This document shows positions 1 through 49,671 of a stretch of 49,671 nt of DNA, one piece after another; position 1 is the first letter of the stretch, and the number at the start of each line of letters is the position of its first letter. A model generated the notes under the pieces. The model had not been told where the DNA came from and ran no database searches. It saw nothing but the letters and a program-made list of their open reading frames with translations. Where the stretch lies: the NCBI GenBank assembly GCA_010365215.1, contig JAAFGT010000021.1:12672-62342 (forward strand), written 5' to 3'. The stretch comes from Acidipila sp. (GTDB taxonomy: Bacteria > Acidobacteriota > Terriglobia > Acidiferrales > UBA7541). Position numbers and translations under genes: made by a program.

Positions 1-1
1 C

Positions 2-865
2 AGCGATACGGCGCTCTATTTCCGCCAGGAAATCCTGCGCCCGTTTCTGGATCAATACCTCAAGGACGGCGCACCGAAAGCCGACATCGCGCAGGTCACG
101 GCGTTTGAGACGGGGACCAACACCTGGCGGCGGCTGGCCGCATGGCCCGCGGGATGCGCCAGCGGTTGCTCCTTGCAGCCGAAGCCGCTGTACCTGACGC
201 GCGGTCTGCAATTGAGTTTCGTCGCGCCCGGGCCCAGCGATAGCGGGTTCGAAGAATATGTCTCCGACCCGGCTAAGCCGGTGCCCTTCCGCGCGCGCCC
301 CATTCAACCTGTCGGCTATAACAACGGCCTGACCTGGCCCCGCTGGCTGGTGGACGACCAGCGCGAAGCCTCCGGCCGCCCGGACGTGGTGGTGTTTGCC
401 TCCGAGGCGTTGAGCAATTCGATAAAAATCAGCGGCCAGCCAGTGGCCAATTTGGTTGCCTCCACCAGCGGAACGGATTCCGATTGGGTAGTGAAATTGA
501 TTGACGTCTATCCGGACGAAGTGGCTGGGCAGCCGTCAATGGGCGGCTACCAGTTGATGGTTTCCGCGGACATTTTTCGCGGGCGCTATCGCGAAAGCCT
601 GGAATCGCCGAAACCAATAGCGCCGGACCAACCCCTGCTCTATCGCTTCGCGCTTCCTCCCGCGAACCACGTCTTTCTGCCCGGTCACCGCATCATGGTG
701 CAGATTCAATCCAGCTGGTTCCCACTCTACGACCGCAATCCACAAACGTTTGTGCCCAACATCTTCTGGGCCAAACCCGGTGACTACCGCAAGGCCACAC
801 AGCGCATCTACCACGCGCCCGGCCAGGCAAGCTTCATTGATCTGCCCGTGGTGACGACACCCTGA
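2..865 (+). CDS. CocE/NonD family hydrolase, C-terminal part (5' end outside window)
   Basis: The reading frame is open from the first bases of the window, so this is the 3' part of a longer gene. About 287 residues are visible. They match the end of an X-Pro dipeptidyl-peptidase/CocE-type alpha/beta hydrolase followed by its C-terminal beta-sandwich. Recognisable stretches are FETGTNTWRRLAAWP, the join into the jelly-roll (YVSDPAKPVPFRA), and FLPGHRIMVQIQSSWFPLYDRN, which is typical of the last strands of the PepX_C domain. The catalytic Ser, Asp and His lie upstream and cannot be seen. The family hydrolyses acyl-ester or peptide bonds and is often secreted; the substrate is unknown here. 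The stop codon overlaps the end of the convergent sortase gene by about 32 bp. Confidence 0.85.
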   Translation, partial: SDTALYFRQEILRPFLDQYLKDGAPKADIAQVTAFETGTNTWRRLAAWPAGCASGCSLQPKPLYLTRGLQLSFVAPGPSDSGFEEYVSDPAKPVPFRARPIQPVGYNNGLTWPRWLVDDQREASGRPDVVVFASEALSNSIKISGQPVANLVASTSGTDSDWVVKLIDVYPDEVAGQPSMGGYQLMVSADIFRGRYRESLESPKPIAPDQPLLYRFALPPANHVFLPGHRIMVQIQSSWFPLYDRNPQTFVPNIFWAKPGDYRKATQRIYHAPGQASFIDLPVVTTP

Positions 866-1562
866 GTGGATGCAGATGGCGAGTGCTTTTTTCGCGGCCG
901 GGAAAGAAAAGATAATGAAATAGACTCGCTGCTGGACTCTCGGGGGCTGGACTCCCTGCGGCTGGACTCTCAGTTAGATGGCTCGGTCCCAGCGGCGAGG
1001 CGCGTATCACATAGCGTTGCGGGGAACGCGGGCCGCGGCCGAAGGGATAGCAGGTGACCAGGGTAAGCGCATCTTCAGCGGTAGGCGCCAGCAACGCCAC
1101 GTCTTGCGGTTCGACCACCCGAATTATTTTTACCGCGTAGGTTCGCTCAACTAACGCCACGCGGCGCGAATCCATCCACGCAATCTGAACCCTGTCGCCC
1201 GGCACGATGGCCTCCAGCCGCCGGAACCAACTCGTGCGATGGCCTGCCAGCAACAGGTTCCCAGGTTTTCCGAGGCCAGCTCCGCTGAGCAGGCGCGCCG
1301 GACCGAAGGCCAGCGTTCGCGGAGTTGCACCCTCCAAGACAATTTCGTCGTACTCCAAACGCGGAATCTGCAGGCGCGCCACCGGATGCGTGTCCGCCCA
1401 GGCCCAAGGCGCGCGAGCTTCGCCCGACTGCAAACTTTGCTCCCACGCGCGGCGGATCAGGACGCCGGCAAGCATGGCCTTCGCATGCATATACAAGGCA
1501 TAGCCGGTGAGACCTACTCCAGCAATCAGGATGAGCGAAGCCAGAATGCGGAGAACCTTCAC
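834..1562 (-). CDS. Class GN-type sortase (single-substrate transpeptidase)
   Basis: This is a 242-residue sortase with an N-terminal membrane segment (residues about 4-24), the catalytic His108 in LAGHRTSWF, the catalytic Cys171 in TLVTCYPF, and an Arg at about 183 in RYV. It would cleave the sorting signal of its partner and attach it to an acceptor on the outer side of the inner membrane. I chose the GTG start at 1562 because it overlaps the stop of the upstream VIT/VWA gene as GTGA and has a GGGGAG site about 7 bases ahead. A longer TTG start at 1592 is open but lies inside the partner gene. The gene is co-transcribed with that partner, the classic arrangement of Gram-negative sortases. 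The C-terminal 50 residues beyond the catalytic fold are low-complexity (ESPAA/GSPAP repeats) and come from a 15-bp tandem repeat. Confidence 0.9.
   Translation of the reverse strand: MKVLRILASLILIAGVGLTGYALYMHAKAMLAGVLIRRAWEQSLQSGEARAPWAWADTHPVARLQIPRLEYDEIVLEGATPRTLAFGPARLLSGAGLGKPGNLLLAGHRTSWFRRLEAIVPGDRVQIAWMDSRRVALVERTYAVKIIRVVEPQDVALLAPTAEDALTLVTCYPFGRGPRSPQRYVIRASPLGPSHLTESPAAGSPAPESPAASLFHYLFFPGREKSTRHLHPLRVSSPRADQ
931..975. repeat. 15-bp imperfect tandem repeat in the sortase 3' end
   Basis: Three units start at 931, 946 and 961. Each begins GCTGGACTC and the last six bases vary. On the minus strand they encode ESPAA, GSPAP and ESPAA, so the unit length keeps the sortase frame open past the catalytic fold. 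Confidence 0.8.
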
Positions 1563-3646
1563 GAGAGCGCTCCCCGGCTCCGCGTGAACCAATACAAAAC
1601 GAATCCCGCGAACAGGAGTGTGACGCCGAGTGTTTCCAGAAAGGCATCGGCCGTGCCGGTGGCCGGTGCGCCAAACACTTTGTCCATTTGCCAGCCGGCC
1701 GGCAGCTCGCTGGGCACCGCGACGGTGCCCGATTGGCCGCCCGCATTCACCACTACTTCCTCAACCGCAACCAACGAGGTGAATTGAGTGACCAGCCGAT
1801 AGCGAATGGCGTGCGAAATGATGCGGGCGCGAATTTCCGCTCGTTCGCTCTCCTCTGACTGGCGCCACTGGTCCATCAAGTCTTCTACGCGCTGCCGCGC
1901 CCACAGCGTGGTAATCCCGGGGTGAAAAGTGGCACTCGAAACGTCGAAGGCAATACTCGTTTCGTAAGGAACATCGCCCGCACGAGCAGTCAGGTGCACC
2001 TTACCCGCCCGGCCTTTTAAAATTCTCCCAAAGATTAGCAGCGGCTGTTTTAGAAAGAGATCCGGCGGACGCTCGGGATATATTTCGGCAACTTCGACGC
2101 CTTCGAAAGTCAGCTTCACATCGGTAAGCACCGGACTCTCGATGCTTTCGAGGAGCCCGGTCATCTGCGCGCGAATCTCATTGATGTCCGCGATATGAGT
2201 GAACGTGCCGCGCCCAAATTGCGCCATTTTTGTGGCCAGGAAGAGATTCGGAGCGCTGCCGATGGCCACCGTGTACAAGCGCGCGCCGCCCAGGTCATGA
2301 CGAAGCGCGGCAAAAATCTGTTCTTCGTTGCCCAAGTCACCGTCGGTCAGCAGTATGATGTGCCGCAGGTAACCGGAAAATTCCGGTTTCCGCATCAGAT
2401 GGAGCAACGCTGGCAGCATCTCGGTGCCGCCTTCGGCCTCGAGACGATGCACATAGCGGCGCGCCGCTTCCACGTTTTCTCCGGTAGCCGCCACCGGTTC
2501 CGGCGAAAATTCGTGATAGCCGCTGCTGAACGCGAGGATGCCGAAGCGGTCGCCCGGAGTTAATTGGTCCAGAGCTTGCAGCAAAGCTGCGCGAGCCTGT
2601 TCGATGGAGGTGCCCGCCATCGAGCCGGACACGTCAATCATGTAGAGCATTTCCACGGGCATGCGCCTTTCCGGCGGCGTGGTGGGCGGAAAAGCAGCCA
2701 GCACGAAGTTTGTTTCGGCTGAGCCGGTTCCAGGAGAGAGGAAAATTGCCGTCCTGGGCTGCGTTGTTTCTGCCTGCTGCACTTCCAGAATAAAATCCTT
2801 GTTGGGAAGTGTCGCGCCCGCGAGAAGTTCCACGTGCCGGCGGCCGTCCGCCAAACGACCTACGTTGACTTCGTGAGAGACGCACTTGATGGAAGCAGCT
2901 TCAAAACCCGGGTCGAGATCAACAGCGAGCGAAATATCGTGGCCGGAGCGGGCCTCCGGGTTTCGAACAGGCGGAGTGATCCGCGACGCGTCCGGCACCG
3001 CGTCGGTATCTAAAGCCCAGCCGGCTCCCGTGCGGCCGGCTGCCTGCGTGCCAGGGACGTACCGGGGCCCTACGACCATCGGAAAAACCAGCCGCATGCG
3101 CCCAGCTTCCCAACGCAAGGGTTCCACGTAGCGTAATCGCACTTCGACATGATCGTTCGGCATGATGTTCGCCACCGAAGCCGTGAAAACGTTGGGCCGC
3201 TCCTGCTCCAGCAAAGCCGCGCGCTTGCCTTCCGACTTCGCTGCCTCGTAAACGCGCTTGGCCTCCTCGCGTTCGCGGATAACGCTGCGAATCACGCGGT
3301 TGCCGACGCGTATTTCCATGTCGTATACAGCGGCGTCGTGCGGCAGGGGAAAAATGTAGACAGCTTCGATCGGCGTGGCGCTGGAGTTCACATATTGCTG
3401 TGTCACCGTGGCGGCGGCCACCAAACCGCGCACATCCACCATGACTTCGGTATGAACGAGCGGCACGGATTCGAAGCGTCCGGCGATGGGCGAGCGATAG
3501 ACCAACGATCCTTCGCCAACCTGAGGCGGACTGTTGTCGGTCTGTGCGCCGGCGCGGCCGGCCAGGATGGTTATCACCGTCAGAAGCGACAGGACTATGC
3601 GCGCACACAATCTTTTATTGACCAGGCTTCCTGCCAACCTTGCCAT
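1559..3646 (-). CDS. VIT and VWA domain surface protein, dedicated sortase substrate
   Basis: This 695-residue exported protein has a signal peptide (residues 1-35, ending AGA-QT), a VIT domain (about 50-178, resembling inter-alpha-trypsin inhibitor heavy chains) and a VWA domain (about 331-510) with the MIDAS motif DVSGSM (D338, S340, S342). The C-terminal sorting signal has three parts: APATGT at about 660, a hydrophobic segment (LGVTLLFAGFVLYW) and a short basic tail (RSRG). This matches the family known as the sortase target of Gram-negative class GN sortases. The start at 3646 follows a strong GAGGGGAGGAAA site; an ATG-less extension to 3733 is rejected. The protein probably mediates adhesion or binding at the cell envelope. 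The sortase gene follows with a 4-bp overlap. Confidence 0.9.
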   Translation of the reverse strand: MARLAGSLVNKRLCARIVLSLLTVITILAGRAGAQTDNSPPQVGEGSLVYRSPIAGRFESVPLVHTEVMVDVRGLVAAATVTQQYVNSSATPIEAVYIFPLPHDAAVYDMEIRVGNRVIRSVIREREEAKRVYEAAKSEGKRAALLEQERPNVFTASVANIMPNDHVEVRLRYVEPLRWEAGRMRLVFPMVVGPRYVPGTQAAGRTGAGWALDTDAVPDASRITPPVRNPEARSGHDISLAVDLDPGFEAASIKCVSHEVNVGRLADGRRHVELLAGATLPNKDFILEVQQAETTQPRTAIFLSPGTGSAETNFVLAAFPPTTPPERRMPVEMLYMIDVSGSMAGTSIEQARAALLQALDQLTPGDRFGILAFSSGYHEFSPEPVAATGENVEAARRYVHRLEAEGGTEMLPALLHLMRKPEFSGYLRHIILLTDGDLGNEEQIFAALRHDLGGARLYTVAIGSAPNLFLATKMAQFGRGTFTHIADINEIRAQMTGLLESIESPVLTDVKLTFEGVEVAEIYPERPPDLFLKQPLLIFGRILKGRAGKVHLTARAGDVPYETSIAFDVSSATFHPGITTLWARQRVEDLMDQWRQSEESERAEIRARIISHAIRYRLVTQFTSLVAVEEVVVNAGGQSGTVAVPSELPAGWQMDKVFGAPATGTADAFLETLGVTLLFAGFVLYWFTRSRGALS

Positions 3647-3951
3647 GTTTTCCTCCCCTCGAATTGCAGCGCCTATGTGAATGCAAGTGGCAGGCCAGAA
3701 TCGTGGCGCTCTAGATAGCAGGCTTAAGTGCAATGACTGCGGTTAGTTAGCGGAAGTCGCCGGCGGACCCAGCTCAGGCCACGCGTGTTGCAACGCCCAC
3801 AGCTGTGGGCGCCAAGTGACACAGCAAATGGTCGCGTTCACCGACGCTTGTGACAGCCTGAATGATGCAGCTGGCGAAATCTGAGGTTTCTGTAATTGAG
3901 ATTTAAGTTGGCGGTCATAAAAGCAGCTGTGCGATACTTTTTTGTGGTGGC
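3647..3951. other. Divergent intergenic region, 305 bp
   Basis: This region lies between the divergently transcribed sortase-target gene and the first TonB-dependent receptor, so it should hold promoters for both. It is clearly more AT-rich near 3880-3950 than the genes around it. I see no convincing -35/-10 pair, tRNA, terminator or small gene. Confidence 0.5.
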
Positions 3952-6900
3952 ATGAACTGTATCCAGAGCGACGTGACGCAAAACTTTAGAAATTACCCGC
4001 ACTTCTTTTGGGCTCTTTTGGTTAAACGATTCAATACGCCGGCCCTTTTGGCTTTTTTCTGTGTGGTCCTTTTGTGTGCGATGCCGGGCGTCATGCACGC
4101 CCAAGCGACCGGAGGCGATATCACCGGCACAGCCAGGGGCGACTCCGGCGCGGCGATGCCTGGAGTCGAAATCGCTATCAAAGACGTTTCCACCGGCCTG
4201 GTCCGGACGGCGCTCACCGATACCTCCGGCTCGTACCGCCTGCTCGCACTGCCTGCCGGCAAGTATGAACTGACCGCTTCTGCTTCCGGCTTCGTCACCC
4301 AACTGTGGACGGACATCACGGTAACGGGCGGAAGCAGGCGAGCGCTCAATATTGTTATGCGTCCCGGGCGGTCCGAAACTGTGGTGCGCGCCGCCGTACC
4401 CGCCGCGTCTGTGGGTCAATCGCCCGGTAACGTCGACAGTTCCGTGGCGCAGAATACTCCGCTCAATGGGCGCGATTGGGCGCAGCTTGCCACATTGCAG
4501 GTTGGAGTCACCGGGGTTCAAACCGGAAGCTCCAGCGGCGGCGGAAATACCGAACGCGGGTTTGGAGCACCGATCAGCATCTCCGGCGCACGGCCCGACC
4601 AGAACAGCTACCGCCTGGATGGAATCAGCATCAACGATTATTCCAACGGCGCTCCCGGCAGCGTCCTCGGGGACAATCTCGGAATCGACGCGGTCGAGCA
4701 GGTATCCGTTCTGGAAAGCAATTATCCTGCCGAGTACGGGCGGACCTCAGGCGGCGTGATCAATGCGGTGACGCGTTCCGGTACCAAAGCGTTCCACGGT
4801 GACGTTTACGAATTCTTTCGCAATAGCGCGCTGGACGCGAGAAACTTTTTTGACGGCGCAATTCCTCCGTTCCGACGCAATCAGTTTGGCGCTTCAGCGG
4901 GCGGGCCCGTACAGAAGGGCCGCACGTTCATCTTTGGGGACTACGAAGGTCTTCGCCAGTCACTCGGCGTGACCACGGTTGATACCGTCCCGTCGCCTGC
5001 AGCCTTGGGGCTCAATACAGGGCCGAACGGAGGGCCGGGCCCCGCCACTCTGTGCTCGATTCCGCAAACCGCGCTGCAATTTCCACCGAACGGCTGCACA
5101 ACTACGCAGATTCCGCTAAGCGGTCCAGGATCCGCCGTCAATCCGGATCCCATCACGCATATCGATCAAGGAGTTTTTCCGTTCCTCCGCGCATTTTATC
5201 CGTTGCCCAATGGTCCACTGCTGGGTAATGGCGATACAGGACTTTTTTCCTTCGCCGGACAGGAAGTAACCAATGAAAATTATTTCACTGTCCGCGTGGA
5301 TCGCAAGTTTTCAGATCGAGACGCGCTGGCGGTGACCTACATGCGCGACAACTCCAAAACGGTGCAGCCCGACAATTTCAACGAGCTGCTTTCCAATATC
5401 GTCTCCAGGCGCCAGGTGGTAACCGTTCACGCCCAGCATGTCTTCAGTCCCACCTTTCTGAATACCGCTCGACTGGGTTTCAGCCGCTCGGTTGGCGTGA
5501 TTGGAGGCGTAACCAAGATTTTTAACCAGAATTTGCTGAACCCGTCTTTCGCATTCGTGCCCGGAGCCTTGGCCGGTGTCGTTGCGGCGGTACCCGGCGT
5601 AACCAACTTCCCAGGTGCGCCCACTACCAAAGGAATTCTGCTTTCCAGCAAATCTCTCGCGTGGAATTCGTTTCAAGGCGGCGATGATGTTGTTTTCACC
5701 CACGGGATTCATATCATTAAGTTCGGCGCGCTGGTTGAGCGCATGCAGGACAATTCGCTATCGCTGGCTGCCGTAAACGGGCTTTTTCGCTTCGATTCGT
5801 TGCTTAATTTTCTGACCAACCGGCCCCATGTATTTCAGGGATCCGGCACCGCTACCGTTCCCGATATCGGATTGCGCGAGACACTGTTCGGAGCCTACGT
5901 GCAGGACGACGTGCACTGGCAGAAACATTTCACTCTCAACCTGGGCTTGCGCTATGAAATGGTGACCGTACCCACCGAGGCGCATAACCGCGTCTCCAAC
6001 CTGCGCCACCTCACCGACGCCGTGCCGCAGGTAGGCTCGCCGTTTTTTGTGAACCCAACCTTGCGGAATTTCGAGCCGCGTTTCGGCTTTGCATGGAATC
6101 CGCGGGCTGGAAAGACGCTGCTGCGCGGAGGTTTTGGAATTTTCGACGTGTTGCCGCTGCCTTACGAGTTTCAGAATTCCTTCCAGCGCGCTGTGCCGTT
6201 CGTGCAGACCATCTTCGCCAGTACTCTTCAGCCCGGCATGTTTCCCACCGGTGCTTTTCAGCAGTTCAGCATGCAGGCGAACTTCGGGCTGGCCACCTAC
6301 GTCGAATTCCATCCCAAGCGCAACTACGTCATGCAGTGGAATCTGGGGATCGCCAGGGAACTGAGTTCGACGCTTTCCGTAACCATCGGATATGTCGGCT
6401 CTCGTGGTGTCCACCTTCCCTACCGCATGGACAACATCGATATGGTGTTGCCCACGCTGACTCCTACAGGCTATGTGTTTCCGCCAACAGCCACCAGCAG
6501 CACGCTAAATCCGAATTTTGGGCGCATCGATTCGATGCTATGGCAGGCCAGCTCCGCGTATAACGCCCTGCAAGCCGACATGACCAAGCGAGTCACCCAC
6601 GGCGTCGAATTGCATGCCGCATACACCTGGGGCAAGAGTATAGACACGCTCTCCGCGACCGCGGCGGATGATGCATTTCCGAATGGCCTGTTCAACCAGC
6701 TTTTCTTTGATCAGCACACTACGCGCGGACTCTCGGACTTCAACGTCGCGCAAACTTTTGTACTGAGCTTCACCTGGGAACTTCCCAACCCCGGCCGGCG
6801 CGAAAGAGCCTTGGCGTGGGCAGCCAGCGGTTGGCAATTAGGCGGGCTTTATAAAGCAAGTTCCGGCCAGCCTTTCACGCCAATCCTGGGCGGTGATCCT

Positions 6901-7314
6901 GCCGGCACGAAATTGGATGAGACCAGTGAGCCGGTGGACCTGGTGGCATCGCCGGGCTGTCGCACGCTTACAAATCCGGGAAATCCCAGCCACTTCATCA
7001 AGACGCAGTGTCTGGCGTTCCCGGGCATAAACAAATGGGGAAACTTGGGCCGAAACACGCTGATAGGTCCCGGCGTCTCCAAGTTGGACTTTTCGGTTTT
7101 CAAGAACAATCACATACGGCGCATTTCGGAGAATTTCAACGCGCAGTTTCGAGCGGAGTTCTTCAATATTCTAAACCGCGCCAATCTCGCTTCACCCACC
7201 GACCATGCGACGGTTTTCGATCGTCGCGGCAGTCCCATCTCCAGCGCCGGCCTGATCACGTCGACACAAACAACTTCCCGTCAGATTCAATTTGCGCTGA
7301 AATTTATCTGGTAG
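3952..7314 (+). CDS. Oar-like TonB-dependent receptor with carboxypeptidase-regulatory-like domain
   Basis: This is a 1120-residue outer-membrane receptor. A signal sequence with a hydrophobic core ends at about VMHAQA (residues about 25-52). A carboxypeptidase-regulatory-like beta-sandwich follows (about 55-135: GDITGTARGDSGAAMPGVEIAI, DTSGSYRLLALPAGKYEL). Next come the plug domain (NTPLNGRDW; GRTSGGVINAVTRSGT) and a large barrel with repeated GFSRSVG and LRYEMVTVP type strands, ending in an aromatic residue (QFALKFIW). Such proteins import large or complexed substrates using TonB energy and are greatly expanded in acidobacteria. The cargo is not known. The ATG at 3952 has no clear ribosome site, so a slightly different start is possible. 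The two genes downstream are on the same strand and may share a transcript. Confidence 0.9.
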   Translation: MNCIQSDVTQNFRNYPHFFWALLVKRFNTPALLAFFCVVLLCAMPGVMHAQATGGDITGTARGDSGAAMPGVEIAIKDVSTGLVRTALTDTSGSYRLLALPAGKYELTASASGFVTQLWTDITVTGGSRRALNIVMRPGRSETVVRAAVPAASVGQSPGNVDSSVAQNTPLNGRDWAQLATLQVGVTGVQTGSSSGGGNTERGFGAPISISGARPDQNSYRLDGISINDYSNGAPGSVLGDNLGIDAVEQVSVLESNYPAEYGRTSGGVINAVTRSGTKAFHGDVYEFFRNSALDARNFFDGAIPPFRRNQFGASAGGPVQKGRTFIFGDYEGLRQSLGVTTVDTVPSPAALGLNTGPNGGPGPATLCSIPQTALQFPPNGCTTTQIPLSGPGSAVNPDPITHIDQGVFPFLRAFYPLPNGPLLGNGDTGLFSFAGQEVTNENYFTVRVDRKFSDRDALAVTYMRDNSKTVQPDNFNELLSNIVSRRQVVTVHAQHVFSPTFLNTARLGFSRSVGVIGGVTKIFNQNLLNPSFAFVPGALAGVVAAVPGVTNFPGAPTTKGILLSSKSLAWNSFQGGDDVVFTHGIHIIKFGALVERMQDNSLSLAAVNGLFRFDSLLNFLTNRPHVFQGSGTATVPDIGLRETLFGAYVQDDVHWQKHFTLNLGLRYEMVTVPTEAHNRVSNLRHLTDAVPQVGSPFFVNPTLRNFEPRFGFAWNPRAGKTLLRGGFGIFDVLPLPYEFQNSFQRAVPFVQTIFASTLQPGMFPTGAFQQFSMQANFGLATYVEFHPKRNYVMQWNLGIARELSSTLSVTIGYVGSRGVHLPYRMDNIDMVLPTLTPTGYVFPPTATSSTLNPNFGRIDSMLWQASSAYNALQADMTKRVTHGVELHAAYTWGKSIDTLSATAADDAFPNGLFNQLFFDQHTTRGLSDFNVAQTFVLSFTWELPNPGRRERALAWAASGWQLGGLYKASSGQPFTPILGGDPAGTKLDETSEPVDLVASPGCRTLTNPGNPSHFIKTQCLAFPGINKWGNLGRNTLIGPGVSKLDFSVFKNNHIRRISENFNAQFRAEFFNILNRANLASPTDHATVFDRRGSPISSAGLITSTQTTSRQIQFALKFIW

Positions 7315-7369
7315 CGCTCGAGCAACAAAAGGCCGCGGATTAGAAATTAGAAAACATGAGGAGAACAGC

Positions 7370-8395
7370 ATGAACAGAGCAAGCGGTATCTGCCGGACAG
7401 TGGCGCTCCTGTTCGTTTGCACCACGGGGCTGGCGGGGCAAGATAGTCCGGCGCCGCAGGATGTGCGACCACTGGTTTTAACCGAAGCGATTCCTTTGGA
7501 GGGCATCAAGGGACGATTCGACCATTTTGGTACCAGCGGAAGAAAGTTGTTTGTCTCGGCGCTGGGAAACAACACCGTGGAGGTGATCGACGTCAGCGCG
7601 AGAGCCCTAGCGCACACGATAACCGGCGTGCCCAACCCACAGGGTGTGATCTACGCGCCGGAAGCGAACAAACTGTTTGTGGGCAGCAGCCAAGGCAAGC
7701 TGTACATCTTCGACGGTACATCCTTCGACCTCATCACCACGATTGATTTCCAGGGCGACGTCGACAACCTGCGTTATGACGCTGTAAATAAGCGTGTTTA
7801 TGTCGGCTACGGCGAGGATGAGAAAGGGGCCATCGGTGCGGTGGATGCCATGACGAACAAGCGCACCGGGGAAGAATATAATCTGGGAGCCCATCCGGAA
7901 TCGTTCCAAGTGGAAGCCGCCGGACGCAATATCTACGTGAACCTGCCGGATTTAAAACAGATCGCAGTGATCAACCGCGATACTCATGCGATCGCGCGAT
8001 GGCCGTTGACCCTGGAACACAACTTCCCCATGGCGCTCGATGAAGCCGATCACCGTCTCTTTGTGGGCACGCATGAGCCACCGCGCCTGGCGGTGTTCGA
8101 TACGCAATCGGGTCACATGATTATTGCGCTTCCGAGCGTCCAGGACGCGGATGACCTTTACTATGACGCCGCGCGCAGGCGCATTTACATGGCTGGAGGC
8201 GAGGGTTTTATCTATACGTTTCAACAAAAGGATCCCGACCAGTATCAATTGCTCGTCAAGATTCCCTCCGCACTGGGTGCCCGCACTGCCGGTTATTTCG
8301 GAAAAGGAAAGAAGGGCTTCGACCGCTTTTTTCTGGCCGTTCCGGCCCGCGCCGGCCGCGGCGCTGAAATATGGATCTACACAGTGCAGGATTGA
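7370..8395 (+). CDS. Secreted YncE-like beta-propeller protein
   Basis: This 341-residue protein has a signal peptide (hydrophobic core VALLFVCTTGLAG, then QDSPAP) and repeated propeller blades of the YncE/YVTN type. Examples are KLFVSALGNNTVEVIDV, KLFVGSSQGKLYIFD, RVYVGYGEDEKGAIGAVD and RLFVGTHEPPRLAVFD. Family members are periplasmic or exported ligand-binding proteins with no agreed reaction. The start is fixed by GAGGAGAACAGC just before the ATG. It lies 55 bp after the TonB-dependent receptor, so co-expression and a role near that receptor are plausible but unproven. Confidence 0.85.
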   Translation: MNRASGICRTVALLFVCTTGLAGQDSPAPQDVRPLVLTEAIPLEGIKGRFDHFGTSGRKLFVSALGNNTVEVIDVSARALAHTITGVPNPQGVIYAPEANKLFVGSSQGKLYIFDGTSFDLITTIDFQGDVDNLRYDAVNKRVYVGYGEDEKGAIGAVDAMTNKRTGEEYNLGAHPESFQVEAAGRNIYVNLPDLKQIAVINRDTHAIARWPLTLEHNFPMALDEADHRLFVGTHEPPRLAVFDTQSGHMIIALPSVQDADDLYYDAARRRIYMAGGEGFIYTFQQKDPDQYQLLVKIPSALGARTAGYFGKGKKGFDRFFLAVPARAGRGAEIWIYTVQD

Positions 8396-8549
8396 CGAGC
8401 GGAATCCTTCTCACTGCCGTTCCATACCAGCGAGTAATGCGAGTCCTCGCGGACCAGCTTACAAAGCTCGCAGCGGTGTACTATACGTTCAAATGGATCA
8501 GCGAGCGCCGACCTGCTGGATTTGTCGAACGCCAACACGAGGAGATTAC

Positions 8550-9476
8550 ATGCGTCGTTTCGCGCAAAACAGAATGTTAATCGTATTCGCGACAGTCTTT
8601 TTCCTGTTTTCGGGCATGACTTCCCTCGCTCAGGAGATGCCCAGTGATTATCAGGAGGTTCTCAAATCCCTGGACCGTAAGGGTGACTTCAAGGCGGGCG
8701 CTCTCAAGGTAAATATTCCTCGCAGCGATTTGAAGATTTCGATTCAGGGCGTGGCCACGCCAACTCCTTTCGGTTTCGGCGGCTGGGTTGCGCTGACCAA
8801 GGGGACAGACGGTGTGGATGTGATGATGGGTGACCTTGTGCTGCTGCAGGACGAAGTCAATCCAGTGCTGTCCGCTCTGCTGGACAACGGCATCGAGGTT
8901 ACCGCGCTCCATAACCATTTCTTCTGGGACGACCCACACGTTTTCTACATGCATGTGCACGGCCTGGGCAAAGCTGCCGATCTCGCCCGCCGCGTGAAGC
9001 CAGGTTTGGACCTAATCGGGCATGTCACGCCGCCGGTTCTTGCGCCTATCTCGGCGACAGGTTCGGCGCTCGACACTGAAAAACTCGCAAAGATTGTGGG
9101 CCATGCCGGCGAGCAGTCTGGCGCGGTATATAAGATTACCGTGGGACGAGACGACCTGGCGATGAAGGACCACGGCGCCGCGATCAATGCCCGCATGGGC
9201 CTGAATACATGGGCAGCTTTCTTCGGCACGCAGGATGACGCGGTAATCGCTGGCGACATCGCCATGCTGGAGAATGAAGTTACGCCGGTGCTAAAAGCTC
9301 TCCGCAAGAACGGCATCGACATCGTGGCAATCCATCACCACATGACGGAGGATCGCCCCGTGGTGATCTTCCTTCACTACTGGGGCAGAGGCTCCGCCCA
9401 AAAACTCGCGACTGCGTTCAAAGCCGCGCTCGACGAATTAGGCAAGGGCGGCCCTGGACACGCAATGGGGAGCTAG
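8550..9476 (+). CDS. DUF1259 (LppY/LpqO family) secreted protein with two repeats
   Basis: This is a 308-residue exported protein. After a signal peptide (residues 1-26, ending SLAQE) it carries two copies of the DUF1259 domain. The first has GDLVLLQDEVNPVLSALL and ALHNHFFWDDPHVFYMHVHG; the second has GDIAMLENEVTPVLKALR and AIHHHMTEDRPVVIFLHYWG. The paired H-N/H-H-H and H-V-H/L-H-Y clusters look like a metal site but no reaction is known. I chose ATG 8550 because AGGAG precedes it and the signal peptide starts there; the frame is open further upstream into the previous gene, which is not meaningful. It sits 154 bp after the YncE-like gene. Confidence 0.85.
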   Translation: MRRFAQNRMLIVFATVFFLFSGMTSLAQEMPSDYQEVLKSLDRKGDFKAGALKVNIPRSDLKISIQGVATPTPFGFGGWVALTKGTDGVDVMMGDLVLLQDEVNPVLSALLDNGIEVTALHNHFFWDDPHVFYMHVHGLGKAADLARRVKPGLDLIGHVTPPVLAPISATGSALDTEKLAKIVGHAGEQSGAVYKITVGRDDLAMKDHGAAINARMGLNTWAAFFGTQDDAVIAGDIAMLENEVTPVLKALRKNGIDIVAIHHHMTEDRPVVIFLHYWGRGSAQKLATAFKAALDELGKGGPGHAMGS

Positions 9477-9575
9477 CGTCGCCGTTACGGCCAGCCCAGA
9501 GAATTTATTTACGAAGCCATCGTGAATCCGTAAGCTGTGCTCAGCTCGTGGAGACTTTAGCCGCACGACCCGACC

Positions 9576-11819
9576 TTGAACAATAAAATAGACAGCGTCA
9601 TCGAGCAGTTGGCAAAAAATCAGCACGACGAGTGGGCGCGCCGCCGCCGCGCAGACGGCTGGACTTACGGGCATGCCCGTGACGACGTACGGAAGCAGCA
9701 CCCGTCGCTGGTGCCTTACGAAGAGTTGCCGGAGTCCGAGAAAGAGTACCAGCGCGGCGCGGTCTTGCAGACCATCAAGTCCCTGCTGGCGCTCGGATAC
9801 AAAATCGAGGAGCCTGACGCCGCCCTGGGGAATACTCCGAGTGGGGATACTCACCGTTCAGGCCCCGCCGAGAATGCTTCTGCTCAACGTGATTCGTTCG
9901 TCTTGCCTAATATCGGCACCTCGGATTTGCATGCGCTTTTAAGGTGGTGGCAGGAGCGTCCGCCAGAAGGGTGGCCTCAATCGCCGGGTGTCTACCAGCA
10001 AGTGGGAGAGCGGATGCTCACGCTCGGCGAGCCTTTGCTCGCTTACGATGTGCTCGCCGAAGGTCTCACCACATTTCCCGGGGAAACGCGCTTGCAGCAA
10101 TTGCTGGCACTCTCGCTTGCACGCAGCGGCGCGACGCGCCAGGCAAACGAGATGCTCGTGCAAATTCAATCTAGCGGTGAAAGCAGCGACGAGACTTCCG
10201 GCTTGCTGGCGCGCACCTTCAAGGATCTGGCGTTCCAGGAAGTCGATGCCGTGAAACGCAAAGAGCGGTTAACCCACGCCCAGCAGGTCTACCAAAAGGC
10301 CTATCGTCAATGGGGCGGCTATTGGAACGGGATCAATGCAGCCACGTTATCGCTGCTGCTCGGCCAACAGGAGCAGGCCGCTGCCATGGCGGTGGAGATT
10401 CGCCAGCTTTGCGTGGAAGCTTTCGAAAAAATAAACAAAGAGGGAGACCGCTACTGGCCGTTGGCTACGCTTGGGGAAGCCGCGTTGATCCAGCGGAAAT
10501 GGCCGGAAGCGGAAGATTGGTACCAGCAGGCTGCGGCGGTGGGACAGCGGCGATTCGGCGACTTAAGCTCCACTCGCCGCAACGCGCGCCTGCTACTCGA
10601 ATACCTTGGCCGCGACCGGCGATGGATCGAGCAGTGCCTGCGCATCCCCCGCGTTGCCGTTTTCACGGGGCACATGATTGACCAGCCGGGGCGCTCCGCG
10701 CCCAGGTTCCCGCCCCAGCTCGAGGGCGCCGTCCTCAAAGCCATTCGCGAGCGTCTGAAAACCCGGGATGTTGGTTTTGGTTATGCATCGGCGGCAAGCG
10801 GCTCCGACATTTTATTCCTGGAAGCTCTGCTCGAGTCCGGCGGGGAGGTCCGCGTCGTTCTGCCCTACGAAAGCAAGATGTTCCTTCGCGACAGCGTGGA
10901 AGCGATTCCCGGCTCGAACTGGGGCGAGCGCTTCCAAAGCGTGCTGCAGCTGGCGCGCGAGGTGGTTACGGTGTCGGGCCAACGGCTAAGCGGCGGAAGT
11001 ATTTCGTATGAATATGCCAACGACATACTGTTGGGGCTGGCCATAACGCGCAGCGAACAACTGGAAACCGAGCTCGTTCCGCTGGCCGTCTGGGATGGAA
11101 AAGCCGGAGACGGCCTGGGCGGTACGGCCAACGCGATCTCCCGGTGGGAAAGCCTGGGATATAAAGTGGAGTTGATTCATCTGAATAAGATTTTACAAAA
11201 TCAGAGCCAGGAGATGATCCATATCGGCGCCGCGCCTCCTGCGGCTCCCAAGGTTCCTGAAGCAAAGCCTTCCGACGAGTATGTTCCACGAATCATGGGA
11301 ATTTTCTTCGCCGACGCCGCGGGATTCAGCAAACTCACGGAAGAGCAGACACCGCGATTCGTGCAGTATTTCCTGCAAATGGTAGGCGAGATGGCGCGAA
11401 CCTCCCGCCACAAACCGGTGATGAAGAACACCTGGGGCGACGGTCTCTATTTTATTTTCGAGCGGGTGATCGATGCCGGCGAGTTTGCCTTGGAGTTATG
11501 CGACGCGGTGAAGAATGCCCGATGGGAAAACACCGGCCTGCCCCAGTTGAGCGTGCGCATCGGATTACACGCCGGGCCGGTGTATCGCATCATCGATCCG
11601 GTAACGGGACAGCCCAATTATATCGGGACTCACGTAAGCCAGGCGGCGAGAATAGAACCGATCACGCCGCCCAACCAGGTTTACGCCAGTCAAGCTTTTG
11701 CAGCGCTGGCTTCAGCGGACCCGCACAAGACATTTAAGTGCGAGTATGTCGGCCAAACGCCGATGGCAAAAGGTTACGGGACTTTGCCCACCTACGTGGT
11801 CCGTCGCCTGCGCGTCTGA
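9576..11819 (+). CDS. RyR / TPR-TRAFs-binding-like / SLOG-like / class III nucleotide cyclase protein
   Basis: This 747-residue soluble multidomain protein opens with a RyR domain (about 6-80; the core WARRRRADGWTYGHARDD and LVPYEELPESEKEY is characteristic). A helical TPR-like region follows (about 110-350), resembling the DUF4071/TRAFs-binding region. Then comes a Rossmann-type segment (about 360-550; VAVFTGHMIDQPGR, ASGSDILFLEALLESG, VVLPYESKMF) that looks like a SLOG-type nucleotide-binding fold. It ends with a class III cyclase catalytic domain (about 572-745). Metal-binding Asp580 (FADAAGFS) and Asp622 (NTWGD) and the transition-state Arg692 are present. The purine-specifying positions are Asn618 and Asn681 instead of Lys/Asp, and the usual ribose-binding Asn is Ser688. 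The TTG start is the first after an in-frame stop at 9558. The gene converges on the TIR/nSTAND/barrel operon. The product nucleotide is unknown. Confidence 0.85.
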   Translation: MNNKIDSVIEQLAKNQHDEWARRRRADGWTYGHARDDVRKQHPSLVPYEELPESEKEYQRGAVLQTIKSLLALGYKIEEPDAALGNTPSGDTHRSGPAENASAQRDSFVLPNIGTSDLHALLRWWQERPPEGWPQSPGVYQQVGERMLTLGEPLLAYDVLAEGLTTFPGETRLQQLLALSLARSGATRQANEMLVQIQSSGESSDETSGLLARTFKDLAFQEVDAVKRKERLTHAQQVYQKAYRQWGGYWNGINAATLSLLLGQQEQAAAMAVEIRQLCVEAFEKINKEGDRYWPLATLGEAALIQRKWPEAEDWYQQAAAVGQRRFGDLSSTRRNARLLLEYLGRDRRWIEQCLRIPRVAVFTGHMIDQPGRSAPRFPPQLEGAVLKAIRERLKTRDVGFGYASAASGSDILFLEALLESGGEVRVVLPYESKMFLRDSVEAIPGSNWGERFQSVLQLAREVVTVSGQRLSGGSISYEYANDILLGLAITRSEQLETELVPLAVWDGKAGDGLGGTANAISRWESLGYKVELIHLNKILQNQSQEMIHIGAAPPAAPKVPEAKPSDEYVPRIMGIFFADAAGFSKLTEEQTPRFVQYFLQMVGEMARTSRHKPVMKNTWGDGLYFIFERVIDAGEFALELCDAVKNARWENTGLPQLSVRIGLHAGPVYRIIDPVTGQPNYIGTHVSQAARIEPITPPNQVYASQAFAALASADPHKTFKCEYVGQTPMAKGYGTLPTYVVRRLRV

Positions 11820-11877
11820 ACGTTTGAGCCTCTGAACGTCGGCGCGTCTGAACGCCTGCGCGTCCGAATGGCTGAAA
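11811..11877. repeat. Degenerate repeats of a CGCGTCTGAACG-like unit
   Basis: Exact copies of CGCGTCTGAACG lie at 11811 and 11843. Degenerate copies lie near 11830 (CTCTGAACG) and 11859 (CGCGTCCGAATG). The first copy contains the stop codon of the cyclase gene, and the rest fill the 76-bp gap before the convergent barrel gene. Confidence 0.6.
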
Positions 11878-11895
11878 CGGGGTGCCACGCCCGGT

Positions 11896-13065
11896 CTAGA
11901 ACGAAAACCGGTATTCCAGCCTGAAGATGTCCGTATACCACTCCGATTGCGTGAGCGCGTGCCCGTACCCGGCATAGACGGAGTTGCGATTGCCGAACGA
12001 TGTGCGGGCCCCCAATTTGATATTAACGATGTTGATGCCGCCCGTCTCCCTCGCTGCGCCAAACACCGGCCCGCCCGGCTGGGTCTGAAATCCACCGAGC
12101 ACGTGCCAACCCACCAGCTCGACGACCGGCGCGATGCGCACCGACTCGCCGCGATAGAGTACGTAGCTGGGCCCGAAGCCATAAAAGAAAACGTCGCCGG
12201 CGAATTTCTCCGAGCCGGATACCGGAACTCCCGAAGACCTTCCAATGGGATGCCAGCCTCCCATCTCCGCCTCGAACGATGCGCGGTCTGTTATCTTCTG
12301 GTAGTACAGCAACGTTGGCTCGACACTGAAGTGGTTGGTGCCCAGACCCTTCGAAGGATCGCCGGAGGGGAAATACATTTTGAACTGGAAAGTCAGGTAA
12401 CGCTGGGAATCGGCAAGCGCGGCAACTTTAAATCCAGCGCGGATATCGGAGAGTCCGCTTTGGCTCGAAAACGCCGGGAAGGGCGGAATCGGCAGGAAAG
12501 AATTGGGCTGGATCCAACGAAACGGAATCTCCACAAACGCGGAGAAACGGCGGTGTGGCGAAAACTCAGCGTTCAAATAGAGCTGCTGGAAGTTTAAGGA
12601 TTTCGGCACACCCGGCCCCGGTCCGGCGGCGTTGGGATCGAATGCCTGGGGTATGGCCGTCGCCAGTCCTTTATAGCAGCCGCATTTCGCGTAGAAGAAC
12701 TCGGCGAGATCAGGGGTGCTGTTGTTAAACCCGGCATCAAAGCGAATGCGCAAGTGGGATCCGACAATTGCGTTGTCGATGTACCCGACCATGCTGCCTT
12801 CCGTCTTTGGCCTTTTTGTTTCGTCGCTGGGCTTGGTGGCTTGCGACGTCTTTGCTTTTTTCGGCGCCGAGGCGGGCTCCTGCGCGAGGGCAAATTCCGC
12901 GCGCCCGGGTTCCACTGTGACGTCCAGATCGTTTCTAGCGAGCAGCGAATCTACCGGCACTGAAACGGCCGCAACTTGTTGTTCGTTCGGGAGGCTAGTA
13001 TCCCGATCTTGAGCGAACAAGACTGCCGGCACCAGCAGACTCAAGACCACAACGAATCGCTTCAT
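11896..13065 (-). CDS. Outer-membrane beta-barrel protein
   Basis: This 389-residue protein has a signal peptide (residues 1-18, ending LFAQD) and a Lys/Pro-rich stretch (about 55-85). A run of alternating amphipathic strands follows (LRIRFDAGFNN, FSAFVEIPFRWI, YLTFQFKMYFPSG, PTLLYYQKI, NSVYAGYGHAL), and the protein ends YRFSF, the terminal Phe expected for barrel insertion. It resembles the MetA-pathway phenol-degradation-like barrels, but the substrate cannot be predicted. I chose ATG 13065, preceded by AAGGGGG, over an upstream frame opening. The gene lies 48 bp after the nSTAND gene on the same strand and is probably its operon partner, which is unusual company for a porin-like protein. 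Confidence 0.8.
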   Translation of the reverse strand: MKRFVVVLSLLVPAVLFAQDRDTSLPNEQQVAAVSVPVDSLLARNDLDVTVEPGRAEFALAQEPASAPKKAKTSQATKPSDETKRPKTEGSMVGYIDNAIVGSHLRIRFDAGFNNSTPDLAEFFYAKCGCYKGLATAIPQAFDPNAAGPGPGVPKSLNFQQLYLNAEFSPHRRFSAFVEIPFRWIQPNSFLPIPPFPAFSSQSGLSDIRAGFKVAALADSQRYLTFQFKMYFPSGDPSKGLGTNHFSVEPTLLYYQKITDRASFEAEMGGWHPIGRSSGVPVSGSEKFAGDVFFYGFGPSYVLYRGESVRIAPVVELVGWHVLGGFQTQPGGPVFGAARETGGINIVNIKLGARTSFGNRNSVYAGYGHALTQSEWYTDIFRLEYRFSF

Positions 13066-13113
13066 CTTTAACCCCCTTAAACTCGTTAACTCATACAAAT
13101 TTGGGCGGTACGG

Positions 13114-15933
13114 CTACTTACGTTTGCCAAGCTTATCACGCAATTTCTGCTCGATTCCATCGGCAGCTTTTGCCAGGTTTCTACGTTCGGGGTCGGGTAT
13201 TTCCGGCAGCAGGCGCGATAAATTATCCAGCGCGCTCTGCGCATCCGCGTAGGATCCCGAGGCCAGGCTGATCCTGGCGAGGTCCAAAAAATTATAGCCA
13301 AGATCCCGGAAAAGCAGCGCGACTTCGGGACGACTCGATTTTCGCACCTTCTTCAGTTGCGTCAGGATGTCCAAGGACCGCTGGCTCTCCGCTTTCGCCG
13401 CGGCGGCGTTTGACTGTGCCGCTCCGGGCGATTCCAGGATCTGCGCGCCCAAATTATGGGCTTTGACCAGCTCAACGCTGAGCGAGGGCGCCGGGCTGGT
13501 CAGCTCATCGATCAAGCCGATGGCTTGCCGGTTTCTTTTTCTGGCCAATTCCAGATCTCCCTGGTCCAGCAGCAACAAGGCCAAATCGTCATAATAGGTG
13601 GCCAGCTCGAACTTGTATTCCCGGTTGTCAGGCTTCTCTTTCGTCAATCTCTCGCCAATTCCGAGCGCTTGCTCGTAGAATACGCGAGCGTCCGCCAGGC
13701 GATTTTCGCTTCTCAGCAGCGTTCCCAGGTTGTTATCGGCGCGCGCCAATTCTTGAGCCGGCCCGAAATTGACGCCGCTCCCCGCCAAAGGTTCGAGCAG
13801 GTGAATCGCCTCGCGGAAGTCCGCTTCCGATTGCTCAACGCGTTTTGTCTGGTAAAGAAGAATGCCGCGATTGTAGTGAGTGCGCGCCAGCTCCCGCTGG
13901 TACACGGGGACGTTCCCCGCTCCGTCGCGGGGCAGGGCCTGCTGGAGTTGTAGAGCGCGATTGTATGCTTCCTCCGCCGCCGAGCTTGTGGCGCCGTCCG
14001 CCCGCAGTGTTTCACCCAGCCAGTTGTAGGAATTAGCCAGCGCCTGGCGGTATTCCGGCTTGCCGGGATATTTTGCGGTGAGAGCCTGGAATTGGGTAAT
14101 GGCCTCCCGGTATTCGGAGGCCGCATCGCTATTTTCTGAGAGCAGCCGGTGGATGTCCCCCAACCGGAAGTAGGCCCATCCCATTTCTATGGCCAACTGC
14201 TCGCTGTCGGGTTTCTGTTTCGTGAAATTGGTGTAAAAGGCTTTAGCCTTTTGCAAAAGCTCCTTGCGGAATTCCTCCATCTCCGGAACATCCGCCGCCA
14301 CGCGAGCCTGCTCGCGGCCTGCCGACGACAACATTTCATTCACCGCTGCTTGCGCCAGCTGCAGGTTCTGCTCCGCGCGAGCTTTTTCTTTGCGTGCAAT
14401 CTGCGCCAGAAACAGCGCAGCCACCAGCAGGATGGCAAGAATCCCGGCCGCCCACTGGTACTCGCGGAGCTTCTTTTTTCGTTCTTTTTCACGCAGCGCA
14501 ATAAAACCGTCGCGGACCTTTTCGCTGCGATCCAGGAACTGCATCGCGCGATCGAAGTGCGCATCGTAGCGCTGCGCCCAGGCCGCGGTGGGCTGGTTCT
14601 TCCGCTTCCAACCCAGCGCCGGATCGAGCTCCGGCGTGCGCCAAAGGCCCGCGGTCCCTTCCCCGAACCAGGCAGCCGCCTGCGACAGGCGCATGTAATA
14701 ACCGGCGGAAATTTTCTCCTCTTCCGCCCAAGCCATCAGCCGCGTCCAGCAGCGCATCAGGCTTTCGTGCGAAAGATCGATGATCGAGCGCGCGTCCAGC
14801 GGAATCACGGGAGGCGGCATCAGGAAAGAACGCCCCTGACGCCGGAAAATCTCGATGACCTGGATCACTTCCTTTTGAGGCACCTCGCAAACAGCGGTTA
14901 ATTCCTGAACCGTGCTGGGGCGCCGGACGCCACGCTGATCTGAAAACGTGTCGGTCAGGGCCTTGAACATCTTTTCCGCGATCAGCCGGCCGCGGTCAGA
15001 CCCGGTTTCCTGATAGGCCTCCTCGGCGTGCCGGGAGAGCGCCTGCCGCAGGGTTCCTACGGCCTCATAGTCAGCGACGTCGATGGGCTCGCCCGGCTGG
15101 CGATGCTGTTCCCAGTGATCCCAGGTTCGCATCAAGGCGTGCTGCAGCACGGGAAGCTGATCCTGATCGTCTCCCAGGTCGTTGAGCAGGCGCAGAACCA
15201 GGCGCGGGGCTATTTCTCCGCCGCCGACCGCGACCGGACCGGTGATGACGGAGCGCAATTCGTCGCGGGTCATGCGCGGAACGAGGTGTTGACCTTTGTT
15301 GACGGCTTCCGGCAGGCGGGGAAATTCCATGCAGTCGCCGATGAAATCGGAACGCATGGTGAGCACAACGTAAATCGGAAGAGCCTCCTGGGCCGTCGCT
15401 TCCAACAGCAGCTTGACGAAGGCTACCGCCTCGTCGCGGGAATTGGCAATCTGCCGGCTGCGCCGGAAGCGGAAAAGCTCCTCGAACTGATCCACTACGA
15501 TCAGCACGTTGTCGTGCGGCGAAATCCTCGCTTGCCGCACGGCGTCCACCAGCCCTCGAGAACTGCGGCGAAGCGTTGCTTCGAGCAACACGCGGTTGGT
15601 GCTGGCCAGCTCTTGATTTGTTCCCAGCACGTCCGCGGGGCTGAGCGATTCAGCCAGATGCCCGATGGGATCCTCGCCCGGGCGAAGCCTGGCTACGCGC
15701 CAGCTCGAGCCGGCTTTAACCATGAATCCGCTGTACAGGGCCGGGATCAGACCGGAGCGGACGAGGGAAGACTTTCCACTGCCGGAAGTGCCGATGACGG
15801 AAACAAACCGGCAGGAACGCAGCCGCCGCAGCAGCTCGTCGATTTCTTTTTCGCGGCCGAAAAAAAGATGATCTTCTTCGGCCTCGAACGGACGAAGGCC
15901 CGGGAATGGGTTAAACAGGGCTTGAGGTTCCAT
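13114..15933 (-). CDS. nSTAND-type P-loop ATPase with membrane segment and TPR C-terminus
   Basis: This is a 939-residue STAND-class signalling ATPase. The N-terminus carries the nSTAND1 signature NPFPGLRPFEAEEDHLFFGRE, a Walker A GTSGSGKSS (Lys54) and a Walker B VLIVVDQFEELF (Asp148). A winged-helix-like region follows, then a single hydrophobic helix (about 490-512) after a KKLREYQW segment. Next is a coiled coil (ARKEKARAEQNLQLAQAA) and, from about 550 to 840, tetratricopeptide repeats. STAND proteins act as ATP-driven switches that oligomerise on sensing a ligand or partner. The TPRs are the likely sensor; the effector is presumably the TIR protein encoded 20 bp upstream. ATG 15933 is preceded by AGGAGG about 12 bases ahead; a TTG one codon earlier is the alternative. 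Confidence 0.88.
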   Translation of the reverse strand: MEPQALFNPFPGLRPFEAEEDHLFFGREKEIDELLRRLRSCRFVSVIGTSGSGKSSLVRSGLIPALYSGFMVKAGSSWRVARLRPGEDPIGHLAESLSPADVLGTNQELASTNRVLLEATLRRSSRGLVDAVRQARISPHDNVLIVVDQFEELFRFRRSRQIANSRDEAVAFVKLLLEATAQEALPIYVVLTMRSDFIGDCMEFPRLPEAVNKGQHLVPRMTRDELRSVITGPVAVGGGEIAPRLVLRLLNDLGDDQDQLPVLQHALMRTWDHWEQHRQPGEPIDVADYEAVGTLRQALSRHAEEAYQETGSDRGRLIAEKMFKALTDTFSDQRGVRRPSTVQELTAVCEVPQKEVIQVIEIFRRQGRSFLMPPPVIPLDARSIIDLSHESLMRCWTRLMAWAEEEKISAGYYMRLSQAAAWFGEGTAGLWRTPELDPALGWKRKNQPTAAWAQRYDAHFDRAMQFLDRSEKVRDGFIALREKERKKKLREYQWAAGILAILLVAALFLAQIARKEKARAEQNLQLAQAAVNEMLSSAGREQARVAADVPEMEEFRKELLQKAKAFYTNFTKQKPDSEQLAIEMGWAYFRLGDIHRLLSENSDAASEYREAITQFQALTAKYPGKPEYRQALANSYNWLGETLRADGATSSAAEEAYNRALQLQQALPRDGAGNVPVYQRELARTHYNRGILLYQTKRVEQSEADFREAIHLLEPLAGSGVNFGPAQELARADNNLGTLLRSENRLADARVFYEQALGIGERLTKEKPDNREYKFELATYYDDLALLLLDQGDLELARKRNRQAIGLIDELTSPAPSLSVELVKAHNLGAQILESPGAAQSNAAAAKAESQRSLDILTQLKKVRKSSRPEVALLFRDLGYNFLDLARISLASGSYADAQSALDNLSRLLPEIPDPERRNLAKAADGIEQKLRDKLGKRK

Positions 15934-15953
15934 CAACCCTGCCTACCTCCTCG

Positions 15954-17429
15954 TTAGACCTTTATTCGAGAGATGAATGGCTCTAAAGGACCGGCCGCAA
16001 AACCGTCGAATTGAGGAATGACCACGGCTTCGTGCGTTTTAAAGCGCTCTTTCTCCGGCGTTTTCGGCGTTATCAGAGAAATCCCAATGGCCGGCTGCGG
16101 CTTGGTGCGCCCGTACCCGGCGCTTTTTTGCAGTTCGCGAAGTTTCCGGCGCAGCCAGCATTCGTTGCCGGATCCATAAAAAATCAGCGCGGCGTCGCAA
16201 ACGCGCAGGTTCTCTTCATGGTATTCGCGAATTTCCGCCTCGTCGCCCTCGAATACCGGATGCATAACTTCAAATTTCTGTTCGAACAGGAAATCCGCCC
16301 ACGGCGCGACGATGGCGGTGTCCCGCTGATCGTAGATCAGGTAGAGCTGGGCGATTCTTGTGCCCGCCGCCAGCGGCGCTGCCGATACAGGCACCGGCGC
16401 GCGCTTCAGCCGGTCCTGGATGACCGTGGTCAAATCTTCGAGAAAAGTTTCCAGCAAGTCCGCGCCGGCTTGCATGCGGGGATCCATGCGCAGACGTTCA
16501 ATTACTTTGCGTTGGCGTTCGTCCTCCAACTCCAAACCGGGAGGGATCCACAGGATGCGCGAAAAATCGCCTTCCTCGCCTCGTTCGATGGCCACCTCGT
16601 TCTGAAGTTCCAGAAGAGATTCCACGCCGCCCTCGGGGACCAGGCTGTAACTTTTCCCAATCAGATGAATGGACATCCGGCAGCGCGACATATCTGCCCG
16701 GACCATTTCGATTACTTCGGATGCGACGCCAGGCAATGGACTGGCAGGGAGCACGGTGTAGCCGTGTTGCTGCAAGTCTCGCTTGATGGCTTCGCGCTGC
16801 TCTTTTAAATCAGAGGTGGTCTCCGCCAGATAAACCGGGTCCTCTTTTGCCTCAGGTCTGGGATCGGCCATTCCCTCCGGGCCTTCGAGCATCTCCAACA
16901 CGCAACAGATGTCGTGCGCCAGATCGTCAAGCCTCAGCCAGAAATCCCTCTGCGCCTCAGGGCCGAAAATTTCGTCGAGCTCATAGACGCGCCCGGTATC
17001 CGGATCGACCTTGAAAAACTCGTAGCCCAGCAGCGGCTTCAACTCCGCGGGATGCAAATCCAAAGCCACCGGCGTCTTGAGCACTTTGAAGATGCGCGCT
17101 TTGTCGCAGCAGCTGACTCCACCCTGGGCTTCCGCAGCCTGAACGAATTCAGCCAGTTCCCGGCGAGCCCACTCCGACCTCACATAGCGCGGCGAAACCA
17201 CGGAGACCAGCGCCGCAACATGCCGGAGGCGCTCCACCAGCGTCTCGGCGAAAAGATCGTTACCTTGGAGTTTTGGGTCGCGCCAGATTTGCGGCGTTTT
17301 TCCGAGGAGTTGCCCAACGCGGACTTCCAGAGCGCGATGAAGGTTAGCTACCCATCCCTTGCGCCCCTCAATCAGCTCCACGTTATCCAGGTGCGCATAG
17401 CTAATGAAAGCGTCACCCTCAAAATTCAT
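15954..17429 (-). CDS. TIR domain protein with DUF4062-like middle and second TIR-like domain
   Basis: This is a 491-residue cytosolic protein. Residues 1-140 form a TIR domain (DAFISYAHLD at 6-15; WRDPKLQGND at 49-58; SEWARREL at 85-92). Glu62 and Glu91 are candidates for the catalytic glutamate of NAD-cleaving TIRs. Residues about 195-350 (YLAETTSDLKEQREAIKRDL, then CRMSIHLIGKSYS) resemble DUF4062, a domain often joined to STAND and TIR modules. Residues about 365-485 (QLYLIYDQRD, CDAALIFYGSGNECWLRRKL) look like a second, diverged TIR fold. The ATG at 17429 has AAGGTGAC ahead of it. It is the first gene of an apparent operon with the nSTAND ATPase (20 bp apart). Bacterial TIR proteins commonly degrade NAD or make signal nucleotides during phage defence; the activity here is untested. 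Confidence 0.82.
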   Translation of the reverse strand: MNFEGDAFISYAHLDNVELIEGRKGWVANLHRALEVRVGQLLGKTPQIWRDPKLQGNDLFAETLVERLRHVAALVSVVSPRYVRSEWARRELAEFVQAAEAQGGVSCCDKARIFKVLKTPVALDLHPAELKPLLGYEFFKVDPDTGRVYELDEIFGPEAQRDFWLRLDDLAHDICCVLEMLEGPEGMADPRPEAKEDPVYLAETTSDLKEQREAIKRDLQQHGYTVLPASPLPGVASEVIEMVRADMSRCRMSIHLIGKSYSLVPEGGVESLLELQNEVAIERGEEGDFSRILWIPPGLELEDERQRKVIERLRMDPRMQAGADLLETFLEDLTTVIQDRLKRAPVPVSAAPLAAGTRIAQLYLIYDQRDTAIVAPWADFLFEQKFEVMHPVFEGDEAEIREYHEENLRVCDAALIFYGSGNECWLRRKLRELQKSAGYGRTKPQPAIGISLITPKTPEKERFKTHEAVVIPQFDGFAAGPLEPFISRIKV

Positions 17430-17589
17430 GCGTCACCTTGGTCATCGCGGGAGGCCGGCGCGAACTCCGCCCGGATTAAGCGACCCGTCAAACTGGGCGG
17501 AATCCAGAACACTGGTAAGGCGTTCGGCTAGAGCCCGGCTTGCGTAGGCCGTTCGATTCGTTCCAGGAGTGTTCACAACCGACTGTTAG

Positions 17590-17618
17590 TATATAGCGTA
17601 GGCCAAAACGATTAGCAA
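17590..17618 (-). promoter_or_regulatory. Candidate promoter of the TIR-nSTAND-barrel operon
   Basis: On the minus strand, TTGCTA (17613-17618) and TATATA (17590-17595) are separated by 17 bp. This is a reasonable sigma-70 type pair about 160 bp upstream of the TIR start. The rest of the 268-bp gap (17430-17697) shows no gene. The call is by eye only. Confidence 0.35.
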
Positions 17619-17697
17619 GCAACAACCCCGTGGGATTCCAGGCCGCACACCGTGCGGATAGAAAACGACGGCAGGATTAACTCCGCGGATGCGGGCG

Positions 17698-18618
17698 TTA
17701 GCCCTTTGACTTCGAAACTCTTTCCAGAGCGTGCAGCATCCTGGAAAGCGCGGCGTCCCAGAACTCCCAGGAATGTTCGCCGGGAGACTCGTGGGCCTCG
17801 TAAGCCACTTTGCGGGTAGCGAGCTTCGCCGCGAATGCGCGGTTGGTCTGAAGAAAGCTGTCGGAACTCCCGCACTCGATGTACAGATAGGGCAGGCGTA
17901 CCGGGTCGCTGCTGTTGAGCAGGGTGAAGAGGTCGTTGCGCGAGCGCGACGGATCTCCAGGAGGTCCGAACGCCTTTTCCAGGCCTTCGCGGAACGGCGG
18001 GGTGGTGTCCTCAAGATCGAGCGGAGCGTTCAACGCGCCACTGAGGCTGCCCGCAAAGAAGAAAGAGTCAGGGTTGTTCAACGCGAATTTGAGCGCTCCA
18101 TAGCCGCCCATGGACAAGCCGGCAATCGCGCGCGAGTGCCGCGAACGGATGGTGCGGTAGCGCGCATCGATTTCGTCAATGAGATCGTGGGTGATGTAGT
18201 CCTCGAACTTGTCACCGGGAACGGTCGCGGAATTGGTGTACCAGGAATTAGCTGCGTCGGGCATGGCGATGATCCATTCGAGCTTGTCAGCATAAAGATC
18301 CAGATTCGTGCGCGTTTCCCAGTTCTCATAATCTCCGTACAGGCCGTGCAGCAAATAGAGTGTCGGAAATCGGCGGGTGCTCTCTGCATAGCCCGCGGGA
18401 AGAATGATGCGGTAGCGCATATCGCGATTCAGGGCGGCGCTGTGGAAGCTCGCATCTTTGACGCCGGCTCGCGACACATCTGCATTCGCGTGCTCCGGGC
18501 GGAGCTGTTTCTTCGTTTGTGCGTCCGCCGGGGCCATGCCTACAAGGCACAGCGGCAAGATCATAATGAAAAACTTCGAGACGGTTTTCGCCACGAAATT
18601 AGTGATTGAAAAGCACAT
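17698..18618 (-). CDS. Secreted esterase, putative esterase D family (PF00756-like)
   Basis: This is a 306-residue exported alpha/beta hydrolase. The signal peptide ends at about MAPADAQ (residue 34). The fold shows the oxyanion segment LLHGLYGDYENW, the nucleophile elbow GLSMGG (Ser169), an Asp in ECGSSDSF and a His in GEHSWEFW. Relatives act on acyl esters of sugars, formylglutathione or phenolic side chains. Being the last gene of the sugar operon, it may remove acyl groups from the glycan substrate (inference). I chose ATG 18618 with AAGGTGG ahead; the frame extends upstream without a good start signal. It follows the phosphomannose isomerase gene by 41 bp. Confidence 0.85.
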   Translation of the reverse strand: MCFSITNFVAKTVSKFFIMILPLCLVGMAPADAQTKKQLRPEHANADVSRAGVKDASFHSAALNRDMRYRIILPAGYAESTRRFPTLYLLHGLYGDYENWETRTNLDLYADKLEWIIAMPDAANSWYTNSATVPGDKFEDYITHDLIDEIDARYRTIRSRHSRAIAGLSMGGYGALKFALNNPDSFFFAGSLSGALNAPLDLEDTTPPFREGLEKAFGPPGDPSRSRNDLFTLLNSSDPVRLPYLYIECGSSDSFLQTNRAFAAKLATRKVAYEAHESPGEHSWEFWDAALSRMLHALERVSKSKG

Positions 18619-18659
18619 GGGGATTTCCACCTTGGCCCTGCGCGCTGGGGGGATGCACA

Positions 18660-20423
18660 TCAGCCTCCGGTTCGAACGTATGCCTTGATCGTGGCGCATT
18701 CTTTTCCTTCCGCGGAGCCGCCGGGACGGATGGTATACGCGCCCAGCGCCGCCGGAACGATAAATGTTTCCGCGTAGTGAACGGCAAACGGATCGAAGGC
18801 GCCCTCTGGACTTTCGATCACTACCTCTTCTCCCTGCACGAGGTTCAGCACGTTAACGCCGCCGCGCGTGTGGTGGGGAACGGAACCGCGGAACCAATGG
18901 CGCCGCGTCTCAATGAATTCGCTGGGATGAAGGCCAGTCCTTTCCTCACGCCAGCCCGGACCTTGCCCCACTGGTTCCACCTGGTGGATGAGCTGTTTCC
19001 GAACCCATTCAGTCGTGCGGTCCCACTGAATGTTGGCCGCGCCATACTCCAGGTGGATTGGCCGGGGCTTTCCGTCCAAGCCCATGCGGGCCCAATCCCA
19101 CAATTTAAACGTAAAAATATACGGGGTGGCGCTGATCTCCAGCACCATGCTGTTCCTTCCCGAGCAGTGCACCGTTCCGGCGGGAATCAGGAAGTGATCA
19201 TGCTTTTTTGCCGGCCAGCGGTTGGCGAATTTCTCCACCGGAAATTCCCGGATGCCCTGCCGGGCGGCACGCAATTCCTCGATCATCGCGTGGCGATCGA
19301 TGCCTTCTTTGAGACCCAGGTACACCGAGGCGTCGTCCGCGGCATCCAGGAGGTAATAACTCTCGTCCTGGGTGTAACTCATTCCAAATGTTTCGCGGAT
19401 GAATGGCGCGAGGGGATGGACCTGAAAAGAAAGATTTCCGCCGCCCATGGTATCTAAAAAATCAAAACGGATAGGAAACTCCGCGCCGAATTGAGCGTAG
19501 ACCTTTTCTCCCAGCAGTGCGAGCGGATGTTGCAAGACAAGATTTATGGCGGGGATTTCCACGCGGATGCCGCCAAATCCCAGGAGCAGGCTGTTTTCTT
19601 CCGGCACGCAGTCAAAGCACCAGGCATAGTTGGGCGCGTCGCGGGGAAGATCGCAAACTTCTTCCATCCAATGGCCGCCCCATGGCCCCGGATCGAAGAA
19701 GGGGACCACCCGGAACGGACGCTTCACTGTTTCCAGCAATCCCCTACGCATCGCTTCGCCGGTGATCAGCTTCGGCGTCTGGCGATCGTTCGTATCCAGC
19801 AGGAAATTGAGTGTCCCCAGTAATTTTTGCTTCAGCCGGTCGGCTGCGCGCCAATCCACAAAGTAGCCGCGCTTGTATCTCAGCGCTGCGCCCGCATTCC
19901 GGTTCGCGGCGCCAAGATTCGAGATTTCTCCGCGACGCTGGCGCTTCTGGATTTCCCAGCGAGCCAAGTCGGCAAGAATGAGGATGTCCGCACCGGGAGC
20001 GAGGAGTGCGGCGCCGGTGCCGATCACCAATATCAGTCCTTTGTCTTGCCGGGCGATTTTTTCTGTGGCCTTCTCGTGCAGCGCGGGATCGAAAAAATCA
20101 TCCAGCTTGATGTTATTCATGCGGCCAAAGACGGGATCGTCTCCGCCGAGGTAGGGTGCGAGAAGCTGGTCAATTTCGCCGGGCGATTTCAAACACTCTG
20201 ACGAGCGCACCAGCAGAACCGGAGCAAGCCCTTGAAGCAGCGCCTGCTCGACCTCTTCTACAAAAACGCCGGGATAACATTCCACGCAAACGATGCAGCG
20301 TTGCGCGGCCGATTCAGCCCGGATGCGCGCAGCGATGGCCTGCCAGCCAACCACGCAATCGGCTGCGGACGAGCTCACCGGGACGAATGGGAACTTGTCG
20401 TAATTCGACCGGCGAGGGCTCAA
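18660..20423 (-). CDS. Class I mannose-6-phosphate isomerase with kinase-like N-terminal domain
   Basis: This is a 587-residue protein. The C-terminal part (about 235-587) is a cupin-type phosphomannose isomerase with the zinc-site segments LSFQVHP and DHFLIPAGTVHCSG, interconverting mannose-6-phosphate and fructose-6-phosphate. The first 230 residues look like a uridine kinase/phosphoribulokinase-type domain (MNNIKLDDFF, LVIGTGAALL, ADLARWEIQKRQRRGE), but where the P-loop should be the sequence reads ECYPGVFVEE, without the GxxxxGK motif. Such long forms occur in Bacteroidetes and acidobacteria as I recall. The TTG start directly follows the ROK kinase stop (TGATTG). It would feed mannose released by the GH38-type enzymes into glycolysis, together with that kinase. 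Confidence 0.8.
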   Translation of the reverse strand: MSPRRSNYDKFPFVPVSSSAADCVVGWQAIAARIRAESAAQRCIVCVECYPGVFVEEVEQALLQGLAPVLLVRSSECLKSPGEIDQLLAPYLGGDDPVFGRMNNIKLDDFFDPALHEKATEKIARQDKGLILVIGTGAALLAPGADILILADLARWEIQKRQRRGEISNLGAANRNAGAALRYKRGYFVDWRAADRLKQKLLGTLNFLLDTNDRQTPKLITGEAMRRGLLETVKRPFRVVPFFDPGPWGGHWMEEVCDLPRDAPNYAWCFDCVPEENSLLLGFGGIRVEIPAINLVLQHPLALLGEKVYAQFGAEFPIRFDFLDTMGGGNLSFQVHPLAPFIRETFGMSYTQDESYYLLDAADDASVYLGLKEGIDRHAMIEELRAARQGIREFPVEKFANRWPAKKHDHFLIPAGTVHCSGRNSMVLEISATPYIFTFKLWDWARMGLDGKPRPIHLEYGAANIQWDRTTEWVRKQLIHQVEPVGQGPGWREERTGLHPSEFIETRRHWFRGSVPHHTRGGVNVLNLVQGEEVVIESPEGAFDPFAVHYAETFIVPAALGAYTIRPGGSAEGKECATIKAYVRTGG

Positions 20424-21362
20424 TCAGTTTTTCTCGCTCAGCAGAGGGACAGCGCCGAAAAGCCCCGCGTCATTTCCCAACTCCGCGGCGCGAACCTGTA
20501 CCTTGCCCCAGGGCGTCCACGCGTGCTTGGCTACGTAGTCCTGGATGAACGGGAGAATCGTGGCCGCGCTGCGCATGACGCCCCCGCCAAAGATCACCAC
20601 CTCCGGATCAAAAGCGTGAACCAGGCCCACTGCCGCCGCAGCCCACACGTGAAGGCAGCGGTCGCGCACGGCGAGCGAAACGGTGTCGCGAGCTTCCGCG
20701 AGGCGGAACAGTGCTTCGAAGTTTACTTGTGGCTCTTTGGCCAGCAGGCTTTTCTCGAATCCGGGCCAATCGCCCGCAACCAGTGGTAGAGACCAGCCGG
20801 CAGCCTCAGCCTCGGCGCACCCGATGCTTCCGCAGGTGCACTTTCTCCCGTTAAACAGCACGGGCTGATGGCCTCCAAGATTTCCGGCCTGATAATGTTT
20901 TCCGCGCAACAGCTTCCCTTCTATCAAAGCGGCGCCGCCAATTCCGGTGCCGAGAGTGATCATCACCAGGTTTTGAACCCCCCGGCCGGCCCCGGCGTAC
21001 CATTCGCCCAGCAAGGCCATGCGAGCATCGTTTTCGAGCCGCACAGGAAGAAAAAGTTCGCGTCGCGACCATCCCACAAGGTCGAGCTGCGGCGCATCAC
21101 TCCACTTTTGATTCATGGAAAGAAAGCGGCTGGTGGAGGAATCCACGATCCCACAGGAGCCGAAGGAAAGCCCTGCGCAATCTTTCTCGGTGAGGTGGGT
21201 TACGGCCAGCAGCTCGCGGAAGGTCTCCGCGAGCCGGGGCAGCACGGTGCTCAATCCTTGCGCGCTGTCCAGGTCCAGATGCTTCGCGGCCAGAATTTTA
21301 TTGTCTTCCACCACAGCGCATTGCGCGTGAGTGCCGCCGAGATCCACAGCCAGTGCCTTCAT
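20424..21362 (-). CDS. ROK family sugar kinase
   Basis: This is a 312-residue ROK protein with the phosphate-binding DLGGTHAQ (residues 7-14), a catalytic-region LENDARMALLGEW, the glycine-rich ITLGTGIGGAALI, and the zinc-binding CTCGSIGCAE. There is no DNA-binding N-terminus, so it is a kinase and not a repressor. ROK kinases phosphorylate glucose, mannose, fructose or N-acetyl sugars. Next to a phosphomannose isomerase, mannose or fructose is the most likely substrate (inference). ATG 21362 is preceded by AGGGGGA. An upstream extension to 21533 overlaps the permease gene and is not used. Confidence 0.88.
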   Translation of the reverse strand: MKALAVDLGGTHAQCAVVEDNKILAAKHLDLDSAQGLSTVLPRLAETFRELLAVTHLTEKDCAGLSFGSCGIVDSSTSRFLSMNQKWSDAPQLDLVGWSRRELFLPVRLENDARMALLGEWYAGAGRGVQNLVMITLGTGIGGAALIEGKLLRGKHYQAGNLGGHQPVLFNGRKCTCGSIGCAEAEAAGWSLPLVAGDWPGFEKSLLAKEPQVNFEALFRLAEARDTVSLAVRDRCLHVWAAAAVGLVHAFDPEVVIFGGGVMRSAATILPFIQDYVAKHAWTPWGKVQVRAAELGNDAGLFGAVPLLSEKN

Positions 21363-21390
21363 CTTTCCCCCTGCAACAGATATCGGCGGC

Positions 21391-22410
21391 TCATACCCAG
21401 CGGCTGGACGCAGCGAGCACGAACACGGCCAGAACCAGCACGCCCACTCCAGCAAGCTGAATTCGCAAAGGCTGCTTGCCGGTATTTTCCCATTCTCCGG
21501 TGCGCACGCCGTGAAAACTCGCGGTGATGACAATCAGGCTCATGAATAGCGGCCATCCCAGGATGGGTCCCCAGCTGCCCAGCTTCCCGGCGGACACTCC
21601 ATACAACAGCGTGCTGCCGAACCAGAACACGGCCATCAGGAATGCGTAGAACCAGTAAATCGAGGTGCCGCTCGCGGCGTAGCGGGCAGCAGTTTTATTT
21701 TTCTTCATGAGATAGACGCAGTACACCAGATTGGGCACTGCTCCAGCGACCATCAGCGGCAACCACACAGCGTTGGGCGCCCACTCCGGACGGGCGCCGA
21801 ATTTCTGCGCACTGGCGAGTACCGGCCCGCCGAAGGCCAGGCCAAAATTCACCAGCGCCGAACCCAACCCGCTGAACACTGAAAAGATCAATCCGCGCGC
21901 CATGGATGGCTGAGCCGAAGAAGCCGCACCGCCGAGCGCTGCCTCGCGACGGCGCCCGGCCACCGCGCAGATGCTCACGCCGATGATCACGAGCGCCACT
22001 CCAGCCAGGACGCCGATACCGCCCGCGCTGAAAATTTTATCCGGATGAAGGCGGATCAGCGGGATCAGACTCCCCACAGCGGCTCCAATCCCCAGAATTA
22101 ACGAAAAGGCCAGCGCAATTCCGATAGCCTCGACCGCCAATCCGAAAAAGACTTGAGCCACGCCCCATCCGGCGCCGAATGCAGCCACGGTGAGCACGAG
22201 TCCCGGGCCCACGTCATCGTAGACACTTCGTAACTGTGGAATCGTGGCAAAGGTGACCAGCGGCGGCAGCACCAGCAACGCAAAAATCGTCCAGATCAGC
22301 CAGGTGTTCTCCCAAGCCCACCGGCGAGTATATTTCATGGGCAGAGTGAAGCTGGCATTCATGACGCCGGCGACGAGCAGTAGAATCAAGCCTATCGTGC
22401 TATCGGACAT
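21391..22410 (-). CDS. rhaT: RhaT-type sugar/proton symporter
   Basis: This 339-residue integral membrane protein has about ten hydrophobic helices and matches the L-rhamnose-proton symporter family. Examples are IGLILLLVAGVMNASFTLPM at the N-terminus and GLIFSVFSGLGSALVNFG in the middle, with FGASxxGWGVAQ-like and YWFYAFLMAVFWFGSTLLYG stretches. It would bring a monosaccharide across the inner membrane. The E. coli family member takes L-rhamnose, but acidobacterial relatives may differ, so the symbol denotes the family and not a proven substrate. ATG 22410 has AAGGGG seven bases ahead; an ATG two codons upstream is too close to that site. It is flanked by ROK kinase (28 bp) and mutarotase-like (31 bp) genes. 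Confidence 0.85.
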   Translation of the reverse strand: MSDSTIGLILLLVAGVMNASFTLPMKYTRRWAWENTWLIWTIFALLVLPPLVTFATIPQLRSVYDDVGPGLVLTVAAFGAGWGVAQVFFGLAVEAIGIALAFSLILGIGAAVGSLIPLIRLHPDKIFSAGGIGVLAGVALVIIGVSICAVAGRRREAALGGAASSAQPSMARGLIFSVFSGLGSALVNFGLAFGGPVLASAQKFGARPEWAPNAVWLPLMVAGAVPNLVYCVYLMKKNKTAARYAASGTSIYWFYAFLMAVFWFGSTLLYGVSAGKLGSWGPILGWPLFMSLIVITASFHGVRTGEWENTGKQPLRIQLAGVGVLVLAVFVLAASSRWV

Positions 22411-22441
22411 TTCCATTCCCCTTGCCGGTTTCCGGCCTCAG

Positions 22442-23638
22442 CTACCGCCATCCAATTTCGCGCAGCCCGGCGCTTGGCAGACGTAGAGCATCGCGCGGAC
22501 CGGGACCCCTCAAGACAATTGCGTTTCGCACCACCTCGACATCGCGAATCCGCCGCCAGCCCGCGGGCGCCGCGGCCAGGAAGGAAATGTAACCGGCTTG
22601 CAGCTTCCCTTTTGCCGGAATGCAGCGAAATGTGGGAGTGTCGAACAGCGGCCCACCAAAAAATGACTCGCGCTTGCCCACGGGCATGGGGGTCGATCCA
22701 AACTCCATGCCGCGAGCCTGCGTTGTGCCGTTCCACGGGGAGCCGGAGCGCGCGCAGTTTTCTTCCCAGATCGCCACCCAGGGGAAATCATGCCGCCGGA
22801 ACAGGTAACCAGCGAGCAATCCCAGCCGCCAGTTCAGCGCCACGATAAAGCCAAACTCGCGTTCGGGATCAAGCAGCACGGCGGCGACGAATCCTTTGCC
22901 GCGGCGGAGAAACGGCCGGGAGAGATCCGCGCTCCCTCCATTCGTTTCCGGCGCCAGCGGCCAGTGAAACTCCCGCGAATTGGCCAGAAGGCTGCGGCCT
23001 TCGTACCCGTGCGGCCACGTTTTTCCGCGCGTGCCCGGCAGAAAGACGGCGCTCTCCTCCTTCTGCAACAGCGGAGGCCCGAGGGTAACATGTTGCGTCC
23101 AGTGGAAATAATGATCCGCGGGGCGGCGATTCGTCACTTCCTCCTGTATGTAAGCGATGGATTCATTCTTGCGCAGCCGGTAAAGCCGGCGGAAGGTCAA
23201 ACCTGCGGCGGGGAGAGAAACTTCCATCGCCACGCCGGTGCCGGGCGAGCTCTTGATTTTCCAGCGTTGTGCGGCGGCTTCTCCGTGCAGCGGTAGATTC
23301 TGCTGCAACTCCTCTTGCGACGGACCACCAAAGTAATCCATACACAGCGCGTGTCCGGTAAAACTCGAAAGAAATTTCCCCGCCGGGGGCGGGCCATAGC
23401 GGGAAGTGTGCTGCCTCAAACGATAGCGAGAAGGATCCATCGTGGGCCAGGGCGCTTCCCATAACGCGTTTTCGGCCGGCAGACCCAGTCCGGGAAGAAA
23501 TCGCAACGCAGCGATGTGGCCTCCGCCCGTGAGCGCGATAATTTCTATCCGCCCGTTGGTGAGGCGCACGCACGGGCGCCCTTTCCAAATGGATTTTTGG
23601 CCACTGCGTCGCTTGCCACCCGTGTGACTATTCTTCAA
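22442..23638 (-). CDS. Galactose-mutarotase-like protein, function unassigned
   Basis: This 398-residue cytosolic protein has no signal peptide. The pattern of beta strands, with RLTNGRIEIIALTGGGHIAA at the start, ITNRR/VTNRRPADHYFHWTQHVTLG in the middle and FPWVAIWEEN later, fits the galactose mutarotase-like (aldose 1-epimerase fold) superfamily. His and Glu residues occur where the family has its acid/base pair (HWTQH; WEEN), but I cannot confirm catalysis. In a sugar operon it could equilibrate anomers or bind the sugar. The TTG start at 23638 has only a weak ribosome site and lies 10 bp from the SDR stop. Confidence 0.65.
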   Translation of the reverse strand: MKNSHTGGKRRSGQKSIWKGRPCVRLTNGRIEIIALTGGGHIAALRFLPGLGLPAENALWEAPWPTMDPSRYRLRQHTSRYGPPPAGKFLSSFTGHALCMDYFGGPSQEELQQNLPLHGEAAAQRWKIKSSPGTGVAMEVSLPAAGLTFRRLYRLRKNESIAYIQEEVTNRRPADHYFHWTQHVTLGPPLLQKEESAVFLPGTRGKTWPHGYEGRSLLANSREFHWPLAPETNGGSADLSRPFLRRGKGFVAAVLLDPEREFGFIVALNWRLGLLAGYLFRRHDFPWVAIWEENCARSGSPWNGTTQARGMEFGSTPMPVGKRESFFGGPLFDTPTFRCIPAKGKLQAGYISFLAAAPAGWRRIRDVEVVRNAIVLRGPGPRDALRLPSAGLREIGWR

Positions 23639-23648
23639 GAATGGATTC

Positions 23649-24407
23649 TCAAAGCGAGAGGCCTCCGTCGATGGGAAAGGCCGCGCCCGTTACGAAAGCC
23701 GCCTCGTCCGAAACCAGATAGAGCGCCGCCTGGGCGATCTCTTCCGCAGTCCCCAAGCGGCCCATGGGCTGCCTGGCGACGAACTGCTTTCGCGCCTGCT
23801 CCACATCGCCCAGTGCCTTCAACCGCTCGCCGAAAGATGGCGTGTCGGTGGTTCCGGGGCAGAGGCAGTTCACGCGGATGTTGTCCTTCACATAGTCGAG
23901 GGCCATGCTGCGCGAAAGGGCGATCACCGCTCCTTTGGATGCAGAATACGCGGCGCGGTCGGCAACGTTGCGCAAGACCGTTGCCGACGCGGTGTTCAGG
24001 ATTACGCCGCCGCCCTGCCGCAAGAATACCGGCACCACTTCATGACAAAACAGATACATGCTTTTCACGTTGATGGCCATGGCCCGGTCCCAGTCGTTCT
24101 CCGGAGTTTCGTGGATCTTGCCGTGCAGCACAATTCCCGCGTTGTTGAAAAGAATATCGATGCGGCCAAACTTTTCGATGGCTCGCGCCACGGCGCGCTG
24201 CACGTCCGCCGCGCGCGATACATCCGCGGTGATGGCGTGCACCGCGCCTCCGGCTGCGGCGATTTCCCGCGCAAGCGCTTCGTTGAGCTCGCCAGCCACG
24301 TCCACCGCGGCGACGCGCGCGCCTTCACGCGCAAACAGCAGCGCTGCCGCCCGGCCAATTCCCGCGGCGGCTCCCGTAATCACGGCGACTTTACTTTGCA
24401 AGCGCAT
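23649..24407 (-). CDS. SDR family NAD(P)-dependent oxidoreductase
   Basis: This 252-residue classical short-chain dehydrogenase has the cofactor motif TGAAAGIG near residue 11, NNAG in the central sheet, a serine in NTASATV and the catalytic YSASK near residue 155, then PGTTDTP and a C-terminal INGG-like FPIDGG. VDVAGELN after the second strand has an Asp, suggesting NAD preference. In this operon it is one of two adjacent SDRs. They are candidates for the aldose 1-dehydrogenase and the 2-keto-3-deoxy-aldonate dehydrogenase of a non-phosphorylative sugar pathway; the sequence alone does not show which is which. Confidence 0.85.
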   Translation of the reverse strand: MRLQSKVAVITGAAAGIGRAAALLFAREGARVAAVDVAGELNEALAREIAAAGGAVHAITADVSRAADVQRAVARAIEKFGRIDILFNNAGIVLHGKIHETPENDWDRAMAINVKSMYLFCHEVVPVFLRQGGGVILNTASATVLRNVADRAAYSASKGAVIALSRSMALDYVKDNIRVNCLCPGTTDTPSFGERLKALGDVEQARKQFVARQPMGRLGTAEEIAQAALYLVSDEAAFVTGAAFPIDGGLSL

Positions 24408-24436
24408 GCGATGCTCGTGTCGGAGCGAGGTTGGCC

Positions 24437-25255
24437 TTATTGCTTTGTCGCCGCTCCCGTGCCGCCCTCCTGAAAACCCATTCCGCCGGTGGGCGTGAGC
24501 ATGCCGCCATCCACCAGCAAGGACGCACCGGTAATAAAAGATGCCCAGTCACTGGCCAGGAAGGCAATCGCGTTGGCTACTTCCTCGGGACGCCCCACGC
24601 GGCCCAGCGGATGCATGCGGTCGCAGGTGTCCATCACCTTTTGAGGGTCCGGGGCCAGGCTGGCCGCCCAGCGCAGCATGGGCGTGTCGATGGCTCCGGG
24701 ACACACACAGTTCACGCGGATCTTCTGCGGCGCGTAATCGAGAGACATGGCGCGCACCAATCCGAGCAAGGCATGTTTGGCGGTCACGTAGGCAGCGGAA
24801 TTGCCGACCGCGGTAAACGTCTGCACGGAACCCACCACCACGATGGCGCCGCCGCCGCGCTGGACCATGGCCGGCACGGCATACTTCGCGGCATGAAAAC
24901 AGCCTTTGAGGTTTACGCCCATTACTTCGTCCCACAACTCTTCGGAGGTTCCCACCACGTCGCCGTAGCGCTGGATTCCGGCGTTGCTCACCAGCACATC
25001 GATGCCGCCCATCTCCGCGGTCACCGCGGCCATCACTTTTTGGACTTGCGCAGGGACGGCCACGTCGCAGCCGTAAAAAGCATGCCGTGTTTTTCCGGCT
25101 GGCAGCGCTCGCGCGGTTTTCGCGCCCGCTTCGGCATCGCGGTCCAGAATGGCCACGGCCGCGCCGAGCTCGGCAAATTTGCGCGCCGCGGCTTCGCCGA
25201 TTCCCATAGCGCCGCCGGTGACGACTGCTACCTTGCCATCGAATCGAATGGTCAT
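24437..25255 (-). CDS. SDR family oxidoreductase (second of a tandem pair)
   Basis: This is a 272-residue classical SDR with TGGAMGIG near residue 14, SNAG instead of the commoner NNAG, and YVTAK as the active-site Tyr/Lys. LDRDAE after the second strand suggests NAD. A C-terminal tail of about 20 residues (GGMGFQEGGTGAATKQ) extends past the usual end. The start codon overlaps the stop of the GH38-type gene as ATGA, so translation is probably coupled, and the next SDR follows after 29 bp. The role is likely oxidation of the free sugar or of a 2-keto-3-deoxy acid (inference from the neighbours). Confidence 0.85.
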   Translation of the reverse strand: MTIRFDGKVAVVTGGAMGIGEAAARKFAELGAAVAILDRDAEAGAKTARALPAGKTRHAFYGCDVAVPAQVQKVMAAVTAEMGGIDVLVSNAGIQRYGDVVGTSEELWDEVMGVNLKGCFHAAKYAVPAMVQRGGGAIVVVGSVQTFTAVGNSAAYVTAKHALLGLVRAMSLDYAPQKIRVNCVCPGAIDTPMLRWAASLAPDPQKVMDTCDRMHPLGRVGRPEEVANAIAFLASDWASFITGASLLVDGGMLTPTGGMGFQEGGTGAATKQ

Positions 25256-28200
25256 TGTTTACTCCCAGGCTGACTCCCGAGCTGACTCTCGTTGTCACTC
25301 ACGGGCTGGGCGGCAGAACTATTTTTGCCGGGGCGGGTGAGCAGGCGCACGGTAACCACCTCGAAGGGGTGCACCTCCAACTCAATCCCCCCATCCGTTG
25401 GCTGCAGCAGGGATTGATTTTCCTCCAGCGCCGAACATCGCCATGCTTTCTCAACCGTCAAAAACGGACTGCTCAAATGCACTTTTCCCGCCCGGCCGGC
25501 GATCTCTTCCAATCGCATGATGCTGCCCTCGCCTTCTTCTGCTTGCTTCCAGGTCACCAGCACGACGTCCGGGTTGTCGATTTTCAGCAGGCTGGCTTGA
25601 TCGCCGGGCAGAGGAGATGTTTCGAGGGTTGCGCCGATAGGATCGGCTTCGAGCGGCGTCATCGCTTCCCAACCCGCGCGCGTCAGGGCGGCAGCGTCGA
25701 ACTGGGCGTCGCTAGTCACAGCATAGCGGAACGTAAAATCTCCGCCTTGCCCGGGGACAAAGTTCGTTCCCCAATAATTGTTCATCAGCCAGGAGAAAAT
25801 CGTAGCGGAGGCTGGGGCGAATTTTTCCGGCCAATTTCCCCGTACGATATCGCCGAAATTTACCAGCGGCGCATCCCGCGGGGTCACCGACGCGGCAAAA
25901 CCGTCGCCGCGGACGGCCGCCCAGTGATTAACGGCATACCACTCGCGGCTGCCTCCCGGCAGCTCATCTACCGCAGGATCCACCCAGCCGTTCTGCGTCT
26001 CATAGGCAAACGCTGGTTTTTCCGCGGAGAAAGGGAATGCGATATAGGCGGCTTCCTTGGTTAGTACGTAGTTCTTGCGCACATGAAAAGAAAACTCGAT
26101 TCGCTTGGCATTGTTGAACAGCGTAATTTCCGTGCGGATGAGCGGAGTATTTGGCGCAGAGGACTCCATGGCGATGGAAGTGCCCCAGGGAAGAATATGC
26201 GCCTCGATGCGCCCGCTGCCCGCCGCGGGTGCTGGAGTGAGCTTGGGCGGCTTCAGCGCGGCGCCATAACGGTACAGGCTGTTGTTGGGCATCTTATCCG
26301 CGCCGGAAACGTAGACATACGCACCGAAGCGGTACGGGCTCTTCGTATCTACCAACTCGCGATGGAGTTGTTTGTCCAGAATGCTCGCGACTCCGCCCGA
26401 CGCTGGATCGATTTCGATGCGGTAGTAGGGACTCTCAAAAACATTTCCCGAAGGCGCTATGCGCTCAGTTCCGCCAGTGAAAGCAGCAGGCCTCACGGCA
26501 TACAGCTTGTAGCCAACGCCGGGGACGTCATCGGCAAAAAATCGCACATGGCGGTATCCGCCCCCGAAGCCCGGCAGGGCCGTGGATTTACCTACGGATA
26601 CGGTTTCCCACGCGACTTCCTTGCCAGTCACGGCGTCAAGAATTCCCGAGCCATCCTGAAGATCGACGCTCACCGTGCCACCGCGCGGCCAGCTCAGGGA
26701 GTTGAACACCACGAGCGAATTCTCTTTGGGAGCGAGAAGGGATTCAAGCTGTCCCCAGCTGCGGTCGATGGAGCTCGTGATGTCGTCGCTGGCTTCGGTT
26801 GCTTCCGCGCGCTTGAGCGCGGTCTGCCGGCGGGTCTCAACGCTCTCCGGCTGAGTGGTCGCGCCCACGTAGGTCCAAGTGTGTTCGTCGAAGCGCAGGA
26901 TATTCTCCCAGGCGCGCGCCAGCAAACCGGCATCGGGCCGCAGGCCGCTGCGAAGTGCGGCCGGAATCGAGCCCAATTCTTCGGCGGTGAGTATGCGCTG
27001 CTGATTCTGCCGGTGCAGCGCGGTGTAAAAGCTGTCGGAACCAAAACCGTCTTCCCAATACGGCCCGAAGTCACCGCGCATCACGGGGATCTGCCCCTGG
27101 AACTGTTTTTCAATCGCGCCTAACGCCGCGCCCACCGTGGAATATTCGAGCCGCGGCCAGGTATAGAGCGCCTGCCACTGCTTCACCAGCTCCGCCTGCT
27201 CTTTGCTGAACTGCGTATTCTCCAGCTGCGTGCCGAAAACAATTGCCGCATCCGCTTTGTACGCCGGACGGGAATAGGCCTGCAGAAACACCGGAAGCGA
27301 ATCATGCACGGCGGCCAGACGCGGAGGCGTTCCAAACAGCGTGGCCGTTTGAAGATAAGCGCGCGAGTACCACATCAGCACGCGGCCACCGTCGGGACCC
27401 TCCCAATAAAACGGGGACTTTTCATTCCAGCGGCCCTGCAGAATCGCCGGCGCGCGCCACGAGTTGCCGGCCGCCAGAAAATATTTCACTCCGGCATCGT
27501 GCAGCACCGAAGCGTACGACCAGCTATACGACGGTACGTCGGTGATGTGCGCCGCGCCCACGGGCAGTCCATTGCGCTGTGCGAAGAAGTGGCTGCCGTA
27601 CAGCGAACGAATCAACCCCTCGAGCGATGCCGTGCCGGTATGCTGGTTGGCAAACTGCGCGGGGAGGATCACCTTACCCTCGCGGATCATATCCAGAAAT
27701 TCCCTCTGCTTCTCCTTGGAGCGCCCGGCCAGATAGCTCTGCGCAATCCAATAGCCGTCCAGCGTCCAGCGAAAATCCGGATGCTGGCGAATTGCTTCCA
27801 TCGCGCCATCCACCGACTGCGACTGAAGCTCGGCGACTTTTTCCGGATAATCCGTGAATCCGATATCCAAGTGTTCGTGCGGCACGATAAAGAGCGTCCA
27901 CTTCTTCGCGGCTTCGAGCTTCACCGGAAAGTCGCGGGTGCCCGTCGAGCGGATCGTCAGCTTTCCCGCCGCCTCGCCGGTCCACTCCGGAATATTGATC
28001 TCCACCCGGCATTCTCCAAACTCCGGTTCCGGAACGAACCGCTCCCGGAAAGTGTTTCCGCCTACCGTCAGACGCACTTCCCCGTGCGGTTGCCGCCCGG
28101 CAAATTCGATAAACACCTCCACGACTTCGGCGGGACCTGCCGGCGTATTGCGATAAAAAATGGAAGGAATCACTTTCGCCTGCACCCGCGCCCGGTCGTA

Positions 28201-28839
28201 GCGTGCCTCCGGATCCTGAGTCAATTCCAACGCGTCGTACACAATTCCCGTGTGACCCGGGGCGATCGACCCCAGGGAATTTTCCACGGCCGGAGGGTCG
28301 TCGAGCGCCGTCAGCACCAGGCGGTTCTCGCCCCTGCGCATCCACGCGGCAGGCAGCTCGATCAGTTTTTCGTCGGTGGAAGTCAGCGGGACAAACGTGC
28401 CTTCCCAATCTCCCGCGGCGTAATCGAGTCGAGGATGAAAATAAAAAAGGCCGGCGTGCCCGTTGATTTCTAAATGCAAAGTGGAAAGCCGCGGCGTTTC
28501 GTACAGAATCGCGATTCTCAACCGGTAGACGCCCCGGGGAGTTTCAGGAAGTTCAAAGACGATGGTGAACGGGTGCACGCGTCCGCCGGCCATACCGTTG
28601 GCCGGACCGGGCTGAAACCTCTGCCAGTCTTCCCCGTCCTTGCTTTTACCCACGCGGTACACGGGGTCTTGGCGCAGATCGGAGTAGTCAATGCCCTGGC
28701 TGCGGAATTCGCTGGAAGATTTGTCAAAAACGCCGATGCGCCAAACCGGCTTCTCCGCAGCAAATGCCGGAGAGGCCAAAGCCACAAGCGCCGCCGCCAA
28801 GCCAACACACCGCCGAATTAGCCGCAGATTATTTTTCAT
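25252..28839 (-). CDS. Exported GH38-type glycosidase with N-terminal PL4/rhamnogalacturonan-lyase-like domain
   Basis: This is an 1195-residue secreted or periplasmic protein. A signal peptide (1-28, ending AFAAEK) is followed by a carbohydrate-binding-like beta-sandwich (about 33-207) resembling domain III of family 4 rhamnogalacturonan lyases (YRLRIAILYETPRLSTLHLE; RRGENRLVLTALD). The GH38-like catalytic part follows: HEHLDIGF with metal ligands His323 and Asp325, a candidate nucleophile Asp434 in ITDVPSYSW, and a later DEHTW where the family has a zinc-binding His. A long C-terminal beta domain follows. Classical members cleave alpha-mannosides, but the altered motifs (no PGW) mark a diverged subfamily, so the linkage is unknown. 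It overlaps the SDR gene by ATGA and lies 6 bp after the dehydratase gene. Confidence 0.82.
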   Translation of the reverse strand: MKNNLRLIRRCVGLAAALVALASPAFAAEKPVWRIGVFDKSSSEFRSQGIDYSDLRQDPVYRVGKSKDGEDWQRFQPGPANGMAGGRVHPFTIVFELPETPRGVYRLRIAILYETPRLSTLHLEINGHAGLFYFHPRLDYAAGDWEGTFVPLTSTDEKLIELPAAWMRRGENRLVLTALDDPPAVENSLGSIAPGHTGIVYDALELTQDPEARYDRARVQAKVIPSIFYRNTPAGPAEVVEVFIEFAGRQPHGEVRLTVGGNTFRERFVPEPEFGECRVEINIPEWTGEAAGKLTIRSTGTRDFPVKLEAAKKWTLFIVPHEHLDIGFTDYPEKVAELQSQSVDGAMEAIRQHPDFRWTLDGYWIAQSYLAGRSKEKQREFLDMIREGKVILPAQFANQHTGTASLEGLIRSLYGSHFFAQRNGLPVGAAHITDVPSYSWSYASVLHDAGVKYFLAAGNSWRAPAILQGRWNEKSPFYWEGPDGGRVLMWYSRAYLQTATLFGTPPRLAAVHDSLPVFLQAYSRPAYKADAAIVFGTQLENTQFSKEQAELVKQWQALYTWPRLEYSTVGAALGAIEKQFQGQIPVMRGDFGPYWEDGFGSDSFYTALHRQNQQRILTAEELGSIPAALRSGLRPDAGLLARAWENILRFDEHTWTYVGATTQPESVETRRQTALKRAEATEASDDITSSIDRSWGQLESLLAPKENSLVVFNSLSWPRGGTVSVDLQDGSGILDAVTGKEVAWETVSVGKSTALPGFGGGYRHVRFFADDVPGVGYKLYAVRPAAFTGGTERIAPSGNVFESPYYRIEIDPASGGVASILDKQLHRELVDTKSPYRFGAYVYVSGADKMPNNSLYRYGAALKPPKLTPAPAAGSGRIEAHILPWGTSIAMESSAPNTPLIRTEITLFNNAKRIEFSFHVRKNYVLTKEAAYIAFPFSAEKPAFAYETQNGWVDPAVDELPGGSREWYAVNHWAAVRGDGFAASVTPRDAPLVNFGDIVRGNWPEKFAPASATIFSWLMNNYWGTNFVPGQGGDFTFRYAVTSDAQFDAAALTRAGWEAMTPLEADPIGATLETSPLPGDQASLLKIDNPDVVLVTWKQAEEGEGSIMRLEEIAGRAGKVHLSSPFLTVEKAWRCSALEENQSLLQPTDGGIELEVHPFEVVTVRLLTRPGKNSSAAQPVSDNESQLGSQPGSKQ
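25258..25304. repeat. 12-bp degenerate tandem repeat at the GH38-type gene 3' end
   Basis: GCTGACTC-starting units lie at 25269 and 25281, with weaker copies on each side at 12-bp spacing. They encode a four-residue periodicity ending in Ser (DNES, QLGS, QPGS) just before the stop codon. Confidence 0.6.
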
Positions 28840-28845
28840 GGAGGC

Positions 28846-30039
28846 TTACCACTTCGGCTGATGAGTAATAGCCCCGGGCCGCCGGGGATCCTCAATCCAC
28901 GAGCCCATCTGCTGCTTGGTGGAGAGTTCGTGATACTTCGCCAGCTTGTCACGATCGAGCCGCACGCCCAGCCCCGGCCCCGTGGGCACGGCCATCTTGC
29001 CTTTGACGTATCGCAGTTTTCCGCCCTCGATGACGTCGTCGGTCAAATGATGGTAGTGAGAATCGGGGGCGGCAATCAGGTTGGGCAGCACGGCCGCCAA
29101 GTGCAACATGGCCGCTTGGGAAATGCCGAACTCGGCGCCGCTGTGCATGCCCACGTCAACTCCAAACGCTTCGCAGATCTGCCCGGCCAGCCGCGCCCGG
29201 GTGATTCCGCCATACCAGTGCGGATCCAGCAGCACCACATCGAGCACGTTCATGGCGACCATGGGGGCCAGATCTTCAAACGCGAACACCGACATATTCG
29301 ACGCCAGCGTCAGCGATGGCGCTTTTGCGTTTACGCGGGCCATTGCACGCATTCCCCAAACCGGGTCTTCGAGATACTCCATGTCGTAATCCAGCAACTT
29401 GCGGGCTACGCGCACGGCGGTGGTGACCGTCCATGCCGCATTGGGATCCAGCCGGATCTTGTGCCGGGGAAAGGCTTCGCGCAGCGCGATGAAAGCTTCT
29501 ATCTCGTGGTCCGGGGGAAACACACCGTTCTTATATTTCAGTGTTTCGAAGCCGTGATTCTTTACCAGTTGCTGCGCAAAATCGACGAGCTGCGCGGTGT
29601 TGGATACTTCTCCGTGCCCCTGTGGATTTGCGTAACGATAAAACAGGTAGGCAGAGAAAGGAACTTCATCGCGGACGCGTCCGCCGAGAATCTCGCACAC
29701 CGGCTTCCCCAGTGCTTGCCCCTGCAGGTCCAGGCAGGCGAATTCCAGCGCGGCAAACCCCAGGACGTTGCCAAACAGCTTCAAGGAAGTAGGTGCCGCA
29801 AGCTTCCAGCGAATTCTTTCCAACTGGAATGGATCTTCCCCCAGGAGCAAAGGGCGCATCTCCGCCAGTTGGCCCTCGCGGCTGGCCCCGCCGTAGCATT
29901 CACCCAGTCCGACCAATCCTTCGTCGGTGGAAACCTCCACGATGATCCGCGAGAATCCAGGATGCGAGCCAAAGGCGTAGCGCAGCGGCGCTTCGATCGG
30001 GATGAACGCCGGTGTCCACTTCACATCCGTGATTCTCAT
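28846..30039 (-). CDS. Enolase-superfamily acid-sugar dehydratase, glucarate-dehydratase-like
   Basis: This is a 397-residue enolase-superfamily enzyme. The catalytic Lys pair is K168-Y-K170, the metal ligands are Asp198 (LDPNAAW), Glu224 (LEDP) and Asn248 (ASNMS), and the Asp272/His299 dyad sits in LLDPHW and MHSGAEFG. The set and the HSGAEFGIS segment match the glucarate-dehydratase subgroup more than rhamnonate dehydratase. Members remove water from an aldonate or aldarate to give a 2-keto-3-deoxy acid. With the adjacent lactonase (18 bp upstream in the operon), SDRs and FAH hydrolase, it is the expected dehydration step; the exact acid sugar is uncertain. Confidence 0.85.
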   Translation of the reverse strand: MRITDVKWTPAFIPIEAPLRYAFGSHPGFSRIIVEVSTDEGLVGLGECYGGASREGQLAEMRPLLLGEDPFQLERIRWKLAAPTSLKLFGNVLGFAALEFACLDLQGQALGKPVCEILGGRVRDEVPFSAYLFYRYANPQGHGEVSNTAQLVDFAQQLVKNHGFETLKYKNGVFPPDHEIEAFIALREAFPRHKIRLDPNAAWTVTTAVRVARKLLDYDMEYLEDPVWGMRAMARVNAKAPSLTLASNMSVFAFEDLAPMVAMNVLDVVLLDPHWYGGITRARLAGQICEAFGVDVGMHSGAEFGISQAAMLHLAAVLPNLIAAPDSHYHHLTDDVIEGGKLRYVKGKMAVPTGPGLGVRLDRDKLAKYHELSTKQQMGSWIEDPRRPGAITHQPKW

Positions 30040-30057
30040 CTGCTGATTGCCTCCCGC

Positions 30058-30900
30058 TTAACGCTGGTTGGCCAGAAGCTGCCCTTTCACGCCCGCCGGT
30101 GCGCTGGAAATATGCCACCGGCCCAGATTGGCGATATACATGCGGTCGAAGTCGGGACCGCCAAACGCGAGATTGGTCGGCCGGGCGATCATAGTTCCCT
30201 GGGGATCGTAAGCCAGCAACGAAATTCTGCCTGCCCGAGTCACCTTATAAATGTTGTCGGAGGCGTAGCAGGTGACGTAGAGATTCCCCATGGCGTCGAG
30301 CGCCGCCCCGTCGGGAACACGAGCGAGATTTGCGGCAAATACGCGCTGCCCTCCAACGCGGCCGTCGGTCCGAATCTCCACTTCCAGGACATCGTCTTTC
30401 AAGCTTTCCACAACATACAGAAAGCGCTCGTCCGCGCTCAGCGCCAATCCGTTGGGAAACGCAAAAGGGCCGGCAAAAGTCTCCACGCGCCCGTTGGGGC
30501 GCAGCCGGTACACCCATCCGTTATGCTTCCCCCAGTCGCCGGAGTCGGAAAAATACAGATTGCCATCGGAATCGAAAACCGAAAAATTTGGCGTCTTGAG
30601 TTTTCGCCCGCCGGCCTTTTCCCAGGAATGCAGCACCCCACCCCGGCGATCCAGATGAATCAAAGCACCCAGCTTGAAATTGCAAACATACAGCTCCTGC
30701 CGCGGGGAGAAGGTAAGACCCAGGCAGAAGCCTCCCAGCACGGCAACCTCGCGCACTCGCCCGCGCTTGTCGATGCGGTAGATCTGTCCCAACTCGCCCC
30801 CAGCCCAGAGGCTGCCTTCGGCGTCAAAGGCGAGGCCCTCGGGATGATCGAGTCCTTCCGCGAATATGGAGAAGCGGTGGAGGGGGATGGAAGGTTTCAT
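30058..30900 (-). CDS. SMP-30/gluconolactonase-type sugar lactonase
   Basis: This 280-residue six-bladed propeller is of the SMP-30 type: HPEGLAFDAEGSLWAGG with the metal-binding Glu21, FPNGLALSADERFLYVVES with the conserved Asn, and PDGAALDAMGNLYVT with the conserved Asp. Family members open sugar-acid lactones using a divalent metal. It is the first gene of the long minus-strand operon and would hydrolyse the lactone made by an SDR aldose dehydrogenase. ATG 30900 is taken because the family begins there and no signal peptide follows; the frame stays open to 31044 across the divergent promoter region. Confidence 0.85.
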   Translation of the reverse strand: MKPSIPLHRFSIFAEGLDHPEGLAFDAEGSLWAGGELGQIYRIDKRGRVREVAVLGGFCLGLTFSPRQELYVCNFKLGALIHLDRRGGVLHSWEKAGGRKLKTPNFSVFDSDGNLYFSDSGDWGKHNGWVYRLRPNGRVETFAGPFAFPNGLALSADERFLYVVESLKDDVLEVEIRTDGRVGGQRVFAANLARVPDGAALDAMGNLYVTCYASDNIYKVTRAGRISLLAYDPQGTMIARPTNLAFGGPDFDRMYIANLGRWHISSAPAGVKGQLLANQR

Positions 30901-30950
30901 GGGTTTGTCGGTCAGGGTACCGCTCCATTCGCCGGAAATCCCCTGCCCCG

Positions 30951-30990
30951 GATATATACTTGTTTGTCCGACAAGCAAACATATATATTT
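30951..30990. promoter_or_regulatory. Divergent promoter with TTGTCCGACAA operator
   Basis: An 11-bp palindrome TTGTCCGACAA (30964-30974) sits between AT runs on both sides. Its form fits the TnGTnnnACnA pattern known for FadR/FCD-type GntR regulators. On the plus strand TTGTTT (30960) is 16 bp from TATATA (30982-30987). On the minus strand TTGCTT is 16 bp from TATATC (30951-30956). The operator would block both promoters at once: lactonase operon to the left, FAH gene to the right. Confidence 0.6.
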
Positions 30991-31079
30991 GCGGCCCACG
31001 GCTGTCAATCGAAAACGGATGGCCACGGGACCACGCAGCGCCACCGGCGCAACGGCCCGCTCACGGGAGGAGAACTTTT

Positions 31080-31964
31080 ATGCGCCTGGTGACATTCGAG
31101 AACGCCGGCCCGACGGCCGGCTCCGTTCGGCTGGGACTTGTCGTGGGCACCGCAGTAATTGATCTTGCGGCTCGCAGCAAAAACGCCGGGCAAGTTGTCC
31201 CGTATTTTTCGTCAATGGCCGCTTTTCTGGATGCGGGGGACGAGGCCATGTCGGCTGCTCGAGCGATCGCCACAGATGCAGGACCGGGCTTGCGGCTCGA
31301 GGCGGTCCGCTTGCTCCCTCCGGTTCCGCGGCCGGGCAAGATCATCGCGGTGGGCTTCAACTACCGCGACCACGCAGCCGAGCAGGGGATCAAGCCTCCC
31401 GAGGCGCCCTTGATCTTCGCAAAATTCACCACCAGCATCACCGGTCCGTACGACCCCATCGTGCTGCCCGCGGGCGACCCGCAAGTGGATTACGAGGCCG
31501 AATTGGGCGTGGTTATTGGCCGCCGGGGCAAGAGCATCCCCGAGGACCGCGCTTACGATTATATCGCCGGATATCTCGCACTCAACGATGTCTCCGCGCG
31601 CAAATGGCAGTTCGGTGACAAACAGTGGGTTCGCGGAAAGTCCTGCGACACCTTCTGCCCCATCGGTCCGTGGCTGGTAACCCGCGATGAAGTTCCTGAC
31701 CCTCAAGGGCTGCAAATCGCCTGCCGGGTAAACGGCGAAGTGCGCCAGAGCGCCAACACCCGGGACTTGTACTTCGGCATCTCCACGTTGTTGGCCTACA
31801 TTTCCGCCAGCATTACCCTCGAACCGGGTGACATCATCGCCACGGGCACGCCGCCAGGCGTGGGCGTGTTCCGCAAGCCGCCCATTTATCTGCAGGCTGG
31901 AGACGTGGTGGAAGTGGAGATCGCGTCGGTGGGAACACTGCGCAACGCGGTGGTGGCAGCGTAA
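31080..31964 (+). CDS. Fumarylacetoacetate hydrolase family protein (diketo-deoxy sugar acid hydrolase candidate)
   Basis: This is a 294-residue FAH-fold enzyme with the signatures GFNYRDHAAEQG (92-103), YEAELGVVIG with metal ligands Glu139 and Glu141, LNDVSAR with Asp170, GKSCDTFCPIGPW and the C-terminal GDIIATGTPPGVG. Members cleave C-C bonds of beta-diketo acids or hydrate/decarboxylate related acids. In L-rhamnose and L-fucose diketo-hydrolase pathways a FAH enzyme splits the 2,4-diketo-3-deoxy acid into pyruvate and a hydroxy acid, which fits this neighbourhood. ATG 31080 follows GGAGGAGA. It diverges from the lactonase operon across a shared operator. Confidence 0.85.
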   Translation: MRLVTFENAGPTAGSVRLGLVVGTAVIDLAARSKNAGQVVPYFSSMAAFLDAGDEAMSAARAIATDAGPGLRLEAVRLLPPVPRPGKIIAVGFNYRDHAAEQGIKPPEAPLIFAKFTTSITGPYDPIVLPAGDPQVDYEAELGVVIGRRGKSIPEDRAYDYIAGYLALNDVSARKWQFGDKQWVRGKSCDTFCPIGPWLVTRDEVPDPQGLQIACRVNGEVRQSANTRDLYFGISTLLAYISASITLEPGDIIATGTPPGVGVFRKPPIYLQAGDVVEVEIASVGTLRNAVVAA

Positions 31965-32005
31965 TCTTCCGGGTCGCTCGAAGGTGCTGCGGCAAAGAAA
32001 TTTTC

Positions 32006-32040
32006 TTGACAACTTGCAGCTTTGTCTTAATGTATGACAA
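32006..32040 (+). promoter_or_regulatory. Candidate promoter and operator of the GntR gene
   Basis: A perfect TTGACA -35 hexamer lies at 32006-32011. Downstream, where the -10 region should be, ATGTATGACAA (32030-32040) resembles the TTGTCCGACAA site of the divergent promoter, differing mainly in the left arm. TTTGTC/GACAAA arms also form a wider inverted repeat at 32021-32041. A regulator bound here would cover its own promoter. The -10 itself is not clear. Confidence 0.45.
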
Positions 32041-32061
32041 ACTTGTTGAATCAGGGGGAGT

Positions 32062-32853
32062 GTGGCCGCCAGTCGAAAGCCCGCGTACGCTCGCATTCAG
32101 CCGCTTCCGGTAAAACGTGAAACGGTCATGGATAATGTCGCGCGCCGCATTGAGAGTCTCGTCCGCAACGGCGAACTCAAGCCCGGCAGCCGGCTTCCTC
32201 CCGAGCCCCAGCTCGCCGCTCTTCTCGGCGTCAGCCGCAGTTCCCTGCGCGAGGCGCTTAAAGGACTGGTTTTCCTGGGTCTGATCAAGGCGCGGCCCGG
32301 CCACGGCACATATATCCAAGCCTCTCTGGGCCGCGCCGCCAGCCGTCATTTCCAGTGGATGCTGCTGCTCAAGGAAATCAAGTACCTGGAACTCTACGAG
32401 CTGCGTCAAATACTCGAACCTGCCGTGGCGGCTCTCGCAGCACGGCGCGCTACAAAGTCCGACCTGGATTCCATGGAGCTCGCGTTGCGCGGGATGAAAG
32501 CCAGCTTGCAGCAGCCCGAACAGTTCATGGTAAACGAACTAGCTTTTCACGAGGGCTTTGCCCAGGCTTCCAGCAATGTGGCGATTCAGACGACCATGCA
32601 GATGATGTACGGCGCCCTGGCGGAGGGCCGCAAACGCGTTCTCCCGCTGATAGACGATATGCTGCGCAATTACCAGCGCCACGAGCGTATTTTTATTGCT
32701 ATCCAGAAGCGCGACGTCCGCCGCGCGCGCCAAGCGGTGATCCGCGATCTGCAATTTGCCAAGGCTCTGCTGCGCAAAGACCTGCAGGCTCAGGAAGAAC
32801 TGCGTGCCAAGCTGCGCCGGTTGGAACCAGTGTCCTTGGGAACGAAATCGTGA
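32062..32853 (+). CDS. FCD-domain GntR family transcriptional regulator
   Basis: This is a 263-residue regulator. The N-terminal winged helix-turn-helix (about 17-80) shows RIESLVRNGELKPGSRLPPE, LLGVSRSSLREALKGL and KARPGHGTYI, the standard GntR pattern. The C-terminal all-helical FCD domain (about 105-245) includes LYELRQILEPAVAALAA and ELAFHEGFAQASSN, part of a metal/ligand site. FCD regulators usually bind sugar acids or organic acids. The GTG start is preceded by AGGGGGA. Placed between the FAH gene and the receptor gene, with matching operators at 30964 and 32030, it is the likely regulator of this sugar locus and of itself. Confidence 0.88.
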   Translation: MAASRKPAYARIQPLPVKRETVMDNVARRIESLVRNGELKPGSRLPPEPQLAALLGVSRSSLREALKGLVFLGLIKARPGHGTYIQASLGRAASRHFQWMLLLKEIKYLELYELRQILEPAVAALAARRATKSDLDSMELALRGMKASLQQPEQFMVNELAFHEGFAQASSNVAIQTTMQMMYGALAEGRKRVLPLIDDMLRNYQRHERIFIAIQKRDVRRARQAVIRDLQFAKALLRKDLQAQEELRAKLRRLEPVSLGTKS

Positions 32854-32862
32854 ACGAAATCG
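32839..32862. repeat. 12-bp tandem duplication across the GntR stop codon
   Basis: Two copies of [G/T]GAACGAAATCG lie head to tail at 32839-32850 and 32851-32862. The second begins with the TGA stop codon of the regulator gene. Confidence 0.75.
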
Positions 32863-32923
32863 GGATCTGTATCTTTAAGGAACGAAAAACAGGGATGAAA
32901 TTTTATTGAGTCGAGGGGGAACC

Positions 32924-35900
32924 ATGAAGTTTTTGAAGCGCTCGATCTGCTCGTTTAGTCTTGTGGCTTTGCTGCTGTTGTTGGGCGGGGCCAGCGCGGC
33001 CTACGCGCAATTCGATACCGGCACCATTGCCGGCACCGTGCACGACGCCAATGGCGCCGTAGTGACTGGGGCCGCGGTCACCGTCACCAATTCGGGAACT
33101 GGCCGGGTCTACGACACCACCACCAATAGCGAAGGCGACTATGTCGTTCCCTCCGTTCCGGAGGGGACTTACCGGGTCGAGGCTACCCGGGAGGGGTTCG
33201 CCACCAGCATCGTCGAAAACGTGATCGTCCACGCGTCGGAGAGCGTACGCACCGACCTGGCGCTCAAGGTGGGCGCCAAGGTGGAACAGATCACGGTGAC
33301 CGCCGCCGCCACCACCGTCAACACACTTACCAGTGACCTGGGAAACACCATTGAGGAGCGCCGGGTAAATCAACTGCCCCTGAACGGGCGCGACTTTACC
33401 GACCTGATCGCCCTGGTGCCCGGGTCGGTGACGACGGCGGGATTCGGGCAGACCAGCCTAGGTGGAAATGAAACCAGCTTCGCGGGTGTGAACATTCTGC
33501 TGGACGGCGCCGACGCCACGCGCATCGACACCAACGCCACTTCCCTGCAGCTGGGACGCGAGGCAGCGCGCATCACCCGCGCCAGCGTCGACAGCGTGGC
33601 GGAATTCCGCGTGATTTCCGGCGTCTACTCCGCCGAGTACGGACGTTCGGTGGGCGACGTGGTCAACGTCATCACCAAGTCGGGCACCAACGATTTCCAC
33701 GGCGGCGTGTTCGAGTTTTTCCGCAATGATGCGCTGGATGCCAGAAACTTTTTCGCTGTGCGCGGTGAACCCACCCCGCTCCGGCTCAACCAGTTCGGCG
33801 CCAACCTGGGCGGCCCGATCGCAAAAAATAAACTCTTTTTCTTCGTCAATTACGAGGGCGCCCGCCAGGTGGTCACCAACGCCCAGCAATTCCACGTCTT
33901 GAATGGCGTGGAGCGCGCCAAGTTTGTGGCGGCTACTCAACCCATCGTCAATGCCATCCCCGTGGGAAATGGAGGGCCATTTCTCTCGAACGGCATGCCC
34001 ACCATCTTCGATATTTTTAACGGCACTCTGCGCAATACCCTGTCGGAAAACACCGGCTCGGTGAAACTGGATTGGACGGCCACCTCCAGAGATGCGCTTT
34101 CCGCGCGCTACAATATCAACGATTCATTCACCTCCTCGCAGTACGGTCCGGCGATTGGACAGGTGGCTCCGGTTCCTGCCCGCAGCCAGTTCCTCAAACT
34201 GTCGTGGAATCACACGCTTTCTTCCACCATGCTCAACGAGCTGGGCTTCGCGATGAACAAGAGCGACGTCACCGACTTGGGCGGCGGCGGCGCATTCCCG
34301 ATCACCACGATCACCTGCTTTCCACCGCTGGACTGCGGCGTTCTGCCCGGGCCCGGACTATTCGCGTCCATGAACACAGGAACCTCCTACCAGGTTCTGG
34401 ACACATTCAGCATCGTGCATGGAAGGCACAGCATGCGCTTCGGGACCGACATCCGGCACAACCTCACCGATCGTGGGCTGGGCACTCAGCAGTTCCTGTC
34501 TTACGGCACGTTGAGCGACATGCAAACAAACAACAGCGCTTTTGCGCTGAGCACGCTGGGCTTCCCGCTCACCCGATTCCGCAACACCAATTGGAATTTC
34601 TTCGGCCAGGACGATATTCGCGTCAAGCCGAACCTCACCCTGAACATCGGTTTGCGCTACGAGTACAACAGCGTGCTGCACGATGCGGACAAGAGGACTT
34701 CCAACTTCGATTTCGCTACGCAGGCGCTGCTGCCGCCCGGCCAGTCCTTGTATAATTCTGACCGCAACAACTTCGCTCCACGCGTGGGTTTCTCCTGGGA
34801 TCCGTTCAAGAAGGGAAAAACAGCGGTTCGCGGGGGATTCGGGATTTTCTATAACCCGCAATTGACCGGCGCGGTCCTGTCCCTGCCCGGAAACAACAAC
34901 CAGAACGTCAGCGTCAACATTTTCGATTTCTTTTTCATCCCTGGTTTTAGCTGCGGCGGCTACCTCCTGACGTTTCCCGTTCCCAACCCGGCCCCCACCT
35001 GCACTCCCGCGGGGCTCGCGAACGTCAACGGCATCGACCGCCACCTGCGCGACTCCTACTCCGAGCATTGGAGCCTTGGCGTGCAGCAAGAACTGTTCCG
35101 GAACACGGTGTTGGATGTCTCCTACGTGGGAAACCACGGCGTGAAGTTGCCGGCCGGAGCGGCCTTTGCGGGATTGGAACTGAATAGCGTGAATCCGGTA
35201 ACCGGGATGCGCTTTCTAAACCAGAACTTCGGCGACGAGCGTTTTCTGGGCGACTTTCTGACTTCCAAGTATGACGCCCTGCAAGTGGCGCTGCGCCGCC
35301 ACGCGGGACGCCTCACTCTGGACGCCAATTACACCTGGTCGCATGAATTTGATAATGCGGTCAGCGTTTTCGGCGCTTTCCAGAATGCTCGAAATATCCG
35401 GGGCGATTACTCGGAAGGTGACATCGACGTGCGTAACAACTTCACGGGCGACGTGGTCTACGAGTTTGCCCGTTGGAACGCGGTGCCCAAGGTGCTTGGA
35501 GATGGCTGGGAAGTGGCCTCCATCTTTCAGGCGCGCAGCGGTCTGCCGGTGAACATCGTGGAAAATCCTGCCACCTTTGGCTTTGACCCTCTGCGGCCGA
35601 ATCCTGTGGCCGGCACCTCTGTCCGTCCATCGAACTACAGCACACCCAATAATCAACTCAACCCTAACGCCTTTGTGGCACCGCCGGCGAATACCTTCGG
35701 CACTCTTCGCCGCAACGCCGCCCGTGGGCCGCGCTTCGCCCAGTGGGATTTCTCGGTGATCAAAAATACGGCGATTACGGAACGGTTCAAGGTGCAGTTC
35801 CGCGGTGAATTTTTTAATATTCTTAACCACCCCAACTTCGCCAATCCCAATGGAAACCTGTCCGATGCCAGCTTTGGCCGCAGCACCTCAACCATAGGCA

Positions 35901-35959
35901 ATCTGGTGGGTGTAGGCACGTCGCGCCAGGTGCAGTTGGCTTTGAAGCTGCTGTTCTGA
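32924..35959 (+). CDS. Oar-like TonB-dependent receptor (second)
   Basis: This is a 1011-residue outer-membrane receptor with a signal peptide (1-29, ending AAYAQ), a carboxypeptidase-regulatory-like domain (about 30-115: TIAGTVHDANGAVVTGAAVTV, VPEGTYRVEATREGF), a plug (LPLNGRDFTDLIALVPG; GRSVGDVVNVITKSGTNDFHG) and a barrel ending QLALKLLF. ATG 32924 has GAGGGGGAACC ahead. It lies 70 bp after the GntR gene and is followed by a strong terminator, so it closes this transcript. It is the likely outer-membrane entry route for the glycan or oligosaccharide used by the locus (inference). Confidence 0.9.
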   Translation: MKFLKRSICSFSLVALLLLLGGASAAYAQFDTGTIAGTVHDANGAVVTGAAVTVTNSGTGRVYDTTTNSEGDYVVPSVPEGTYRVEATREGFATSIVENVIVHASESVRTDLALKVGAKVEQITVTAAATTVNTLTSDLGNTIEERRVNQLPLNGRDFTDLIALVPGSVTTAGFGQTSLGGNETSFAGVNILLDGADATRIDTNATSLQLGREAARITRASVDSVAEFRVISGVYSAEYGRSVGDVVNVITKSGTNDFHGGVFEFFRNDALDARNFFAVRGEPTPLRLNQFGANLGGPIAKNKLFFFVNYEGARQVVTNAQQFHVLNGVERAKFVAATQPIVNAIPVGNGGPFLSNGMPTIFDIFNGTLRNTLSENTGSVKLDWTATSRDALSARYNINDSFTSSQYGPAIGQVAPVPARSQFLKLSWNHTLSSTMLNELGFAMNKSDVTDLGGGGAFPITTITCFPPLDCGVLPGPGLFASMNTGTSYQVLDTFSIVHGRHSMRFGTDIRHNLTDRGLGTQQFLSYGTLSDMQTNNSAFALSTLGFPLTRFRNTNWNFFGQDDIRVKPNLTLNIGLRYEYNSVLHDADKRTSNFDFATQALLPPGQSLYNSDRNNFAPRVGFSWDPFKKGKTAVRGGFGIFYNPQLTGAVLSLPGNNNQNVSVNIFDFFFIPGFSCGGYLLTFPVPNPAPTCTPAGLANVNGIDRHLRDSYSEHWSLGVQQELFRNTVLDVSYVGNHGVKLPAGAAFAGLELNSVNPVTGMRFLNQNFGDERFLGDFLTSKYDALQVALRRHAGRLTLDANYTWSHEFDNAVSVFGAFQNARNIRGDYSEGDIDVRNNFTGDVVYEFARWNAVPKVLGDGWEVASIFQARSGLPVNIVENPATFGFDPLRPNPVAGTSVRPSNYSTPNNQLNPNAFVAPPANTFGTLRRNAARGPRFAQWDFSVIKNTAITERFKVQFRGEFFNILNHPNFANPNGNLSDASFGRSTSTIGNLVGVGTSRQVQLALKLLF

Positions 35960-35981
35960 ACTGCCGCAAACTGCAGGCGTC

Positions 35982-36013
35982 GCGGGCCCTCGTAATCGAG
36001 GGCCCGCTTTTTT
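35982..36013 (+). terminator. Rho-independent terminator after the TonB-dependent receptor
   Basis: A perfect 11-bp stem (GCGGGCCCTCG / CGAGGGCCCGC) with a TAAT loop is followed by six Ts. It starts 23 bp after the receptor stop codon and separates it from the second GH38-type gene. Confidence 0.92.
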
Positions 36014-36057
36014 GACGCGGTTCACGATTGGCACTACCATGCATGGGCCGGTGGAAT

Positions 36058-38856
36058 ATGAACTTTTTGTGCTGCCGAAGATTCGCGTCCCTCCTCGTAC
36101 GGCCCTTCGCGCCGCGGCGGGCCCGGTTCTGGGCCGCAATCGTCTTCCTGATTTTTCTTGCGTCTGCTCCCAGCGTCTTGGCCCAAGCCCCCACAGTAGC
36201 GAAAGCGTCGTCGATCAAGACAATCTACGTCATGCCCTCCAGCCATTGGGACCTGGGATTCATCGCTCCTCCCGAAGAAGTTCTCCTGAAACTGAAGCCA
36301 CACATCGATGAAGTGATCGCCCACGCAAAAGCCGATCCCGAATTTCGCTGGACGATTGAGAGCGTGTGGCAGATCCGTGAATGGCTCGCGCGCACGCACG
36401 ACCCAAAACAGGTGCAGGAATTCGTGGACCTGGTGAAACGGGGGCAGGTCCAGGTTTCCGCCGTCTTCGGCAGCATGCACACCGAGTTCATGGGCGCCGA
36501 AGAGTTGAATCGCATCGCCTACGACGTGAAGGCGCTCGAGCGGCAGCTTGGCATCAAAACCGACTTCGCCATGATGGACGATGTTCCGGGTTTTACGCTG
36601 CGCCTGCCCCAGGTGCTGGCGCGCAGCGGCGTGCATTATTTCGTGAACGGGTCGAATCTTTTCCTCTTCGGAGGCACATCGCTCAGCCCGGGTAAGGTGC
36701 CCTTTTACTGGGAGTCGCCGGACGGCAGCCGTGTGCTTACCTGGCAGACGCAGAGCCGCCTGGGCGGTTATACCGAGGCCATGGCCGACTATTACCTGGA
36801 CCCTGATTCCGTCGAGCCGTATACCAAAGAACATTTTTATCCCAAAGAGTGGGCGGGGCTTTCGCGGCTCGAAATTATGCAGCGCGGCGTGGACAAACTT
36901 CTGGCGAAGTACGGCCAGGCCGGCTATCCCTATGACGCCCTGCTATTGCTGTATCTGCACGATTTCATCTCGCCGGATCGCGAGGCCAATCAACTGCTCC
37001 CGGCGGTGCGCGAGTGGAACGCCGCGGGAAAGCAGCCGCGCATCGTGGTGGCTACCCCGGCGGAGTTTTTCCGGCACATGGAATCCGCATATGGCAAAGA
37101 CAAATTCGCGACCTACGCCGGTGATTGGAGTGGCTTGTGGTCTGAAGTGAAGACCAACTCACCGGGCATCAGCGCGCGCGCGCGTTGGCTGCACGACCAC
37201 CTCCCTGTCGCCGAGATGCTCTGGAGCCTGCTGACCTTTCGCAACCTGACCAGCTTCCCCGCGGGAAATCTGGAGGAGGCCCGCCTTAAGCTGCTCAAGT
37301 ATGACGAGCACTCGGGTGCAGCGCAGGTGGGCTGGCCGAAGTTGATGTCCCGCGCCGAGGTCGACGAGCAGAACAAGGAGTATGTGGATTACGTAGAGAG
37401 CAGCCGCGCTGACGTGCAGTACCTCATCGACTCCGGCGTCGAGACTCTGCTCTCGCAAAAGCCCCAAGCGCTTCCCTCGGTGGTGGTGTTCAATCCGCTG
37501 AGCTGGGAGCGCTCCGAGCTGGTGCGGATAAAACTGGCTCCCGGGCTCGCGTTGCGCGATCGCACCACGGGGCAGCTGGTGCCGCTTCAGCGGCTGGGCA
37601 GCGATGACGCGGAGTTTTTCGCCGAAACAGTTCCCTCCGCCGGCTACCGCAGCTACAGCATCGAGCCCGCTTCCTCCGTCGCACCCGCATCGCTCGGAGC
37701 AGAGCACATCGCGGAAATGGAAAATCGTTTCTACCGGGTCCGGCTGCGGCCGTCCGATGGCGCGATGATCAGCATCTTTGACAAAGAACTCGGGCGCGAG
37801 CTTGTGGATTCCACCAGCGATCAAGCTTCGAACCAGCTCCTGCGCTGGATTCCCGCGGCCAGCCTCGCGGCGGCCATGAGCGGCGTCGAAATCACCCGTG
37901 AAGACGGGCCGGTCTCTACCACCCTGGTGGTGCGACGCCGGGGAACATTCTGGCCTGAAACGCGCATCCGCCTGGAGCGCGGGCGAAAAAACATCGAGAT
38001 CAGCAACCTGCTCGATCGCAGCCGGATGCCCTTTGTGGCCACCAATCAGGCCGGCGAATTCTACTCGTTCAATTTCCCGTTCCGCTTCTCCGGGCCGGCG
38101 CGCATCTGGCTGGAAGACGGCATCGGTTTCCATTCCATCCCCGAAGACTACCTTCCCGGCGCGCGCACCGATGCCGGCGTTCCGCAGCACTCGCTGGTTC
38201 TCACCGGTAATTCCGGCGGCTCGCCCATCCAGATCGTGCTCTCGCAGAAAGAGGCGTTCTTCGATTATCTGCCGGGCCTGCCGGGCGCGAAGGGCCAAGG
38301 CGATTTTCTCAACGCGGTGCGCGCCACGGTAATGCGCAAGCAAGACCAGGGTGAAGTCCGCGAGTTGGGGGCGGTGAATTTCTCCACGGTGGAGCCTGGG
38401 CTTCCAGCCGAATCCTGGTATCACTTCGCGCTCAGCTCATCGCCGGGGCCGCTGGATGCGGTGGAGGCTTATCGCCGGGGCTGGTCGTTAAATGTACCGC
38501 TCATCGCCAGTGAACTTTCCTCTTCCATGTCTCCCGCGGAATCTTCGGCATCTTTTTTCACCCTGAGCGCGCCCGGCGTGGTGGTGCTGGCATTCAAACC
38601 CAGTACGGACGACAATCCTGAGCACTACACGCTGCGTTTGCAGGAAATCGAAGGCAAAGCCCAGCAGATTGACTTGCGCACGCCGCTGAAGATAACCGAA
38701 GCTGCCGAGACCACGCTCACGGAAGATGAGGTGCTCGCCGCCGTGGCCGTCAATCCGTTGCGCCTAGCCCTGGCGCCACATCAAACTTACACCCTGCGCC
38801 TGACCATCCCGCATGCGCACAAGAAGCGTTCGGAACGCTGGTGGGAATGGGACTAA
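36058..38856 (+). CDS. Exported GH38-type glycosidase (second, shorter)
   Basis: This is a 932-residue protein with a signal peptide or N-terminal membrane anchor (hydrophobic AAIVFLIFLASAPSVLA, about 26-42), then directly the GH38-like domain. Landmarks are SSHWDLGF with metal ligands His63 and Asp65, a candidate nucleophile in MMDDVPGF (Asp174 or Asp175), and DEHSG downstream for the zinc-binding His. Unlike the first GH38-type protein it lacks the PL4-like N-terminal domain. The C-terminal half is beta-rich. ATG 36058 was chosen because GGTGG precedes it and the basic-hydrophobic signal starts there. It follows the terminator of the receptor gene, so it needs its own promoter, which I could not place. 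Confidence 0.8.
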   Translation: MNFLCCRRFASLLVRPFAPRRARFWAAIVFLIFLASAPSVLAQAPTVAKASSIKTIYVMPSSHWDLGFIAPPEEVLLKLKPHIDEVIAHAKADPEFRWTIESVWQIREWLARTHDPKQVQEFVDLVKRGQVQVSAVFGSMHTEFMGAEELNRIAYDVKALERQLGIKTDFAMMDDVPGFTLRLPQVLARSGVHYFVNGSNLFLFGGTSLSPGKVPFYWESPDGSRVLTWQTQSRLGGYTEAMADYYLDPDSVEPYTKEHFYPKEWAGLSRLEIMQRGVDKLLAKYGQAGYPYDALLLLYLHDFISPDREANQLLPAVREWNAAGKQPRIVVATPAEFFRHMESAYGKDKFATYAGDWSGLWSEVKTNSPGISARARWLHDHLPVAEMLWSLLTFRNLTSFPAGNLEEARLKLLKYDEHSGAAQVGWPKLMSRAEVDEQNKEYVDYVESSRADVQYLIDSGVETLLSQKPQALPSVVVFNPLSWERSELVRIKLAPGLALRDRTTGQLVPLQRLGSDDAEFFAETVPSAGYRSYSIEPASSVAPASLGAEHIAEMENRFYRVRLRPSDGAMISIFDKELGRELVDSTSDQASNQLLRWIPAASLAAAMSGVEITREDGPVSTTLVVRRRGTFWPETRIRLERGRKNIEISNLLDRSRMPFVATNQAGEFYSFNFPFRFSGPARIWLEDGIGFHSIPEDYLPGARTDAGVPQHSLVLTGNSGGSPIQIVLSQKEAFFDYLPGLPGAKGQGDFLNAVRATVMRKQDQGEVRELGAVNFSTVEPGLPAESWYHFALSSSPGPLDAVEAYRRGWSLNVPLIASELSSSMSPAESSASFFTLSAPGVVVLAFKPSTDDNPEHYTLRLQEIEGKAQQIDLRTPLKITEAAETTLTEDEVLAAVAVNPLRLALAPHQTYTLRLTIPHAHKKRSERWWEWD

Positions 38857-38937
38857 CCAGAGCTTGCCGCCAAACCTCAATTAGTAACAAGCGAGGTGGG
38901 AGCTGGACGAGGTTTTTACAAAGAAGGGTCAAGAACC

Positions 38938-38960
38938 GCACCCTTAAAACCGAAGGGTGC
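38938..38960. repeat. Perfect 8-bp hairpin in the gap after the GH38-type gene
   Basis: GCACCCTT and AAGGGTGC flank a 7-base loop, followed by CGCCACCCGCC. There is no T-run, so it is not a standard terminator. It resembles the small dispersed palindromes found in many genomes; I see no other full copy in this window. Apart from this hairpin I see nothing in the gap 38857-39046. Confidence 0.4.
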
Positions 38961-39046
38961 GCCACCCGCCCGTCACCCAAAGGCTCAGCGCCGTCTCAAG
39001 GCTTGGCCACCCGCCGGTCCGCAGTATGGACACGTCGGCATCATCA

Positions 39047-39382
39047 CTATCGCCGAGGAAAAAGAGTGATTAAGTCCGGATCTTCCGGACGGTGCAGTTG
39101 GATCTTAGGAGTGATGACCATCTTTACAACTAAGCTTGCGAGTAACCAAGTGGGAATCCAACCGTACACGGTAGCAAAGAAGAACGCGAATCCCCGCAGT
39201 CCTACGGCAGTCGGAATCGGCAGAGAGACTAAAATACTTCCAAGGCATACAGACCAGGCGTAAAGGTTTGAAACCTGAAGCTCCACCTGGCAAGCAGAAC
39301 AGCGAAACGGGGCGCCAACATACACTTTTTCAAGTCCTAGCCTCGCGCCGCACTTAGGACATTCCAAGAAGGGTTGAAACAT
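39047..39382 (-). CDS. Small zinc-ribbon membrane protein, unknown function
   Basis: This 111-residue protein has an N-terminal zinc ribbon (CPKCGA at 8-13 and CSAC near 29-32), followed by two hydrophobic helices (about 44-66 and 70-90) and a basic C-terminus. An ATG with GGAGCTGATCG just ahead supports translation. I do not recognise the family beyond zinc ribbon plus two membrane segments. The neighbours (GH38-type gene, tRNA-Lys) give no clue. Confidence 0.6.
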   Translation of the reverse strand: MFQPFLECPKCGARLGLEKVYVGAPFRCSACQVELQVSNLYAWSVCLGSILVSLPIPTAVGLRGFAFFFATVYGWIPTWLLASLVVKMVITPKIQLHRPEDPDLITLFPRR

Positions 39383-39446
39383 CGATCAGCTCCGCGCGGG
39401 GCTTGAGATCCGATTTCATGGGTGATGGCGGTGCCACCAGTTAGAT

Positions 39447-39521
39447 TGGTAGGGGCGGTGGGGGTCGAACCCACGACCAATGGCTTAAAAGGCCAATGCT
39501 CTACCACTGAGCTACGCCCCT
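39447..39521 (-). tRNA. trnK: tRNA-Lys (anticodon TTT)
   Basis: Read on the minus strand, AGGGGCG pairs perfectly with CGCCCCT as a 7-bp acceptor stem. The D arm is GCTC-AGTGGTA-GAGC, the anticodon loop CTTTTAA gives TTT, and the T arm is GTGGG-TTCGACC-CCCAC. The discriminator A and an encoded CCA end the molecule. The outermost anticodon-stem pair is a T-T mismatch. Confidence 0.95.
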
Positions 39522-39725
39522 AATCATTCACAACATCATACAGGAAAAAGGGTAGGTACACATTGGCATGGACGTCCTCGGATACGCCGTGGCGTCCGTG
39601 GAATCTGCACTGCGTGTCGGCGGCGCCGCCCAAATTCGCGCAAGTTGAATCTCACATTTTGGAAAGAGGTATCATGAAAACTTCGCGGGGCCGCACCCTT
39701 AACCCATTACTCTTAGCCTATAAAG

Positions 39726-40499
39726 ATGAGACCGATGAATGGACAGACGGCGCTGATCACCGGCGTGGGAAGCGCTGAAGGAATTGGTTTCGCCATCGCG
39801 CGGAAACTGCATTCCGCGGGAGTGAGCGTGGCGATTACCTCCACCACCGATCGCGTGCACTCGCGCGCGCGGGAACTCGATCCCGCCGGAGTACGAGTCT
39901 TCCCGTTGATCGCCGATCTTACTGTGGAATCCGAAGTGCAAAAACTTGTCGATGCCGTTCTCGCGCGCGCTGGCCGGATCGACGTTTTAGTGAACAACGC
40001 GGGCATGGCGCAAACCGGGCGGCCCACCGATAGTAAGCGCTTGCTCGAAACATCGTTCGGGGATTGGCAGAAGCAGATTGCCATCACCCTGCATACTGCC
40101 TTTCTTATGACGCGCGCGGTTTTGCCCGACATGACCCGGCAAAAGTATGGCCGCATCGTGAACGTTACTTCGGTCACCGGACCTTTGGTGAGCAGCTCCG
40201 GGCTGGGCGCGTATGGCGCCGCGAAAGCAGCCATGGACGGGATGATGCGCGCCGTGGCCATCGAAACGGCTGGCGATGGGATCACCATCAATGGGGTGGC
40301 TCCAGGCTGGATTGCTACCGCGTCCTCCACGGACCCCGAAAAAATTGCCGCCAGCTATACGCCGGTGGGACGCGCCGGTACCCCTGACGAAGTAGCGGCG
40401 GCGGTCTGTTTTCTCGCTTCGCCCGAAGCTTCCTACATCACCGGGCAAATCCTGGTGGTCGATGGCGGCAACGTTCTCCAGGAAAATAAAGGCGGCTGA
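39726..40499 (+). CDS. SDR family oxidoreductase, 3-ketoacyl-reductase-like
   Basis: This is a 257-residue SDR whose cofactor loop TGVGSAEGIG has two more residues than the usual TGxxxGxG, as in a known subgroup of ketoacyl-reductase-like SDRs. NNAG, NVTSVTG with the active Ser, and YGAAK with the Tyr/Lys pair are present, and it ends LVVDGGNVLQ. ATG 39726 and 39735 are both possible starts. The gene stands alone between the tRNA gene and a convergent LolA-like gene, so the substrate cannot be inferred. Confidence 0.82.
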   Translation: MRPMNGQTALITGVGSAEGIGFAIARKLHSAGVSVAITSTTDRVHSRARELDPAGVRVFPLIADLTVESEVQKLVDAVLARAGRIDVLVNNAGMAQTGRPTDSKRLLETSFGDWQKQIAITLHTAFLMTRAVLPDMTRQKYGRIVNVTSVTGPLVSSSGLGAYGAAKAAMDGMMRAVAIETAGDGITINGVAPGWIATASSTDPEKIAASYTPVGRAGTPDEVAAAVCFLASPEASYITGQILVVDGGNVLQENKGG

Positions 40500-40701
40500 C
40501 GCGTCGCCTCCGCCGAACCCCAGGAATAACTATGGCGTGTGGCCGTAGACTCGAAGATGCCGTCGAGATCGTCGAGTCCGGTACCATCAACGGCTGAAGG
40601 AAGTGCTGCAGCTAGCGACACTGTCATTCCGAGCGCAGCTAGGAATCTCTCTTTCTACTGGGAACTTAGATAGCGCGGCCATAACACCGCGACCGCTTCG
40701 C

Positions 40702-41616
40702 CTAGGGATGGTCGGGCTTAACTTCCGACGGCGCGCCCAGCTTGATGGTCACGTTATACCGCTGATAGTTGGTGTAGCGCACTTTCATGCGTAGATGCAC
40801 ATCGCCCGAGGAGTAGTGCAGCACGTCATCCGATCGCGTGTACGTCGGGAACCAGTAACTCCCCTCAATGTTTTCCCGGAAAGTTTCGAAGCGGGGGAAT
40901 AGATTTTCATTGCCCCCTTTTCTGATGTCGGGGACCGCTTTCCCGTATGTCTTGACGATGGCCATGTCCTTCTCATCCACCCAGATGCGCCCCTGAAAAT
41001 AGCGTTGATTCTTCTCCAGTGTTTTCGGCGCCACGTCGAACACGTAAGTGTCCACCTCGTCCAATTGCTCGCGGCCAACATATTTGACATCGTATTTCGG
41101 CAGCTCTTCGGTGGCCAGAACAAAGGGCTGCACGTGCTCCAGGTCGTCCAGATCCTGTTGCGTGGGCAGGCTGATGCGGTGCAGCGTCGGAGCCGGGGCG
41201 TAGGTAACTTTCTCGTAGCGCTTGCCGCCGGAGCTGAAGACAATGTCACTGGTCAGCTTGTATTGCCCGTCAGGCTGCCCGTCGACGTCAATCGTCTCCA
41301 AAACAAAAGACTGGGTGTACGTGAAGTTCTCGCGCTCTTTCCTGAACTCCGCCTCACGCGCGGCGAATCGCCTGATGATCTCTTCCACCGGCAACGGTGC
41401 CGGTGCATTCGAAGTGTGGGACGTCTCGTGGTCCGTGCTCGACGCCTTGGCCGGCGCGGGATGTGACGATTCGACCACGGGCGGGGGAACCATGAGCGGC
41501 CCTTCCTGCTGGGCGTTGAGCGGAACAGATGCCAGCGTCACAGCGAAGAGCAAACCTGGCAGCGCCACGGTTCGCGCGCGGGGCTTGCAGTGTCGCACTG
41601 AAGTAAATCCCAGCAT
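40702..41616 (-). CDS. Secreted LolA-fold protein, unknown function
   Basis: This is a 304-residue exported protein with a signal peptide (hydrophobic LPGLLFAVTLASVPLNAQ, about 19-36) and a Pro/Ser/Thr-rich linker (about 38-72). A LolA/outer-membrane lipoprotein-sorting-like half-barrel follows (about 80-290: FTYTQSFVLETID, YDVKYVGREQLDEVDTYVFDV, GRIWVDEKDMAIVKTYG, GSYWFPTYTRSD). Acidobacteria encode many such proteins of unproven role. ATG 41616 follows GGAGGCAGGGAAG. It converges on the SDR gene across a 202-bp gap with no visible feature. Confidence 0.75.
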   Translation of the reverse strand: MLGFTSVRHCKPRARTVALPGLLFAVTLASVPLNAQQEGPLMVPPPVVESSHPAPAKASSTDHETSHTSNAPAPLPVEEIIRRFAAREAEFRKERENFTYTQSFVLETIDVDGQPDGQYKLTSDIVFSSGGKRYEKVTYAPAPTLHRISLPTQQDLDDLEHVQPFVLATEELPKYDVKYVGREQLDEVDTYVFDVAPKTLEKNQRYFQGRIWVDEKDMAIVKTYGKAVPDIRKGGNENLFPRFETFRENIEGSYWFPTYTRSDDVLHYSSGDVHLRMKVRYTNYQRYNVTIKLGAPSEVKPDHP

Positions 41617-41772
41617 TCTTCCCTGCCTCCTGCCGATTAGATGCCCGCCACCTGATAAAGATTGGACGGCATTGGCGGGCGCGCAGGTTGTATCGCCGGT
41701 CGGCTACTTTGGCCGCACGTCGCCGGCGGCGTGGCCGCTCCGCGCGAGCCACAGCTTCAAGTTGTCAGGAGA

Positions 41773-42123
41773 TTAATCGGCGGTGGCAAAGCCGCGCGGG
41801 CGTTTGCGCTTCCATTCGTAATCGTGGCGCAGCTTTTCCTGGTGTTTCTTCACCTGGCGAACCAGGTCGGCAAACGCCAGGCGCACGCAGGCGCGCGCAT
41901 CCGCCGCCGTGCCCACGGCGTGGAATGTGCCTGTGGGCAGCGCGACGCTGGTGGAGAAGGAATATTCGACGCGGCGCGACTGCTTTTCAAACGCCCCGTG
42001 CAGTTGCACCAGGTCGCCATCATAGCTTTTCAACAGCTTATCCAGCTTTGCAGCGCCGCGAGCCACTTCTTTTTCGACGGCTTCGTGAGAATCGTGTTCT
42101 TTGAAGCTCAAATTTATTTTCAT
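41773..42123 (-). CDS. hpf: Ribosome hibernation-promoting factor, HPF/RaiA family (short form)
   Basis: This 116-residue protein fits the S30EA/HPF/YfiA family: MKINLSFKEHDSHEAVEKEV at the start, the pattern KLDKLLKSYDGDLVQLHG, and then FHAVGTAADARACVRLAFADLVRQVKK, which matches the second helix. Such proteins bind the small ribosomal subunit at the decoding centre in stationary phase. It lacks the C-terminal dimerisation domain of long HPF, so it is of the short type. ATG 42123 is supported by the family start; upstream frame extension lacks a start signal. Confidence 0.82.
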   Translation of the reverse strand: MKINLSFKEHDSHEAVEKEVARGAAKLDKLLKSYDGDLVQLHGAFEKQSRRVEYSFSTSVALPTGTFHAVGTAADARACVRLAFADLVRQVKKHQEKLRHDYEWKRKRPRGFATAD

Positions 42124-42348
42124 GGATGCACCCTGAGTGGATGACTGCGGAAGGGAGTAACGCCGCGATCGCGTAACGAACAATCATCAGCACGGTCAGG
42201 ATAGCAATAACCGTCCCGGCGATGCAAACCGTCCGGATTAGCAGGTTTCTCCGCAGGAAACCTTATTTCTCATTCTTTTTGCCGGCCCCAGCGAATTGAC
42301 ACCACCGCCCGGCCGTCGTAGCCTCGTTTCCGGGATTATTTTTCCACC

Positions 42349-43317
42349 ATGGCTCAGCTCGCAGACGCAGAAAAGCCTGCCGGAGATGTCGAAAAGCCTG
42401 TGCACGGCGCGATTCGCGTAGGACCCGCCGGCTGGTCTTACGAGGATTGGGCCGGCATCGTATATCCGGCGCGGCGCTCCCGCGGATTTCACGAAGCAGA
42501 ATATCTGGCGCAGTTTTTTGATACCATCGAGATCAACTCCTCCTTTTATCACCCCCCGCCAGCGGCGAACTGCCGGCGCTGGGTCGAACGCGTGGCCGCG
42601 AACGCGCATTTCCGGTTTACCGCGAAGCTATGGCAGAAATTTACTCATGAGGGCGGCGCATCGGAGTCCGACGTGAAAGTTGTTCGCGACGGCTTCGACA
42701 TTTTGCAGCAAGCGGGGCGCCTGGGGGCCGTGCTGCTGCAGTTCCCTTTTTCTTTTCATCACACGCCCGAAAACCGCGCGCACCTGAAGAAACTGCTTAT
42801 CCTGTTTCAGGACTACGCCTGCGTGGTGGAGGTACGCCACGCCACGTGGAACAACGCCGCGTTCTATAGATTTCTCTCCGGGCGCGGCGCGGGATTTTGC
42901 AACATTGATCAGCCGGTGATTGGCCGCTCGCTCAAACCCAGCGAGCGCGCTACATCCCCGGTGGGTTATGTTCGCCTGCACGGGCGCCGCTACGATACCT
43001 GGTTTTCCGACGACCCGGCGCTGGCCGCCGCCGAGCGCTACAACTACCTCTATTCCGCGCAGGAGCTAAATCCCTGGGCCAAGCGCATCGAGCGGGTAGC
43101 CGCAACCGCGGAAAACACTTTTGTCATCACCAACAACCACTTTGAGGGCAAAGGCGTGGTGAATGCGCTGGAGCTGATCAATCTGTTGACCGCCCGCCAC
43201 GTAAAGGTTCCCGAGCCGCTTCGCCATCGATATCCCGTGCTGGAATCCATCGCCGACCAACCCGCCAGCGAGCCTACGCTCTTTCCGATAGCTCCGAAGA
43301 CACCTACGGCATCGTGA
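42349..43317 (+). CDS. DUF72 (YecE-like) domain protein
   Basis: This 322-residue TIM-barrel protein is of the DUF72/YecE family: IRVGPAGWSYEDWAGIVYP near the start, EYLAQFFDTIEINSSFYHPP, FRFTAKLWQKFTHE, VVEVRHATWNN, and VGYVRLHGR with the conserved RLHGR. No reaction is established for the family. The ATG at 42349 is not preceded by a clear ribosome site. It is divergent from the hibernation factor across a 225-bp gap in which I see no other gene. Confidence 0.85.
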   Translation: MAQLADAEKPAGDVEKPVHGAIRVGPAGWSYEDWAGIVYPARRSRGFHEAEYLAQFFDTIEINSSFYHPPPAANCRRWVERVAANAHFRFTAKLWQKFTHEGGASESDVKVVRDGFDILQQAGRLGAVLLQFPFSFHHTPENRAHLKKLLILFQDYACVVEVRHATWNNAAFYRFLSGRGAGFCNIDQPVIGRSLKPSERATSPVGYVRLHGRRYDTWFSDDPALAAAERYNYLYSAQELNPWAKRIERVAATAENTFVITNNHFEGKGVVNALELINLLTARHVKVPEPLRHRYPVLESIADQPASEPTLFPIAPKTPTAS

Positions 43318-43352
43318 GCAGTGCGTCTTGAAAAAAACTGAAAAAGGAAAAG

Positions 43353-43829
43353 TTACTTCTTGAAGAGGTCGTCGAACGCTCTGCGGGCATCCCTGGGCGC
43401 GGCCACAGGCGCGCTGGCGGTGGGAGCGGCGTGCGCGGCCCCGGAAGGCGACGTGTCTTTCTCCACCGTCGTCCGGAACTGAAAAAACGTGCATTCGTTC
43501 ATCAGATCTTTGCGGGGGATGCGTTCGGGAATCGGCTGCGTGCACTCGAACCGCGCCGCGGTATCGAAATGCACGCACTGCTTGCAGCAGTGCAGATCGG
43601 ATTCGCAGCGTGGACATTTTCCGTTGGGATCGAAGCCAGGAAGGAGGACGTTTCCGCAATTGGCGCAGCGTGCTCGGGTTACGCTGCCCACCATGCGCGG
43701 CGTGCGCGGCCCGAACTGCTCTTGCCGCGGTCGTGGCGCCGCCGGCGCTCGTTCCCGTTCCCGTTCCTTCCCTTTATCTTGCTTGTCTTTGTCCTGATAG
43801 CCAAATTGCCCGTACTTCCGGTCACCCAT
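43353..43829 (-). CDS. Zinc-finger protein with charged N-terminus, unknown function
   Basis: This is a 158-residue soluble protein. A highly charged region (about 11-45, rich in Lys, Asp, Glu and Arg) leads into a zinc-ribbon-like block with CANC, CPRC, CCKQC and a further Cys (about 55-98). An Ala/Pro-rich linker follows, with a final FDDLFKK. The start is fixed by AGGAGGTGCCC directly ahead of ATG 43829. I do not recognise the family; a nucleic-acid or protein-binding role is possible. It is convergent with the DUF72 gene. Confidence 0.65.
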   Translation of the reverse strand: MGDRKYGQFGYQDKDKQDKGKERERERAPAAPRPRQEQFGPRTPRMVGSVTRARCANCGNVLLPGFDPNGKCPRCESDLHCCKQCVHFDTAARFECTQPIPERIPRKDLMNECTFFQFRTTVEKDTSPSGAAHAAPTASAPVAAPRDARRAFDDLFKK

Positions 43830-44009
43830 GGGCACCTCCTGGGGAAGGATTAATCATACTCCCAATCGCTAACATGCGTGAGTGCAAGCAATGCGAAATT
43901 GTGCAAAAAAACCGTGCAAAGTAACCTCGCAGAGATCCCAGCTTAGCCTTTTCTCGCCCTGCCCGGCGTTGCTGCTGTTGCTTCTCGCCCATACTCCGGT
44001 CAATCCGCG

Positions 44010-45479
44010 GTGGCGCGCAATCCTGTGGCGGTGATAAATTCGCGGCACGCCCGAGGTGGGCACCTGGCCACTCCCTTTCGAAATATAGCCCGGCTCTCCG
44101 TCGGCGATGCCGCCGCCAAGACGCTGAACTTCCTTGCCTTCATCTATCTCGCGCGCGTATTGGGAGTGGAACGCTTCGGCGTGCTCGAATTTGCCGGCTC
44201 GTTGCTGGTCTACTTTCTTCTTCTCGGCGATGGAGGCCTGGAACTGTGGGGCACGCGTGAGGCGGCAAAGTCTCCCGACCTGCCCGCACTGGTGGGGCGC
44301 ATCCTCCCGCTTCGCTTGTTGCTGGGGACCTTAGGATTCGCGCTGCTGCTGGTCCTGCTGCCTTTTCTTCCGCCTTATCCCGGATTGACCTGGATCCTGG
44401 CTCTGTTCGGCCTCAGCCTCTTCGCGCAGGCCGCCAGCCTGAAGTGGGTGTTTATGGGCCAGGAAAATATGGCCCGAGTCGCTTGGGGGCTGCTCATCGC
44501 GCAGCTGATTTTCCTGCTGCTGGTTCTCACGTTGGTTCACGGTCCCGCCGCGCTGCTGTTCGTGCCGCTTATCCGCCTGGCCAGCGAGGCGGCGCTGACG
44601 TGCTATTTCGCGGTGGTCTATTTTCGACAAAATTCCTGGCGCATCCCCTGGAGGTTGCGCAGCGCCCGCGAGATTCTGCAACCCGCGCTGACCATCGGCA
44701 CGGCGCAGGCTATGGGCCTGCTCAACTACAATTTCGATTCGGTGCTGCTCGGTTTTCTCTCTACCGCGCGCACCGTGGGCCTGTACAACGCGGCGTACAA
44801 ACCCGTCACCATCGCGCTGGCATTGCCGCTAACGTATTTCATCGGCCTGTTCCCTGCTCTTTCCCGCACGCACGCCGAAGGACCAGCGGTCTTTCGCCCG
44901 CTCGTGGAACGCTCGCTGCGCCTCTCCGCGCTCATGGTGGTGCCCCTGGCGGTAGGTGGAACCGTGCTGGCGCAGCCCATCATTCTTCTGTTGTACGGCG
45001 CCAATTATGCGGAATCAGCGCAAGTGCTGGCGATATTGATCTGGTCGGCAGTCCTGGTGATCCTGCGCGGCAGTTACCGGCATTCGTTGATTGCCGCGGG
45101 ACATCAGGGGCTTGACCTGCGCTGCGCCATTCTCTCTTCCTGCGTCAATGTGGGACTCAATCTTTTGCTCATCCCGCGTTTTGGCATGATCGGGGCGGCC
45201 ACGGCAACGGTCGCCGGCGATGCCGTGTGGTTCGTCATGGCCTTCGTGAGTTTTGAGCGTCGTGTGATGCCGCTGAACCCACTCCCTTACCTGGCGCGCC
45301 CTGTTCTGGCCGGAGCGGCTATGGCCGCAAGCCTCCTGCTGCTTCCGTCGCTGTTCTGGATCGAGCGGGCCGTCCTCAGCGTTATCGTATACTTTGTTGT
45401 GCTACTCATCCTGCGCGAGCCTGAAGTCCGCAACTGGGCGCTCGCGCGCAGCAAAGGTGCGGCTCCGCAACGCCCTTAG
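44010..45479 (+). CDS. Oligosaccharide flippase, Wzx/MATE-like
   Basis: This is a 489-residue integral membrane protein with about 12-14 hydrophobic helices and the polysaccharide biosynthesis protein pattern: LSVGDAAAKTLNFLAFIYLARVLG early, LLNYNFDSVLLGFLSTARTVGLYNAAYKPVTI in the middle and HSLIAAGHQGLDLRCAILSSCVNVGLNLLLIPRFGMIGAATATV later. Such proteins flip lipid-linked oligosaccharides across the inner membrane. The GTG start at 44010 is the first usable one but has no strong ribosome site. Its stop overlaps the hpnE stop by 4 bp on the other strand. No glycosyltransferases are in the window, so its pathway is unknown. Confidence 0.85.
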   Translation: MARNPVAVINSRHARGGHLATPFRNIARLSVGDAAAKTLNFLAFIYLARVLGVERFGVLEFAGSLLVYFLLLGDGGLELWGTREAAKSPDLPALVGRILPLRLLLGTLGFALLLVLLPFLPPYPGLTWILALFGLSLFAQAASLKWVFMGQENMARVAWGLLIAQLIFLLLVLTLVHGPAALLFVPLIRLASEAALTCYFAVVYFRQNSWRIPWRLRSAREILQPALTIGTAQAMGLLNYNFDSVLLGFLSTARTVGLYNAAYKPVTIALALPLTYFIGLFPALSRTHAEGPAVFRPLVERSLRLSALMVVPLAVGGTVLAQPIILLLYGANYAESAQVLAILIWSAVLVILRGSYRHSLIAAGHQGLDLRCAILSSCVNVGLNLLLIPRFGMIGAATATVAGDAVWFVMAFVSFERRVMPLNPLPYLARPVLAGAAMAASLLLLPSLFWIERAVLSVIVYFVVLLILREPEVRNWALARSKGAAPQRP

Positions 45480-46924
45480 CGACCGGGCGATTCCCAGCGG
45501 CGGGCAAACCCTTGCGCGGGCAGATCAGGAAGGACGAGCGGTTGCGGCTGACCCTCGGCGGCGAGCAAAGCTTCTGCGGCGCGGTAACCGCTGCGAACAG
45601 CGCCTTCCATGGTGGAAGGCCAGCCGGTATTCGTCCAGTCCCCGGCCAGAATTAAATTACTGAGCACGGGTCTGGCCGCGCCGGCATCGGGGCGCCAGCG
45701 GTCGCAGCCGGGCGCGGGGGAAAACGTTGCCGCCACTTCTTTTATCACCGTGGATTTCAGCAGCTTCGCTTCCCGGGCCGCGGGCAACACTTCACACAGT
45801 TCGCGCCAGCAGAGATCCATGATTTCCTGCCGCGAGCGTTCCACCAGATCGTACGACGCGCTGATAACCAGTTGCAAATATTGGCCCGGCTCCTGCGCCT
45901 GGCCCTTTATTTCCGGACGGTTCGACAGAAGCGTCTTATTGAAAATCCACTGCGTCGTGCGGTCGAGCAAGGCAATAAATGGCTCGCTGGTGATGGCGCG
46001 GTCCAACCAGAAATGAACGCCGGTAATAGGCGAGGTGCGCAGGTTCTTGAGATTAACAAACACCGGGTGATTGGCCACCGTTTCCGGTCCCAAAAGTTGC
46101 AGTAGCGCGGTGTGCGGCACGGCCGCGAGAAAGTAGTCGGCGGCCAGTTCGCTGCCATCGTCGAGGACGGCAGCGGCGACGCGGCCATCGTGCACACGCA
46201 ACGACCGCAACGCGGCGCGCGTGCGCACGGCCCCGCCCCGCCGCTCAATCGGTTCGCGGCAACCGTCGTACAGCTCGCCCAGCGGAACCGTCGGAATGCC
46301 CACCTCATAGCCCCGGCGATTCTTCAGGAACGCTTTCCAGAAAACCGCGCGGCCGTATGCGGCGTCGGCGCGGTCAAGCTCCTCGTCGAGCGCGCTGACC
46401 AGAACCACGCGCCAGACGCGGTCGATGGCCACAGCCGTCTGCCCATTTTTGCGGAGCCAGTCGAGCATGGTTTGACCGATCTCTGAAGTTTTTTGCGCAG
46501 GGGAGCGGCCCCCTGTGCGAGCGATGCGCAGCATGGCGTCACCGATGCCGCGCTTGTCGCGCCAGTCCAGAAACGGAAACCTCAGGAATGACGGCGCGAG
46601 ATGGAAAGGCGCAGGAAGCGGCGAGCGCTTCAACACCCCGCGCCGCCCGAGACGATCCAGAAACAGCACGCGCTGGTAGTAACGAATCTTGTCCGCGGCG
46701 CCCACGCGACGATAAAAATCCTCGAGGTTGGTGCAGCACCGCATGGTCACGTGCTGGCAGTTGTCGACGTATTCGCCGTTGGGCAGCAGGTAGGAAGTGG
46801 CGCGGCCGCCGAGGTGGGGAAGTTTTTCTACCAGGGAAACGCGAAAGCCGGCTTCAGCCAGCACCACGGCCGAGGACAGCCCCGCGAGTCCGCCGCCGAT
46901 CACCAGAACGCTTTTCGAACCCAT
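45476..46924 (-). CDS. hpnE: Hydroxysqualene dehydroxylase HpnE
   Basis: This is a 482-residue FAD-dependent amine-oxidase-fold enzyme with the dinucleotide motif VLVIGGGLAGLSSAVVLA (about 6-23), the downstream GGRAT, and the C-terminal GDWTNTGWPSTMEGAVRSG that marks the HpnE family. It reduces hydroxysqualene to squalene, the last step of the HpnCDE route. ATG 46924 is chosen from the FAD motif; it overlaps the end of hpnD by 71 bp in another frame. The gene ends the hpn operon and faces the flippase gene. Confidence 0.9.
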   Translation of the reverse strand: MGSKSVLVIGGGLAGLSSAVVLAEAGFRVSLVEKLPHLGGRATSYLLPNGEYVDNCQHVTMRCCTNLEDFYRRVGAADKIRYYQRVLFLDRLGRRGVLKRSPLPAPFHLAPSFLRFPFLDWRDKRGIGDAMLRIARTGGRSPAQKTSEIGQTMLDWLRKNGQTAVAIDRVWRVVLVSALDEELDRADAAYGRAVFWKAFLKNRRGYEVGIPTVPLGELYDGCREPIERRGGAVRTRAALRSLRVHDGRVAAAVLDDGSELAADYFLAAVPHTALLQLLGPETVANHPVFVNLKNLRTSPITGVHFWLDRAITSEPFIALLDRTTQWIFNKTLLSNRPEIKGQAQEPGQYLQLVISASYDLVERSRQEIMDLCWRELCEVLPAAREAKLLKSTVIKEVAATFSPAPGCDRWRPDAGAARPVLSNLILAGDWTNTGWPSTMEGAVRSGYRAAEALLAAEGQPQPLVLPDLPAQGFARRWESPGR

Positions 46925-47789
46925 TTTCCGCCGACCACCAGCCACACCGCGCCTGAACGAGGATGCCGGTCTTTTCCGCCGCGGAGAGGCGCACGCGCGA
47001 GGTCGTGACATCATACCCGCGCTCTTCGATTTTATCGAGGATGCCGCTGTAGATGCGTCCCATGGCCCACAGCGCAGCGCGGCTGTCTTGGGGAATAATC
47101 GTCAGCAGCTCGGCGCCTTCGCGATAGAAACGCCACGCTCGCTCGGCCTCAAAGCGCAGCATTTCCCGGAGGGCGGCGGAAGGCGGCGCGGCCAACTCCC
47201 GCGGCGCGCAATGAAACCGCTCGAAATCCTCGCGCGGCAGGTAGACGCGGCCCATGGCCAAGTCCTGCGAGAGATCGCGCAGGATGTTGGTCAACTGGAA
47301 CGCCAGGCCGAGCCGCTCGGCAAGATCGAGCGCATGCGCGTCGCACGCGCCGAACACGTGCACACAACACTGCCCCACGGTGCCGGCCACGCGATAGCAA
47401 TACGCGCGCAGTTCGTTGAACGTGGAATATTCGGACACCGTCAGGTCCATCTCGGCCCCGGTAATCAGCTCTTCGATGTAGCGCGGCGGTATGCGATAGG
47501 TCTCGAGAGTGTGGTGAAACGCAGGCAGGATCAGGTTGCCGCCGTAGATGCCGGCCACCGCCTGGCGCAGCGCTTCGCGCGCGGTATCCAATCCGCGCCG
47601 CTTGGCTGCCGGGGCGCCGGCCGCGTCGGAAATATCGTCCACCCAGCGCATGAAGGCATAAAGCGCGCACAACGCCGCATGCTTGGGCCGCGGCAGCAAA
47701 CGAAAACCATAATAGAAATTCCGCGCCGCCGAGCGGGCGATATGGCGGCAATGCGTGTAGGAATCCTCGAGAGCGCGCGCGTCAGGCAT
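46854..47789 (-). CDS. hpnD: Presqualene diphosphate synthase HpnD
   Basis: This is a 311-residue trans-isoprenyl diphosphate synthase of the squalene/phytoene type. The first Asp-rich motif is in FMRWVDDISD and the second in QLTNILRDLSQDLAMGRVYLP, with ARNFYYGFRLLP near the start. It joins two farnesyl diphosphates into presqualene diphosphate. ATG 47789 overlaps the hpnC stop by 8 bp. The last 40 or so residues (after SRVRLSAAEK) do not look like the usual HpnD end and run into hpnE in a different frame; see findings. Confidence 0.88.
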   Translation of the reverse strand: MPDARALEDSYTHCRHIARSAARNFYYGFRLLPRPKHAALCALYAFMRWVDDISDAAGAPAAKRRGLDTAREALRQAVAGIYGGNLILPAFHHTLETYRIPPRYIEELITGAEMDLTVSEYSTFNELRAYCYRVAGTVGQCCVHVFGACDAHALDLAERLGLAFQLTNILRDLSQDLAMGRVYLPREDFERFHCAPRELAAPPSAALREMLRFEAERAWRFYREGAELLTIIPQDSRAALWAMGRIYSGILDKIEERGYDVTTSRVRLSAAEKTGILVQARCGWWSAENGFEKRSGDRRRTRGAVLGRGAG

Positions 47790-48864
47790 GTCCGTCACGC
47801 TTCCATGCCACACCGCCTGTTTCACCCGCATCGCCGGCCGGCAGATCCCGCCCCCCCGCCCGATCAACTGAAGGCGTGGCGCCTGAAGGCGTGGCGCCAA
47901 AAACGGGAGCGAGCATCCGCGCCAGCAAGGCACGCCCCAACAGCCGCACCTGAGTTCGCCGGTTGAGCACCGGGCGTTTTTCGAGGGTGTTGTAGCCGGT
48001 GCGCTCAATGGCTTCCAGCACGGCCAAGCCGCCACGGCTAAACAGTTCAATGTCCACGCGCAGCACGTCGGGCACACGCATGGCCAGCGGCATCCCTCGC
48101 GCGAACATTTCGCGCGTGCGGGCAATCAACTCTTTCATGAGCTCCGCATAGCGCGAATCGAAACGCCGCGCCAGCAGGTCCTCTTCATTGAGGTCGTGCG
48201 CCGCCAGCCGGTCGAGCGGAATGTAGATCCGCCCTTTCTCGAGGTCGCGGGCTACGTCCTGCCAGAAATTCGCTAGCTGCAGCGCGGTGCACGTACAGTC
48301 GGAGAGCTCCTGGCGTTCGGCATCGCGAACGCCGCAAAGGTAAAGCACCAGACGCCCGACCGGATTCGCGGAATAGCGGCAGTAATCGAGCACGCCTTCC
48401 CAATCCTTGTAGCGTTTCACCGACTGGTCCTGCCGAAACGCGCGCAGCAGATCAGCAAAGGGCTGCATGGGCATGTCATAGCGGTGGACGGTCTCGGCGA
48501 GCGCTACAAAAACTGCGTGAGTTGGCCGGCCGGCATAGCAGTTTCGCAACTCAGCTTCCCATTCATCGAGCAATGCGAGCGCCCGCGCCGAATCGGCCAC
48601 TTCATCGCCCAAATCATCCGCCCAGCGGCAATAAGCGTAAAGATCGTAAAAGCCCTGGTGCAGCTCTCGCGGCAAAAGCCAGGAAGCCACGTTGAAATTT
48701 TCGTAGTGGTGGGTAGCCAGCCAGCGGGTGTAGGCCTGCGCCTCTTCAAGCGTGCAACCGGGGCGTGGGAGATTACGGGCGATTTCGAGCTCTGGCGGTG
48801 CCTGCATTTTGCGTCTATCGAGTGGGCCAAGCGGCGCTTCAGGGCCGGCGTTCCCAAACCTCAT
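47782..48864 (-). CDS. hpnC: Squalene synthase-like HpnC (hydroxysqualene synthase)
   Basis: This is a 360-residue trans-isoprenyl synthase with AYCRWADDLGDE (first Asp-rich motif) and LANFWQDVARDLEKGRIYIP (second), and the HpnC-typical HYENFNVASWLLP. It converts presqualene diphosphate to hydroxysqualene. ATG 48864 gives the longest product; ATG 48807 (MQAPPELE) fits family N-termini equally well, and neither has a clear ribosome site. The C-terminal tail contains a duplicated GATPS from a 15-bp repeat. The gene order hpnC-hpnD-hpnE is the usual one; no squalene-hopene cyclase is in the window. Confidence 0.9.
   Translation of the reverse strand: MRFGNAGPEAPLGPLDRRKMQAPPELEIARNLPRPGCTLEEAQAYTRWLATHHYENFNVASWLLPRELHQGFYDLYAYCRWADDLGDEVADSARALALLDEWEAELRNCYAGRPTHAVFVALAETVHRYDMPMQPFADLLRAFRQDQSVKRYKDWEGVLDYCRYSANPVGRLVLYLCGVRDAERQELSDCTCTALQLANFWQDVARDLEKGRIYIPLDRLAAHDLNEEDLLARRFDSRYAELMKELIARTREMFARGMPLAMRVPDVLRVDIELFSRGGLAVLEAIERTGYNTLEKRPVLNRRTQVRLLGRALLARMLAPVFGATPSGATPSVDRAGGRDLPAGDAGETGGVAWKRDGHA
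47868..47897. repeat. Perfect 15-bp tandem duplication in the hpnC 3' end
   Basis: CTGAAGGCGTGGCGC occurs twice without change (47868-47882 and 47883-47897). On the minus strand it encodes GATPS-GATPS in the hpnC C-terminal tail. Confidence 0.9.
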
Positions 48865-48885
48865 CGAAGCCGGGGAGTGCCGAGG

Positions 48886-49671
48886 CTACGGGATCACGGC
48901 GGTTTTCAATTCGCCATTGCGCAGCTTCATCTGCTCGAATTCGCGGGGCAGGTCTTCGAGCTGAATCTGGCCGCTGACGAAGTCTCCGGCGCGCACCTCG
49001 CCGCGAGCAATGGATTCGAGCGCCTCGCGAATATGGCGCGGCGTGTGATGGAACGTGGAGCGGATGGTGATTTCTGAATAGTGCAACGCCGTGGGATCCA
49101 GACGAACCTCGGTGCCTTGCGGGCAGCCGCCAAATAGATTCACCGTGCCCCCGCGGCGCACCATGCCGAGAGCCCATTCCCAGGTCATCGGCGAGCCTAC
49201 CGCTTCGATCACCGCATCGGCGCCGCGCTGGCCTTCGGTAATCTTGCGCACGATCTCCACCGGGTTGTCCATGGTGGTGACGTCAAAGGCCACGGCTGCG
49301 CCCACGCGCTCGGCGTTGGCCACTTGACCCTTGCGCTTGCCCAGAGCGATGACGCGCACACCGCGCGCGGAAAGCACGCGCACGAACTTCAGCCCGATCG
49401 GCCCGCATCCCACCACCACCGCAGTGTCGCCGGTGTGAATTTGCGTCTCTTCGATTCCGCGCAGCACGCAGGCCAGCGGCTCGGCCATCGCCGCGTCGCG
49501 GTAGGAAACATGGTCGGGAATCTCCAGCAGATTCTGCTGTACGATGCGTCCAGGAATGCGCACGTACTCCGCATAGGCGCCGTTATTGAAAAGAAGATCC
49601 TCGCAAAGATTCTGGCGGTCCTTGCGGCAGAACAGGCAGGCGTTGCAAGGCGCCGAATTCGCCGGCACCAC
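48886..49671 (-). CDS. Zinc-dependent alcohol dehydrogenase (5' end outside window)
   Basis: About 261 residues of a medium-chain dehydrogenase are visible; the frame runs off the right end, so the N-terminus with part of the catalytic zinc site is missing. The structural zinc cysteines (CNACLFCRKDRQNLC), the segment AEPLACVLRGIE and the Rossmann motif VVGCGPIGLKFV place it near threonine/sorbitol dehydrogenases. LGKRKGQ after the second strand gives no acidic residue, which hints at NADP. It ends 21 bp before the hpnC start, so it may be co-transcribed with the squalene genes, although its substrate is unknown. Confidence 0.85.
   Translation of the reverse strand: MVPANSAPCNACLFCRKDRQNLCEDLLFNNGAYAEYVRIPGRIVQQNLLEIPDHVSYRDAAMAEPLACVLRGIEETQIHTGDTAVVVGCGPIGLKFVRVLSARGVRVIALGKRKGQVANAERVGAAVAFDVTTMDNPVEIVRKITEGQRGADAVIEAVGSPMTWEWALGMVRRGGTVNLFGGCPQGTEVRLDPTALHYSEITIRSTFHHTPRHIREALESIARGEVRAGDFVSGQIQLEDLPREFEQMKLRNGELKTAVIP

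What the first reader, a model, noticed from the sequence alone, without database searches (positions are those of the whole stretch)
11299..11720. Class III cyclase domain with altered substrate-specifying residues
Both metal Asp residues (580, 622) and the catalytic Arg (692) are kept. The positions that read adenine (Lys and Asp in adenylyl cyclases, Glu and Cys in guanylyl cyclases) are Asn618 and Asn681, and the ribose-orienting Asn is Ser688. Conserved metal sites with changed base-reading sites suggest an active enzyme for an unusual base or product, perhaps like the pyrimidine cyclases of Pycsar. It may instead be a shared trait of cyclases with a TRAFs-binding region.
Basis: partly seen in the sequence, partly recalled or inferred. 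Interest (0 to 1): 0.7.

Follow-up and report, generated by a model that had tools for sequence, protein, structure and literature searches.

The report
TIR-linked sensor cyclase, altered base pocket
A bacterial signalling protein joins a predicted sensor of NAD-derived signals to a nucleotide-cyclising enzyme whose base-reading residues are rewritten in the same way across many phyla, so the messenger it makes cannot be read from its sequence and has to be measured.

Summary
The residues are as reported. The window gene (9576-11819, +; 747 aa) ends in a class III cyclase domain with D580, D622 and R692 kept and N618, W620, N681, S688 in the pocket. This is a family trait: of 81 aligned members, N618 stands in 76 and W620 in 79; of 79 class III cyclase stretches from the same phylum, none has either and 73 have Lys at 618. 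S688 is looser (Ser 61, Asn 10) and has active precedents. The protein is RyR - TPR-S - SLOG - cyclase; the unannotated middle domain folds like YpsA (Z 18.6). A TIR-domain gene is adjacent in 23 of 81 loci, 9 phyla (24 of 154 adjacent ORFs against 7 of 383 two to four genes away). Best reading: a TIR-linked sensor-cyclase, probably switched on by an NAD-derived signal, active but with a non-canonical pocket of unknown product. The Pycsar analogy is loose: no adjacent cyclic-nucleotide-binding receptor was found, and PycC membership is not shown.

The parts
9576..11819 (+). RyR - TPR-S - SLOG - class III cyclase protein (747 aa, TTG start)
   Evidence: ORF; Pfam; AlphaFold2 model pLDDT 90.0, pTM 0.84
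9579..9809 (+). RyR domain (aa 2-78)
   Evidence: PF02026 E=4.5e-25; found in 23 of 61 members scanned, the window included
10065..10484 (+). TPR-S / MAP3K TRAFs-binding helical region (aa 164-303)
   Evidence: PF20308 E=7.6e-18 and PF13281 E=1.2e-6; TPR-S in 60 of 61 members; fold match to the ASK1 central regulatory region, Z 21.3, rmsd 3.2, 243 residues, model 106-400
10644..11216 (+). YpsA-like SLOG domain (aa 357-547), no Pfam hit
   Evidence: model of aa 342-556 pLDDT 94.1; YpsA Foldseek E 1.1e-7, prob 1.00 and Z 18.6 over 161 residues
11274..11816 (+). class III cyclase domain (aa 567-747)
   Evidence: PF00211 43.8 bits; Z 22.6, rmsd 2.0, 170 residues to RhGC with GTP
11313..11315 (+). 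D580, metal Asp 1
   Evidence: 79 of 79 rows with a letter, 2 rows gapped
11427..11435 (+). N618-T619-W620, altered base-reading segment
   Evidence: N 76, A 3, E 2 of 81; W 79, R 2 of 81; 0 of 79 in the background for both
11439..11441 (+). D622, metal Asp 2
   Evidence: 81 of 81
11616..11618 (+). N681, second base-reading position
   Evidence: N 33, T 18, S 12, others 18 of 81; D or E in 63 of 79 in the background
11631..11639 (+). H686-V687-S688 (S688 in place of the ribose-orienting Asn)
   Evidence: H686 74 of 81 against 2 of 79 outside; 688 S 61, N 10, T 6, A 2, V 2 of 81 against N in 76 of 79 outside
11649..11651 (+). R692, transition-state Arg
   Evidence: 80 of 81; L089 is the exception
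13114..15936 (-). nSTAND1 NTPase with TPR repeats, companion gene
   Evidence: PF20703 E=5.1e-96; near the cyclase gene also in L034 (67% identity) and L037 (58% over 521 aa)
15954..17429 (-). TIR_2 + DUF4062 protein, companion gene
   Evidence: PF13676 E=9.6e-9; relatives next to the cyclase gene in L034 (69% identity, 25 bp gap, same strand) and L037 (47%, divergent)

Best explanation
The gene encodes a cytosolic sensor-cyclase of a TIR-linked signalling module. Shown: the anatomy RyR - TPR-S - SLOG - class III cyclase, the family-wide non-canonical pocket (N618, W620, often N/S/T681, usually S688) with intact metal and transition-state residues, and a recurrent TIR gene next door across nine phyla. 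Inferred: on attack or stress the TIR protein (here in a cluster with an nSTAND1 NTPase) turns NAD into an ADP-ribose-type signal; the YpsA-like SLOG domain, helped by TPR-S and RyR, binds it, much as ThsA SLOG binds TIR-made cyclic ADPR; this brings two cyclase domains together and they make a cyclic nucleotide that is relayed onward. The base is not read by the adenine Lys/Asp pair or by the guanine Glu. Asn618 and the bulky Trp620 read and shape the pocket, so the substrate may be GTP, a pyrimidine NTP or a loosely selected mixture. Rough probabilities: catalytically active 0.85; TIR signal acts upstream through SLOG/TPR-S 0.5; main product is not cAMP 0.6.
For: Residues and family fixation. 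Same-phylum background without these residues. Not caused by the search patterns: of 24 loci found only through the HV[SA] pattern, 22 have NTW and 2 have EDR; in two genome searches that fix no motif, all 8 members with a readable cyclase have W620, 7 with N618 and 1 with A. Family on one side of a branch with the eight trait columns left out, SH-aLRT 77, moderate. SLOG fold, with ADPR-bound TRPM2 and BcThsA SLOG-3'cADPR among lower matches. ASK1-like TPR region and cyclase fold. TIR in 24 of 154 ORFs at +-1 against 7 of 383 at +-2 to 4, Fisher p = 9e-9 with ORFs taken as independent; Pfam TIR_2 in 12 of 66 and 9 of 63 adjacent ORFs. ThsB-to-ThsA precedent: passages of PMC9503650.
Against: No TIR gene was detected at +-1 in 58 of 81 loci (some contigs are cut), and in the window it is the third gene over, 4.1 kb away. 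No receptor for the product was identified. BcThsA SLOG is only a middling fold match (Z 6.9, in the range the tool calls possibly just a common arrangement). Ligand-binding residues were not compared. No activity has been measured, and a coupled but catalytically dead, nucleotide-binding domain is not excluded. RyR matches only 23 of 61 members. The tree support is under 80 and the tool warns of long branches. Loci are not independent.
Confidence: 0.5

Rival explanations
1. An ordinary adenylyl cyclase that makes cAMP despite losing the canonical residues, as Rv1900c and Ma1120 show is possible for part of them.
For: Ma1120 is an active AC with Ala at the catalytic Asn position (passages of PMC4215837). 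Rv1900c lacks that Asn (His) yet is active (passage of PMC4886424); that it also has Asn at the Lys position (N342) is my recall of EMBO J 2005, which is not held. The fold match to these two (Z 21.6 and 21.4) is within about 1 of the best.
Against: In Rv1900c these are one enzyme's relaxed positions. Here N618 and W620 stand in 76 and 79 of 81 members across phyla, which looks selected rather than relaxed. Asp or Glu at 681 remains in only 5 of 81 members.
Confidence: 0.3
2. A non-canonical guanylyl cyclase: small polar residues at 681 as in GCs, with Asn doing part of the job of Glu at 618.
For: GCs tolerate C, S, T, H, A or G at the second position (passages of PMC4215837). L092, L100 and L186 carry Glu at 618. 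The best fold match is RhGC with GTP (Z 22.6) and the four best profile matches in the PDB are GCs.
Against: Glu at 618 is in only 2 of 81 rows plus L186. Fold ranks within 1 Z are ties. N, the commonest residue at 681, is not in the list given for GCs.
Confidence: 0.3
3. A pyrimidine (UTP or CTP) cyclase that works like Pycsar, with N618 reading the pyrimidine and W620 filling the purine space.
For: The changed positions D2-4 and D2-2 are those of EaPycC R142 and Q144, which are among the residues needed for cCMP synthesis, and D2-2 is K104 in AnPycC (the position counting is mine). Asn reads uracil in PycTIR and in a CD-NTase subclade. TIR is the commonest partner.
Against: The residues of EaPycC and AnPycC are not shared at these two positions. 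No cyclic-nucleotide-binding domain is among the families listed for 10 TIR partners, though 3 of the 4 longest lists and one other were capped at 25. PADLOC PycC E=0.0033 with an unspecific model.
Confidence: 0.3
4. A degenerate cyclase domain that only binds a nucleotide or serves as a dimerisation module.
For: Kaur et al. 2020 describe catalytically inactive cyclase domains in other conflict systems (passages).
Against: D580 in 79 of 79 rows with a letter, D622 in 81 of 81 and R692 in 80 of 81 argue for retained catalysis.
Confidence: 0.12

Closest known systems
Class III nucleotidyl cyclases (RhGC, Ma1120, Rv1900c, Rv1625c)
   Same: Fold (Z 20.1-22.6), two metal Asp, transition-state Arg
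   Different: N618/W620 and N/S/T681 instead of the Lys/Asp or Glu/Cys pairs; Ser usual for the ribose Asn; H686
Pycsar (PycC with PycTIR or PycTM)
   Same: Class III cyclase with altered pocket; TIR gene as frequent neighbour; departs from ACs at the same two pocket positions as EaPycC
   Different: Sensor domains fused to the cyclase; TIR partners scanned carry TPR, WD40, kinase or membrane parts and no CNBD was listed; pocket residues differ from EaPycC and AnPycC; no AnPycC-type zinc ribbon; product unknown
Thoeris (ThsB TIR with ThsA SIR2-SLOG)
   Same: TIR gene beside a SLOG-containing gene
   Different: Output is a cyclase, not SIR2; SLOG is closer to YpsA (Z 18.6) than to BcThsA (Z 6.9); TPR-S and RyR added
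TPR-S / RyR / SLOG nucleotide-centred conflict networks (Burroughs et al. 2015, recalled, not held)
   Same: Same domain vocabulary next to TIR and STAND genes (recalled)
   Different: Whether that paper lists this exact architecture or the NTW pocket could not be checked
ASK1 (MAP3K5) central regulatory region
   Same: Fold of the TPR / TRAFs-binding region (Z 21.3)
   Different: Bacterial; coupled to SLOG and cyclase, not to a kinase

Membership tests
Class III nucleotidyl cyclase | Cyclase fold and PF00211 above cut-off | tested here: met
   43.8 bits against 21.9; Z up to 22.6
Class III nucleotidyl cyclase | Two metal-binding Asp and transition-state Arg | tested here: met
   D580, D622, R692
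Class III nucleotidyl cyclase | Active site shared between two protomers, activity | not testable with these tools
   Only monomer models; no assay
Canonical adenylyl cyclase | Lys at 618 and Asp (or Thr/Ser, class IIIb, recalled) at 681 | tested here: not met
   N618; K in 0 of 81 family rows
Canonical guanylyl cyclase | Glu at 618 | tested here: not met
   N618 in the window; E in 2 of 81 rows and in L186
Pycsar PycC | Pyrimidine-cyclase activity | not testable with these tools
   No assay
Pycsar PycC | Specific match to PycC profile | tested here: inconclusive
   PADLOC PycC E=0.0033; model also rings in 94 of 119 genomes and its best hit there, L114, has an ordinary Lys pocket
Pycsar PycC | Clade E CTP residues R(D2-4), Q(D2-2) or clade D residue K(D2-2) | tested here: not met
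   N618 and W620 in the window; residues of EaPycC and AnPycC from PMC11224242. Clades A-C not compared residue by residue
Pycsar PycC | Clade D C-terminal zinc ribbon (three Cys, one His) | tested here: not met
   Protein ends with the cyclase domain; one Cys after aa 695
Pycsar system | Adjacent CNBD-TIR or CNBD-TM receptor | tested here: inconclusive
   Single-query search with a CNBD-like stretch of L114 (judged by eye) hit 1 of 537 neighbour ORFs of 81 loci, L068 +3, none of the window's; none listed for 10 TIR partners with Pfam, 4 lists capped, nor for the window's neighbours scanned
Thoeris-type TIR-SLOG relay | SLOG domain in a gene near a TIR gene | tested here: met
   SLOG fold; TIR at +-1 in 23 of 81 loci, third gene over in the window
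Thoeris-type TIR-SLOG relay | SIR2 NADase output | tested here: not met
   C-terminal domain is a cyclase and no SIR2 match is listed
Thoeris-type TIR-SLOG relay | SLOG binds a TIR-made cADPR isomer | not testable with these tools
   No binding assay; pocket residues not compared
TPR-S family (PF20308) | Profile match above cut-off | tested here: met
   65.4 bits against 27.6

The most novel reading that the evidence does not exclude
A two-messenger immune relay: a TIR enzyme makes an ADP-ribose-type signal, a YpsA-like SLOG/TPR-S/RyR sensor reads it, and the fused cyclase converts it into a second signal made from UTP, CTP or another unusual substrate by an Asn/Trp pocket that I found described for no class III cyclase in the papers seen. 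It would be a cyclic-nucleotide branch parallel to Pycsar and downstream of Thoeris-like chemistry, spread over 16 named phyla (by record titles).
Probability: 0.2. Interest if true: 0.85.

Novelty: new variant of a known kind. Interest (0 to 1): 0.6.

Why it matters
Base specificity in class III cyclases is usually predicted from two residues. Here is a widespread family in which the first is fixed to something else and the second is mostly not the usual acid, often next to TIR genes, so the rule fails and the product is an open, directly testable question. If the relay is right, NAD-derived and cyclic-nucleotide signalling, so far treated as separate defence chemistries, are wired in series in one protein. 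It also gives the unannotated middle part a fold, and warns that the PADLOC PycC model is not specific.

Tried and rejected
Rejected: Lys617 as the specificity residue (variable, not in register). Rejected as proof of Pycsar: the PADLOC PycC hit (unspecific). Rejected as decisive: S688 (Asn in 10 of 81 members; Ala or His in active cyclases). Led nowhere: viral contigs (28 pattern matches, 0 relatives), phage records (no match), NCBIfam (nothing above cut-off for the cyclase protein). L011 carries TPR-S and SLOG but its C-terminus runs into unread letters, so its output domain is unknown and it is left out of residue counts. PycC structures do not appear among the 50 listed fold matches; that is no evidence against kinship. 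A pocket comparison in 3D was not possible, since no model coordinates were found in the Python box. Papers: Burroughs 2015, the Rv1900c paper and Tal 2021 are not held.

Weaknesses of my own counts. The 80 loci are the best 80 of 176 relatives and were found by two short patterns, one of which fixes [NA]TWGD[GA]LY and the other HV[SA][RQH][AT]ARIE; for the two halves apart. Organism and phylum names are record titles, mostly of MAGs; 3 of 80 have no phylum. The background of 79 stretches was drawn from PycC-profile hits (mostly the strongest) plus seven loci; L001 with L185, L002 with L126, L033 with L141 and L028 with L140 are stretches of the same four genes, so it holds about 75 genes. ORFs in neighbourhoods were called by length with my own script; the local TIR profile was trained on neighbours at all distances and includes two doubtful rows (L057 +2, L071 +2), the first of which counts among the 7 of 383. 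The +-1 ORFs scanned with Pfam were 129 of 154: ORFs under 120 aa or with unread letters and three cut at a contig end (L059, L078, L111) were left out. The Pfam lists for neighbour sets show only the 25 commonest families, so rarer domains there were not seen.
Full report
Observation. The ORF at 9576-11819 on the + strand gives 747 residues from a TTG start. Pfam finds RyR (aa 2-78), TPR-S (164-259), MAP3K TRAFs-binding (172-303) and Guanylate_cyc (575-742). The stated residues are there: D580, N618, D622, N681, S688, R692. The register is supported by alignments to solved guanylyl cyclases and by invariant spacing in all 81 rows of the family alignment.

A family trait. Two searches of the same 396 genomes of the phylum fix no motif: one with the whole protein (69 genomes match, mostly by a single domain) and one with the middle domain alone (16 genomes match). 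Nine genomes, the window's included, hold a middle-domain match with E below 1e-30. Eight of the nine have a readable cyclase: N618 in 7 of 8, Ala in 1; Trp620 in 8 of 8; N, S or T at 681 in 8 of 8; at 688 Ser in 6 and Ala in 2. A scan of the genome collection (one genome per species, 84,980 by the tool's description) gave 176 relatives, of which the best 80 were kept. With the window that makes 81 rows: N618 76, A 3, E 2; W620 79, R 2; D622 81; R692 80; D580 79 of 79 with a letter; 681 N 33, T 18, S 12, others 18; 688 S 61, N 10, T 6, A 2, V 2; H686 74; H665 81. The scan patterns bias this, so I split it: of 24 loci that match only the HV[SA] pattern, 22 have NTW and 2 EDR; of 35 that match only the TWGD pattern, 688 is S 17, N 10, T 6, V 2. 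Of three plasmid members found without patterns and read, a divergent one (L186, Caballeronia) has Glu at 618 and no Trp, another (L187, Rhizobium) has NTW, without TPR-S or SLOG, and the third (L188) lacks that part. So NTW is the rule, with exceptions, and S688 is not strictly part of it.

Background. In 79 class III cyclase stretches of the same phylum (about 75 different genes), 618 is K 73, E 2, none N; 620 is I 56, none W; 681 is D or E in 63; 688 is N 76; 686 is H in 2. The window's own genome has two further cyclases, both with Lys at 618 (L001 and L002). With the eight trait columns left out, the family stands on one side of a branch from the background (SH-aLRT 77, below the 80 under which the tool draws forks open, and with long-branch warnings).

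What the residues allow. PMC4215837 (passages) reports that Ma1120, an active AC, has Ala at the ribose-Asn position and that guanylyl cyclases vary widely at the second base position. PMC4886424 (passages) says Rv1900c has His in place of that Asn and is active. PMC11224242 (passages and the first part of section 7) gives pocket residues of PycCs: EaPycC F100, R142, Q144 with metals D102 and D146; AnPycC F60, K104, F109 with D62 and D106; BcPycC Y50, D94, R97. Counting from the metal Asp (my inference), R142 and Q144 sit at the positions of N618 and W620, and K104 at that of W620. The family has therefore rewritten the pocket at positions a cytidylate cyclase uses, but with other residues. 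This does not name the base.

Anatomy. AlphaFold2 on the full protein with 58 relatives gives pLDDT 90.0. The middle region alone (aa 342-556) gives 94.1. Its best solved match is YpsA of Bacillus subtilis (Foldseek E 1.1e-7; Z 18.6, rmsd 2.8, 161 residues), followed by DprA (13.1), LOG enzymes (about 10 to 11), ADPR-bound TRPM2 (8.9) and BcThsA SLOG with 3'cADPR (6.9): a SLOG domain. The TPR region matches the ASK1 central regulatory region (Z 21.3) and the cyclase matches RhGC (Z 22.6), Ma1120 (21.6) and Rv1900c (21.4). Of 61 members scanned (window, 58 of the 80 loci, L005 and L012), TPR-S is in 60, Guanylate_cyc in 59, MAP3K_TRAF_bd in 51 and RyR in 23.

Neighbours. Using my own ORF calls around 81 loci, a TIR domain is found in 24 of 154 ORFs directly adjacent to the cyclase gene (23 of 81 loci, 9 phyla) and in 7 of 383 ORFs two to four places away; Fisher p = 9e-9, with the caution that loci are related. 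Pfam agrees: TIR_2 in 12 of 66 and 9 of 63 adjacent ORFs, not among the 25 commonest families at +-2 (99 ORFs; nSTAND1 in 6, the window's included) or +-4 (91 ORFs). Sixteen of the 24 are on the cyclase strand, several with gaps of 25 to 116 bases. The ten partners scanned are TIR proteins, most with TPR, WD40, kinase or membrane-protein-like matches, and no CNBD is listed, though 4 of the 10 lists were capped at 25 families; a search with one CNBD-like stretch hit 1 of 537 neighbour ORFs. In the window a minus-strand cluster TIR-DUF4062, nSTAND1-TPR and a Phenol_MetA_deg-type gene lies beyond the cyclase gene. Both TIR and nSTAND1 are kept in L034 (cyclase, 25 bp, TIR, nSTAND1 on one strand) and L037 (divergent). 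On a Tolypothrix plasmid a shortened cyclase gene is followed by an annotated TIR gene.

Mechanism. Shown: architecture, family-wide pocket, intact catalytic residues, TIR linkage. Inferred: the TIR product is sensed by SLOG/TPR-S/RyR, following the ThsB-to-ThsA precedent (PMC9503650 passages), and turns on a cyclase that makes a second messenger of undetermined base. The evidence does not separate GTP, pyrimidine and relaxed ATP use; I give them similar weight.

Known or new. Searches of the held library for 'TPR-S' with cyclase and RyR domain (none), with nSTAND and conflict systems (none) and alone (two unrelated papers), for at least three of TRAFs-binding, adenylate cyclase, TIR domain and bacteria (54 papers, 15 listed, none of the 15 with TRAFs-binding), for 'cyclase domain' with SLOG and TIR (one paper, Kaur 2020, of which passages describe cyclases in other systems) and for 'TRAFs-binding domain' with cyclase (none) found no description of this family or pocket. 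Burroughs 2015, where I recall TPR-S and its partners being defined, is not held, so earlier mention of the architecture is likely and could not be checked. I file it as a new variant of a known kind.

Noticed in passing
L187 (Rhizobium beringeri plasmid pRlX2) 4983-6056: A family cyclase with NTW but no TPR-S or SLOG, followed in the same protein by a stretch that reads like a NUDIX domain (by eye, not scanned), and with an annotated NUDIX hydrolase gene next door.
   Followed up: partly
L188 (Tolypothrix sp. PCC 7712 plasmid) 4899-5333: Shortened cyclase gene, 145 aa, lacking the part with the metal-binding residues, followed after 92 bases by a TIR-domain gene.
   Followed up: partly
L092, L100 (titled Planctomyces sp. 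SH-PL62 MAGs) and L186 (Caballeronia): Family members with a guanylyl-cyclase-like Glu at 618 and no Trp at 620; a natural set for testing base choice.
   Followed up: partly
window 11896-17429, - strand: Three genes with gaps of 15 to 17 bases: TIR-DUF4062, nSTAND1-TPR and a Phenol_MetA_deg-type protein, probably one operon convergent with the cyclase gene.
   Followed up: partly
aa 106-547 of the window protein: Fold match of the TPR region to the regulatory region of the animal kinase ASK1 (Z 21.3), and of the SLOG domain to a part of TRPM2 (Z 8.9): eukaryotic stress and calcium signalling parts in a bacterial protein.
   Followed up: no
L015, L016, L017, L019: RyR domains in open frames of 617 to 928 aa in other genomes of the phylum; on the contigs of L016 and L017 a weak SLOG match lies near: perhaps other RyR-SLOG proteins.
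   Followed up: no
PADLOC model PDLC00734 (PycC): Rings in 94 of 119 genomes; its best hit there is a cyclase with an ordinary Lys pocket and a CNBD-like N-terminus by eye, so annotation of Pycsar by this model alone is unsafe.
   Followed up: yes
L080, L084, L085, L087 (Verrucomicrobiota): An unknown gene of 392-428 aa directly precedes the cyclase gene in all four, with a subtilase-like gene before it in L080, L084 and L085.
   Followed up: no
window 15954-17429: The TIR protein also matches the FxsC N-terminal TIR-like model (42.9 bits, below its cut-off of 130).
   Followed up: no
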